Shown here piece after piece: positions 1 to 44,657 of a stretch of DNA of 44,657 bases. The stretch spans positions 1 through 44,657 of IMG/VR virus record IMGVR_UViG_3300038441_000115. One strand, given 5' to 3'. The notes beneath the pieces are model-generated. The model worked only from the letters and a program-made list of their open reading frames with translations, made no database searches and was not told where the DNA came from. The DNA is from a virus. Position numbers and translations under genes: made by a program. Each line of letters opens with the position of its first letter. Position 1 is the stretch's first letter.

Positions 1-2
1 GT

Positions 3-374
3 ATGTACTGCTCCGGCTCTTCCTGCACCTCCAGCGAGGAAGTCTGGTCGACTGTCGATCTCCCCGACACCCAGCTTCCCGATACGGTCGTGTCAGAAGG
101 TGTCGGTGGCGATGCTATCGATGGCCCTGTGACCTGCCTGACTGGCTCGATCCTTGGTGGCACATTCGACAAGCCGAAGTGCTTTCCGACCCGTTCTCTC
201 TCCCCGACTACTGGTGGCTTCACCATTCCCGGCGCTGTCATCGACGGTGGCACGGTTGATGTCGTCAACTGCCTTACCATGACCAAGACCCTGACCTACA
301 ACGGCCCGTATACCAGCCGTGACGGTGCCTGGTCCATCGAGACCTCGGAGTCCTCTTCCGCAGGAGGTTGCTAA
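3..374 (+). CDS. Hypothetical protein, possibly 5'-truncated by the window edge
   Basis: An open frame of 123 codons from the left edge, rich in Gly, Ser and Thr with several cysteines. I recognise no family. Codon choice (TCC, CTC, GTC, GAC) matches the neighbouring phage genes, which supports coding. The ATG lies two bases inside the window, so the true start may be upstream. If the molecule is circular the frame stays open for some distance into the right edge. No signal peptide or membrane segment is obvious in the visible part. Confidence 0.5.
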   Translation: MYCSGSSCTSSEEVWSTVDLPDTQLPDTVVSEGVGGDAIDGPVTCLTGSILGGTFDKPKCFPTRSLSPTTGGFTIPGAVIDGGTVDVVNCLTMTKTLTYNGPYTSRDGAWSIETSESSSAGGC

Positions 375-396
375 GGACGCCTCACTCGTCGGCACA

Positions 397-561
397 ATGG
401 TCTTCTGGCTGGTGGTGCAGGGTTTCTCGGGTGGCGTAAGCGTCATTCCTGTGCCCTACTTCACCGAAGCGGCCTGTGAAGAGGCTGTAAAGCACACCTA
501 CCGTGGTGAGTGTGTTCCTCAGCCCTTCGAAGACGTCCGTGACTGGGTTATCGCCAATTGA
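397..561 (+). CDS. Small membrane or exported protein with a Cys pair
   Basis: About 54 residues: a hydrophobic start (MVFWLVVQGFSGG) followed by a short domain with the pattern TEAACEEA...GECVP. That is a hydrophobic segment followed by two cysteines about 16 residues apart, the second before Val-Pro. Tiny proteins of this layout are frequent in phage genomes; their role is unknown. The exported gene at 16008 has a similar Cys...Cys-x-Pro layout. The start is uncertain: a GTG at 319 is in frame, and a strong AGGAGG lies at 362-367, but no in-frame start is well spaced from it. Confidence 0.5.
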   Translation: MVFWLVVQGFSGGVSVIPVPYFTEAACEEAVKHTYRGECVPQPFEDVRDWVIAN

Positions 562-644
562 CTATCGAAGAAGGCACCGCTCTACTCGTCATCTTCTTTG
601 CTGTCGTCTTTGTCCTCTTCCTTGATGAAGGGTCGACCTACTAG
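558..644 (+). CDS. Possible 28-residue single-span membrane peptide
   Basis: A TTG overlaps the TGA of the preceding gene (sequence TTGA) and opens a 28-codon frame: an acidic start (TIEEG), a hydrophobic run of about 15 residues (LLVIFFAVVFVLF), then a polar end. The composition is that of a membrane peptide and the overlap suggests translational coupling. There is no clear Shine-Dalgarno sequence, so this is tentative. The same TTGA arrangement recurs at 19744. Confidence 0.3.
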   Translation: MTIEEGTALLVIFFAVVFVLFLDEGSTY

Positions 645-900
645 TTCCCACTGACCGGGATAGCCTACGGCACGGCTCTAAACTGCCCCACACACAGAAG
701 AATAGATTAAGCCCTCTAACAGCATGGTGAATAAAATGTAGCTCAAGATAAACAACGCTTGCATACACAATCCTGACAATTGAACGAAGTTCATAGGCGA
801 GCTTCGCTCGAAAGTCCTGAGCATGACTATAAAAGGCTCATCAATTTATGAGTACATCACGGTGGTGTATTCTATGTTGATGGATCAGGAGATTCCTATC
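645..900 (+). other. Intergenic region, 256 bases
   Basis: No convincing gene. It holds a small hairpin (CGAGC-TTC-GCTCG at 798-810) and AT-rich stretches, but I find no sigma70 pair with good spacing. A start at 823 would extend the next gene upstream by 26 codons, but the Shine-Dalgarno evidence favours 901. The promoter for the left plus-strand genes may be here or upstream of the window. Confidence 0.5.
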
Positions 901-1344
901 ATGAAGACCCAACTCAAATACCTCGGCCTTACGCTCGCTGCACACATCCGCATCGCGAAGCGTCTGGCTCGTCCGTCCAAGACACCGGCCCGTTTCATCC
1001 CCGACCTTCAGCGTGACCAGATTGCCCTGAAGAACGAGGCCCGTGCTACGAACATCGCTATCGGCTTCCTGCGCGGTCAGGCTCTCGGTGATATCGAGGC
1101 CCTTCCGTATCGTCCGAAGAACGAAGGCCATATCGGCGTCCCGAAGGGTGAAGCCAAGCCCTGGGGCAGCTACTCCCATCCGAACTGGGACCGTGTCGAA
1201 GACCTCGTGATGGCCCATGGCCGTGACTACATTGCTGCCGGTCTGCTCTTCGGCTCCGAGCAAGAGCTTCAGCAGAAGTTCGCCGAGTTCGTGTCCCCAC
1301 GCTATGCCGACGTCTGCTCGGTCAAGCAGGGGAAAGTCGCCTAA
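901..1344 (+). CDS. Hypothetical protein (147 aa)
   Basis: The start at 901 is supported by CAGGAG nine bases upstream. The N-terminus is basic (KTQLKYLGLTLAAHIRIAKRLARP) and the rest mixed, with a helical C-terminus ending in a Lys-rich tail. There are no membrane segments, catalytic motifs or recognisable family. It is followed at once by another unknown gene. It could be an early host-directed protein, but that is only inferred from position. Confidence 0.6.
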   Translation: MKTQLKYLGLTLAAHIRIAKRLARPSKTPARFIPDLQRDQIALKNEARATNIAIGFLRGQALGDIEALPYRPKNEGHIGVPKGEAKPWGSYSHPNWDRVEDLVMAHGRDYIAAGLLFGSEQELQQKFAEFVSPRYADVCSVKQGKVA

Positions 1345-1345
1345 G

Positions 1346-1810
1346 ATGGCCAATCTGTCTCTCGGCATGGACGATAATACATGTTCGCTCATGCGGCTCA
1401 GCGGCTGGGGTGGCCAAACTCCGACCGGTTATAGCAAGAAATATGGCTACCGCGAGTGCACCAATTCTGTCGACAGCCTGGCTGATTTCCTCAAGCAATT
1501 CCGAAATTTGGTTGATCGCCACAACAATCGTGAAGACTCGGCCAACTACTTCCGTCGGCAAGGTCTGCTCATGACGACCGTGATCACCACTCAGACGAAG
1601 GCTCTCGAAGTCTTGGAACAGTTTGGTGGCTGGTCGATCACGCAGTCCAACAAGATGCCGAAGTACAACCACGAGGTTTTGCTTCTCGCTATTCCTGTTC
1701 GAGACTTTGTTGAACGGTTTAACGACCATTCCAAGTCTTTGAAGCTTGGTCTGAGCTTGCAGTATGACGACAAGGCAAGCGAAACGCCCACCGACGATGA
1801 CGACGAATAA
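1346..1810 (+). CDS. Hypothetical protein (154 aa) with acidic C-terminus
   Basis: Starts one base after the upstream stop, with AGGGGA as a somewhat distant Shine-Dalgarno sequence. The N-terminus has Cys residues and GWGG; the middle looks alpha-helical (DSLADFLKQFRNLVDRHNNRED); the protein ends in an acidic run (TPTDDDDE). Acidic tails occur on DNA-mimicking or SSB-type phage proteins, but nothing else supports such a role. No family recognised. Confidence 0.6.
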   Translation: MANLSLGMDDNTCSLMRLSGWGGQTPTGYSKKYGYRECTNSVDSLADFLKQFRNLVDRHNNREDSANYFRRQGLLMTTVITTQTKALEVLEQFGGWSITQSNKMPKYNHEVLLLAIPVRDFVERFNDHSKSLKLGLSLQYDDKASETPTDDDDE

Positions 1811-1868
1811 CTACAGGAAGTACTTCTCAAGTCTTTCTGCAAGTATCCGTAATCAAGGTTCAAATACA

Positions 1869-2324
1869 ATGAATGATTCTGCCCGGGACAAAGAGTCCCA
1901 CAAAGTATTCGTCTACGGTACGTTGAAGGGGATGGATCGTCCCGGACGGGGTCGTGACAAGGCCGGAGTCAAGTTTCTCGGCAAGGGTCACACCTACTTC
2001 GGGACTTTCTGTCTCCACGGTGGTGGCTTTCCTGTCGCCAATCGCATCAACGGTATCCCAAAGGGGCTTGAAGCGCCAATGGGTCATATCCTTGGCGAGC
2101 TCTATGAAGTATCGACGAAAGTCCTTCAGGGCCTGGATGACTACGAGGGTGCTCCTCACTTCTATGAAGCGGAGCCTGTCACTCTTGTGATGGAAGACGG
2201 TCGTGACGAACTCGCACTGATGTACTTCGGTCGTGACGTCAATATCTCCCTTGCAGGCCGTCCTATCATCGAGCCAGACAACAACAACATGCTGTACTGG
2301 CCGTTCCCTTCTGAATACAGGTAA
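1869..2324 (+). CDS. Gamma-glutamylcyclotransferase-like protein (AIG2/GGCT fold)
   Basis: About 151 residues. The N-terminal VFVYGTLKG is the family signature, and an acidic residue in LDDYEG sits where the catalytic Glu is expected. The family releases 5-oxoproline from gamma-glutamyl amines or peptides, or trims gamma-glutamyl-amide conjugates. It opens a run of amide-chemistry genes (two glutamine amidotransferases, two amidoligases, an ATP-grasp ligase), so trimming or editing a gamma-glutamyl product is a reasonable inference. The start at 1869 is preceded by AAGG ten bases upstream; an in-frame ATG at 1797 is the alternative. Confidence 0.8.
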   Translation: MNDSARDKESHKVFVYGTLKGMDRPGRGRDKAGVKFLGKGHTYFGTFCLHGGGFPVANRINGIPKGLEAPMGHILGELYEVSTKVLQGLDDYEGAPHFYEAEPVTLVMEDGRDELALMYFGRDVNISLAGRPIIEPDNNNMLYWPFPSEYR

Positions 2325-2327
2325 GTC

Positions 2328-2561
2328 ATGCCCGGCAAAGCTCAGAGACCTCCAAACCCTCAACTCCATCCTGCTTTGTTCGATTTGTTTACAGAGCAAG
2401 ACGCCAAGGGAATGCCTTTGTTGCAGCTCTCTGAGAAAGCCGGGTACCACTACCAAAATCTCCGAGGCATCCGCCAGAGAAGGGTGTCTCCTTCGTTTCA
2501 ACTCGTCGTCGATCTGGCTGAAGTCCTCGGCTACGACATCATCATCAAGAGGAAATCATGA
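2328..2561 (+). CDS. XRE-family helix-turn-helix regulator
   Basis: 77 residues with one HTH of Cro/CI type: the LSEKAGYHYQNLRGIRQRR region supplies helices 2 and 3, followed by FQLVVDLAEVLGYDI, the usual closing helix. It probably binds DNA as a dimer. It is read just after the GGCT-like gene and overlaps the next gene by four bases (ATGA), so it may regulate this cluster or host genes. There is no integrase or CI/Cro pair, so it is not evidence of lysogeny. Confidence 0.75.
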   Translation: MPGKAQRPPNPQLHPALFDLFTEQDAKGMPLLQLSEKAGYHYQNLRGIRQRRVSPSFQLVVDLAEVLGYDIIIKRKS

Positions 2562-2878
2562 CTCTTTTTCGCAAGCCCGTGAAGGGCGACTATCTTCGGT
2601 ATTTAGCTACCGGCGCTGTTGTACCAGTACCTGCAGATTGGTCTGACGCCATTTTCCGGGACTACAAGGACGCCCACGAGTTCGTCACCATCACTGTCGT
2701 CGAGCCCCCTCCGAAGCCGAAGGACGTGTACGTCAACATTTACCAGAATAATGAATCCCTGTGGACCGGAGGTGCATATATTTCTTTAGAGGAATGCATC
2801 GACGCAGCTAAGGTGAGCACTACCGAATGTGTAGGCCGCGTCAACCTCACCAAACACATCGGCACCTTCGATGACTGA
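2558..2878 (+). CDS. Hypothetical protein (106 aa)
   Basis: Overlaps the XRE gene by ATGA. A short globular protein with a Pro-rich linker (EPPPKPKD) in the middle, then a strand-rich half with two Cys residues. No catalytic motif or membrane segment; family not recognised. The overlap with both neighbours suggests coupled translation in the amide-chemistry operon. Confidence 0.6.
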   Translation: MTLFRKPVKGDYLRYLATGAVVPVPADWSDAIFRDYKDAHEFVTITVVEPPPKPKDVYVNIYQNNESLWTGGAYISLEECIDAAKVSTTECVGRVNLTKHIGTFDD

Positions 2879-3062
2879 GGCTACCGTCCGTCTGAAAATC
2901 CGTGGTGGAAAGGTTTTGCCTGCCACGGTGCCCGAGCGTGTTGCCGCAGGTCTGAAGAAACATCCTACGGACTTCGAGGCCATGATGCACGTCGAGGGTC
3001 ACAAAGGGTTTAACGAAAACCTTGTCCAGTTCTTCATCGAATCCGAGGCCTGCAATGGTTAA
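2871..3062 (+). CDS. Hypothetical small protein (63 aa)
   Basis: Starts inside the end of the previous gene (ATGACTGA overlap) and overlaps the amidotransferase gene that follows by eight bases. It is basic at the N-terminus and acidic at the C-terminus, with two His residues in MHVEGHKGF. No family recognised. The tight overlaps make it part of the operon rather than chance. Confidence 0.55.
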   Translation: MTEATVRLKIRGGKVLPATVPERVAAGLKKHPTDFEAMMHVEGHKGFNENLVQFFIESEACNG

Positions 3063-3615
3063 CAAGGTGTTCGTCATCGGCATTGATCATTCGGTCACTG
3101 CTATGTTCAAGAACGAAGGATGGGACGTCCGAGATGACCCGCAAGAGGCTGACTTTTTATGCTTCACCGGAGGTGCTGACGTCTCTCCTGATCTGTATGG
3201 GGAGGTCAATGTCGGCCTATCCTACACCGACCCTGCCCGAGATACCCGTGAGACCGCCCTCTACAACGCCTTCAAAGGTGCCAAGCGTTTCATCGGTATC
3301 TGCCGAGGAGGACAGTTCCTCAACGTCATGAACGGCGGCAAGATGGTTCAGGATATTCCTGGTCATCGTATGGGGCGTCAATCTTCGTGGATTGCGTTCA
3401 TGGAGAGCCTCGTCTCTGTTAATCTTCACGAAGACCACCATCAAGGAATCGTACCTGCCGAGACCGGGCAGGTCTTTGCATGGTCGAAGAAGGACAACGT
3501 CTGTGAAGGGGTCTGGTACCCTGAGACGCGTTCTTTCTGCTTCCAACCCCACCCTGAATGGGGTGATGAACCGACAAGGCAGGCTTTCTTTAACCTGCTT
3601 CACTTCTACCGTTAA
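3055..3615 (+). CDS. Class I glutamine amidotransferase-like protein (gamma-glutamyl hydrolase/peptidase C26 type)
   Basis: 186 residues, a stand-alone class I amidotransferase domain. The nucleophile elbow is GICRGGQ (Cys83) and the other triad members are in FQPHPEWG (His166, Glu168). FTGGADVSPDLYG resembles the GGxDxxPxxYG signature of the PuuD/peptidase C26 branch, which cleaves gamma-glutamyl bonds instead of feeding a synthetase. It may therefore hydrolyse gamma-glutamyl conjugates or supply ammonia. The start at 3055 has GAGG six bases upstream. It sits directly before a class II amidotransferase. Confidence 0.85.
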   Translation: MVNKVFVIGIDHSVTAMFKNEGWDVRDDPQEADFLCFTGGADVSPDLYGEVNVGLSYTDPARDTRETALYNAFKGAKRFIGICRGGQFLNVMNGGKMVQDIPGHRMGRQSSWIAFMESLVSVNLHEDHHQGIVPAETGQVFAWSKKDNVCEGVWYPETRSFCFQPHPEWGDEPTRQAFFNLLHFYR

Positions 3616-3632
3616 CCAGGAGAACTGCCCGC

Positions 3633-4994
3633 ATGTGCGGAATCACCGGGATTTACTCCCAGAACATCGGAATGACTGAGCGAGAGCTCTTCCAATCGCT
3701 GCTGATGCTGAACGTCTATCGTGGCAAGGACAGCACCGGCGTCGTCCGTATCAATGAGCCCGGCAAGGGTTCTTCGGCAGCGATCAAGCGTGTTGTCGCT
3801 CCGTCCCCGGCATTCGTGACTGCCAAGTATGGCAACGATATGATCTGGGATCATGACAAGAAGGAGACGAAGGATCACACGAAAACCATCGGCTATATCG
3901 GTCATTGCCGTGCTGCGACTAAAGGCGAGGTCAAAGTCCAGAACGCTCATCCGTTCCGGTTTAACCACACCATTGGCGTCCACAACGGCACCATCCGCTG
4001 GGCCTTCAAGGGATCCAGTGAGTACGAGACCGATTCAGAAGCTCTCTATGCCCTCGTGAATGAGGTCGGCATCGAAGAAGCTCTGAACGAAATCCGGAAT
4101 GCTTCTCCGGCCTATGCCCTGTCCTGGATCGATACTCAGGAAGGGACCCTCAACTTCGTCCGCAACCTCGAACGTCCTCTCTGGTTCACGTTTCTCTACG
4201 CCAAGGGTACGTTGATGTGGTCTTCCGAGTGGGAGATGATGGACTTCGCTCTCGACCGGCGCTCGACCCGTCTCTCTACGTCCGGCTTTGGCAAGGACAA
4301 CGTCGGAAACGACAAGGGCTTCTTCACGATCAAGGAAAACCATCTATTGTCGATCCCTCTCGGCAAGAGTGCTTCCGAGGCTAGCATCAAGCCCCTGAAC
4401 GTCAAGAAGGGTGTCACCTACACAACGGGTACGACGTACGTCCATGGCGTCAACTACGACTCGTGGGAAGACTACGCCAACAAGAATCCTTCCAAGGGGG
4501 GTAGCACGTCCTCGGACGGCTACGGTAACTTTCGAGACAAGTATGGGAAGGAAGGTATCACCAGCCTCCCCTGGCTTTCCGATGAGCAGAAAGAAAGCTC
4601 GAAGGATAGCTCGTCAGGAACGCAAACGGCTGCGGCTGGGAACGACAAGGGAACAACTATCAAGGCAACGGTAGGCAATTCTACCGGGGCTCTCGTTCCA
4701 CTGACTCCTGAAACGAAGCGCCACCCCCATGGTCAGGAGCCGGTCCACCAGTCCGAACGCAACTTTCGGCTTAGCCGTGGCTGCTTCTGCTGTGGCAATA
4801 GTGTTGATCCTAACGATCATGCAGCCGCATCCCGTGTCCACTGGTGGAACCGTCAGTTCTTCGCGTGTGGAGACTGTTTCGATAACGCCTCTGGGGAAAC
4901 TGCTTGGGTACGTCTGGCAGTCGAGGGTGAAATCCCCACCGAACTCGTAGAGCTGCTTGGATCAGACGAACTCTCCAAGGTCACTATTAACTAA
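3633..4994 (+). CDS. Class II glutamine amidotransferase with C-terminal zinc ribbon
   Basis: 453 residues. It begins MCGITGIYS, so removal of Met exposes the Ntn nucleophile Cys2. Downstream are RGKDSTG, GHCRAATKGE (Arg93) and AHPF...HNGTI (Asn118, Gly119), the glutamine-binding and oxyanion residues of the PurF/AsnB/GlmS glutaminase domain. There is no AsnB, PurF or GlmS partner domain. After about residue 300 the protein is Ser/Gly/Lys-rich and low in complexity, then carries a likely zinc ribbon (Cys384, Cys387, Cys412, Cys415). It should release ammonia from glutamine for a separate ligase, presumably one of the amidoligases downstream. Confidence 0.85.
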   Translation: MCGITGIYSQNIGMTERELFQSLLMLNVYRGKDSTGVVRINEPGKGSSAAIKRVVAPSPAFVTAKYGNDMIWDHDKKETKDHTKTIGYIGHCRAATKGEVKVQNAHPFRFNHTIGVHNGTIRWAFKGSSEYETDSEALYALVNEVGIEEALNEIRNASPAYALSWIDTQEGTLNFVRNLERPLWFTFLYAKGTLMWSSEWEMMDFALDRRSTRLSTSGFGKDNVGNDKGFFTIKENHLLSIPLGKSASEASIKPLNVKKGVTYTTGTTYVHGVNYDSWEDYANKNPSKGGSTSSDGYGNFRDKYGKEGITSLPWLSDEQKESSKDSSSGTQTAAAGNDKGTTIKATVGNSTGALVPLTPETKRHPHGQEPVHQSERNFRLSRGCFCCGNSVDPNDHAAASRVHWWNRQFFACGDCFDNASGETAWVRLAVEGEIPTELVELLGSDELSKVTIN

Positions 4995-5024
4995 GCCACT
5001 TGTGGCGTATTGAAGGAGCCCATT

Positions 5025-5894
5025 ATGGGTCAGACTAAGACTATCGTTGCCGATATGAACGAGGCCGAGATCGTCCTCAAGAAGGCTGTATCGGGAGCCT
5101 CTGGCATGTCCTATGGCTATGTCGTGAACGACAAGGATGTCCTCACGGTATATCACAACTCCGGCCAGCCGTGTTACGGCGAGATGCGTCCCTACGGCAG
5201 CACTCACAAGGATGTCCAGCCAGAGCGTCAGGCCAAGGTTGGCAAGCCCGGCGATCTCCATTCGCCTTTCCCTCAGACAGGCAATCCTGTGCTTGTCGCT
5301 CAGTCTCTCTACACCAAGGTTCAGCCGGGCGATACCGAGGCGACTATTGACTTCCTGAATGCCTATCTTGATCCCGAGACCTCTCCGTGGCGTGATGCCA
5401 GCAAGTTCGGTTCGATCATCATGGATGGTGACCGTCCGGCTGGTATCTTCTATTCGAGCACTGACTTCAATCCGACAATCTTGGTTGAAGGCTGGATGTT
5501 CTTCCGTGGCAAGCTGGGAACTTATGGGGCCAAGGCCTGGAAGGAACTCCGTGACAAGTTCCCCGAAACGAACACGGCAGAGCTTCTGCTATTCTGGGGT
5601 CTTCTGACGACCTACGACAGCTCGACGTACTACGTTCAGGGCAACGACTATACGTTGTCTACGTTCCTCGATCCCAAGTTGTTCCTCGCAGGGACTCCTA
5701 TCATCGAAGGCCCGACTCTCCATGACCGTGGCGCATACGACCGTCCAACGCTCCATGATCTCTTCGGTCATACCAAAACCAGCATTCTTGCTGAACTCAA
5801 GAAGCAGTATCCTTCTTTGAATTCCAGCTACCAGATCACCAAGGCACAGCTTCCCGAGGCCTTCAATGCCTTCCAGAAAGTTCTTGCCGCCTAA
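5025..5894 (+). CDS. Unknown protein of the amide-chemistry cluster (289 aa)
   Basis: Strong Shine-Dalgarno AAGGAG six bases before the ATG at 5025. A well-folded-looking mixed alpha/beta protein with no membrane segment. I do not recognise a family. It lies between the class II amidotransferase and the COOH-NH2 ligase with little spacing, so it may supply the substrate peptide, act as a scaffold, or be a new enzyme of the pathway. A Thr/Leu/His/Asp-containing motif (GPTLHD...RPTLHDLFGHTK) repeats TLHD twice near residues 225-245. Confidence 0.7.
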   Translation: MGQTKTIVADMNEAEIVLKKAVSGASGMSYGYVVNDKDVLTVYHNSGQPCYGEMRPYGSTHKDVQPERQAKVGKPGDLHSPFPQTGNPVLVAQSLYTKVQPGDTEATIDFLNAYLDPETSPWRDASKFGSIIMDGDRPAGIFYSSTDFNPTILVEGWMFFRGKLGTYGAKAWKELRDKFPETNTAELLLFWGLLTTYDSSTYYVQGNDYTLSTFLDPKLFLAGTPIIEGPTLHDRGAYDRPTLHDLFGHTKTSILAELKKQYPSLNSSYQITKAQLPEAFNAFQKVLAA

Positions 5895-5943
5895 GCCGGC
5901 CGCTCAACTCTCGCTTCCGTTCACCCTCACACTGAGAAACGAC

Positions 5944-6855
5944 ATGCCCGTCCGTATTGTTTCGAATACGACATCGAAGGACAGCACTTCCTTCGCTTAC
6001 TCCATCGGCTGTGATCCCGAGCTCTTCCTCGTTGATTCCACCGGCAACTTCCGGTCTGCCCACGACCTCATCCCTGGCGACAAGTTCCAGCCGATGCGCG
6101 TCACGAAGGGTGCCATCCAGCCAGATGGTACTTCGGCCGAGTTCAATATCGATCCGGCTACTTCAGACGAAGAGTTCTGTGCCAACATCAAGGCCGTCCT
6201 CGTCGATCTCAGCAAGCACCTGAAGGAAAAGGCGCCGGGTCTGACGCTCCGTGTGTCTCCTGTGGCCGACTTCGAGGCGAACTACTTCAACTCTCTGCCT
6301 CCAGAAGCTCTCGCCTTCGGCTGTACGCCGGACTTCAATGCCTGGACGGAGAAGCGGACGGAGTTCCCCGGAACCACCCTGCCGTTCCGTACTGGTGCTG
6401 GCCATGTCCATGTCGGCTGGACTGAACATGCTGACACGGCTGACGACGCTCATTTCTTTGATTGCATCGAAGCAACGAAGCAGCTTGACGCCGTCCTCTA
6501 TCCGATGTCATTGCTCTGGGATCCCGACAAGAAGCGTCGGACTCTCTATGGCAAGATGGGTGCGTTCCGTCCGAAGCACTACGGTGTCGAGTACCGCCCT
6601 CTGAGCAATGCCTGGGTTGCCGATCCCGACCTCCAGAAGTGGGTCTTCAATGCGACCCGACGTGCCATGGAGCTCCTTGACTCCAAGGTAAAGCAGGTGA
6701 AGCTTTGGGAAGACAAGGATCTCGGACACTACACCAAGATCATCCGTGATGGTCTGACGATCATGCCTTCGGAGCTCCGCGCCACCCATGAAATTCTGGT
6801 CGATGACTTGGGTTTCCAACCTCTTCCGAAGGCTTACCGCCCGCTGGCTTTCTAA
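5944..6855 (+). CDS. COOH-NH2 ligase type 2 (phiEco32-like amidoligase)
   Basis: 303 residues in the glutamine synthetase-like amidoligase superfamily. GCDPELFL (residues 22-29) gives the first metal-binding acid; AEFNI (around 66) the second; GAGHVHVGW (His154, His156) matches the conserved GGHIHIG; YGVEYRPLSNAW (Glu216, Arg218) is the phosphate- and metal-binding strand. These are the hallmarks of the Pfam family named for phage phiEco32. The enzyme should use ATP to join a carboxylate to an amine. Flanking amidotransferases and an ATP-grasp ligase support a multi-step amide or peptide pathway. The substrate is unknown. Confidence 0.85.
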   Translation: MPVRIVSNTTSKDSTSFAYSIGCDPELFLVDSTGNFRSAHDLIPGDKFQPMRVTKGAIQPDGTSAEFNIDPATSDEEFCANIKAVLVDLSKHLKEKAPGLTLRVSPVADFEANYFNSLPPEALAFGCTPDFNAWTEKRTEFPGTTLPFRTGAGHVHVGWTEHADTADDAHFFDCIEATKQLDAVLYPMSLLWDPDKKRRTLYGKMGAFRPKHYGVEYRPLSNAWVADPDLQKWVFNATRRAMELLDSKVKQVKLWEDKDLGHYTKIIRDGLTIMPSELRATHEILVDDLGFQPLPKAYRPLAF

Positions 6856-6889
6856 GTCCAGCTCACTCGACCTGAATCGAGAGGACAAT

Positions 6890-7600
6890 ATGACTACAAT
6901 CTTGACGAAGCAGTCGGATCTCTTGCCAGAGCTTCGTTATACTTCGGCGTCTGATGTCAAGATGCGTCTCCAAGAAACCATCGTGAGGTATCGCGGCGAG
7001 CTCTGCTATGTCCGTAATGTCACTCACGTAGTAGACTGGGATCTGCATCTTGCCCTCACCCTACGGGGTCTTGAAGGCAGTATCAAGGGTTCTGAATTCT
7101 ATGTCCATTCATCGGACAAGCATTTGGACATCGAGTCTATTCCGATGGGCTGGGCGAATTCGGCAGACCAGCAGGGTTTTCCGTTGTTTCTTGCCCGGAC
7201 TACCCGTACTGCTCAGAAGCAGGGACTATGTCCTCAAAGTCTGGCCGTCTGGAATATGACGTATTCAGACCAAGGGAATGGGTGGCCTACGAGTTCTTGG
7301 GTGTATTTCGAGCCTCTCGTAGACTGCATCAACAACAAGGAGTTCGCTATCTCCTCGGCCTCTGGCCCGAAGGGTGGTGTCATCAATGCCTCATGGGCAC
7401 TGATCCCTGTGTCTGGGACGAACGAAAAGATCTTCACGGTCTGGCACAACTCTATCTGCGTCGGGACCTATACCCCGGCTAACAGATCTTTCCTGCTTCG
7501 TCGTGGTCGGCTGACCAAGGTCCGCAAGCATATGTTGCAGGAAATTTTCCTCAACGATTTGAATCGAGGTATTCGTTATGGCATCATTGAACAGCCTTGA
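6890..7600 (+). CDS. Unknown protein between the two amidoligases (236 aa)
   Basis: ATG at 6890 with GAGG five bases upstream; its end overlaps the second amidoligase by 23 bases, so translation is probably coupled. It looks beta-rich, with strands such as ELCYVRNVTHVVDWDL and SWALIPVSGTNEKIF, and a basic C-terminal tail (RSFLLRRGRLTKVRKHML). No recognised catalytic motif, signal peptide or membrane segment. Position suggests an accessory subunit or target of the amidoligases. Confidence 0.65.
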   Translation: MTTILTKQSDLLPELRYTSASDVKMRLQETIVRYRGELCYVRNVTHVVDWDLHLALTLRGLEGSIKGSEFYVHSSDKHLDIESIPMGWANSADQQGFPLFLARTTRTAQKQGLCPQSLAVWNMTYSDQGNGWPTSSWVYFEPLVDCINNKEFAISSASGPKGGVINASWALIPVSGTNEKIFTVWHNSICVGTYTPANRSFLLRRGRLTKVRKHMLQEIFLNDLNRGIRYGIIEQP

Positions 7601-8807
7601 CACGCCTTTCTACGCCATCCAGAAAAAGGCTAAGCCTATTCCGGGCGACGTAGGTGTCGAGCTGGAGATCGAAGGCTCGATGGCACACGGTACTCCTGCC
7701 GGTCACTGGAGCTTCAAGGAAGAGGGTAGTCTTCGGTCTGGGGGTGAGTACGTCCTCTCTAAGCCCTGGCCGATCAAGCTACTCCCAGAGGCTCTCCAGG
7801 ACCTTCAGAAGGCCATCGATAACTCGAAGCCACAGAACTCCATCCGGTGCAGTACGCACATCCACGTCAACGTCACGAGCTACACTCCTCGTCAGGTCTG
7901 GTACATCTTGCTGGCTTACTACCTGCTTGAACCAATTCTGATGCGGACCCAGCCTCGTAAGCGTTGGGGCAATCTGTTCTGTCTCACGATGGAGCACGCC
8001 GAGAACATCTACCTCGATCTCGAATGGGATCTCTACAACCACAAGGCCCAGGCGTTCGACACGTTTACTCGTGATCGCAATCGCTATGCAGCTCTGAACC
8101 TTGTCTCTGTCAAGAAGTTCGGCTCGATCGAGTTCCGCTTCCTCGACGCGATGACAAACTGCAAGGACATCCTTGCGTGGTCCCAGATGTTCCACACGCT
8201 GACACAGGTCGCCAGCAATCTCACTCCGAACCGTCTCTTCAAGACTTATGACGAGCTGTCACCGGCTGAGTTCATTCGTTCTTTGATGGGGCCAAACTCG
8301 GATAAGTACATCCTCGACAAGCTGCCTTCGGACCTGAACCTCAACCAGCTCATTCATACGAACTATGACTACATGATTGAACTGGCTCAGGATCTTTCTT
8401 TCAAGAAGTTCCAGCTTCCCAAGATGTTCTGGGACGCCGATCTCTATGATCCGACGCAGGCCAAGGAGATGTACGCTGTGGGGGAGCTGCAGGAGGGTGA
8501 CGATTGGGCTGCCCCGCCGACTCCTCACCCTCAGGTCATCAATACACTTCAGGGTCAGCCCTGGCCACCTAATATGACAGCAGCTCAGATCCAGCAGATG
8601 GTGGCAAATATTGCGGAGCACCAGCCTCAACCACCTCAACCTACTGGATGGACTGGCGACATTACACCAACAGGTGCTGTAACCGCTCCACCTGCTGCAG
8701 CTCATACGTGGACGATCTTCGACGATGTGGGCGCGCCTCCCGAGTTCGAGCCTGATGATTTTGCGACGACCGCTCCGAATCATCTTGACGACCCGGAAAA
8801 CTTCTGA
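7578..8807 (+). CDS. Second amidoligase (Amidoligase_2-like) with Pro-rich tail
   Basis: 409 residues. GVELEIE (Glu28, Glu30) near the start, GGEYVLSKP (around 55-63), CSTHIHVNV (His94, His96), YAALNL and SIEFRFLDAM follow the Amidoligase_2 pattern of acid, EYVLS, HxHV and ExR strands in the GS-like fold. It should be an ATP-dependent carboxylate-amine ligase, distantly related to the enzyme at 5944. The last 90 or so residues are a Pro/Gln/Thr-rich low-complexity tail unlike the core, possibly a tether or a modification site. The start overlaps the previous gene. Confidence 0.8.
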   Translation: MASLNSLDTPFYAIQKKAKPIPGDVGVELEIEGSMAHGTPAGHWSFKEEGSLRSGGEYVLSKPWPIKLLPEALQDLQKAIDNSKPQNSIRCSTHIHVNVTSYTPRQVWYILLAYYLLEPILMRTQPRKRWGNLFCLTMEHAENIYLDLEWDLYNHKAQAFDTFTRDRNRYAALNLVSVKKFGSIEFRFLDAMTNCKDILAWSQMFHTLTQVASNLTPNRLFKTYDELSPAEFIRSLMGPNSDKYILDKLPSDLNLNQLIHTNYDYMIELAQDLSFKKFQLPKMFWDADLYDPTQAKEMYAVGELQEGDDWAAPPTPHPQVINTLQGQPWPPNMTAAQIQQMVANIAEHQPQPPQPTGWTGDITPTGAVTAPPAAAHTWTIFDDVGAPPEFEPDDFATTAPNHLDDPENF

Positions 8808-8813
8808 TACTAT
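8785..8813 (+). promoter_or_regulatory. Candidate sigma70 promoter for the ATP-grasp gene
   Basis: TTGACG (5/6 to the -35 consensus), a 17-base spacer, then TACTAT (4/6 to -10). Other -10-like words (TATTAT, TATACT) follow at once. It lies inside the end of the second amidoligase gene and just before the ATP-grasp gene, so it could give that gene independent expression. Confidence 0.5.
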
Positions 8814-8814
8814 T

Positions 8815-8831
8815 ATACTCTAGGAGAGTAT
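8815..8831 (+). promoter_or_regulatory. Perfect 7-bp hairpin enclosing the Shine-Dalgarno of the ATP-grasp gene
   Basis: ATACTCT, loop AGG, AGAGTAT: a perfect inverted repeat whose loop and 3' arm contain the AGGAG that serves the ATG at 8833. As RNA it would mask the ribosome site; as DNA it could be an operator next to the promoter, for example for the XRE protein of the cluster. Confidence 0.6.
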
Positions 8832-8832
8832 T

Positions 8833-9705
8833 ATGCCTGACTACTACACGGACTCGCTGGGCTACATCAAGCAGGCTAAGCGCAAGCCCCGCTCGACCCT
8901 GACTGGCAACAAGGATGTCTTCCTTCTGCCTTACAACAAGTTCTCGCAGGGTGCGAAGGCTCTCATCAAGGGCCTTGACCTTATGTACAACTCGGTCCAG
9001 CGGCTCGAAGAAACCTACGTGATACATCCTAATGACACCAAGGTCAAGACGGTGATCAACTGGGGCTCTGGCAACTTTCCCGGGTGGCTTCGTGCTATCT
9101 CCACCAAGGTGCTGAACGACACCACGGCAGTCAATATCTGTCGTAACAAGGTGAAGTTCTTCCAGACCGTCGGCGACAAGGCTCGCATTCCTGAGATTCT
9201 CTACGAGCTGGAGCCCGCCCTTGCTCTTGTCCGCGATGGCAAGCTCGTCATGGGCCGTAAGGCTAACGGGTCTTGCGGCACGGATATCGTGTTCTACGAG
9301 GAGAACGCTTCGGAATTCTCGAAGGCTGACTTCTGGTCGGTCTACAAGAAGAAGAAGCACGAGTTCCGTGTCCACATCTTCAACGGAGAGATCATTGATC
9401 TTCAGCAGAAGGCTCTTCGTACTACCGATCCGGCTGGTAATCCCATGCCGACGAACGACATCGACTTCCGTATCCGCAACCATCGCAATGGTTTCATCTT
9501 CAAGCGGAACGAAATTTCTGTCCCGAATGACGTGACTGTCCAGGCTCTGGCTGCCTTTAAGGCAATCCCTGGTCTGGACTTCGGTGCTGTCGATGTCATC
9601 TATAACGAGTATGAAGACAAGGCATACGTCCTTGAAATCAATACTGCACCCGGCCTTGAAGGCACCACCCTCGAAAACTATCTCAAGGCCTTCAAGACTA
9701 TTTAG
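8833..9705 (+). CDS. ATP-grasp ligase (RimK-like)
   Basis: 290 residues. The central part has LVMGRKANGSCGTDIVF, the flexible ATP-binding loop and hinge of ATP-grasp enzymes, then HEFRVHIFNGEII, and the C-terminal FGAVDVIYNEYEDKAYVLEINTAPGL in two parts, where the acids and the EIN motif hold Mg-ATP. The family makes acyl-phosphates from carboxylates and couples them to amines, commonly adding amino acids to peptides or proteins. It closes the amide-chemistry cluster and has its own candidate promoter and a hairpin over its ribosome site, suggesting separate control. Confidence 0.85.
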   Translation: MPDYYTDSLGYIKQAKRKPRSTLTGNKDVFLLPYNKFSQGAKALIKGLDLMYNSVQRLEETYVIHPNDTKVKTVINWGSGNFPGWLRAISTKVLNDTTAVNICRNKVKFFQTVGDKARIPEILYELEPALALVRDGKLVMGRKANGSCGTDIVFYEENASEFSKADFWSVYKKKKHEFRVHIFNGEIIDLQQKALRTTDPAGNPMPTNDIDFRIRNHRNGFIFKRNEISVPNDVTVQALAAFKAIPGLDFGAVDVIYNEYEDKAYVLEINTAPGLEGTTLENYLKAFKTI

Positions 9706-9734
9706 TTAATCGACATAAAAAGAAAGGCGATATA

Positions 9735-9974
9735 ATGCCTCGTTGTGTCACATGCGATAAATGCTCAGAAATTGACGGCGGGTCTCACCAGCAGTATACC
9801 TGGTCCAAGAAGGACAACGGATATGTCTGCTCTACCTGCCGTCAGTATAGCTTCAAACAACCAGTATACGTGGAACAAAATGGAGAGGTCCCAATCCTCG
9901 ATGACGACTTGGAAGGACTTGAACTTCTGGAAGACACCAGCCTGGCACGAAGTCCTCAAGACACTGAAGGCTGA
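9735..9974 (+). CDS. Small zinc-ribbon protein (79 aa)
   Basis: Cys residues at the start (CVTCDKCS) and again after 30 residues (CSTC) form a CxxC...CxxC zinc ribbon; the C-terminal half is acidic (VPILDDDLEGLELLED). The ATG is part of TATAATG, preceded by GAAAGGCG as Shine-Dalgarno. It overlaps the UDG-like gene by about 70 bases in another frame. It could be a nucleic-acid-binding or inhibitor protein; function not assignable. Confidence 0.6.
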   Translation: MPRCVTCDKCSEIDGGSHQQYTWSKKDNGYVCSTCRQYSFKQPVYVEQNGEVPILDDDLEGLELLEDTSLARSPQDTEG

Positions 9975-10554
9975 GGAGGGTCAGTTCGTACCGCCTATTG
10001 AGGATGTATTCCGTCCATTGATTGAGACACCACTCGATAAGGTCCGTGTCGTGATCCTTGGCGGTGAGCCTCACTCAATGATGGCTAACGACGGGCTGGC
10101 CTTCAGCTATCCCCGTGTAGTACAGGACCCGGGTCTCCTACCGCAAACCCTCCAGAATATCTTTGAGGAGTACGAACACGATCTTCGCTGGCCTACTCCT
10201 AAATCCGGGTGTCTTGATAAGTGGGCTCAGTATGGCGTCCTCCTCTGGAACGCCACTCCGACTGTCCATAAGTCCAAACCGAGGAGTCATGTCGGTATTG
10301 GATGGCACGAACTCACGAATGAAATCCTGACGACGTGTTACAACGAGAACCCAAACACTGTCTTCCTTCTGTGGAACACAGCCAGGGATCACTACATCGA
10401 TTTCCTTCCTGAGAAGGCTCTTATCGTCGATGCCGTAGGCCCACAGATCATGGGGAAGGACTTCGATCAATTCTTTGGCAGTAGCCCATTCACCAAGGTT
10501 AACTCCATGCTGGTAGCTACAGGTCAGGACCCGATCTTCTGGCGATTGCCATAG
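9901..10554 (+). CDS. Uracil-DNA glycosylase-fold protein with altered active site
   Basis: 217 residues aligning by eye with family 1 UDG from the N-terminal Trp region to the end: KVRVVILG, GLAFS, TLQNIFEE, GVLLWNATPTV, SHVGIGWHELT and VFLLWNTA match E. coli Ung blocks. The water-activating motif GQDPYH reads GGEPHS (residues 54-59), with Asp replaced by Glu and the Tyr-His lost. The HPSPLS loop with catalytic His is replaced by GPQIMG. It is therefore either inactive on uracil, for example a DNA-binding or partner-blocking protein, or has a new substrate. GGAGAGG lies 12 bases before the chosen ATG; an in-frame ATG at 9880 is possible. Confidence 0.8.
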   Translation: MTTWKDLNFWKTPAWHEVLKTLKAEEGQFVPPIEDVFRPLIETPLDKVRVVILGGEPHSMMANDGLAFSYPRVVQDPGLLPQTLQNIFEEYEHDLRWPTPKSGCLDKWAQYGVLLWNATPTVHKSKPRSHVGIGWHELTNEILTTCYNENPNTVFLLWNTARDHYIDFLPEKALIVDAVGPQIMGKDFDQFFGSSPFTKVNSMLVATGQDPIFWRLP

Positions 10555-10621
10555 GATATACATCCCCTGGGAACTTACGTTAATAGGGTAGCATGAATTT
10601 TAATCCCCGTCAAGAGGGAAA

Positions 10622-12643
10622 ATGTTCGATCTAGATAAAATCGTAGTTGGGGACGTCGAAACCGATGCCCTCGACGGCTATACGAAGGTCCATTGCTGTG
10701 TCTTCAACACGATGGATGGCACCGAATACGTCTTTGAAGAACCCTCCCGTCTCCCGTGGGTGGCCCGGGATATGCGAGACTTCCTCCATGAGTACAACAC
10801 AGTGGCTGGCCACCACTTCATTCAGTTCGACTACGACGCTCTACAGGACCTCCTGCCTGGCACACTGACCCATCATAAGATCCTCGACACTCTCGTCATG
10901 GGGCGCCTCGTCAATTACTCTCGTCCTGGTGGGCATTCCATCGCTGCCTATGGTGAAAGCTTTGGTGTCCGAAAGGAAGGCAAGGACATCAAGGACTTCT
11001 CGGTATACACCGAAGAGATGCTCCGTCGTTGTAAGTCGGACGTCGTAATCAATCGCCGTATCCTTGAATCTCAGATGCGCTTCCTCAAGGACAAGTCCTG
11101 GGAGCAGGCCATTGGGATCGAGCACTTTGTCGAATGGCAGTGCCGCAGGATGCGTAAACATGGCCTAGAATTCGATACGGAGGCCGCCAAGGGGCTTTAC
11201 GATGATTTGGCTACCCGACTGGCTCCTATTGATGAAAGCCTGCTACAGGCCTTCCCTCCGGTCTTTAAGGAGATCAAGTATGTTACGCCTGTTCGGACAA
11301 AGAGTGGTACCCTCCACTCGAAAGACTTCCGCTGGGCAGCGACGCATGAGTATACGTACGACAAGTCGAAGGGTGTTGTTACACTGGGTGACCGTGTCCC
11401 TGATCGTGTTGCTGATCTGTCTGACTTTGATGGTACGCCCTTTTCCCTTGGCGAGCTGATCCCATTTAATCCCGGCAGTCCTTCTCAGATCGTCACCCGT
11501 CTGAATGAATCAGGTTGGAAACCTACAGAGAAGACGAAGGGGCACACTGACTTCATCAAGAACCGCCGCTTCTTCAAAGGAACCAAGGATGAGTACCAAC
11601 AGCGCCTCCATGACTTTCAGGCTATCGGTTGGAAAGTATCTGAGACAAACCTACTCACACTTCCCGACTCGGCTCCAAGGGCAGCTCGCCAACTGGCTGA
11701 ACGGATTACCATTGCAAGTCGAGTGTCGGATGTCGAAGAGTGGCTCGCCCTCGTTGCCAACGATGGACGTCTACATCCATATCTTTCTGGCATCGGGGCA
11801 TGGACTCAGCGCTTGGCGCACTCTAAACCAAATTCAGCGAATATACCTGTCGCTAAGCGCTCTCCAAGAGATACTGAATTCGTCTCGTGGGTCAATGACA
11901 TCAATGACCGAATGCGAGCGCTATTCATTGCACCGCGCGGCTACCGACTATTGGGTACAGACGCGGACGGCATCCAGATGCGAATCTTTGCCCACCTTGT
12001 TGGGGATGAGAGACTCATTCAGGCACTCGTGTCTGGAGACAAGTCCAATGGAACAGACATCCACTCCGTCCACCAGCGAGCCCTTGGAAGTGTCTGCAAG
12101 TCTCGAGATGCAGCTAAGACTTTTATCTATGCCTTTCTCTTGGGTGCCGGAATTAGCAAAGTTGCAGAAATTCTGGAGTGCTCTGTCAACCAAGCAAAGG
12201 AAGCAGTTAATTCTTTCCTGGCTTTCTATCCCGGGCTTAAGGAACTCAAGCAGGAGCGTATTCCTCGCGACGCTGAGAGGGGGTATTTCATTGGTCTCGA
12301 TGGAAGAAAAGTCATTTGTTCTTCCGAACACCTTATGCTCTCCGGATATCTCCAGAACGGAGAAAAAATCATCATGTCTTATGCACTCCGAGAATGGCTG
12401 TCCAAGGTGGAGCTATTGCAACTGCCCGTAGAGCTTTTGAACTGGGTACATGATGAATGGCAGACCCTTATTCCAGATGACAACGATCTGGCTAAGACTG
12501 TGACTGACATCCAGATCCAAGCCCTTCGGGATACGACTGACATCCTTAAACTGAAATGCCCCATGGAAGGCACGACCTCGAAGCATGCAAATGACGACGG
12601 GACGATCTTCTATGGTGGCTATTCCTGGAAAGAAACGCATTAA
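10622..12643 (+). CDS. DNA polymerase, family A, T7 gp5-like with 3'-5' exonuclease
   Basis: 673 residues (T7 gp5 has 704). ExoI is GDVETD (Asp11, Glu13) and ExoII is HHFIQFDYD. Polymerase motif A is GTDADGIQMRI (Asp447), motif B is RDAAKTFIYAFLLGAG (Arg495, Lys499, Tyr503), close to T7 RDNAKTFIYGF, and motif C is VHDEW (His610, Asp611, Glu612). It copies the phage genome with proofreading and should work with the primase-helicase and the SSB-like protein. T7 gp5 uses host thioredoxin; the NrdH-like protein at 17038 is a conceivable but unsupported substitute. Starts with AAGAGGG just upstream. Confidence 0.95.
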   Translation: MFDLDKIVVGDVETDALDGYTKVHCCVFNTMDGTEYVFEEPSRLPWVARDMRDFLHEYNTVAGHHFIQFDYDALQDLLPGTLTHHKILDTLVMGRLVNYSRPGGHSIAAYGESFGVRKEGKDIKDFSVYTEEMLRRCKSDVVINRRILESQMRFLKDKSWEQAIGIEHFVEWQCRRMRKHGLEFDTEAAKGLYDDLATRLAPIDESLLQAFPPVFKEIKYVTPVRTKSGTLHSKDFRWAATHEYTYDKSKGVVTLGDRVPDRVADLSDFDGTPFSLGELIPFNPGSPSQIVTRLNESGWKPTEKTKGHTDFIKNRRFFKGTKDEYQQRLHDFQAIGWKVSETNLLTLPDSAPRAARQLAERITIASRVSDVEEWLALVANDGRLHPYLSGIGAWTQRLAHSKPNSANIPVAKRSPRDTEFVSWVNDINDRMRALFIAPRGYRLLGTDADGIQMRIFAHLVGDERLIQALVSGDKSNGTDIHSVHQRALGSVCKSRDAAKTFIYAFLLGAGISKVAEILECSVNQAKEAVNSFLAFYPGLKELKQERIPRDAERGYFIGLDGRKVICSSEHLMLSGYLQNGEKIIMSYALREWLSKVELLQLPVELLNWVHDEWQTLIPDDNDLAKTVTDIQIQALRDTTDILKLKCPMEGTTSKHANDDGTIFYGGYSWKETH

Positions 12644-12900
12644 TGTTCGCTATCGTTGTTGAGATGTGGGGTATGGGTGACGAAGATCCATACGATCTTG
12701 AATACGTAGGAGAATTCCTGTGGTCCTCTGGCTTCGCTACTGGTGAAGTCCACATCTGGAACACACCGCAGGAAGCTCTTCTGTTCTTGTCGGACAACGA
12801 AAAAAAGAGCAGCTTCTCGGGCTTTGACTATCGGTATCACCTTGCTGAGGTCGATGTGTCTGACGGTGTTTTCCGTCGTGAACAAGATATTTGGGAATAA
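12643..12900 (+). CDS. Hypothetical protein (85 aa)
   Basis: The ATG shares one base with the polymerase stop (TAATG), so it is probably co-translated. An acidic protein with several Trp, Phe and Tyr residues and a C-terminal strand-like region (HLAEVDVSDGVFRRE). No family recognised. Confidence 0.65.
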   Translation: MFAIVVEMWGMGDEDPYDLEYVGEFLWSSGFATGEVHIWNTPQEALLFLSDNEKKSSFSGFDYRYHLAEVDVSDGVFRREQDIWE

Positions 12901-12910
12901 GGAGGATAAA

Positions 12911-12928
12911 ATGGATATTGGGGGTTGA
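12911..12928 (+). other. Strong Shine-Dalgarno followed by a five-codon minicistron
   Basis: AAGGAGG (ending at 12905) is ideally spaced for the ATG at 12911, but the frame closes after five codons (MDIGG, TGA). The stop overlaps the -35 box of the next promoter. It may be the stump of a deleted gene or a short leader peptide. Confidence 0.4.
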
Positions 12929-12953
12929 CATCTGACCCGGTATGGGGTATTCT
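12925..12953 (+). promoter_or_regulatory. Sigma70-type promoter for the SSB/exonuclease genes
   Basis: Perfect TTGACA, a 17-base spacer and TATTCT (4/6). It lies in the only gene-free gap of this block, 36 bases before the ATG at 12989, and would start a transcript for the small gene, the SSB-like gene and the downstream recombination genes. Confidence 0.7.
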
Positions 12954-12988
12954 AATCATACCAATTAAGAGTTCCACCAAGGAAACCA

Positions 12989-13237
12989 ATGACAGAGCAC
13001 TACACACCAGTCGAACCAGCGATCTATCTATACACGCTGACGATCAATGTCACCGGAGCAATAAACTCAGACGCCCCGGAGGACAAGACTAAGGAGCTCC
13101 TTCTAGAAGCTCTCTCTGAGAAGTATGCCGACAACATCGAACTCCTTGAGTTCCGTCAGGCCACTCCTTCAGAGATCGAAAGTCTGAAAGAGTTCTACGA
13201 CTTTGATGCTGAAGACATAAACACCACAGTAAACTAA
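12989..13237 (+). CDS. Hypothetical protein (82 aa)
   Basis: First gene after the sigma70-type promoter, preceded by AAGGAAACC. Pattern: a beta strand region (IYLYTLTINVTG), a helix (KTKELLLEALSEKYADN), a strand (IELLEF) and an acidic end. This looks like a small alpha/beta domain. No family recognised. Its place directly before the SSB-like gene suggests a role in replication or early takeover. Confidence 0.65.
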   Translation: MTEHYTPVEPAIYLYTLTINVTGAINSDAPEDKTKELLLEALSEKYADNIELLEFRQATPSEIESLKEFYDFDAEDINTTVN

Positions 13238-13265
13238 AAGCTACAAGAAAAGAAAGAGCCAAGCA

Positions 13266-13703
13266 ATGGCCGACAAGTACTACTACCTTAAGGGCAAGAG
13301 CGCCTGGGCTAAGATCAAGAACCCTGACAAGGAATACGAGTGCTACTCTGTAGACCTCTTCCTCGACGGCGAGTCCAAGATCCTGTTCAAGGATTCCGGC
13401 CTCCAGCTCAAGGTCAAGTCGACTGAAGATGGTGATTACATCCGTCTCCGTCGCCCTCTCCAGAAGAACTTCAAGGACAAGGGTGTCGTCGATAACGGAC
13501 CACCGCAGGTCCTCCTGAAGAATGCCGACGGTGACTACACCCCGTTCGATGACTTCATCGGCAATGGTTCTGAAATCATCTGTAAGGTCCGTGTCTACGA
13601 TACCAACCGTGGCAAGGGCCATGAGCTGACCGTCGTAGCAATTGAGAAGCTCGTTGAGTACAAGGGCGCTGAAGAAGTCGGAGGCGACGATCTCCCATTC
13701 TAA
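13266..13703 (+). CDS. Single-stranded DNA-binding protein-like
   Basis: 145 residues, beta-rich as expected for an OB fold, ending in the acidic tip GGDDLPF, very like the DDDIPF tip of bacterial SSB and the acidic tail of T7 gp2.5, which recruit polymerase and helicase. The primase-helicase here also ends in an acidic EELPF. It sits next to the recombination nucleases. It should coat single strands during replication and annealing. The assignment rests on length, tail and context. Confidence 0.75.
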   Translation: MADKYYYLKGKSAWAKIKNPDKEYECYSVDLFLDGESKILFKDSGLQLKVKSTEDGDYIRLRRPLQKNFKDKGVVDNGPPQVLLKNADGDYTPFDDFIGNGSEIICKVRVYDTNRGKGHELTVVAIEKLVEYKGAEEVGGDDLPF

Positions 13704-14538
13704 GGACATCAGTACTTTAGTAGGAGATATTTATCGACTGGTAGACAACGGTGGGGAGGTCAGTGACGAACTGGTCTCCTCATTCGCTGAAGGGCTTGCC
13801 GAGATCGTTAGGTCGAGACTTAAGGAACGAACCTCGGGTTCTTACCTGCGTCCTAGCAATCTCGGAGAGGCTTGTGATCGAAAGCTCTGGTACAGTATTC
13901 GTAAGCCTGAGCTGGCTGAGCCCCTCCCCCCAGAAACCAAACTCAAATTCCTGATCGGGGATATTCATGAGGCAGTCCTTCTATTCCTCGCCGAGGCAAG
14001 TGGCCACGAGGTTGCGGGTCAACAGGATGCTCTCGAGTTGCATGGTGTTTCTGGCAGTCGTGACGCTGTCGTTGATGGCGTTACTCTTGACGTCAAGTCT
14101 GCTTCAAGCCGTTCTTTCATTAAATTCGTAGACGGCCTATCTCCTGAGACCGATGCGTTCGGTTACATCAAACAGCTTAACTTCTACCTCCACGCAGCGG
14201 ACAATGATGACACAGTCACAGACAAATCTAGGGCCGCCTTCCTTGCTTCAGACAAGCAGCTTGGCAAGATCACTCTGGACATCCACAAGCGATCTGACAT
14301 TGACTTTGCTAAGCTCATCTCAGAAAAGAATGAGATGCTCGCTTCCCCTAAGCTTCCTCCAAGAGGCTTTGCGTCTGTACCAGAAGGTAAGAGCGGAAAC
14401 AAAAAGCTGGGAGTCGAGTGCTCCTATTGTGCCTTCAAACGTTCTTGCTGGCCAGGACTTAGAACCTTTGCTTATTCCTATGGCCCGGTCTTCTTAACAG
14501 AGGTGCATAGGGAGCCTCAGGTCTGGGAGATCCGATGA
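13642..14538 (+). CDS. PD-(D/E)XK exonuclease with four-Cys (Fe-S type) cluster
   Basis: About 298 residues from the longest start. The nuclease core is GDIHE (Glu110), SRDAVVDG (Asp141), LDVKSAS (Asp150, Lys152) and QLNFYLH (Gln178). One Cys before the core (Cys78 in GEACDRKLW) and three at the end (CSYC, then Cys269) give the Cas4/AddB-like 4Fe-4S layout. It should resect DNA ends for recombination and recycle host DNA, in the place T7 uses gp6. The start is a problem: no ATG precedes the conserved DIYRLV region. TTG at 13642 or 13654, inside the SSB gene, are the best candidates, although a strong AGGAG lies at 13722. Confidence 0.85.
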   Translation: MRSSLSTRALKKSEATISHSKDISTLVGDIYRLVDNGGEVSDELVSSFAEGLAEIVRSRLKERTSGSYLRPSNLGEACDRKLWYSIRKPELAEPLPPETKLKFLIGDIHEAVLLFLAEASGHEVAGQQDALELHGVSGSRDAVVDGVTLDVKSASSRSFIKFVDGLSPETDAFGYIKQLNFYLHAADNDDTVTDKSRAAFLASDKQLGKITLDIHKRSDIDFAKLISEKNEMLASPKLPPRGFASVPEGKSGNKKLGVECSYCAFKRSCWPGLRTFAYSYGPVFLTEVHREPQVWEIR

Positions 14539-14888
14539 CATTGACACCACAGGAGAAGAGACGTGAAGGACACCTACGACGAACATACGGACTGGATCTT
14601 GAGCAATATCAACAACTCTTTGCCAGTCAGAAAGGCTGTTGCAAAGTCTGTGGAAGAGCTGCTAAGGATCTTGGGCAGACCCTTTCAGTCGATCACGATC
14701 ACAAGACTCGGGAAATCCGCGGCCTCCTCTGCACTTTCTGTAACCGTTACGTGGTTGGACGGCACCGAGACTTCCTTCTACTTCAGGCCGCTAGCCGATA
14801 CCTAGAGCCACCTTTCACTGGCTGGTTTGTCCCCGTTAAGAAAAGAAAGAAAAAGAATGCCAAGCGCAACAGACAAGCTACAAAATAA
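14535..14888 (+). CDS. Recombination endonuclease VII (Holliday-junction resolvase)
   Basis: 117 residues with the full signature: CKVCG (Cys36, Cys39), LSVDHDHKT (Asp53, His54, Asp55, His56), IRGLLCTFCN (Cys66, Cys69, Asn70). The four Cys hold zinc and the DHDH/Asn set is the His-Me finger catalytic site. It cleaves branched DNA before packaging, the job of T4 gp49 and T7 gp3. It has a Lys-rich C-terminal tail and overlaps the exonuclease gene by ATGA. Confidence 0.93.
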   Translation: MTLTPQEKRREGHLRRTYGLDLEQYQQLFASQKGCCKVCGRAAKDLGQTLSVDHDHKTREIRGLLCTFCNRYVVGRHRDFLLLQAASRYLEPPFTGWFVPVKKRKKKNAKRNRQATK

Positions 14889-15072
14889 GATCCGTGAACT
14901 CTTCGGAGATCTCGATCTGGCTGCCCCAGAGGAATATCTTATTCTTCAGGGATACACGATTACGGATGGCTTTATTTCAAAGCAGGATGTGACTGAGATC
15001 TGGGAGATGACACAGCAGGAGCTAATCTGTGTTATGTTCCTGGTTGAAGAGTGGGATTACGCATTTGAGTAA
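14857..15072 (+). CDS. Hypothetical small protein (71 aa)
   Basis: Starts at the ATG at 14857 inside the end of the endonuclease VII gene. Acidic and helical (KLQNKIRELFGDLDL; QDVTEIWEMTQQELICVMFLVEEW). Resembles the small acidic protein at 15835 in size and composition. No function can be given. Confidence 0.55.
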   Translation: MPSATDKLQNKIRELFGDLDLAAPEEYLILQGYTITDGFISKQDVTEIWEMTQQELICVMFLVEEWDYAFE

Positions 15073-15838
15073 TATCCATTTGGTTGTAGGGGATACACAT
15101 GCCCATCCTGATTTTGACAATTCTAGGGCTGATCTGCTCGCTGGTCTCATTAACGACCTTCGTCCGGATGTCTATGTCCACATCGGTGACTCCGCAGACA
15201 TGGCTAGTCTTAGCACTTACGATAGGGGTCTCAGTTATTTTGTGGGCCGCAACTATCGGGATGACGTCAATGCTCATCTAGAGTTCGAGGATCGAGTCTG
15301 GGGGCCTGTGAAGCGACAGAAGAAGAAACTACCGTACCGTGTCTTCTGTATTGGCAACCATGAAGATCGTATCTCGCGAGCCCTAAGCAAGTCGCCTGAG
15401 CTCAACGGTGCGATCTCAATGAAGGATCTTCAGCTTGAAACCTTTTACGACACCGTGGTCCCTTACGAAGGTCACGGCACTCCTGGTGTTATCGATATTG
15501 ATGGGATTGATTACGCTCACTACGTCGTTGCTGGTATTTCAGGTCGGCCTCTTGCTTCTGTTCACCAAGGGTTCCAGCTCCTCCAGAAGCGACATAAATC
15601 CACCATTGTAGGCCACAGCCATGTCTTTAGCTATGATGTCCAGAAGTATCAGAAGGGCACAAAGACTCTTCATGGACTTAGTCTTCCCTGCTTTGTTGAC
15701 TATCCTGTTGGTTGGGCTGGTAATGTTACTGATCTTTGGAGCCGTGGGGTGGTTATCCTACGGGGTGTATCTGATGGCGACTTCGATATGGAATTCGTTT
15801 CCCTTCGTCGTCTGAAGGAAATCTACGGTGACGCATGA
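15065..15838 (+). CDS. Calcineurin-like metallophosphoesterase
   Basis: About 257 residues from a TTG that overlaps the end of the previous gene; an ATG at 15029 is the longer alternative. The metal-binding motifs occur in order: GDTHAH, GDSAD, GNHEDR and GHSH. These make the two-metal site of the calcineurin-like superfamily (DNA nucleases, nucleotide phosphatases, protein phosphatases). Its place among recombination nucleases favours a nucleic-acid or nucleotide substrate, but sequence alone cannot decide. Confidence 0.85.
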   Translation: MSNIHLVVGDTHAHPDFDNSRADLLAGLINDLRPDVYVHIGDSADMASLSTYDRGLSYFVGRNYRDDVNAHLEFEDRVWGPVKRQKKKLPYRVFCIGNHEDRISRALSKSPELNGAISMKDLQLETFYDTVVPYEGHGTPGVIDIDGIDYAHYVVAGISGRPLASVHQGFQLLQKRHKSTIVGHSHVFSYDVQKYQKGTKTLHGLSLPCFVDYPVGWAGNVTDLWSRGVVILRGVSDGDFDMEFVSLRRLKEIYGDA

Positions 15839-16008
15839 TGTATGGGAAGGATAATTCTATCGAAGACATCTTTGAGTTTCTTCTGGAACAGTTCAGTCTG
15901 GAGGAAATTCTTGAGATGAATAATTTGTCAACGACAGAGGTCCTAACAATCCTCTTTGAGGAAGGGCTTCTGTCAGAACCTGAACGTGTCTTTGAAAGGG
16001 ACGAGTAA
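15835..16008 (+). CDS. Hypothetical small acidic protein (57 aa)
   Basis: Starts at ATGATG overlapping the TGA of the phosphoesterase gene and ends in TAATG shared with the next start. Two helical halves, IEDIFEFLLEQFSLEEILE and STTEVLTILFEEGLL, look like a small HTH-like or protein-binding helical unit. Full overlaps on both sides argue that it is real. Confidence 0.6.
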   Translation: MMYGKDNSIEDIFEFLLEQFSLEEILEMNNLSTTEVLTILFEEGLLSEPERVFERDE

Positions 16009-16304
16009 TGAATACTGGAACTAAGATTGCAATCGCTGCAGCCATCGGTGGTCTGCTCGGTGTACTGGCTTACGGGGCCCGGGCAGAGGAACGAACTCCA
16101 ACTATTGTCGCTAATTACGGACAGGTCCAGCAGGATATGTCTCTGGTGATCATGGGCGAACAGGTCTTCGACAATGTGGATGACTGCTGGAAGTTCGCCG
16201 ATGAGTTCAATGCTGAAGCTAATGCTCAGGGCTTCATCGCCTTCTGCTGGCCTTCTTATGCCAACACCGATGTCGATCCCAGTAAGCCCCTCGTCCAGTC
16301 CTAA
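16008..16304 (+). CDS. Small secreted (periplasmic) protein with Cys pair
   Basis: 98 residues. The N-terminus (MNTGTKIAIAAAIGGLLGVL) is a hydrophobic signal peptide with a plausible cleavage site after GARA. The mature part has DDCWKFADEF...GFIAFCWP: two Cys about 21 residues apart, the second before Trp-Pro, like the Cys...Cys-x-Pro protein at 397. Probably disulfide-bonded in the periplasm. Superinfection exclusion or envelope alteration is possible but unsupported. Start and stop overlap the neighbours by one base each. Confidence 0.65.
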   Translation: MNTGTKIAIAAAIGGLLGVLAYGARAEERTPTIVANYGQVQQDMSLVIMGEQVFDNVDDCWKFADEFNAEANAQGFIAFCWPSYANTDVDPSKPLVQS

Positions 16305-16948
16305 TGCGAGTACTGGTTGCCTGTGAATACTCAGGCATAGTGCGGGAAGCGTTTCGTAAGCGTGGCCACGATGTCTGGTCCTGCGATCTGCTTCCCGCCG
16401 AGGACGGCTCGCCTTACCATTGTCAGGTCGATGTACTTCAGCTCTTGAAGGAAGAGCAAGGCTGGGATCTAATGATTGCCCATCCGCCTTGCACCTACCT
16501 CTGTAACTCTGGTGTCTGGGCCCTTAAACCTAACGGTCTTAACAACGAAAAGGTAATGAAAAGATGGGTGGATATGCAAGATGCCCGTGCGTTCTTCATG
16601 ACTTTGTGGGACCAACCGATCCCGAAGATCTGCATCGAGAACCCAGTCCCTCACGGCTATTCGAACCTACCGAAGTACGCACAATCTATACAGCCATACC
16701 AGTTCGGGGACGACGCATCGAAGAGGACGTGCCTTTGGTTGAAGGGCCTCCCGAATTTAACTATACCGTCTCAAGACGCTTGGTTCCCTCCAAGGATCGT
16801 AGAATCGGGCCCCTACGCCGGAAAGAAAAGATGGAGTAACCAAACTGACGCAGGACAAAACAAACTCGGACCGAGCGCAAATCGCGGCCTTGAGAGGGCG
16901 AGAACTTACCAAGGTATCGCTGACGCCTTCGCAGATCAATGGGGTTAA
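16304..16948 (+). CDS. Small DNA cytosine-C5 methyltransferase-like protein
   Basis: 214 residues. LVACEYSGIVREAFRKRGHDVWSCDL in two parts is the SAM-binding strand and loop; AHPPCTYL carries the PPC motif with catalytic Cys63; IENPVP is the ENP motif (Glu112). The C-terminal RTYQGIADAFADQW is typical of this phage-borne group. There is no room for a normal target-recognition domain. It may methylate phage DNA to evade restriction; no cognate endonuclease is nearby. Its last 104 bases also encode the next gene in another frame. Confidence 0.8.
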   Translation: MRVLVACEYSGIVREAFRKRGHDVWSCDLLPAEDGSPYHCQVDVLQLLKEEQGWDLMIAHPPCTYLCNSGVWALKPNGLNNEKVMKRWVDMQDARAFFMTLWDQPIPKICIENPVPHGYSNLPKYAQSIQPYQFGDDASKRTCLWLKGLPNLTIPSQDAWFPPRIVESGPYAGKKRWSNQTDAGQNKLGPSANRGLERARTYQGIADAFADQWG

Positions 16949-17060
16949 GCAACGAGCCCTATGGTTGCAGCACATGGACGGCGACCATGCTAAAGACAAT
17001 TACAAGGAATACATTCCACAAGCACTGGTAGATTTATTTGCTGATTACCGTTTATTCTAA
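16845..17060 (+). CDS. Hypothetical protein overlapping the methyltransferase gene, non-ATG start
   Basis: A frame open from 16803 to 17060 fills the otherwise empty gap after the methyltransferase and encodes plausible protein (ALRGRELTKVSLTPSQINGV, then KDNYKEYIPQALVDLFADYR). No ATG precedes the good part. A CTG at 16845 has GGAG eight bases upstream; TTG at 16890 and ATG at 16974 are alternatives. It overlaps NrdH by 23 bases. No function recognised. Confidence 0.45.
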   Translation: MTQDKTNSDRAQIAALRGRELTKVSLTPSQINGVKQRALWLQHMDGDHAKDNYKEYIPQALVDLFADYRLF

Positions 17061-17277
17061 ACCCAATTGCGCACAATGCGACGCCACTAAGAAGCACCTA
17101 GACAAATTGGGAGTACACTATACAGTCTTTGATGTCTCTGAAGATGAGAAGGCTTTGAACTTCATCGTCGGTATGGGATACAAGGCTGCTCCTGTCGTCG
17201 TCGCTGGTTTTAACCATTGGTCGGGTTTCCGGCCTGATCTGATTAAGGAGCATATCGTTGGAAACGAAGCCGTCTAA
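17038..17277 (+). CDS. NrdH-like glutaredoxin
   Basis: 79 residues, thioredoxin fold. ITVYSKPNCAQCDATKKHL has the redox CxxC (CAQC) after the first strand, and KAAPVVVAG holds the cis-Pro. NrdH-type proteins reduce ribonucleotide reductase; none is encoded in the window, so it probably feeds electrons to the host enzyme or another reductase. It starts at TTG inside the preceding gene, with GGTAG as a weak Shine-Dalgarno. Confidence 0.8.
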   Translation: MLITVYSKPNCAQCDATKKHLDKLGVHYTVFDVSEDEKALNFIVGMGYKAAPVVVAGFNHWSGFRPDLIKEHIVGNEAV

Positions 17278-17686
17278 CCCCAAGGACTCTGTAGGCATCA
17301 AGAAGGTTCCCTTCTCTACGGTACCTTCGGAGGTCACGGCCGAGGTCGGTCTAGCCATGCTCGAAGGAGCTCTCAAGTATGGTCGTCATAATTATCGCGC
17401 TGTGGGTGTGCGTGCTTCAGTATACTATGATGCTTGCTTGCGACATCTGGTATCGTGGTGGGAAGGGCAAGATATTGATCCAGACTCCGGGCTCTCCCAT
17501 CTGGTCAAAGCCATCGCTTGCCTTTACGTTATCCGAGACTCTCAACATATGGGTAACTGGACTGATGATCGTCCTCCCACTATCCCTGACAAGGATGAGT
17601 TCATTACCGAGCTAAACACCCTGGCAACAAACCTTCTGAATAAATACCCAGATCCTGTTAAAGCATTTACGAACAAGGAATTGTAA
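17258..17686 (+). CDS. dATP/dGTP diphosphohydrolase-like protein (MazG-related)
   Basis: 142 residues. NPKDSVGIKKVPFSTVP followed by GALKYGRHNYRAVG, YYDACLRHL, GQDIDPDSGLSHLVKA match a phage family annotated as dATP/dGTP diphosphohydrolase (all-alpha NTP pyrophosphatase-like). Such enzymes hydrolyse purine (d)NTPs to monophosphates and pyrophosphate, adjusting pools. The TTG start is well supported: AAGGAG lies seven bases upstream. It overlaps NrdH by 20 bases. Confidence 0.75.
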   Translation: METKPSNPKDSVGIKKVPFSTVPSEVTAEVGLAMLEGALKYGRHNYRAVGVRASVYYDACLRHLVSWWEGQDIDPDSGLSHLVKAIACLYVIRDSQHMGNWTDDRPPTIPDKDEFITELNTLATNLLNKYPDPVKAFTNKEL

Positions 17687-17687
17687 T

Positions 17688-17852
17688 ATGCCCAAGACCT
17701 ACGACTCTGACATGACCGCGCTTGAGGACATCCTGGAGCGACTCGCTTCTGCTGGTTACACCCTTGCTGAGGTCGAAGAGATGATCGACGATGCTCTGGA
17801 AGAGACCGGCTTTTACGATGAACTCGACGAGGATGTTGATGACGAAGACTAA
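17688..17852 (+). CDS. Small acidic protein (54 aa)
   Basis: ATG one base after the upstream stop. Strongly acidic, helical (LEDILERLASAGYTLAEVEEMIDDALEE in two parts) and ending in DEDVDDED. It overlaps the HAD phosphatase gene by 14 bases. It could be a DNA mimic or adaptor, but composition alone is weak evidence. Confidence 0.55.
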   Translation: MPKTYDSDMTALEDILERLASAGYTLAEVEEMIDDALEETGFYDELDEDVDDED

Positions 17853-18189
17853 TCTGGTTATTGCTCTCGACTATGATCATACCTACACAGCCGATAAAAC
17901 TCTATGGGCAGCATTCCTAAATATCTGCCGCCTAGCTGGGCATAAGGTTGTTGTTGTCACTGCTCGTGATGATCGCTTTGACAAGACACCATGTCTCAAT
18001 ACACTGTCTGTCGTTGGTAGTGTATACTATACTCGCGGTGTAGCTAAGCGTTGGTGGATGGAGCAGTTCGCTGCACCAGAGCATCAGAAGATTGACATCT
18101 GGATCGACGACAAGCCTGAAGCAATCCTACAGAACTCAACAATGAGCAAGGAAGCTTTGAATGCGTGGCGAGCTGAACGGACAGAGTAG
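17839..18189 (+). CDS. HAD-superfamily phosphatase
   Basis: 116 residues. Motif I is LDYDHTYT (nucleophile Asp and acid Asp, DxDxT), motif II is VVVVTARDD, and the acidic motif IV is WIDDKPEAI. Length and layout fit small phage HAD enzymes acting on nucleotides or DNA 3'/5' phosphates. Located between nucleotide genes and the primase-helicase. The ATG at 17839 has GAGG six bases upstream. Confidence 0.8.
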   Translation: MTKTNLVIALDYDHTYTADKTLWAAFLNICRLAGHKVVVVTARDDRFDKTPCLNTLSVVGSVYYTRGVAKRWWMEQFAAPEHQKIDIWIDDKPEAILQNSTMSKEALNAWRAERTE

Positions 18190-19747
18190 AAGTGAGTTTG
18201 TTGAGACACATCTACCATGTCCTGTCTGCACTTCCTCCGACGCTTACTCTCGGCGGGAAGACGGTTCAGGATACTGCTTCGCAAGGTGCGGTAACATCCG
18301 AGCCCAAGGTCAAGAATACAAAGCTCGAGAAGAAAAACAAGAAGAAGTAATGAGCTATCAACCAATCCGTATCGCGTATCGGGGACTAACCCCGGACACA
18401 CTCAAGGAATACGGCGTACTCTGGGAAGTCAATGGAGAGGGGGAACCTCTAGGTGTCGTTTATCGAACTCCTAATGGACGCGCTCTTCACCGAAGACTCG
18501 ACTCCAAAGACTTCCGTTTCTCGGGAGAACGAGAGGAAGGCCTACTCTCTCTATTTGGCTCAGATAAATTCCCTCAAGGATCAGCCAAAGCCATCACAAT
18601 TTCAGAAGGCTTTAACGATGCCATGGCTGTGTACCAGATGCTTGGGTCTAAATACCCCAGTGTCGCCGTACAGAGTGCATCTTCAGCCAAGTCCGAGTGT
18701 GCACAGGCTTACGACTACCTAAACAGCTTCGAGAAGATCTACCTCGCCTTCGATAACGACGGCCCGGGTAAGGAAGCTGCCGAGAAGGTAGCTCGTATGT
18801 TTGACTTCAATAAGATCTACATGGTCCATCTTGATCATAAGGATCCCCACGAATACCTCGAGAAGTCCGACAGCAAGGCCTTCGAGAAGGCTTGGTGGAA
18901 CGCCCGGAGGTTTCTTCCCGAAGGCATCCTTTCAAGCTATAATGAGTTCGACAAGATCATTGATGACGACGGTGACAAACCCTCGGTACCGTATCCTTTC
19001 GATGGTCTACAGAGTCTCACCTTCGGCATACGAACAGGCGAGTTTGTTTTGTTCACTGCCCAAGAAGGCATTGGTAAGACTGAAGTCTTTCGAGCTCTAG
19101 AGTATCATCTCCTTAAGACGACGAACGACAACCTCGGTATCATCCATCTTGAGGAGAGCAAGGCCCGGACACTCAAAGGTCTTGTCGGGTATGAAACCAA
19201 ACTTCCTGTCCACCTCCCTGAATTCCAGCTTTCAAAGGATGAGCTGAAGTCAACACTACGAAAGGTCGCCACCCGTGATGACCGTATTCACATTTACAGC
19301 CACTTTGGCTCAGATGATCCTGATCACATTCTTAGCACGATACGGTTCATGGCTGGAGCTTGTGGGTGCAAGTATGTTTTTCTTGATCACCTTACCATGG
19401 TTGTATCTGGCCTTGCTGGAGACGATGAGCGTCGTGCTCTTGATTACCTCTCGACGCGACTAGCAATGATGGTCGAAGAGTTGGACTTCACTCTCTTCGC
19501 GATCTCTCACGTCAACGACGAAGGTCAGACTCGTGGGTCGAGGAACATCGGTAAGGTTGCAGATCTACGTATTGATCTGGATCGTGACCTTAAGGCTACT
19601 TCTCCGACTACCCGGAACACTACTCACATGATGTGTTCAAAGAATCGCTTCGCTGGCAAGACAGGCCCGGCTGGTGATCTCTTCTTCAACCCTGATACTT
19701 ATGTCCTGTCTGAAATCAGTCCTGAACAAGAGGAACTTCCGTTTTGA
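18161..19747 (+). CDS. Primase-helicase, T7 gp4-like
   Basis: 528 residues (T7 gp4 has 566). The N-terminal zinc motif is CPVC...CFARC (Cys20, 23, 39, 43), for reading the primase site. The TOPRIM primase core follows: ISEGFNDA (Glu149) and AFDNDG (Asp198, Asp200). The RecA-type helicase has Walker A AQEGIGKT (300-307) and Walker B YVFLDHL (Asp409). The C-terminus ends in EELPF, an acidic tip like the T7 polymerase-binding tail. It unwinds the fork and primes lagging strands with the family A polymerase. Starts inside the HAD gene with AAGGAA six bases upstream. Confidence 0.95.
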   Translation: MRGELNGQSRSEFVETHLPCPVCTSSDAYSRREDGSGYCFARCGNIRAQGQEYKAREEKQEEVMSYQPIRIAYRGLTPDTLKEYGVLWEVNGEGEPLGVVYRTPNGRALHRRLDSKDFRFSGEREEGLLSLFGSDKFPQGSAKAITISEGFNDAMAVYQMLGSKYPSVAVQSASSAKSECAQAYDYLNSFEKIYLAFDNDGPGKEAAEKVARMFDFNKIYMVHLDHKDPHEYLEKSDSKAFEKAWWNARRFLPEGILSSYNEFDKIIDDDGDKPSVPYPFDGLQSLTFGIRTGEFVLFTAQEGIGKTEVFRALEYHLLKTTNDNLGIIHLEESKARTLKGLVGYETKLPVHLPEFQLSKDELKSTLRKVATRDDRIHIYSHFGSDDPDHILSTIRFMAGACGCKYVFLDHLTMVVSGLAGDDERRALDYLSTRLAMMVEELDFTLFAISHVNDEGQTRGSRNIGKVADLRIDLDRDLKATSPTTRNTTHMMCSKNRFAGKTGPAGDLFFNPDTYVLSEISPEQEELPF

Positions 19748-19917
19748 CATCCCGCACCATTGAGATTGTTCTCCTAGAAGATTCCTCTGTAGCTTTGCTA
19801 CAAACTCTTAATGGACTAGCCGCGCAGTACCGTAAGGACTACGTATTAACCGACCTGTACCTCAACCACAACAAGGGTAAGGTCATCTTCACTGAAAAAC
19901 AAAAGGAAAGTGCATAA
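19744..19917 (+). CDS. Hypothetical protein (57 aa), TTG start in the preceding stop
   Basis: TTG overlaps the TGA of the primase-helicase (TTGA) and ends in TAATG shared with the next gene. Short strand-helix protein with a basic C-terminus. No family recognised. The double overlap supports it despite the weak start. Confidence 0.5.
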   Translation: MTSRTIEIVLLEDSSVALLQTLNGLAAQYRKDYVLTDLYLNHNKGKVIFTEKQKESA

Positions 19918-20066
19918 TGGAATTTCTCGTTGGTTTTATCGTTGGCGTCGTAGTTACGCTTGGTGGTCTGATCTTTCTGGCAAAGACCCAGAAGCAGAAG
20001 ATCGAAGACTTCTTGGAATCGCATTACGTCGAGTCGGTCGATCCGACTAAGAAGGACGTAGAATAA
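19917..20066 (+). CDS. Small membrane protein (49 aa)
   Basis: One N-terminal membrane span (FLVGFIVGVVVTLGGLIFLA) followed by a charged cytoplasmic-type tail (KTQKQKIEDFLESHY...KKDVE). Last gene of the plus-strand block, just before the terminator. AAAGGAA precedes the ATG. Role unknown; it could influence lysis or superinfection. Confidence 0.65.
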   Translation: MEFLVGFIVGVVVTLGGLIFLAKTQKQKIEDFLESHYVESVDPTKKDVE

Positions 20067-20075
20067 CAAAAGAAA

Positions 20076-20107
20076 AACCCCCGGCGTCCTTTCGGATACC
20101 GGGGGTT
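20076..20107 (-). terminator. Hairpin terminator between the converging gene blocks
   Basis: A 9-bp perfect stem (AACCCCCGG / CCGGGGGTT) with a 14-base loop. On the minus strand it is followed by TTTTTCTTTT, a good U-tract, so it should stop the late transcript. On the plus strand the tail (AGCTTT) is weaker but it may still stop readthrough from the replication genes. Confidence 0.85.
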
Positions 20108-20111
20108 AGCT

Positions 20112-20357
20112 TTATGATCGCTTAGGTTGCTTAGATCTGTTGTAGGCCCGGGAAACAACCCGGGTCTTTTTGTTATTCAACTTACCAGTTCGAGGAGCGT
20201 TGACGTGATGGACTTCTTTACCATCGCCTTTTCTGACCTTGCCTTGCTTTTCAGCCTTGCTACGAGCGGAATTTCGTTGAGCACGACGCTTCTTCTGCTC
20301 GGGTTTGGCGTGGTAGTCGTCGTACTCCTTACGGTAATTTCGTTTGCGTTTGGCCAT
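20112..20357 (-). CDS. Small very basic protein, HNH-like C-terminus
   Basis: 81 residues, about 40 percent Lys/Arg. The first half is a basic helical stretch; the second, GDGKEVHHVNAPRTGKLNN followed by KTRVVSRAYNRSK, resembles the HNH ending DGKxVHHxDxxxxNN...LRVVSRxxNR, with one expected acidic or Asn position lost. It is the last gene of the late operon. It may be a small HNH-derived or DNA-condensing protein; nuclease activity is doubtful. Confidence 0.6.
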   Translation of the reverse strand: MAKRKRNYRKEYDDYHAKPEQKKRRAQRNSARSKAEKQGKVRKGDGKEVHHVNAPRTGKLNNKKTRVVSRAYNRSKQPKRS

Positions 20358-20393
20358 TAGGCACCTCCGGTGACGGATACGATGCTCCGCATC

Positions 20394-22037
20394 TTAGAAA
20401 CCTCTTAGAATACCGAGACCGACACGAGCCTCATTCTGGGTCAGACCCAACGGCTGGTCAGGGTAGTTTGCACTGCCGTCACCACGTGGGAACGAAGCCC
20501 ATTCCTGAGCAAGGTTGTTCATAAATCTTGTCTCATCGATGTTACCTGCACGGTAACGGGAAAGACCGCGCTGCTCAAGCAACTCAGTCGCAAGCATGTC
20601 CTGCATCTGTTCGTCGAAGCGCTCTTCACCAGTCAGACCCAGTGAGTTGATCAACCCTTCAAGAGTTGTACCAACAATCTGGTATCGACCAAGAGCCGAC
20701 GAGTTCCTTGAGTTGTTTGGATCCGCCAGCATCTCTCTTTGAAGATCTCGGATCTCCTTGATGGTCATGCTGGTGAGTTCTCGATCACCACCTGTGTAGG
20801 CACCGTAGCCGTAAGACTCGTTGTACCCACGGAAGCCTAGAGCCTCTAGAGTACCCTCACCCTTAGCGATAAGGTCGAGGAATTCCTTCGGATTATCCGA
20901 AGCTGCTTCTTCCTGCTGGACTTGGTTGTTGTATTCCCGAGTCATAGCAATACCGGCAGACATAGTCTGTGGAGTCGGTGCGTACTTAATCCCAGCGGCC
21001 GTCATAAGGCTTGACTGAGTAGGTGCACCCGGCTGGCCAATATCAGGAATCGTTTCCTGACGGGAGACATAACTGGCTGGAACTCGCTGAGCAGGAGGAG
21101 CATCCTGTAGAACCGCTGTCCAGAGCGTAGAGCGAGGCAAGGGCGGCAGAAGCTCCCGTTCCCGTACCGGAGTAGTCACTGAAGGCCTGACGCTCTCAGC
21201 GGGCTCCCAAGACAGGTTCTGAGCGGTCAAGGCATTTGAACCTCGACGAGACTCAACCACAGGCTGTGCATTGATAGTCTGCGTAGCGACAGATCGAATG
21301 TTCAACCCACCACTGGTTTTATTCTGTGACGTCGTGTTTACCGAAGTTGGCTTACGCTCGACGTAAGACGTCCTACCAGATACCTTCTCGTCGATAGTGA
21401 CGCCCTGTGCCCCACGGCTTTCCTCCTGCGTCATATCTGCAGGACGAGCACGAGGACTAGGGACTTCACGAGTCTGAGGAGCAGCCACGACCTGAATAGG
21501 ATTAGACGAAGTCGTGTTGACAGTCCCTCTCGGCGTGTAGTTAAAGCCAGAAGGGAGCTGCTCTTGTCCTTTATTGTTGTTGACACTTCCAGCAGCTTGA
21601 GGAACAGCAGGACCAAAGCCTACCGAAAAATCCAACCATCCCGGCATCGTACCGACTGCATCGATAGCTGGAATGACGACATTAGTAGGCGTAGCCTTGT
21701 TCTGTCGCTTAGCTGGAGTAGGAGCCTGCTTCTGTTCCTGTTGTGTCTGAGTCACACCCGGACGGGGAACAGACTGGACCGGCGAGACAGTAGGCTGGGT
21801 GGCGATAGCGATGTTCTGAGCAGCAGCCCCACCACCTCCACCTACTGAAAGACTCTCGGATCCCCTGACGATACTCCCAGAAGCATCCTTGCCGAGGATT
21901 CCTCGCTCAGCGAGTTCTCGTAGCCCTGTGCCGGTCATACCGCCAGTCATACCCGCAGACTCCCAAGCCTCGCGGTTAGCGAAGTAAGTCTCGTTACTTT
22001 CCCACTGGTTGGTGTCTGCGTTGTATAGTCTGGCCAT
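20394..22037 (-). CDS. Virion muramidase / ejection protein
   Basis: 547 residues. About 370 residues of Pro/Ser/Thr/Gln-rich, probably disordered sequence come first. A C-terminal lysozyme-like domain follows: FLDLIAKGEGTLEALG with a candidate catalytic Glu, then YGAYTGG, SALGRYQIVGTTLEGLI and LATELLEQRGL, the pattern of phage muramidases. In T7 the peptidoglycan hydrolase is part of gp16; here it is a separate protein at the end of the ejection-protein genes. It likely opens the cell wall locally as DNA enters. Confidence 0.75.
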   Translation of the reverse strand: MARLYNADTNQWESNETYFANREAWESAGMTGGMTGTGLRELAERGILGKDASGSIVRGSESLSVGGGGGAAAQNIAIATQPTVSPVQSVPRPGVTQTQQEQKQAPTPAKRQNKATPTNVVIPAIDAVGTMPGWLDFSVGFGPAVPQAAGSVNNNKGQEQLPSGFNYTPRGTVNTTSSNPIQVVAAPQTREVPSPRARPADMTQEESRGAQGVTIDEKVSGRTSYVERKPTSVNTTSQNKTSGGLNIRSVATQTINAQPVVESRRGSNALTAQNLSWEPAESVRPSVTTPVRERELLPPLPRSTLWTAVLQDAPPAQRVPASYVSRQETIPDIGQPGAPTQSSLMTAAGIKYAPTPQTMSAGIAMTREYNNQVQQEEAASDNPKEFLDLIAKGEGTLEALGFRGYNESYGYGAYTGGDRELTSMTIKEIRDLQREMLADPNNSRNSSALGRYQIVGTTLEGLINSLGLTGEERFDEQMQDMLATELLEQRGLSRYRAGNIDETRFMNNLAQEWASFPRGDGSANYPDQPLGLTQNEARVGLGILRGF

Positions 22038-24013
22038 TATTCAGACGCTTCCTTAGGTTGGAACATTTCTAGAGCGCCAGCGAAGGCACGACCCATACCG
22101 ACTGGAGTCCATGGCACACCGCCACGATTACCACCCTCTGGACGGAAACCAACTTCAGTCAAGAAGGTGTAGAGATCCTCACCGACTTCCTTGCCATCAG
22201 CCTCAATGATTGGAGAAATCACTTGAATAGCCGAATTGATTCGAGTCATCGGGACAGTGACATCACCGAACAAGAAGCCCGGGGAATAGAGCTCGAAGCC
22301 CTTGATCCTGTCGTTCCAAGTCACAGTGTAAGGCGAGTTGACATCCTGGTTCATATTACCGAGCGTCAAGAGCTCCTCACGGAAGAGACCTACAAACGCT
22401 CTGGAGGTCCAAGTCTGGTAAGTGTTCCAAGACTGAGTGTCGCCCATCGCCTTCAGCTCAAGCATCTTCTTGGTGACCTGAGGGGAGCTGACACGAGTGT
22501 AATAGCTCCATTTATCATCCGGAGACATCTTACTGAACACCACAGACGCGTCGTCACTGAACATAAATCGAACGTTCTGGGCTACCATCTCGGGAGGGAG
22601 ATCAGTACCGATCTGGTCGGCGATATTTTCCCAGCGTTTGATAAGCCCGTTATAGAAGTCAGCAGACTGGTTCTTGGCCTCCCCGAGTTCCATCGCGCTA
22701 ACGACGGATCCTTCGCCTATTGCCGCCTGTGCAGAGACGGTGTCAAGGAGAGCAGCAGAGACAGCGTTGCCGATCTGAGGATTGAGCATGAGGTATTTGT
22801 CGACAGCCGTTGGATTAGCGAGGTCCTGAAGAGCCTTCAGATAAGCGACACCGGGTACATCCGCAAGAAGCTTCGCCTGCGCCTGCGTCTTGGTTGCCTC
22901 GATCTGAGCAGTCAACGCGTTGATCATCCCAAAGTTTTCATCGTTGATGGCATTCTTTAGGAGAGTCAGCGGCATCATGGCCTGCTCGACACGCTGATTG
23001 AGTTCCTCAGGTTCGAGATAAGACGCATAGGTATTGGCAGCATCAGTGCCCCAAGGATTGGTACTGGTCTTGAGGAGCTCCATACGGAGGCCCTGTTCTA
23101 GAGAACCAATCTCGGTTCGCAGCCAAGCCAGACCTTCTTGTCCACCTTCCTGCTCGACTAGTCGTGGATTTTCCTGATAAGCACGGAGCCGTTCAGAAAT
23201 CTGATCATACCGGGAACCCAGTGCGTTAGTCGTATCCTCAAGGATATTCCAGACGCTTTGAGAAGCTTCTTCCGAGAAGACTCGACCGACTTCCTTGACG
23301 TTTACGTTATCCTGCTGAGCAGACAGCTCAAGGATTGCTTTCTCTTCGGAGATCGCGGCAGACCTAGCCGTCCGGTTAAAGACGTAAGCCTGGACTTCAG
23401 TCATACCATAAGGATTGCCAGCGTTCTGTCGCTGGAAGAAGTCCGGAGGCAGGAGACCCTGGAAGCCAGCACGTTCCACGAAATCGTTGTAGTCCTTCGT
23501 AGCCTGCCCAGCAGTATCGTTGAATTCCTGGAACAGAGCAGCACGAAGCTGATTAGCCGGCTGGCCACCTACGGTGCTAGACACCATGTCATCGATCTGA
23601 TCACGATAACCCGGGTACTTCTGCCGTAGCTGGCGAACCATCGAATTCAGGCGAGCCCAGTAGTGGCTTTCCCTCAGAGCACCCTTGTTATAGGCATTCT
23701 GAAGACGAGCAATGTTAGAGCCCGCCTGTTCGAGTTGCGGCGGCAATGGCCCGGAGCCTTCTGCGTCTGCTTCAAAAAGCGTAGCATCAGACACCCCGAA
23801 CTCATCTTTGATGGCATCGGTCTGGGCGTAGACGTCTTCCTTGATACTGGTCTGGACTGACTGATCAGCGACCTGTACCCCAGCATCGATGGTCTCCGCA
23901 AGGTTACCGAAGAGATCGCCCAGTGCTGTGTTGGGGGACGTCTGGTAACCTTGCGAAGAGCTCGCGTAGTTGACCGGAGAGACTTCTTGTGGGACCGGAT
24001 CAAACTGTGCCAT
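22037..24013 (-). CDS. Internal virion / ejection protein (658 aa)
   Basis: A large, mostly helical, Gln/Ala-rich protein without membrane segments or catalytic motifs that I can see. Size and position (between the giant ejection protein and the muramidase) resemble T7 gp15 (747 aa), which forms the periplasmic ejection tube. Start and stop overlap the neighbours by one base each. Assignment is by synteny. Confidence 0.65.
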   Translation of the reverse strand: MAQFDPVPQEVSPVNYASSSQGYQTSPNTALGDLFGNLAETIDAGVQVADQSVQTSIKEDVYAQTDAIKDEFGVSDATLFEADAEGSGPLPPQLEQAGSNIARLQNAYNKGALRESHYWARLNSMVRQLRQKYPGYRDQIDDMVSSTVGGQPANQLRAALFQEFNDTAGQATKDYNDFVERAGFQGLLPPDFFQRQNAGNPYGMTEVQAYVFNRTARSAAISEEKAILELSAQQDNVNVKEVGRVFSEEASQSVWNILEDTTNALGSRYDQISERLRAYQENPRLVEQEGGQEGLAWLRTEIGSLEQGLRMELLKTSTNPWGTDAANTYASYLEPEELNQRVEQAMMPLTLLKNAINDENFGMINALTAQIEATKTQAQAKLLADVPGVAYLKALQDLANPTAVDKYLMLNPQIGNAVSAALLDTVSAQAAIGEGSVVSAMELGEAKNQSADFYNGLIKRWENIADQIGTDLPPEMVAQNVRFMFSDDASVVFSKMSPDDKWSYYTRVSSPQVTKKMLELKAMGDTQSWNTYQTWTSRAFVGLFREELLTLGNMNQDVNSPYTVTWNDRIKGFELYSPGFLFGDVTVPMTRINSAIQVISPIIEADGKEVGEDLYTFLTEVGFRPEGGNRGGVPWTPVGMGRAFAGALEMFQPKEASE

Positions 24014-27000
24014 TATTCACTCGCGTTGTTAAGTCTTGTTGTGGTTCGATCTACGGTGTCTTCCCACCACTGACCGTATCTATCTTCAGGAGCACGTACC
24101 ATGAAATCGTAGTCGACGGACTCGACGAGGGTACCGTTCTGCTGTAGAGCTCGACGGAACGTATTCGTGATTTCGTCTTCTGTGAAATCTCCAGTAGCCA
24201 TGATTGCCTTAGCACGGTTGATGAACGAGAAGTATTCTTCTTCGTTACCACCCTGTAGAGCCTTCATCGCTCTCTGGAACTCCTGAATAGCCTGAGTCTG
24301 GATACTCGTCTTGGCTGCCTGGAAGTCTTTGTTGGACTGTAGCTTTAAATATGCATCGACGACTTCGTTCGGAGACAGGCCTAGGGCGACTGCCAACGTA
24401 TTGAACGGATCGTTCTTTTCATATTCAGCGACAACCCGACCAGACTTAGTCAACCATTGACCGGCGTTCCAAATCTGGTAGGCACGGACAGTGTTGTTGA
24501 CCGACGAAATATTCCGGAGAACATCAAGGAAGTCTTCAGGCTTGGCATCGAACTGTACATTCGGGTTAAAGGCAGAGACGACACTCATACGGACTGCATC
24601 AGTACTGGCCCAGAGATCTCCGAAGAAATTCGGACCGGCACCAAAGATGTCCTGTGCTGAGGTATTCGTACTACCAGTAGCGAGGTTGTACAGATCGCCC
24701 ATCCAAGTCAAACCACCCGGGCCATAGCGACCAGCGAAGTCATAGTCTTCACCAGTCAAACCCTTGATGACGAGATGACCCAGACCCTGAGTCATACCTT
24801 CGACAAAGACATTCTGGTCTAGATCGACATTGTTCTCTAGAGCATACGTCTGGAACATTTCATGGACCGGAAGGACCGAACCAAGAGCAGCGCCAGCGAC
24901 ACCCACAGGAACACCGTACATCGCACCAAAGACGGTGTAGAGACGGAACTTCTCTTTCCAGTTCAACTGCTTACCGAGCAATGCATCAGACAGACGAGCA
25001 TGGTACGCGAAGAACTGGGTAGGAATGCTGAGAAGCTTCTGAGGCCAAGTCTGGCCCGACTGCCATGCAGCGTTACTAGCACGGGTCATCGAGAGAGACA
25101 TCACGTCAGCCCGAGCAGTAATCTCAGACAGAGCCCTGTCAGTCAGACGAGCCTTGGGATTCATTTCCTTCCATCGCAGATACGACAGAGAGAACGCCAC
25201 CCCACGGTTCATCCGCTCACCTTCCTTGAAGAAGAAGCGGCCCGCATCTAGAAACTTACCACCAGCCGAAGAAGGACCCCAGAATTGTTTAGGGTTAAGC
25301 TGATCATCAAGACGTCCAACTTCACCACCTACGATATCCATTCCACTTCTGCGGAAAGCTTCGTACATCTCAGTCACAGTATCAGTGCTTATACCGAGCG
25401 CTTTACCTGTAGCCTTACTGAAGGCTCCCTGTGCTTTGACGTTGGTGTCCGCCAGCCCCATCATACGCATCGTCCAGTATGCATATACGCTCTGGGCGGA
25501 GCGCACTGGGTTACCGTCAATCGCAGCAGCGGCGAGAGTTGTCTGTGCCTGAAGTGGGAACTGCAGAACGTTGAAGAGGCCGAGCTTGAAATCGAAGACC
25601 GCACTACGGGTGATTGCCGTAGGATCAGTATTCTCGGTCCAAGCCCAGGGTTCAACTAGCTTTGAGTTCTTCTTACCTACCGCCTGATCGACGACCTTCT
25701 GCCTTGCCCACTTCATCGTAGACATAGCATCGTTATCGACGTTAAGCAGAGTCAAGATAGACCGACGGGCGTTCTTTGCTGCTGCCAGCTCAGGAGCCAT
25801 CCGACCACCTTCGATGAACTCAGGGTTCCTAAGGAATTTCATCGGATCAGACATCACTTCAGCCTTAGTGGCTTTCAGGAGATGGCCAAACTGATGAGCC
25901 CATTCCTCGACAGACGTATGCTTGTAGTCCTCGAAGAAACGAGACTTAGCAAGGTTTGCAGAGTCACGAGCCAGAGCCCTCAGAGGATCAACCATCGGTG
26001 CAGGACGGAGCTTGAAGACCGGGGAGGCCTCAGTCCCTTCTGTGTCGATTGTCCGTAGACGTTCATTACGCTGTTGTGCGTACTGGGTGTTGACCTTCTT
26101 ACCCAACGAGTGGATAGAGGACGAAGGATCGTAGATAGTCTCGGGGAAATGCTCTCCGAGCTTAGTAAGATCCGAAGCCGACTGACCACTTTCAGTCACG
26201 ACAAAAGGAGTATTCAGATTAAACGGAGCATCGGAACTAGCGCCGGGAGCGTCCTTGAACATCCTAGCGAAAGCCTTACCACTTTTGAATGGAAGGTTTT
26301 CACGTACAAATTTATCGAAGGCCGCCTTGTCATGGTTGGGGTCGAGGAGCATCCGACGAGCGACTTCAATCGCCTCTCGGAACTTGCTGCCGTCCTTCGT
26401 GGACTGAAGGAAGAGCGCAGTGGTATCGCCATCAACAATACGACGGGAGCCTGACTTATGACTCTGAGTCTGCTTAATGTAAACACCATTGTCGGGGTAA
26501 TTCCAGTGCCCGCCCTCGGTGTATGGGATCTGGGACGTACTAAGAGGCTTACTGTCAAACTTACGTACGACAACAAAGTTCAGGGGACTGCCGCCAGATT
26601 TGAAAGCCTTCCCGATTTCAGCATTTCGTTCATCAGCCAGTTGGACGACTTTATAGTCTTTGCTCTCAATGAGCTCTTTAAGAACCTTCTGTTGGTTGAG
26701 GTAACCCGGATCGGTATTCCAGACGGTGTAAGCTTTGTTATTCGTAGGGTTGATAAAACCAACCGTGAATTCACCGTCACCTGCGTTAGGCAAACCCTCG
26801 ATCAAACGTCCCTCAAAGAATGGCGATTGAGTATACTTGCCATCAGCAATAATGCCTACTGAGATCTGTTCAATTCCGAGTCGTGACTTGTCACGCAACA
26901 TACCGAGGTTACGTTGTACGAAATCCCAATCAGAGAGTTGACGGAACGTGAAGTACGCCTGGATCTCTTGGTCGCTCGGCAGCGATTTAAAGCGTTTCAG

Positions 27001-28920
27001 GAATGCCTGTTCGAGCTGCCCGATGTTCTCATGCCAGGCGCCTTGGACACGTCGTGGTATGCCATCTATATCGATTACACGCTGCCACTGGTCCTTGCCG
27101 TCTTGAATAACGGTCCGGAGGCGGCCGAGGCTCTCTTTAGACATACCTTCGAATGGCTTCGTGACCTCTTTCATGCGTTCCATGACGACGTTGCTGCCAT
27201 AAGTGACGGCCTTCCGCTGACGAGTAGCTTCCTTAGACAAGAGATTGTCTGGAGAGGCGATCAGTCCGAGGAATGTATTCGTCAGATCGACAGGCTGTGC
27301 GTTCTGGGTCAAGATGCGAGCATCAAGGACGTCCAGAGAGTCTTCGCGAACTGTCTTAGACACCGAAATGAGGTAGTTGCCACCCCGGGTTTTAATTTTG
27401 TAGGAGCCCTGCGGGAACTTGTAGAAGTCCCGAGCAAACATAATGGCCTGAGCGGGATCACTGAAGCCGACAGCACCACGCATACCGAAGAGAGCTTCGA
27501 TGCGGTCAACACCAAAGGCGATATCCTCTGACTCACGGACAGGGGAGATATCTACGATGGAGTCTTCGATGTTGGAGTACTGACGACGAAGATCTCGTTC
27601 AGCAGCCTTGAATGCAGCAGCGGCAGCGTCATCCGACAACCGACCAACACTAGGTGCTCCGAAGAGCGTGTCGGTAAGAAGCTGGGCGTTATGAGTGAGA
27701 TTATCAAGGACACGAGTTGCACGTTCATTGCTGAGCGTACCGACATTGCGCGTCCATTCCTTTGAGTCAAGGAGTGACGAACCCGACTTGGCAAGATCAT
27801 TCATCGCCTTCTGGACATTCGTACCCTGTTGGGCGACTTCAACACTGGTCGACTGGGTTCCAGGAAGAACACCATTCAGACGAGTCAGTGCATTCTTGTC
27901 GGCCGCAACTTCGATGTTACCCTGAGCGACAGCTCGTGCAACCGGAGTCTTTGCATTCGAGACGGCCTGGACAGTCGCCTTTGCAGTCTTAGCGAACTTA
28001 GTGTTTGCGGTAACCGCCGCACTGACGATTGCCGAACCGCCAAGAGTAGCGACATCAACTGCATCTAGACCTGTGAATACGTTGTCCCAAGCAGCATCCT
28101 GCTGGGTATATGAAACGATGGACGAAGCCAGAGTCAAAGCTTCAAGGACATTCTCAGAACCGAGCTTATCGATTGCCGCACGAGCAGCGACTTCGAACTC
28201 TTCGGGAGGCAAAGCCCAGAGGCCAGCCATCTGTTCCTGTACGTTCTGGCCAAGGAAAAAGTTGCTTGCACCTACGTCTTCGACAGCATTGCGCTGCTGG
28301 TACCACGTATACATGGGAATCAATCCCTTGACGAAGTCCCAGGAGATACCCTGCCACGAAGAGTCAGACACACGCTGAGAAGCTTCTTCGAGGAGTCGAT
28401 TAGCGATCTCACCCTTAGCAGTCAGATCTTCCATGTATGTCCGAGTAGCGAGAGCCGAAGACGAGTTCTCTGCAACGGCGTCACCAAAGACGGAGTCGTC
28501 ATGCAGGTTGCCTTCTTCGACAGTATCCTCGACTACACGTTTGGCGTAGAGACGTTCTAGGATCGTGTTTGGCGAGCCAGCAAAGTCCGTGGACGAGAGT
28601 TCCATCAAGTACTGGCGCTCAGCCGCAGAAATCTCACGACCCTCCTGTGTGGCGAGCTGTGCGACTTCTTGGATCTGTCCCATACGCTTCTTGCGTTCAG
28701 CAATCTGCTCACGGACAAGAACGTTACGACGAAGCATGTCTTCGCCACCAGTCAGAAAGGCACCCTGTACTAGACGAGCATCCGGGGCGTCAGCCTGTGC
28801 TTCAAGACCATAGCTGGCCTTATCTGCCCTCTCCGTAGCGAGGTCCTGATCGACAATGACAGGCTTTTCATCATTGAACTTCGAAGGAACCGGCTGAGCC
28901 GGAGGGGTCAAACTAATCAT
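24013..28920 (-). CDS. Giant internal virion / DNA ejection protein (1635 aa)
   Basis: The largest gene, longer than T7 gp16 (1318 aa). Extended helical regions with alternating charged stretches; an Ala/Thr/Val-rich segment about residues 280-320 and a hydrophobic Gly/Ala/Val stretch after residue 1330 could touch membrane. No transglycosylase motif is visible at the N-terminus, unlike T7 gp16, consistent with the hydrolase being in the gene at 20394. It should leave the capsid with the DNA and form part of the trans-envelope channel. Overlaps the gp14-like gene by ATGA. Confidence 0.75.
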   Translation of the reverse strand: MISLTPPAQPVPSKFNDEKPVIVDQDLATERADKASYGLEAQADAPDARLVQGAFLTGGEDMLRRNVLVREQIAERKKRMGQIQEVAQLATQEGREISAAERQYLMELSSTDFAGSPNTILERLYAKRVVEDTVEEGNLHDDSVFGDAVAENSSSALATRTYMEDLTAKGEIANRLLEEASQRVSDSSWQGISWDFVKGLIPMYTWYQQRNAVEDVGASNFFLGQNVQEQMAGLWALPPEEFEVAARAAIDKLGSENVLEALTLASSIVSYTQQDAAWDNVFTGLDAVDVATLGGSAIVSAAVTANTKFAKTAKATVQAVSNAKTPVARAVAQGNIEVAADKNALTRLNGVLPGTQSTSVEVAQQGTNVQKAMNDLAKSGSSLLDSKEWTRNVGTLSNERATRVLDNLTHNAQLLTDTLFGAPSVGRLSDDAAAAAFKAAERDLRRQYSNIEDSIVDISPVRESEDIAFGVDRIEALFGMRGAVGFSDPAQAIMFARDFYKFPQGSYKIKTRGGNYLISVSKTVREDSLDVLDARILTQNAQPVDLTNTFLGLIASPDNLLSKEATRQRKAVTYGSNVVMERMKEVTKPFEGMSKESLGRLRTVIQDGKDQWQRVIDIDGIPRRVQGAWHENIGQLEQAFLKRFKSLPSDQEIQAYFTFRQLSDWDFVQRNLGMLRDKSRLGIEQISVGIIADGKYTQSPFFEGRLIEGLPNAGDGEFTVGFINPTNNKAYTVWNTDPGYLNQQKVLKELIESKDYKVVQLADERNAEIGKAFKSGGSPLNFVVVRKFDSKPLSTSQIPYTEGGHWNYPDNGVYIKQTQSHKSGSRRIVDGDTTALFLQSTKDGSKFREAIEVARRMLLDPNHDKAAFDKFVRENLPFKSGKAFARMFKDAPGASSDAPFNLNTPFVVTESGQSASDLTKLGEHFPETIYDPSSSIHSLGKKVNTQYAQQRNERLRTIDTEGTEASPVFKLRPAPMVDPLRALARDSANLAKSRFFEDYKHTSVEEWAHQFGHLLKATKAEVMSDPMKFLRNPEFIEGGRMAPELAAAKNARRSILTLLNVDNDAMSTMKWARQKVVDQAVGKKNSKLVEPWAWTENTDPTAITRSAVFDFKLGLFNVLQFPLQAQTTLAAAAIDGNPVRSAQSVYAYWTMRMMGLADTNVKAQGAFSKATGKALGISTDTVTEMYEAFRRSGMDIVGGEVGRLDDQLNPKQFWGPSSAGGKFLDAGRFFFKEGERMNRGVAFSLSYLRWKEMNPKARLTDRALSEITARADVMSLSMTRASNAAWQSGQTWPQKLLSIPTQFFAYHARLSDALLGKQLNWKEKFRLYTVFGAMYGVPVGVAGAALGSVLPVHEMFQTYALENNVDLDQNVFVEGMTQGLGHLVIKGLTGEDYDFAGRYGPGGLTWMGDLYNLATGSTNTSAQDIFGAGPNFFGDLWASTDAVRMSVVSAFNPNVQFDAKPEDFLDVLRNISSVNNTVRAYQIWNAGQWLTKSGRVVAEYEKNDPFNTLAVALGLSPNEVVDAYLKLQSNKDFQAAKTSIQTQAIQEFQRAMKALQGGNEEEYFSFINRAKAIMATGDFTEDEITNTFRRALQQNGTLVESVDYDFMVRAPEDRYGQWWEDTVDRTTTRLNNASE

Positions 28921-29414
28921 GCGAAACCTCTACCAGTCATAGCTTGCTGGCCTACTCGGGCGATCTGCTGGCCGGAATTCGTAAAGAGTCGACCAAACTG
29001 ACCAAAGCCCTGCCAAGCTGACATAGAGCCCTGCCCGTTAAATGTTGCATCACTGTAGGCTGCGTTAGCGGCGAACATCTGTTCACCCAGTCCAGTGCTT
29101 GCGTTAATCGTGCCCTGGTTTTCAAGGCCACGGCTGTACGTCTGACCCATAGCTGCAGCCAGACCGGACGAGCCCTGAGCACCCTGATTGGCACCCTGAC
29201 TCAATGCAGTGGCACGAGCCATGACAGACTCACGAACGGCTTGGCGTTTACGACGTTGAGAGTCGAGATACATCTGCTGGTAGCGGACGTTCTCAGATCT
29301 CTTGCTTGCAGTCTTCTGCTCAGAGATCATTGTCTGCTGGGCGTTATGCTGGCCGATGGCGGAGATGGCAGTGATACCAACACCGATGGCTGAAATAGCT
29401 GTAGCTAGACCCAT
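28917..29414 (-). CDS. Internal virion protein, T7 gp14-like
   Basis: 165 residues. Hydrophobic N-terminus (MGLATAISAIGVGITAISAIG), then a charged helical middle and a Gly/Gln/Ala-rich C-terminus (SSGLAAAMGQTYSRG). T7 gp14 (196 aa) has the same arrangement and forms the outer-membrane pore during ejection. Position just before the giant ejection protein fits. Confidence 0.7.
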   Translation of the reverse strand: MGLATAISAIGVGITAISAIGQHNAQQTMISEQKTASKRSENVRYQQMYLDSQRRKRQAVRESVMARATALSQGANQGAQGSSGLAAAMGQTYSRGLENQGTINASTGLGEQMFAANAAYSDATFNGQGSMSAWQGFGQFGRLFTNSGQQIARVGQQAMTGRGFA

Positions 29415-29415
29415 C

Positions 29416-29841
29416 CTAAAGGACCTTTATATAAGCGGTCTCTGTCGCGTAACCCAGAAGTGGATTAGGCTTTTCAGGACTCAATGGTTTATTAACGAGT
29501 GCATATTTGCACTTCAGTAGTCGAGCCCAGTAGTAGTAAGCCTCGATCAAATCCTTGCCGTAACCCTTAGAGCGATGCTCAGGAGTTACGTATAGAAAGT
29601 GCTCGACAGCAACCTTGGCGTCAGAGAAGACCGGGACAGAGGTAGTACCTGCGATAGCACCTACTACGACACCCTCGTCTTCTTGAACAAGGAAGAGGTA
29701 CTTCGTGGGATCAGACATGAAGACCTTTAAGGTATTTACAGTCTGCTCTTCCGAATAAGGAATGAAGACACCCATCTCTTGGTAGAGACCCTTCGAGAGT
29801 TCGATCAATCGAGGGATGTCTTCTTTTGTTGCATACCTCAT
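29416..29841 (-). CDS. GNAT-fold acetyltransferase-like protein at the T7 gp13 position
   Basis: 141 residues from the ATG at 29841, overlapping the tail gene by ATGA. The GNAT pattern is complete: MRYATKEDIPRLIELSKG, VVVGAIAG on strand 4, VEHFLYVTPEHRSKGYGKDLIEAYYYWA in two parts with the acetyl-CoA loop (R-S-K-G-Y-G-K), and a C-terminal strand. T7 gp13, in the same place between gp12 and gp14, is grouped with the acetyltransferase fold, so this may be a structural relative that has kept the cofactor loop. Substrate unknown. Confidence 0.8.
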   Translation of the reverse strand: MRYATKEDIPRLIELSKGLYQEMGVFIPYSEEQTVNTLKVFMSDPTKYLFLVQEDEGVVVGAIAGTTSVPVFSDAKVAVEHFLYVTPEHRSKGYGKDLIEAYYYWARLLKCKYALVNKPLSPEKPNPLLGYATETAYIKVL

Positions 29842-31379
29842 GGAGAGGAGTTTCCTGTTACGTGGACGATCCATCCGTTGACACCAAAAGGCTTATCGCC
29901 ATCGGAATAAACATGGACCTGTAGGGCTTCACCCTGACCGCGGATCTTGACTTTACGGTTCTTGAACTTAAAGAGACTGTCTGGTCGATAGATCTGTTCA
30001 GAAGTGCTCCAACGTCCAGTCACACTGTCGGTCGAGTAGTCCCACTTGCCTTGGATGTAAGCACCACCGTCTTCAAAAGGTTCGTAGTTAACCGTGACGA
30101 TATTGCTCTGGAAGTCTTTGTTGCCTTCACCCAGAAGCTTGTAGCCGGAGGTGAAGTAGCTGTCGAACGAGAAACCAAGATCATCAATAGAGACCCAGTC
30201 TCGGTGACCTGAGAGGTTCTCTGCGAAGGTCAATCCTTGGTTCGTTACGTATACAGGAAACTTCAACTGGGAAGAGATCTGAGACTGGGCTGCGATAAAT
30301 GCAGTGACGTCTTCTCCACCTACAGTTACCTGCACACCTTCGACAGTGATGTCAAAGACAGACTGCAGTGTCTGGCGGCCACCGAGGGAGATGCCTCCGC
30401 GTAGCATTGCAGTGCTGAGACCGGAGAGTCTCCAAGGGTACCAACCACCAGTCTTGACGTTCAAGACAAGGAATGAGTCATAGCTGTAGCGCTCTGCCAG
30501 GACTGTAGGCGTCGTGCTTCGGTAAAGGAAGTAGACGAGGCGCTCAAGAGGATCATAGACACCTTTAGCAAAGGCTTTACATTCCTCTGGGATGTCTAGG
30601 TAGAATGTCTTGATCGCCGTGTCAGACAAGGACTGGACATAGAAAGCACCTTGATCGGTGACAGCCAGTGTATGGATACCTGCCCGGTTCCACCAGATCG
30701 GAAGACCTTCGACGTCAACGAATGACGTGATCGAGAGAGCTCCATTACCAGAAACCTTGTTGACTGAGAAGTCATTGGCACGGAAACCGACACCCTCAGA
30801 GCCCGCGATCTCCCAGACACCATTCGTAGCAAAGACGAAGAGGCTTTGAGACACCGGTTTGATGTAGACGATGTCTGCAATCTCAGGGACCGTAAGGACA
30901 CCGCCGTCAGACGGCAGGAGTTCATAGAGATCTTCGGAAGTCGGATCCCCTGCTTGGTAGCACTTAGGGATCTCTTTCTCTCCCTCAAGGATCTGAGAGA
31001 AGTAGATCTTTGTGTTGAACTTCTTTGAGTTGACACCGGCGTAGAACACACGGCCTGCATAGAAAGCCACAGCCGCCGGTCGGTTACCACCACTTGAGAC
31101 TACCGGGATGGATGCGACACCAGAGGCAGCCGTACGATCCAGATTGAATGCATCGAGGATGTAGTGACCTCGGGGAGCCAGGGTATTACCTCTAGCCACC
31201 TGATGACGCATCGCAGGATCAAAGACCTCTAGGTAGGTCTTGGGAGGCTCGTCAGAGCCGATTTCAGTAGGTCGCTTATAGCTCCACCAGACTTCGTTGT
31301 TAGCCGGGTATACACCCGTCCGAGCCTGAAAGTGGACAATCGGAAATGCGAGACTGGTTGTTTCTGAGGTAAATGCCAT
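29838..31379 (-). CDS. Tail tubular protein B (gp12-like), C-terminal part
   Basis: 513 residues, the larger part of a T7 gp12-type nozzle protein: YPANNEVWWSYKR near the start, AAVAFYAGRVFYAG, KIYFSQIL, and long beta-propeller-like repeats (LFVFATNGVWEIAG). It is in the same frame as the gene at 31383-32033, separated only by TAA and one CGT codon. The motif pair NLLNQGW...YPANNEVWW that belongs to one protein in relatives straddles the stop. GAGG eight bases before the ATG, inside the end of the upstream gene, allows independent initiation. Confidence 0.8.
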   Translation of the reverse strand: MAFTSETTSLAFPIVHFQARTGVYPANNEVWWSYKRPTEIGSDEPPKTYLEVFDPAMRHQVARGNTLAPRGHYILDAFNLDRTAASGVASIPVVSSGGNRPAAVAFYAGRVFYAGVNSKKFNTKIYFSQILEGEKEIPKCYQAGDPTSEDLYELLPSDGGVLTVPEIADIVYIKPVSQSLFVFATNGVWEIAGSEGVGFRANDFSVNKVSGNGALSITSFVDVEGLPIWWNRAGIHTLAVTDQGAFYVQSLSDTAIKTFYLDIPEECKAFAKGVYDPLERLVYFLYRSTTPTVLAERYSYDSFLVLNVKTGGWYPWRLSGLSTAMLRGGISLGGRQTLQSVFDITVEGVQVTVGGEDVTAFIAAQSQISSQLKFPVYVTNQGLTFAENLSGHRDWVSIDDLGFSFDSYFTSGYKLLGEGNKDFQSNIVTVNYEPFEDGGAYIQGKWDYSTDSVTGRWSTSEQIYRPDSLFKFKNRKVKIRGQGEALQVHVYSDGDKPFGVNGWIVHVTGNSSP

Positions 31380-31382
31380 ACG

Positions 31383-32033
31383 TTAAACCTCGTTATTCGC
31401 AGAGCCAACGCGGACCTGCTTGTACCAGCCTTGATTCAGAAGATTGTAGTTGTGATTCGTGCTTAGAGAGACCGGACGCTCTTCAGTACCCAGACCGTCA
31501 TCCAGTCCTTCGATGTCTCTGATCTGGACGTTAATCGTCTTAGTGACGAAGGTCCCGAGAGCAGTGTCGTATTGGACGTAGATCGGATTGATCAATGGGT
31601 TTGTAATGAAGAGGAAGCCTTGTCCGCTAGCGAAGGCACAAGGGGTAAATGGTAGATCACCTTCGACGCCGGTGGCATACGTAGCAAGATCAATAACGAA
31701 ACTATCGATATTAGGCGAGATGCTTGATGGATTAGCGACATCATAGAAGTAGATCTTTGATCCGACCTGAAGGACGAGGTACAGGGTGTTGTTGATGAAA
31801 CCCGAAGCGTCCCAGAAATACTCTCGGACCAGACCGGTTGTCGGTGTGTAGGTGACGTATGCTGGGTCAGTCTCTAGATCGAAACCGTTCCGGCGAACTG
31901 TGTTACCCTTCGTATTGAAGATAACGTTGAGTGCATCCGATACGGCGTTCTCAGGAAATGTGAGGGCCGTAGCCTCAGTCACTAGCCCCTTCGAGAGGTT
32001 GTTCTCTACGGCTGTTCCGACTGTCCTTGGCAT
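31383..32033 (-). CDS. Tail tubular protein B (gp12-like), N-terminal part
   Basis: 216 residues from the ATG at 32033 (CAGGA eight bases upstream). NNLSKGLVTEATALTFPENA and RRNGFDLE are the usual start of this tail protein, followed by VREYFWDASGF and LYLVLQVGSKIYFYDV. It ends in GSANNEV, then TAA. Continuous with the next gene except for that stop. The two products together (729 aa) are close to T7 gp12 (794 aa). It forms part of the tail nozzle below tail tubular protein A. Confidence 0.8.
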   Translation of the reverse strand: MPRTVGTAVENNLSKGLVTEATALTFPENAVSDALNVIFNTKGNTVRRNGFDLETDPAYVTYTPTTGLVREYFWDASGFINNTLYLVLQVGSKIYFYDVANPSSISPNIDSFVIDLATYATGVEGDLPFTPCAFASGQGFLFITNPLINPIYVQYDTALGTFVTKTINVQIRDIEGLDDGLGTEERPVSLSTNHNYNLLNQGWYKQVRVGSANNEV

Positions 32034-32235
32034 TGACAAATCCTGTCTTGTTCTTAGTGCGAGTAGCCAGATACGCTTCCAGCTTATTCTTTAGGAACGG
32101 AAGACTCTGCCATTCACCCTCAAGGAGCGGGGGGATGCCGCCCTTATCGAAGTTGACACTCCAAGTACCGAACCGAGGGTTCTTCTTGAAATGAGCTTTG
32201 TTACCGTTCTCTAGTTCAATAGTCTCTTGTGTCAT
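31975..32235 (-). CDS. Hypothetical small protein (86 aa)
   Basis: Overlaps tail tubular protein A by ATGA and the tail tubular B start by about 60 bases. One small beta domain (ELENGNKAHFKKNPRFGTWSV in two halves) and a basic C-terminus. No family recognised. Position between the two tail tubular genes suggests a tail-assembly role. Confidence 0.6.
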   Translation of the reverse strand: MTQETIELENGNKAHFKKNPRFGTWSVNFDKGGIPPLLEGEWQSLPFLKNKLEAYLATRTKNKTGFVNAKDSRNSRREQPLEGASD

Positions 32236-33014
32236 CGACGACCTCTTACGTTCCTACCGAAGTTCCATGTGTAATCCCAATGGACCCTGCCTGCGTCACC
32301 TGTCTGGGGAGACTTACGATGGGCGGAGGTCCAGCCCCGACGTGCTCGCTGCTCTGCCTTTGCGTTCTGGATCTGCTTGAGATCATTGAATGCAAGTGAT
32401 TTGGCTTCGTTGAACAACAGAGTGAAATGGCGAGGCTCTAGGTCCGGGGTGTAACTGTCTTCACGAAGGAACTGCGGAATGATCATCCCATAGCACTGCG
32501 TCTTATTGGCAACGATAGTGTGTTCACGATCCGCGACATAACTATCGAAGAAGACCGTACGGTCGTTTGTGACTGTGTAGTAGACCGGGTCGTTATCGTT
32601 ATACCCTCTGACGTCGAACGTCATGTCTCCGACTTTGTAGTCGTACTGGAAGACACGTTCGTCGGCCACATCCAGAGAGTTCATTCGATCAAAGAAATCA
32701 GTTCGTTCAATCGGATTGATCGTGCGATACTCACGTACGTTAGGATCATCCGAGATGTTGTACTTCAGCCATTCCATCTTAGCGACGTTATCTGGGAGAC
32801 GAAGTACGGTGGGTTTAGACGCATCCAGACTGGGATCCAGCTCAAAGAAATCCCAACTGTCTGGAAAGTCGATCTGTGAACAGATATCGTAGTAAGTCGT
32901 TTCAATGATGTCGACGACCTGCTGAGCTTCGACAGTGTCACCGATAGAGTTGATTTCATCACTTTCCATCGAGGACAGAATGAGCTGAGTCATCTTCAGC
33001 AGATTATATCTCAT
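32232..33014 (-). CDS. Tail tubular protein A (T7 gp11-like adaptor)
   Basis: 260 residues. The MRYNLLKMTQLILSSMESDE start with many acidic residues, VEAQQVVDIIETTYYDICSQ, LPDNVAKMEWLKYN and FNEAKSLAFNDLKQIQN follow the T7 gp11 pattern. It joins the portal to the nozzle. ATG at 33014 overlaps the holin stop (GTGATGA) and has AGGAAA upstream. Confidence 0.88.
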   Translation of the reverse strand: MRYNLLKMTQLILSSMESDEINSIGDTVEAQQVVDIIETTYYDICSQIDFPDSWDFFELDPSLDASKPTVLRLPDNVAKMEWLKYNISDDPNVREYRTINPIERTDFFDRMNSLDVADERVFQYDYKVGDMTFDVRGYNDNDPVYYTVTNDRTVFFDSYVADREHTIVANKTQCYGMIIPQFLREDSYTPDLEPRHFTLLFNEAKSLAFNDLKQIQNAKAEQRARRGWTSAHRKSPQTGDAGRVHWDYTWNFGRNVRGRR

Positions 33015-33193
33015 CACGGTTTCCTATAGAAATATCCAATGATTTGGACAAGGAGCCAGATAGCACCGAGAATCGGTACGATCAGACCAGCGAATTCGGA
33101 GACGTTTTGTAGCATGGACGCCCATATTGGTGATGTTACTGCAGCTACTGCAACTCCGTCTGTGACGCGGTCAGACAAATGATTGAATGGCAT
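33014..33193 (-). CDS. Small membrane protein, possible class II holin (59 aa)
   Basis: Starts MPFNHLSDRVTDGVAVAAVTS, has one clear membrane span (FAGLIVPILGAIWLLVQIIGYF in two parts) and a weaker hydrophobic stretch before it, and a short basic end (YRKP). Size and layout fit T7 gp17.5-like holins, and it lies in a lysis block next to the endolysin. The stop overlaps tail tubular protein A. Confidence 0.65.
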   Translation of the reverse strand: MPFNHLSDRVTDGVAVAAVTSPIWASMLQNVSEFAGLIVPILGAIWLLVQIIGYFYRKP

Positions 33194-33195
33194 GT

Positions 33196-33597
33196 TTACC
33201 TCTTCAGCATTCCGGTGACAGCCTTACTGCCATCGACGATAAAGAGAGCGGTCACGATATACATCGCCCACTGATCCATGGGAGAGGGTAGGTCACCCAT
33301 ACCCCAGGCCCACATCGGAAAGGCAGCCTGCCAACACACACTGCCGAAATACAGGCCGAGAGGGATGACGAAGAAAAGCTGGAACCACCACGTACGGCCG
33401 GTTAAGAGAGCAGCCTGGGCATTAATCCAAGTCTTTACGACGTCTGCCTTTGTTCGTTCCTTCTCGACTTCGTTGTCCATACCACGATCAATCGTAGCAA
33501 GGATTGAATCGAGACCACCACCAGTAAATACGCTGGCTACGCCTCGACCAAGCTTGAATAGGAACTCACCGGCGGACCAAATCCAACCGAGGTTCAT
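33196..33597 (-). CDS. Holin-like membrane protein (133 aa)
   Basis: An N-terminal amphipathic region, a charged middle (NEVEKERTKADVVKTWINAQ) and two membrane spans (WWFQLFFVIPLGLYFGSVCW; MYIVTALFIVDGSKAVTG). The middle and first span recall the 3-TM holin group of gene transfer agents. It overlaps the endolysin gene by ATGA. It probably forms the inner-membrane lesion or tunes the smaller holin. Confidence 0.6.
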   Translation of the reverse strand: MNLGWIWSAGEFLFKLGRGVASVFTGGGLDSILATIDRGMDNEVEKERTKADVVKTWINAQAALLTGRTWWFQLFFVIPLGLYFGSVCWQAAFPMWAWGMGDLPSPMDQWAMYIVTALFIVDGSKAVTGMLKR

Positions 33598-34229
33598 TTG
33601 TTACTCCCTTGGAACAGCCCGAAAATAGCCGTAGCAATGACGACTAGAATGGGCCCAAGAGCAGACCAGTTAAAGCCAGCCTTGGTTACTTCAGCAGCAG
33701 GTGCCACAGAGGCTAGCTGGAGAGAGAATTCTCGCACTTCAGAGACTCGTCGAGTCCATCCCTTGCCAAAAGTAGGAAAGGTTGCTCGACCTTTAAGAAA
33801 CGTCAAACGATCATCATTAAATCGATTGATAAATGTCTTGACGTCCTTGATCTTTCGAACAGCCTCAAGAGTGTTGGGACCGATAACACCGTCTGCAGTT
33901 ACTCCTAAGAGATTCTGGAGTAGTTTGATCGAGCGATCCGGACCAGAGTTGACAGCGTAATCAAGGACACTAAAATCCAGACCAGAAGGAAGATCGTCAA
34001 ATTTCACCTTCTTGGCGTAATTCTCGTAGTAAATCTTCTGAGCCTCGTCTTTCTTAAGAGACTTGACTTCAGACTTGGGCAGTTCAAGGGTTTCTAGCCC
34101 CCGCCACCTCGCGAGTGTCGCTCTCGTGATGCCCATGTTAGTAGCACCACCAGGGTCACTAGGATGGTCCACATAGCCGCCTTCATGTTTGAAGACCTCC
34201 TCGATAGCCGAGTCGTAGTTTGATTTCAT
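33594..34229 (-). CDS. GH108-type endolysin with C-terminal membrane segment
   Basis: 211 residues. The glycoside hydrolase 108 signature is HEGGYVDHPSDPGGATNMGI (catalytic Glu16), followed by FSVLDYAVNSGP and a peptidoglycan-binding domain (LLGVTADGVIGPNTLEAV). The C-terminus has a membrane span (ALGPILVVIATAIFGLFQG). It cuts glycan strands. The C-terminal anchor means it is probably held on the membrane rather than free in the cytoplasm. Start: AAGG eight bases before the ATG. Confidence 0.9.
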   Translation of the reverse strand: MKSNYDSAIEEVFKHEGGYVDHPSDPGGATNMGITRATLARWRGLETLELPKSEVKSLKKDEAQKIYYENYAKKVKFDDLPSGLDFSVLDYAVNSGPDRSIKLLQNLLGVTADGVIGPNTLEAVRKIKDVKTFINRFNDDRLTFLKGRATFPTFGKGWTRRVSEVREFSLQLASVAPAAEVTKAGFNWSALGPILVVIATAIFGLFQGSNK

Positions 34230-34305
34230 ATCGCAAACCTTAGGTCATTGACAGCTCTGCGAGGAGCTACTCCGGGACCCGAACAGCCCCGGAGATCTTT
34301 TGTTG
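34230..34305 (-). other. Gap with a 7-bp GC-rich hairpin
   Basis: CTCCGGG (34270-34276) pairs with CCCGGAG (34288-34294). The U-rich tail (ATCTTTTGTTG) is on the plus-strand side, so on the late transcript it would act as a pause, processing or partial attenuation site before the lysis genes rather than a classic terminator. Confidence 0.5.
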
Positions 34306-34578
34306 TTAGTTAGTGGGCTCTTCAGGCCAAGTAGGTTCACCAGGTTCATAAGTACCCGGAAGATCCCGTAGGGCTTGCCTATACGTTGCCCAAGCTTCTG
34401 TATTAACAGGGGCGTCGGAAAGCTGGGTCCAGTCAGACTCAGCAAGAAGACGATTGCGCTTCTGACGATGCGCATCCCAAGGATTTACGACAATCCGAGA
34501 GGCCTCCCATTCGGAAACCTCCTCGTGTGTCATTTCGACTTCTTTAACTCCGTCTGGGCCTACAACGAGTTTAATCAT
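34306..34578 (-). CDS. Tail fibre assembly chaperone-like protein
   Basis: 90 residues. RQKRNRLLAESDWTQLSDAP followed by WATYRQALRDLPGTY is the common signature of small phage tail assembly chaperones (Phage_tail_APC type). It lies directly after the tail fibre gene with a four-base overlap, the usual place. It probably helps fibre folding or trimerisation. Confidence 0.8.
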   Translation of the reverse strand: MIKLVVGPDGVKEVEMTHEEVSEWEASRIVVNPWDAHRQKRNRLLAESDWTQLSDAPVNTEAWATYRQALRDLPGTYEPGEPTWPEEPTN

Positions 34579-36191
34579 CCTCGCTTTCCTTCCAATGTAA
34601 AGCGACTACCAACACCAATATTGCCCGTATTGCAGATCAGGCGCAGCATGTTGCGTGCAACGTTTGTATTGTGGTAGCCCGCCCGCATGCTCTGTTGCCC
34701 ATCGGACGCCGAACTCAAAGACCCTGATTGCGCTTGGTATCGTGCGGGCGCGGCTTTATTGAAATTAAAGAAGTGGGCGGCAATTGAGGCAACTTGCAAA
34801 GAACTTGCGTTACCAACAAGGTTTGTTAGAAATCCTTTTGTTGACGTTGTAATATTCGCCACTGTGGTGGAATTTGTTATTGCGAAGGCATGGTTTCCGT
34901 AATTGCTGCCTGTGTCTGGCGTACCTGCCCCAAGCTGAAACCCCAAAACGTCATCAGACGATACAGGTGCAAACCAAGCCGTGAGCCGAAGTTCAGAATA
35001 CGCCGACAGCGACGTAAAATCAATAAAGGCCGTAGATGTGGTGACTACAATCTCGGGTCCAATCTGCTCCCAAACCTGAAGAGTGTTCTTCAGGACGTTG
35101 ACCTTTGTTGCACCGGAGTAAGCCTGTGCGCTCTGGTCAACATCCTTACGAATCACTCCAGAAGTCAGGATCTGTTCGATTTCTACGAGGTCAACATCGG
35201 CTTCGTTGATAAAGGCATCATAAGCCTTGATAACAAACTTACCGATAGCTGCTTTGACACGGGTTTCCGAAGCATTAAAGCGACCAGTAGTACCCGTCGC
35301 CTGGGTATACATACCAGAAGGCAGCGGATTAGTGCCCGTATTACCGACACTACCCGGCGCAATGATTGTACCACCAGCAGCAGCACCAACAGCACTTTGT
35401 TCGTGGGTATGATTTTGAATGGCGTCTTCCTGCGTAGCCCCGGAGGAGCCCGCAAGGGAGCCTGCATGGCGCAGAACACGGTCGCGATAGTCAGGAAGAG
35501 TCGTAGTCCCCAAGAACGTAAACAGATCTGGATAAACTAGAGCGTCAAACGTGCCGCCTTCACAGACAAGATAACCACCTGGTACTGCACCAGTCGGAGA
35601 GAAGAAGACAAGGCCGATTGGAACGGATCCAGAAGAATCACCCTGTGGGCCTTGAGGACCGGTAGGACCAGCAGGACCGGTAGGGCCCGGATCACCTTGA
35701 ACACCCTGAATACCTTGTGGACCCGGAGGACCTTGGATAGAGCCGGCATCAACCCATTCAGTATTTACAGAGTCCCAGACCCAAAGATTGCCATCGATAA
35801 GCCAGGCATCATCTGGGGAGTCAGGTAGAGCAGGAAGTTCCGATGGATCGTTGAGCTCACCCTTGATAATCAGACCAACGCTGCCCTGCGGACCCATCGG
35901 TCCAGTAGGACCCTGAGGACCGGTAGGACCAACTGGACCAGTAGCACCCGGAGGACCCGGCTGAACGTCTTGAAGACGGGCTAGATCGGAGGGAGCGAAA
36001 GGAGCTGGATTATTGATGACACGATTAAAATTCATGTCCAGAGTGTTCTGCATCTGATTGGGTGCGAAACCGTTACGGCTAAGCGTATTTTCAAATGCAG
36101 TCTGGATGGCAGCGAAGTTAGCATTAATCGTGGCGACAGCCGACGTCTTGTTATCCAATGACGCCAGTGTAGAGATATTAACCTTAGGCAT
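34575..36191 (-). CDS. Tail fibre with collagen-like repeats and tail-collar domain
   Basis: 538 residues from the ATG at 36191. An N-terminal attachment region; two Gly-X-Y collagen-like stretches (GPPGATGPVGPTGPQG and GPPGPQGIQGVQGD begin them) separated by a small WLIDGNLWVWD domain; then a phage tail-collar domain (VPIGLVFFSPTGAVPGGYLV, LPDYRDRVLRHAG) with QNHTHE; and a 190-residue C-terminal domain, presumably receptor-binding. The last domain uses more AAA, ACA and GCG codons than its surroundings, as if exchanged from another phage. Confidence 0.88.
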   Translation of the reverse strand: MPKVNISTLASLDNKTSAVATINANFAAIQTAFENTLSRNGFAPNQMQNTLDMNFNRVINNPAPFAPSDLARLQDVQPGPPGATGPVGPTGPQGPTGPMGPQGSVGLIIKGELNDPSELPALPDSPDDAWLIDGNLWVWDSVNTEWVDAGSIQGPPGPQGIQGVQGDPGPTGPAGPTGPQGPQGDSSGSVPIGLVFFSPTGAVPGGYLVCEGGTFDALVYPDLFTFLGTTTLPDYRDRVLRHAGSLAGSSGATQEDAIQNHTHEQSAVGAAAGGTIIAPGSVGNTGTNPLPSGMYTQATGTTGRFNASETRVKAAIGKFVIKAYDAFINEADVDLVEIEQILTSGVIRKDVDQSAQAYSGATKVNVLKNTLQVWEQIGPEIVVTTSTAFIDFTSLSAYSELRLTAWFAPVSSDDVLGFQLGAGTPDTGSNYGNHAFAITNSTTVANITTSTKGFLTNLVGNASSLQVASIAAHFFNFNKAAPARYQAQSGSLSSASDGQQSMRAGYHNTNVARNMLRLICNTGNIGVGSRFTLEGKRG

Positions 36192-36723
36192 TGAACACAC
36201 CGTTAATTGTGACGTACAGCGGTTGGGCCGTAGTCGATGCACCGTCTGTCGCTACTTCCATCCAAGTCGGGCCAGTCAGATTGTTATTGCTGGTCGCAGT
36301 GAATGTAAACGTAGTTCCTTTGGCTGAGCCAGCCTGAACGATATTGACGTTTGCTCCCATTGAGGAGCCAGCAGCATTCTTGACAGAGACGACAGAGTTA
36401 GCTACTGTGATTGCGCCACCGAGAGTAAAAGCGCCCCCAATGATTCGACAATTCGTCGGAATGGCGAACAACAGACTCGATGCCGTGGATACGTCAGTGA
36501 TGACTCCAGTAAGAACAAAGGGGGTCGGCAGGAGCAAAGTACCCGCTTGGGCATCGCTCCGTAGGACCCCCTCGATCTCAGTCATATTCAGACTGTTCGA
36601 CGACAAAATCGTCCAAGCACCGGAACCGCCACCATTAGCACGGTATACTGTGTTATTGGCAGCCGTGCTGACACCTTTCGGCTCATGGATATTCGGATCA
36701 GTGATTGTGACGTGCTCGACCAT
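36184..36723 (-). CDS. Virion-associated beta-rich protein (179 aa)
   Basis: MVEHVTITDPNIHEPKGVST is a start seen in small phage structural proteins placed between capsid and fibre genes; the rest is Ser/Thr/Ala/Val-rich beta sequence with no Cys. Probably a decoration or fibre-base protein. It overlaps the fibre gene by eight bases. Confidence 0.6.
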   Translation of the reverse strand: MVEHVTITDPNIHEPKGVSTAANNTVYRANGGGSGAWTILSSNSLNMTEIEGVLRSDAQAGTLLLPTPFVLTGVITDVSTASSLLFAIPTNCRIIGGAFTLGGAITVANSVVSVKNAAGSSMGANVNIVQAGSAKGTTFTFTATSNNNLTGPTWMEVATDGASTTAQPLYVTINGVFNA

Positions 36724-36724
36724 T

Positions 36725-37012
36725 TTATGCCTTCAGTGCAGCGATAAGAGCGTTGAGCTTGGTAGACAGTTCTGTCACCGCAGCCTTAAGAGCAGTGATG
36801 GCAGTGTTAGTAGACGCCAGCGAAGCCGCTGACGTATCAGTAGAGGCGGCAGTAGCAGCAGCAACGACACCAATCGTACCGTCAGCAGCAGCACCACCAG
36901 AGTTATCTGTCAGTGCAGTAATAGCAGTAACAGCCGGATTATCTACCGAGCCCTGGAAGCCGTCAGCCTTGACGACGTTACCAGAGAGATCTAGAATCTG
37001 GGGTTTAGCCAT
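36725..37012 (-). CDS. Head fibre-like / decoration protein (95 aa)
   Basis: An N-terminal strand region (PQILDLSGNVVKADGFQGS), the AxTALTDNSGGAAADGTIG motif, and a C-terminal Ala-rich coiled coil (ALKAAVTELSTKLNALIAALKA in two halves). This matches small trimeric head fibre proteins (Phage_fiber_2 type). Confidence 0.65.
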   Translation of the reverse strand: MAKPQILDLSGNVVKADGFQGSVDNPAVTAITALTDNSGGAAADGTIGVVAAATAASTDTSAASLASTNTAITALKAAVTELSTKLNALIAALKA

Positions 37013-37034
37013 ATCAGTTCCTTTAAGGTTAGAA

Positions 37035-37089
37035 TAGGGGAGGCAAGGGGCACCTCAGCGCCACACCTTCCGACGGGTCGCCTCCCCTA
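37035..37089 (-). promoter_or_regulatory. Perfect 10-bp inverted repeat with 35-base loop
   Basis: TAGGGGAGGC (37035-37044) and GCCTCCCCTA (37080-37089) lie in a 108-base gap between two head genes. The minus-strand tail lacks a U-run, so this is probably an mRNA stability or processing element, or a leaky terminator that steps down expression after the capsid genes. Confidence 0.6.
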
Positions 37090-37120
37090 AACTGTAGCCC
37101 TAGCTTACGCTAGTGAGCTT

Positions 37121-37612
37121 TTAGGCCTTCGACCAGACCAGAGTATCGGTTTCGACCTTCGGGATCAGGAAGAAGACCTTGAGAGTCGACTTACCGGCCG
37201 AATAGTCACCGACGGTAGTAAGGTTGAGATACTTCGAATTCGCGAGTTCGACAGCACCAGCATCGAGCTTAGTGACCGAACCGGCACCATTCAGAGTTGC
37301 CGTAGTGATGGCACCAGAGATGGTGACGGAATTAGATGTACCGTCCTTATCTACGGCAGTAATAGCGACGCTAGTACCACCTGCAAAATCCACGCTAGGA
37401 GACGTCAGCCCCCAAGCAGAGATCTGTGCGCCCTCGGGGAGAGAGTACTCATCGAAGAAGATGGAGGCACCAGTCGGGAGATAGTCTGCATCCAGAACAA
37501 TCTCGACATAGCGCTCATCTGCATCCGTAGTGTACTCGGCCACGCGAGCGGGGACGCCTTCGTCTGCGCCAAACTTGACGCGAAGACCGTCAGCATTAGT
37601 CCAAATAGCCAT
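37121..37612 (-). CDS. Head decoration-like protein (163 aa)
   Basis: A beta-rich protein without Cys placed directly after the major capsid gene. VKFGADEGVPARVAEY and an Ig-like stretch (GGTSVAITAVDKDGTSNSV) suggest a capsid-surface or stabilising protein. Family not certain. Confidence 0.6.
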   Translation of the reverse strand: MAIWTNADGLRVKFGADEGVPARVAEYTTDADERYVEIVLDADYLPTGASIFFDEYSLPEGAQISAWGLTSPSVDFAGGTSVAITAVDKDGTSNSVTISGAITTATLNGAGSVTKLDAGAVELANSKYLNLTTVGDYSAGKSTLKVFFLIPKVETDTLVWSKA

Positions 37613-37634
37613 TATATGGTTCCTTCCTTATGGC

Positions 37635-38600
37635 TTACGAGTAGGTCGGAGCCGGAATGGTGTTATCAGTGATAACAGTCACGAGGTTCTCCGGACGGAA
37701 GAGGTCAAGACCATAGCGGGCGGTCGTGACGTATTCTTCGCGCTGAAGATCCTTGTTATATTCCGAGTCAACCTTCGGAGCCTGTCGGATTGCACCGACG
37801 AACGGCTGAGCACCCGGAGCTGCGGAGAAGAAGAGGTTCGCTACACCATTCGTGACAGCCTGGCCGCCACCCGGAATGGTTTCAGAGATACCCTGCTTCA
37901 GGTTCTGCGAGACGTAGACGTCAAAGCCGTAGACGTTAACGCGGAACTGCATACCGGTACCGATACCATCGTTGATGATACCTTCCCACTGCGGGTTGTT
38001 GATGACGTTGGTGATGTTGGCCAGCGTATTGAAAGTGAATTCAACCGAGGGGTCAACGATAGCAACGAGGTTAGTCAGGGGAACGTTAGCGACCTGCAGA
38101 GCCAGACGGGCGCGAGCAAAGTCTTCGACCGAGATCGAGTTGCTAGGGCCAGTGCCGACAAAGCGGTGTGCTACGCCATTGATCGTGTTATACGAACCAG
38201 TCGTCTGACGATCAGGACCGATACGAAGAGCATCGAGTTCCATGCGCTTCATGATCGCACGGTGTTCCTTCGGGACGAAGGACGAAACAAGCTGGTTCAT
38301 ATAGAACGAGTCCTGCTTCATCTTGTTCGTGATGTAGTGACCCGACTGGATGTACTCAGTGATCCGGAACAGGAACTCACCGGTATCGAGCTGGGTGTAC
38401 GTCACGGCCTGGCCTTCTTCGTAGTCCTGTGCTTCGGCCTGACCGATAGACGGGATATGGAAGAGGTCGCCATCAGGGAAACCATCGAGCCAATCGATGT
38501 AGCGAAGACCGAAGAGTTCGTCTTCAAAGACCTCCTTGAGCTGGGAGCTCCAGAGATCCGACCGAATCAGATGTTCGGTATTAGTAGTCATATGTGCCAA
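37635..38600 (-). CDS. Major capsid protein (HK97 fold)
   Basis: 321 residues, no paralogue. Begins with an N-arm (TTNTEHLIRSDLWSSQLKEV), then E-loop and spine-like segments (RITEYIQSGHYITNKMKQDS) and the P/A-domain region (VAIVDPSVEFTF, GFDVYVSQNL). Placed after portal and scaffold as in T7. TTG at 38600 has AAAGGG eight bases upstream; ATG at 38591 is the conventional alternative. Confidence 0.88.
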   Translation of the reverse strand: MAHMTTNTEHLIRSDLWSSQLKEVFEDELFGLRYIDWLDGFPDGDLFHIPSIGQAEAQDYEEGQAVTYTQLDTGEFLFRITEYIQSGHYITNKMKQDSFYMNQLVSSFVPKEHRAIMKRMELDALRIGPDRQTTGSYNTINGVAHRFVGTGPSNSISVEDFARARLALQVANVPLTNLVAIVDPSVEFTFNTLANITNVINNPQWEGIINDGIGTGMQFRVNVYGFDVYVSQNLKQGISETIPGGGQAVTNGVANLFFSAAPGAQPFVGAIRQAPKVDSEYNKDLQREEYVTTARYGLDLFRPENLVTVITDNTIPAPTYS

Positions 38601-38620
38601 TTAAGGTACCCTTTGTTTTT

Positions 38621-38635
38621 GTCACCTTGAGTGAC
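38621..38635 (-). promoter_or_regulatory. Small hairpin between scaffold and capsid genes
   Basis: GTCAC-CTTGA-GTGAC, a 5-bp perfect stem immediately before the scaffold stop codon, at the head of the capsid leader. Possibly a processing or translation-control hairpin; too small to be sure. Confidence 0.3.
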
Positions 38636-39337
38636 TTATTCGTAGAACTTCGAACCCTGTTCCATCGCATTGCGGTAGAGCTCAGCCTGGACCTTCTTGG
38701 AGAAGTACAACTTCTGGTCGGTCCGACGGAGTTCCTGGTAGTACTTGTTGTTCTTCACGCCAGAGGGAAGGCCACCACGAGCAGGATCCAGACCAGAGGT
38801 CGGGGGTGCTAGAGGGCGACGATCATCCTTGGGCTTGACAGAGTCAACAAGCTGTAGGAATGCAGTAGGAGACTGGGCAGCAAGTCCATCAAGGAATTTA
38901 GTGTTGACAGACAGAGATTCCGCAACACTAGTGAGAGCGGAAACGTAATCACCACCGAACCGTTCCTTCAGACCTGCCTTTGCCTTTTCCATATTGACTG
39001 CAGTCTGCTCAGCAGATCGAGTCTTGGCAAGTTCCTGAGCCACAAGGGCGGAGATATCGGGGGTGTTTTTATTGAGATCTGCTTCCGCCGGCGGGTTACC
39101 GGGTGTCGGCTGGATCGGGGTCTTCGGACTCGAGAGAATCTTGTCGGATAGCTCTTCGAGGGTCAGCCGCGTACGGAGTTCTGCACGGGCTTCTTCGGCT
39201 TCCTTTTCGAGACGCTGAATATAAGCGTCCTTTTCAAGTACGGCCTTTGCTACAGCATCGGGGTCACGATACTTCTTTCCTTCGCCGATAAGGTCTTCGA
39301 GCTTAGGAGAATTCTGGTTGTCGTCAATGAGAGACAT
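38636..39337 (-). CDS. Capsid scaffolding protein
   Basis: 233 residues from ATG 39337 (AGGG six bases upstream). Highly charged and helical: KYRDPDAVAKAVLEKDAYIQ and RLEKEAEEARAELRTRL form a coiled coil; a Pro-rich linker follows; the C-terminus is basic and helical (QKLYFSKKVQAELYRNAMEQ). This is typical of scaffolding proteins, and its place between portal and capsid matches T7 gp9. Confidence 0.85.
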   Translation of the reverse strand: MSLIDDNQNSPKLEDLIGEGKKYRDPDAVAKAVLEKDAYIQRLEKEAEEARAELRTRLTLEELSDKILSSPKTPIQPTPGNPPAEADLNKNTPDISALVAQELAKTRSAEQTAVNMEKAKAGLKERFGGDYVSALTSVAESLSVNTKFLDGLAAQSPTAFLQLVDSVKPKDDRRPLAPPTSGLDPARGGLPSGVKNNKYYQELRRTDQKLYFSKKVQAELYRNAMEQGSKFYE

Positions 39338-39339
39338 GG

Positions 39340-39597
39340 TCATCCCTGAGTAAATTGAAGGAGTTGTAGGAGCTTGGTCAGCTCGTGACGTCTCCCGTTC
39401 TGATGCGACTGGCGGTATGGATAACCACTGTCGTAATTCTGGGGATCGATCTCTTCCCTAGTTAGGGAGGCTTCTCGTTCCTGAAGGATGTCGTAAAGAC
39501 GTCCTAGGACTTGCCGGGAAGACAGAAGAAGTTGTCGAAACTCCTCCTGCTCCTTTTCCGGTAGATGTTTAGTCCATTCTAAAGAGGGCTTGGCCAC
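39340..39597 (-). CDS. Hypothetical protein (85 aa) between portal and scaffold
   Basis: Helical and charged (EKEQEEFRQLLLSSRQVLGR; LYDILQEREASLTREE), with His/Arg/Gln-rich sequence near the end. Shares one base with the portal stop. Possibly a small head-assembly protein; no family recognised. Confidence 0.6.
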   Translation of the reverse strand: MAKPSLEWTKHLPEKEQEEFRQLLLSSRQVLGRLYDILQEREASLTREEIDPQNYDSGYPYRQSHQNGRRHELTKLLQLLQFTQG

Positions 39598-41402
39598 TAT
39601 ACAGCACCACCCATAAAGGCTTCATCGGTATCCTCAGGGGTCAGACCAGAAGCGGTCTGGGCGCCCATCAGAGTGTCTTCTTCGAGCTGCATATTCATCT
39701 GCTGGCCTTCGGCATTTTCAGACAGACGGATGTACGGTTCGACCAGATCCCAATCAGTGAGATCAAGTAGTTCTTCCAACATACGAGCAGTACCGATGGA
39801 AGAGAAGTGTACACGGACCTCAGGGTCCTGACCGATAGAAGACGCGTAGAAATTAGTCAGCGTCTGAATGCGTTCTGCGTTCTCTACGAAGTGTCGAGCC
39901 GCGATAGGCTTGATCCGCCCCGTACCAGAGATATCCTCTGGAGTGATACTCAGGAACGAAGCTACGTGGTACTCATCATCAATGACACGAATAGTAGTCG
40001 TATCCATCAATCGACGAGCCATTTCTAGCATGGCATTCAACAGAGGTTCCAGCATCTGCTCTTCGAATTGAGCAATCTTGTTCTGGAAGATCCTAGAGGC
40101 AGCGTTCTCAAGTCTCTGAACTTCGTAGGCGGTTTTCTCACCCGGCGTACGAAAGCCCATGGCTTCCTTCGGTGCACCGGCCATCTCCTCCATTTGGGCT
40201 TGTAGACGATCTAGCTCGAAATTTGCCTGGAGTGGATTGATCGTAGGCTGAATGACTTCGATATCACCGTCATCACCGACAGGGATCTGAGCGAATGGAG
40301 CCCAAGTAAAGGGTTCGACATAGCCTTTGATCTTCAGAGGCGGTGCGTAGACAAGATCGAAGAAGTCAGCCTTGAGGTTCTCGATGTGATCGAGACGGTA
40401 TTGCATACCTACGAGATTATCCAGTGGACCCATGGCCCAGAGGTTGTCTTGTCGAATACGCCAACCGGCTGCATAGACAGGAGGCAGTCCCGAAGAACTT
40501 GGATTCGGTGTTTTCCGAATGACTCGATGACGGTCCACAACCTGTATGATGTGATTTTTAAGGAATTCTCCAGTTTCTCGTACATAGATGTCTCCATAGA
40601 ATGTCAGGACTTCGCAGTACCCGGACTCTAGGTAGTTCCGGAATGAACCGAAACCGTCGACTTGGAAGAATTCGTCAGGGGACTGGAGGTCGCCTTCAAA
40701 AGAGGAAACCCTCGCTCGGATGTCAACCATGTAACGGAAGAGTTCTTCAGCCGTTGCACGTTCGTCTTCGTCGGTAGAGAGTTTCTTGAGTAGATCCTCG
40801 ACTTCACCGAGGCTGATGAGTGATCGTACAATCTTAGGGGTTCGAACAAAGTCCGGAGCCGCAGGATTGAGTACGATGTCCATAGGACTGATGCGCTTCA
40901 ACACGGGACCGACATACCCAGTCTGGATTTTAGCATCCTGCTCGACTCGCTCATCAAGCCAATCAATCGTAGCAAAGACATTGCCGTAATCGATGTAGTC
41001 AAGAATGAGCTGAGAGACAGCGTCCTTAAAGCCAGGGTACTCAATGACCCAAGACATATAAGACTGGATCGCTTCGATCTTTGCCTTCGTGTCGTCCTCT
41101 TCCGAGGCACCCTCCCACTTCATCCAGCGACGATTAGGAAACATCGTAGCCATGTAGTTGGCATAGAGATTATCCCGGATCTGAGTCAGCTTAGGAGTCG
41201 TGGTGGTGTTCTTCCACGGATCAGAAGAATTAGTCGTTGAAGTCGTATCTGTCGCATAGATGTAACGGTAGAGCTCTCGCTTCAAAGCTTTCCAAGGAGC
41301 GCGGAACATGTCCCATTCTTGAAACTTATTAGCGATTGCCCTACCGAGATCGTCCTGTGTGAGGACATCATTAAGCTGTAAGACTTTGCCTGCTCTTGGC
41401 AC
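39597..41402 (-). CDS. Portal protein (T7 gp8-like head-tail connector)
   Basis: 601 residues (T7 gp8 has 536). FQEWDMFRAPWKALKRELYRY, LTQIRDNLYANYMATMFPNR, RISPMDIVLNPAAPDF, DNLWAMGPLDNLVGMQYR and APKEAMGFRTPGEKTAYEVQ are characteristic portal blocks; the C-terminus is acidic and Gln/Met-rich. Forms the dodecameric portal, the docking site for terminase and tail tubular protein A. Confidence 0.93.
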   Translation of the reverse strand: MPRAGKVLQLNDVLTQDDLGRAIANKFQEWDMFRAPWKALKRELYRYIYATDTTSTTNSSDPWKNTTTTPKLTQIRDNLYANYMATMFPNRRWMKWEGASEEDDTKAKIEAIQSYMSWVIEYPGFKDAVSQLILDYIDYGNVFATIDWLDERVEQDAKIQTGYVGPVLKRISPMDIVLNPAAPDFVRTPKIVRSLISLGEVEDLLKKLSTDEDERATAEELFRYMVDIRARVSSFEGDLQSPDEFFQVDGFGSFRNYLESGYCEVLTFYGDIYVRETGEFLKNHIIQVVDRHRVIRKTPNPSSSGLPPVYAAGWRIRQDNLWAMGPLDNLVGMQYRLDHIENLKADFFDLVYAPPLKIKGYVEPFTWAPFAQIPVGDDGDIEVIQPTINPLQANFELDRLQAQMEEMAGAPKEAMGFRTPGEKTAYEVQRLENAASRIFQNKIAQFEEQMLEPLLNAMLEMARRLMDTTTIRVIDDEYHVASFLSITPEDISGTGRIKPIAARHFVENAERIQTLTNFYASSIGQDPEVRVHFSSIGTARMLEELLDLTDWDLVEPYIRLSENAEGQQMNMQLEEDTLMGAQTASGLTPEDTDEAFMGGAV

Positions 41403-42946
41403 TAGATGCCTCCAAACCGGCTTCCGCCGTAACGGACCTCACGCTGGTCAATCGTAGTGTTGACATTAGCAGGAGGAACACAGATTTCAATTACGGCTGA
41501 CAAGGTGTCCTTGACGTCGTCATGGGGAGGGTTCTTGAGAACGAGCTCTTCCTCTAGGACCTGGGTGTTACCAGACTTGTAATGCCAGATTTGTTTGTTG
41601 TCATATCGGGGCTGAAGAATAGCGTTGACACGCTCGGCCTTCGTACCTTCATGACGGGTAGGAGTGTTCTCATCGACAGAGAGATGTAGACCATAAGGTC
41701 GGATATAGTTATCTTTGAGATCCTTGACGATGACTTTCTGACCTGCAGTGACTTCAGCCCGGATCTTTCGGAAGCCCCAGGTCTCGTAGGCCTTGAGGAT
41801 ATGCTTGAAGTACTCAGAGATCTTGTCGGTCTTAAATCTCAGGATGTCTAGGACATAATAGTTGTTCCCGCCATCCACTCCAACGACCACGATACAGGAG
41901 TAGTCGGACTTCCGTCCGAGGGTGTAAGCAAAGTCGACAGCCGCGAATACGTTAAGTCTTCGACCTTGATAAGTCCAGTAACCGTCACGGTTTCGTACGT
42001 GCTGGGGTTCGAAGTACTGGAAATTGTCGGGGTCGATGGGGGCATCGTCGATGGAATTTGGATCGTTATAGTACTGAGCCCGATACTGGGTCTTGTCGAG
42101 GTACTGAGCCCGCTTGCGGGCCAAGATTTCTTGATTGAAACCAAACCACTTACCGTCCCGGCGCTGTTGACGAGGCCAGATAAATTCACCGGTTCCGTCA
42201 CCTTGCGACTCGACTTGTCGTTCGAACTTCTCATAAAGACCCTCGGCTGATGTGAGTTCACCTGACTCGTCATAAAGATCGATGGTGATTTCCATCAAGT
42301 CTGAATACAGATCTTTTGGATGATAACGAGTACCTACGACCCACTGGAGGGCGTCAGTCGATTCAATAGAAGCGAGCTGAGAATACTGAGCTCGGACCTT
42401 GTCGCGGCCTTCCTGTGTATAGGCGTTATCTGGTACGACCACGTCATCCATGACGGCGACATCAAAATGGAGACCAGTGATTGTCGTAGTAAGACCGGCG
42501 GTGAATACAGTGGGGTCACGAACATTTTCAGCAGCACGAGCTGGGTGATCGACGGAAATCTCGGTCGCACCCCACTTCTCACGATCAAACCTTGAAGCAT
42601 TGACTAGCTCCGGCCAGTACATCGCGACGACCTTAGACTCAAGGATGTCCTTGATGAACTTAAGCTGCTTCTCCGCGAGGTTACTGGTTGCTGAGATGTA
42701 GAGGACACGAGTAGCTGGGTTCTTGACGATCCACCACGCTACGCGGTAAGCGACTAGTGCTGACTTCTGATGGTCTCGAGGGAGAAGCAGAAGCTGGTGA
42801 GTCTTGGCGTCTTGACGGGTCCACCATGAAATGACCTCGTCATGAACCATACCGAGGACTCGGTTAGGGTGGACAAGACGAATAAAAGAAGAGAGGTCGT
42901 TCTCTGCTAACTCACGAATCTGGTCCTTCTTCGTTAGCTGTGCCAT
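41402..42946 (-). CDS. Terminase large subunit
   Basis: 514 residues. Walker A-like loop LLPRDHQKS (residues 55-62) with Lys61, coupling-type YISAT, Walker B VAVMDD (Asp167, Asp168), then the RNase H-like nuclease: AAVDFAYTLGRKSDYS with the first Asp, and PPHDDVKDTL with the last acids. It pumps and cuts DNA during packaging. The P-loop differs from GxxGK by Asp-His-Gln, a variation known in terminases. Confidence 0.93.
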   Translation of the reverse strand: MAQLTKKDQIRELAENDLSSFIRLVHPNRVLGMVHDEVISWWTRQDAKTHQLLLLPRDHQKSALVAYRVAWWIVKNPATRVLYISATSNLAEKQLKFIKDILESKVVAMYWPELVNASRFDREKWGATEISVDHPARAAENVRDPTVFTAGLTTTITGLHFDVAVMDDVVVPDNAYTQEGRDKVRAQYSQLASIESTDALQWVVGTRYHPKDLYSDLMEITIDLYDESGELTSAEGLYEKFERQVESQGDGTGEFIWPRQQRRDGKWFGFNQEILARKRAQYLDKTQYRAQYYNDPNSIDDAPIDPDNFQYFEPQHVRNRDGYWTYQGRRLNVFAAVDFAYTLGRKSDYSCIVVVGVDGGNNYYVLDILRFKTDKISEYFKHILKAYETWGFRKIRAEVTAGQKVIVKDLKDNYIRPYGLHLSVDENTPTRHEGTKAERVNAILQPRYDNKQIWHYKSGNTQVLEEELVLKNPPHDDVKDTLSAVIEICVPPANVNTTIDQREVRYGGSRFGGI

Positions 42947-42948
42947 AT

Positions 42949-43131
42949 TTACTTACTAGCTCGCTTCTTCGCCTTAGTAGCTTGACTACGCCCTCGGGCC
43001 TGATCGCTAGGGCTGCCGCCAGCTTTATAAAAAGTCTTAGTCTTACTATAAGCGAGATTTGCTTTGTCTGACTTTTTCTGAGAAGCAGCCTTACCCTTTG
43101 GAAGGTACCCTGCAGGATTATTCTTAGGCAT
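42949..43131 (-). CDS. Small basic protein (60 aa)
   Basis: Starts MPKNNPAGYLPKGKAASQKK; GGAGG lies ten bases before the ATG. Lys/Ser/Ala-rich and probably disordered. It sits between the putative small and large terminase genes and may bind DNA or be a minor virion component. Overlaps the upstream stop by one base. Confidence 0.6.
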   Translation of the reverse strand: MPKNNPAGYLPKGKAASQKKSDKANLAYSKTKTFYKAGGSPSDQARGRSQATKAKKRASK

Positions 43132-43688
43132 TAGGGTCTTTCCTCCCACCGGAATTTAAGAATACCGGCGGTAGTGCCGGTGACAGTGACTCGGATGTAA
43201 TACGTTGCTGGACCGACGCCCCGTTCGTCACTAGAGCCCGAACCAACACCGGCAGCAAAATTAGCGTTGTCTGCTGTTTTGTTTTTAAAGACGTCTAGTA
43301 CCGTGCCGCCTGTATGCGTTCCACCGACTGCGGCAGTAACCTGCGGAGTGTAGTACGGAAAAGGACGTTCAGTCATGGTGTTGCGAGCAAAGACAGGAAG
43401 CGGGGTCGAGAACATTCCGCCTGGTGTACCACCGGTGACAGACTCGACTCGGACTTCACCAGACGTCAGAGCAACACTGATTTCAAATAAGATCGTATTT
43501 ACTGGAGCTACGACCTGAATGACAAAGCTTGAGGAAAATTCGTAGAACGTCCTGAACTCACGACCAGCAAAGAAGCCAGTCTGTCCGACGTCTACTCGGA
43601 GCCTACGATTAGGACCATCGCCACCGTCTGTCAACAGATCTTCTGTCGGGGTGACGAAGTAGCTTCCGTCGTGTGAGTACAGGCCCAT
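43131..43688 (-). CDS. Beta-rich structural protein (185 aa)
   Basis: Begins MGLYSHDGSYFVTPTEDLLT; mostly strands with Gly/Thr/Val and an elongated C-terminal domain (THTGGTVLDVFKN; YYIRVTVTGTTAGILKFRWE). No catalytic motif. It looks like a virion surface or fibre-type domain, unusual between the terminase genes. No family recognised. Confidence 0.55.
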   Translation of the reverse strand: MGLYSHDGSYFVTPTEDLLTDGGDGPNRRLRVDVGQTGFFAGREFRTFYEFSSSFVIQVVAPVNTILFEISVALTSGEVRVESVTGGTPGGMFSTPLPVFARNTMTERPFPYYTPQVTAAVGGTHTGGTVLDVFKNKTADNANFAAGVGSGSSDERGVGPATYYIRVTVTGTTAGILKFRWEERP

Positions 43689-44188
43689 CAGTTCCTCGTG
43701 ACTAGTCGTTCGAGATCTTCGGTGAGTCTACGCTGTTCAGCAGCGAAATCATTAGCGGCTTGTTTGACCTGGGCATTGCTAGGACGACCACGTGCCGGAG
43801 CCTTTGCCTTGTCCCATTCTTTGTTGGCCACAAACTTCTGAGCCGCGTAGGCGTCCTTCGTCTTGCCGTTGGCAGTCTCGATGATCTTGGCTAGGGCGAT
43901 GGAGCGAGAACGGATCTCAAGCTCTTCACGCCACTCAGTGATGTACGACTTGAAAAACGAAGCTTCAGACAGAGCTTTCCAATGCTGCCACCCACCGAGA
44001 TGGGTTACTGCGAATAGGTACTCAGTCTGGTCGTTGGTATCCATGTAAAGCTGGTAGAGGCTGGGAAAACCCGCATGGTCTTCCTGCTTGAGCGTATACA
44101 GGACGTTGTCCTTGTTCAGGGCGGTCTCGAAGAAGATCTCTCGGAGAAGCCATACGCCATTTACGTTCTTAAATTTCTCAAGGGACAC
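43688..44188 (-). CDS. Putative terminase small subunit
   Basis: 166 residues, GTG start with AAGGAA six bases upstream. Helical, ending in a basic segment ARGRPSNAQVKQAANDFAAE that is common in phage small terminase-type proteins. First gene of the late operon, two genes before the large terminase. It would recognise phage DNA for packaging. No clear N-terminal HTH, so this is moderate. Confidence 0.6.
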   Translation of the reverse strand: MSLEKFKNVNGVWLLREIFFETALNKDNVLYTLKQEDHAGFPSLYQLYMDTNDQTEYLFAVTHLGGWQHWKALSEASFFKSYITEWREELEIRSRSIALAKIIETANGKTKDAYAAQKFVANKEWDKAKAPARGRPSNAQVKQAANDFAAEQRRLTEDLERLVTRN

Positions 44189-44297
44189 GGTAATTTCCTT
44201 GGTGAACCGAAAATCTTACCCGTCGGGTGAGCTGATTGGGAGGTAGGGGAGGGAAGCAGGAGTGCTGTTAGGCTCCTGAATTTCACCCTACAGTATT

Positions 44298-44326
44298 ATT
44301 ATGACAGATCTGGCGACGAAAGTCAA
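44298..44326 (-). promoter_or_regulatory. Sigma70-type promoter of the late (virion) operon
   Basis: On the minus strand: TTGACT (5/6), a 17-base spacer and CATAAT (5/6). It lies about 110 bases before the GTG of the first late gene, the only gap upstream of a block of about 24 tightly packed genes. Confidence 0.75.
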
Positions 44327-44342
44327 CCCCTTTGTGTGATAA

Positions 44343-44358
44343 ATCGTACATAAACGAT
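44343..44358. promoter_or_regulatory. Inverted repeat upstream of the late promoter
   Basis: ATCGT-acataa-ACGAT, about 17 bases upstream of the -35 box. Spacing and symmetry fit a dimeric regulator site, perhaps for the phage XRE protein or a host factor. Short, so uncertain. Confidence 0.35.
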
Positions 44359-44368
44359 AAAATAATTC

Positions 44369-44415
44369 GTAAAGGGAGAAGGAGAGGGGGGACTATAGGG
44401 GGGAGAGGTAGAGGG
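44369..44415 (+). repeat. Polypurine tract
   Basis: A nearly pure G/A run on the plus strand, interrupted only by CTAT and single pyrimidines, with GGGGGG twice. The complementary polypyrimidine strand could hinder polymerases or mark a packaging or replication site. Confidence 0.6.
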
Positions 44416-44416
44416 A

Positions 44417-44444
44417 TTAACAAAAGATATAACTTTAGGATAAC
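44417..44444 (+). promoter_or_regulatory. Weak candidate rightward promoter
   Basis: TTAACA (5/6), a 16-base spacer, GATAAC (4/6). It would read off the right edge; if the molecule is circular or permuted it would serve the plus-strand genes at the left edge. Confidence 0.25.
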
Positions 44445-44550
44445 GATTGGTATGTACAACAGCTAACCCTTAGCTCCCAATAGCTACCCTCGGGGTAAGC
44501 CTGCTAGGATATCCGTGATTGATTAATCCTTTGTTGACCGGGCTATCGGT

Positions 44551-44580
44551 TTAGAGCCCCGTAGAGCCCTTTAGAGCCCC
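44551..44580 (+). repeat. Three tandem 10-bp repeats
   Basis: Three contiguous copies of the decamer NTAGAGCCCY: TTAGAGCCCC, GTAGAGCCCT, TTAGAGCCCC. Phased once per DNA turn. Short repeats like this are common near ends of T7-like genomes and at replication or terminase sites. Confidence 0.7.
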
Positions 44581-44657
44581 TTCAGGCTACCCATGTAGCC
44601 AAGCACCCCGAAACAGCCGCTGGTGGTGCCTCTCTGTGGATCCTAGACGGGTCCCAA

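Follow-up and report, generated by a model that had tools for sequence, protein, structure and literature searches.

A lytic, podovirus-like virus contig carries the known podovirus amidoligase cassette in full

RIO-1-like podoviruses carry a gene cluster that was published as a 'peptidoglycan modification cassette' in a section of PMC5498523 (citing Iyer and Hardies), which also names it in phiEco32, 7-11, PA11, tf, MR299-2, LUZ24, PaP3 and CW02. Others have called the cassette's genes nitrogen AMGs (PMC10945688). In the literature that we found, there is no test of the cassette's product. Several other systems combine similar enzymes. The gamma-glutamyl-putrescine pathway (PuuA/PuuD) uses ATP-dependent gamma-glutamylation and a C26 hydrolase, the ergothioneine pathway (EgtA/EgtC) pairs a gamma-glutamylcysteine-synthetase (GCS)-like ligase with a class II glutamine amidotransferase (GATase)-like hydrolase, and the butirosin pathway (BtrJ/BtrG) pairs an ATP-grasp enzyme with a GGCT-like remover.

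We analyzed a window of 44,657 bases that comprises an entire IMG/VR virus record. The contig is lytic and podovirus-like. Across the window, the + strand encodes early genes and the − strand structural genes, with an order that runs from DNA polymerase, exonuclease, endonuclease VII and primase/helicase to endolysin-like, tail, head-tail adaptor and large terminase genes. Searches of the window found no tRNA and no long terminal repeat, and promoter-like sites were not commoner than in shuffled sequence. When the first 8 kb were compared, the DNA-level matches to phage records were only pieces of about 60–70 bases. No PurZ (adenylosuccinate synthetase) homologue was matched anywhere in the record, and we rejected a 2-aminoadenine genome of the PurZ type on that ground.

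Six amide-chemistry enzymes lie on one strand between positions 1869 and 9705, as the initial annotation had described (Table 1). Pfam and PHROGs searches recovered all of them; five were identified by Pfam, and the ATP-grasp enzyme fell below the Pfam cut-offs and was identified through PHROG 2599. Most cassette genes are preceded by a Shine-Dalgarno-like purine-rich stretch, and several are adjacent or overlapping. A UDG-like gene, the DNA polymerase and the primase/helicase are located 3′ of the cassette on the same strand, which confirms its early-region setting.

Table 1. Features of the cassette region, with positions in the window. The start codons of L (ATG, 5944) and K (6890) were taken from homologue alignment.
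Feature	Position	Strand	Matches
GGCT/AIG2-like gamma-glutamyl cyclotransferase (trimming)	1869..2324	+	PF06094 (GGACT) 1.1e-11; phrog_2520
XRE/HTH_3-like small regulator	2328..2561	+	HTH_3 2.4e-4, below cut-off
106-aa ORF	2558..2878	+	no Pfam or PHROG match
C26: class I glutamine amidotransferase-like / gamma-glutamyl hydrolase-like	3055..3615	+	PF07722 (Peptidase_C26) 8.4e-18; phrog_7218 2.4e-42
GATase II: class II (Ntn) glutamine amidotransferase	3633..4994	+	PF13522 (GATase_6) 5.3e-12; phrog_4736 4.2e-52
X: conserved cassette protein with invariant Cys	5025..5894	+	profile-profile match to X family
L: phiEco32-type COOH-NH2 ligase (gamma-glutamylcysteine-synthetase-like amidoligase)	5944..6855	+	PF14395 1.6e-7; phrog_3815 3e-68
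K: near-universal cassette protein, SH3-like beta-barrels	6890..7600	+	phrog_11055 (75/76 members)
A: Amidoligase_2, long C-terminal tail	7578..8807	+	PF12224 1.1e-7; phrog_7469 6.7e-55
G: ATP-grasp carboxylate-amine ligase	8833..9705	+	phrog_2599 'ribosomal protein S6 glutaminyl transferase' 4.8e-52

The window holds a complete copy of the known, already published podovirus amidoligase cassette. As in RIO-1, PSA-HP1, phiEco32, 7-11, PA11, tf, LUZ24, PaP3 and CW02, its two amidoligases (the COOH-NH2 ligase and a second one), ATP-grasp enzyme, GATase and GGCT form one cluster in the early region beside replication genes. Compared to the published cassette, the window adds a C26 gene (also present in TC6, CW02 and most others), places X between GATase II and L, and encodes a ligase that is less than 60% identical to that of every phage record. 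The enzyme pairs named above from PuuA/PuuD, EgtA/EgtC and BtrJ/BtrG would all have counterparts in the window. However, PuuA is glutamine-synthetase-like, whereas the window's ligases are GCS-like and come without an oxidase or dehydrogenase, and no Egt- or Btr-specific genes were seen in the window. Like RimK, the S6-glutamylating enzyme, G is an ATP-grasp ligase of PHROG 2599; unlike RimK, it falls below the Pfam RimK cut-off, is always found with two further ligases and is nearly always found with K.

The two GCS-like ligases (L and A) and the ATP-grasp ligase (G) presumably each join a carboxylate to an amine, using ATP. We assessed residue conservation with 42–105 relatives per family, and catalytic positions were conserved in all six families, which bears out the claim that the key motifs are intact. 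L retains GxDPE, E92, H180xH182, R235xK237 and E242xR244 (26 columns are invariant across 18 aligned sequences), A retains E28xExE32, H94xH96 and E185xR187, and G retains its ATP/Mg residues K106, K193, D254, E268 and N270. By its sequence matches, G is filed here only as an ATP-grasp enzyme of phrog_2599 and not as RimK (21.9 bits against a cut-off of 24 for Dala_Dala_lig_C; 13.6 bits against 21, E = 0.05, for RimK). A search of the PDB found no sequence relative of L. L could also use an acid other than glutamate.

The class II GATase keeps its nucleophile C2 together with R93, N118-G119 and D134, all conserved family-wide. It also carries a C-terminal CxxC...CxxC pair, a putative zinc ribbon, and at least two CxxC motifs occur beyond residue 200 in 86 of 105 family members. 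No Pfam domain other than the GATase was found in the ORF, including a synthase domain as in ammonia-channelling enzymes. From what is known of the family, the enzyme would handle glutamine either as an ammonia donor or as a gamma-glutamyl hydrolase; if it were a true ammonia donor, this would count against reading the cassette as one that builds and trims. The catalytic E128 of the GGCT (ORF numbering) is kept family-wide, and the window's protein has Ala in place of an Arg that 98% of GGCTs share, at a position other than the catalytic Glu. The C26 triad (C94/H177/E179) is invariant in 80 members.

We then compared gene content across cassettes. A tblastn search found L in 317 of 50,697 phage records, and a scan with the ligase alignment found it in at least 585 IMG/VR stretches. 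Single-protein scans of viral contigs with X, K or L returned one locus or none, and the ligase alignment was required. Among annotated relatives, the same cluster occurs in Zobellviridae, LUZ24-like phages, tf, Gordonclarkvirinae, Grimontviridae, Lahexavirus and others, and likewise in Rhizobium and Sinorhizobium phages. Gene content was counted in the 69 loci whose sequence extended 6 kb or more upstream of the ligase and 4.5 kb or more downstream. Because the ligase was the criterion of choice (the 80 of the at least 585 stretches nearest to it, plus annotated phages), the sampling was not random. With under 6 kb between its ligase start and the record end, the window did not qualify for this set, and locus L009 was excluded because it is the same contig as L019.

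GATase II, L, A and G are present in 69 of 69 cassettes, K in 66, X in 59, C26 in 54 and GGCT in 30, and the commonest order is X-C26-GATaseII-L-K-A-G. The same gene set is conserved across very distant phages, which rules out chance and agrees with the expectation that the genes travel together. It also removes the suggestion that the window is unusually rich: two amidoligases, an ATP-grasp enzyme and a class II GATase are the standard make-up (69/69) and had already been described (PMC5498523). Lytic phages with the cassette number in the hundreds, with Pseudomonas, Escherichia and Vibrio among their hosts, and for the window alone it is ordinary; the result worth retaining is a core of GATase II, L, K, A and G, usually with X, plus C26 or GGCT. 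The XRE-like gene, reported earlier and present here, and the 106-aa ORF had no relative in the cassette loci compared, and both are classed by sequence as outside the conserved cassette. Two candidate matches in other loci were discarded. A second ATP-grasp match (L008:4337-5881) was profile drift that disappeared with a clean profile, its ORF being an X-family member with an N-terminal extension, and a class II GATase match in a 736-aa protein of locus L045 was at least partly spurious, with Pfam identifying a capsid/prohead protease.

C26 and GGCT tend to replace each other across cassettes, although the phylogeny-corrected support makes this suggestive only. C26 is found alone in 38 of the 69 cassettes, GGCT alone in 14, both in 16 and neither in one, so that 68 cassettes carry C26 and/or GGCT (Fisher P = 1e-5, uncorrected for relatedness). 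A tree of the ligase implies 8 changes of C26 and 11 of GGCT; GGCT is opposite to C26 in about 60% of pairings and never in the same direction, except in one drawing. There are eight independent pairs on the best tree and just one on well-supported branches. The best PDB matches of C26 include the free-standing gamma-glutamyl hydrolases/peptidases Lin1909, gamma-glutamyl peptidase 1 (GGP1) and PuuD. Because of these matches and its alternation with GGCT, C26 looks like a trimming enzyme, which suggests that its role is to take off gamma-glutamyl groups and not to supply ammonia, a point that may be new. Of the supply-ligate-trim pathway proposed in the initial annotation, a single amide pathway stands and the supply role of C26 is doubtful.

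The two proteins previously listed as unknown are indeed encoded: judged by their sequence families, K and X are parts of the cassette, an assignment that may be new. K is predicted to fold into small beta-barrels (AF2 pLDDT 86.9), and a Foldseek search of a viral library returned whole-length matches to the K proteins of other cassettes, including that of CW02. Against the PDB, Foldseek returned weak EF-P/eIF5A/HEX-1/Tudor/HspQ-like barrels (best E = 0.044, TM about 0.2), with no significant EF-P/eIF5A fold match. The family alignment of K has no invariant catalytic residue, and its SspH Pfam matches were weak (9 of 76 members, best 4e-4) and were left unused. The window's X joins its family by profile-profile comparison (98.4%, E = 1e-14, against less than 2% for controls from other cassette families). 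Among 83 X-family members, the single fully invariant residue is a Cys, and in other cassettes the gene usually lies directly 5′ of the C26 gene. The X model (AF2 pLDDT 77.5) had no PDB fold match, X had no Pfam links, and profile links to it from LUZ24 gp14/gp15 or Bas90_0084/0085 were not significant. Neither protein had a sequence relative in the PDB; by tblastn, K matched no phage record and X matched three Rhizobium phages. Both diverge faster than the cassette enzymes, with mean pairwise identities of 0.25 (K) and 0.18 (X), compared to 0.49 for L, 0.40 for C26, 0.36 for G, 0.32 for A and 0.30 for GATase II.

Based on these comparisons, the region is probably the known podovirus cassette acting as an early module for making and trimming amide bonds of the gamma-glutamyl type. 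As three ATP-dependent carboxylate-amine ligases, L, A and G could form up to three amide linkages. Glutamate would be added via its gamma-carboxyl and later removed again, with C26 and GGCT as alternative removers of the gamma-glutamyl group. Our guess is that K would serve as an adaptor without catalytic activity and that X would be a partner whose role depends on its cysteine; their fast divergence is as expected if both contact a host-specific target. The most likely target would be an amine of the host cytoplasm, for example a peptidoglycan precursor peptide, which we propose tentatively and with clearly less than even confidence.

Several other readings compete with this one. The published one (PMC5498523, section 16), whose proposal for phiEco32 is also reported in PMC10580990, is that the ligases place unusual linkages on peptidoglycan stem peptides or precursors and that GGCT and GATase edit them, for superinfection exclusion or wall tuning. 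Going by family knowledge, wall chemistry also uses amidoligase and ATP-grasp folds, but the cassette's family matches include no MurT-like ligase, the known wall-amidation partner, and the literature searched holds no muropeptide or exclusion experiment; we regard this as possible, at appreciably less than an even chance. Alternatively, L, A and G could couple gamma-glutamyl groups to polyamines or amino acids, giving conjugates that C26 or GGCT then releases, in the manner of PuuA/PuuD, BtrJ/BtrG or EgtA/EgtC; we consider this small-molecule route somewhat unlikely. The PuuD/Lin1909-type matches of C26, the near-universal presence of C26 or GGCT (68/69) and the class II GATase adjoining a GCS-like ligase, as in EgtA/EgtC, are consistent with it, as is an unconfirmed two-hybrid match between LUZ24 gp9 and the host gamma-glutamylpolyamine synthetase PauA2 (PMC4635203). 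However, the cassette has no dedicated transformation enzyme beyond its ligases and hydrolases, and the fast divergence of K and X would be odd for a fixed metabolite.

That divergence, the occurrence of K in 66 of 69 cassettes, its Foldseek top list and the PHROGs annotation of G are in line with protein or ribosome tagging, in which SH3-like K would bring the ligases to a host protein or the ribosome, where an amino acid or peptide would be attached through an amide bond in the way that RimK modifies S6. Every PDB fold match of K has E above 0.04 and TM of about 0.2, though, and its conserved loop has Arg as well as Lys, leaving no fixed acceptor lysine; we consider tagging unlikely. Its more specific form is less probable still: K would recognize the target (a host protein, for example at the ribosome), X would act as a cysteine relay, the tag would be a gamma-glutamyl group or a peptide, and C26 or GGCT would remove it. 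Hypermodification of the phage genome, akin to the DNA-linked target once proposed, is not favored and seems very improbable. The cassette adjoins replication genes, and the cassette-carrying Gordonclarkvirinae are resistant to restriction-modification by no pathway known so far (PMC11990801); yet the BASEL authors favor a dCTP deaminase instead, and DNA of cassette-carrying tf was handled with RsaI, HpaI, EcoRV, SmaI and HaeIII (PMC3517423). Least credible of all, to us, are host-derived nitrogen-metabolism genes, as claimed for phage ZRK32 (PMC10945688). Among 84,980 bacterial/archaeal species genomes, a non-exhaustive scan with one ligase pattern found L in only five, on contigs of 4.9–49.5 kb, two of which (about 48–50 kb) resemble whole phages. 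The five contigs fit phage DNA, an observation that may be new and may speak against a host origin.

Bas90, a cassette carrier, infects a laboratory strain of E. coli K-12 with restored O-antigen (PMC11990801), which, together with the core set, makes the question of the cassette's product directly testable. Mass spectrometry of preparations of the related phage SU10 detected its ATP-grasp, GATase and YtfP/GGCT-like proteins (PMC4281155), in support of expression of the module. A 23.3 kDa hypothetical protein of SU10 in the same report has a mass that fits K and not the amidoligase, with a CDS number that differs from the GenBank tag.

The immediate downstream neighbour of the cassette encodes a uracil-DNA-glycosylase (UDG)-superfamily protein, which carries the motif GGEPHS at the position that is occupied by GQDPYH in classical UDG. 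No homologue of PurZ, the adenylosuccinate synthetase-like marker of 2-aminoadenine phages, was found in the whole record, despite the presence of a dATP/dGTP diphosphohydrolase-family gene. Relatives of the XRE-like regulator and of the 106-aa ORF were absent among the cassette loci in which they were sought.

Features of the window within and beyond the cassette
Feature	Position	Strand	Detail
XRE-like regulator and 106-aa ORF	2328-2878	+	between GGCT and C26
Uracil-DNA-glycosylase-superfamily protein	9745-10551	+	PF03167, 1.3e-7
dATP/dGTP diphosphohydrolase N-terminal family protein	17258-17683	+	PF18909, 2.7e-25
Tail fibre, collagen-like repeats and collar domain	34578-36242	-	repeat units 9-nt spaced

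The whole cassette is present in the Kuravirus Bas90, which can infect O-antigen-restored E. coli K-12 and whose phage group shows an unexplained resistance to restriction-modification (PMC11990801). In LUZ24, the gene for gp9 sits upstream of the cassette; a two-hybrid interaction between gp9 and the host gamma-glutamylpolyamine synthetase PauA2 has been reported, unconfirmed (PMC4635203).

N-terminal extensions of ~190-370 residues were found on 14 X-family ORFs (loci L036, L064, L066, L088 and L098 among them), and the three of them that were tested for Pfam domains (L005, L008 and L011) yielded none. In a set of Rhizobium/Sinorhizobium phages that comprises RHph_I3_11, phiM6 and contigs related to them (L004, L015, L020, L021, L022 and L023), a second GATase II adjoins a GGCT, and several contigs of this set contain a second ligase as well.
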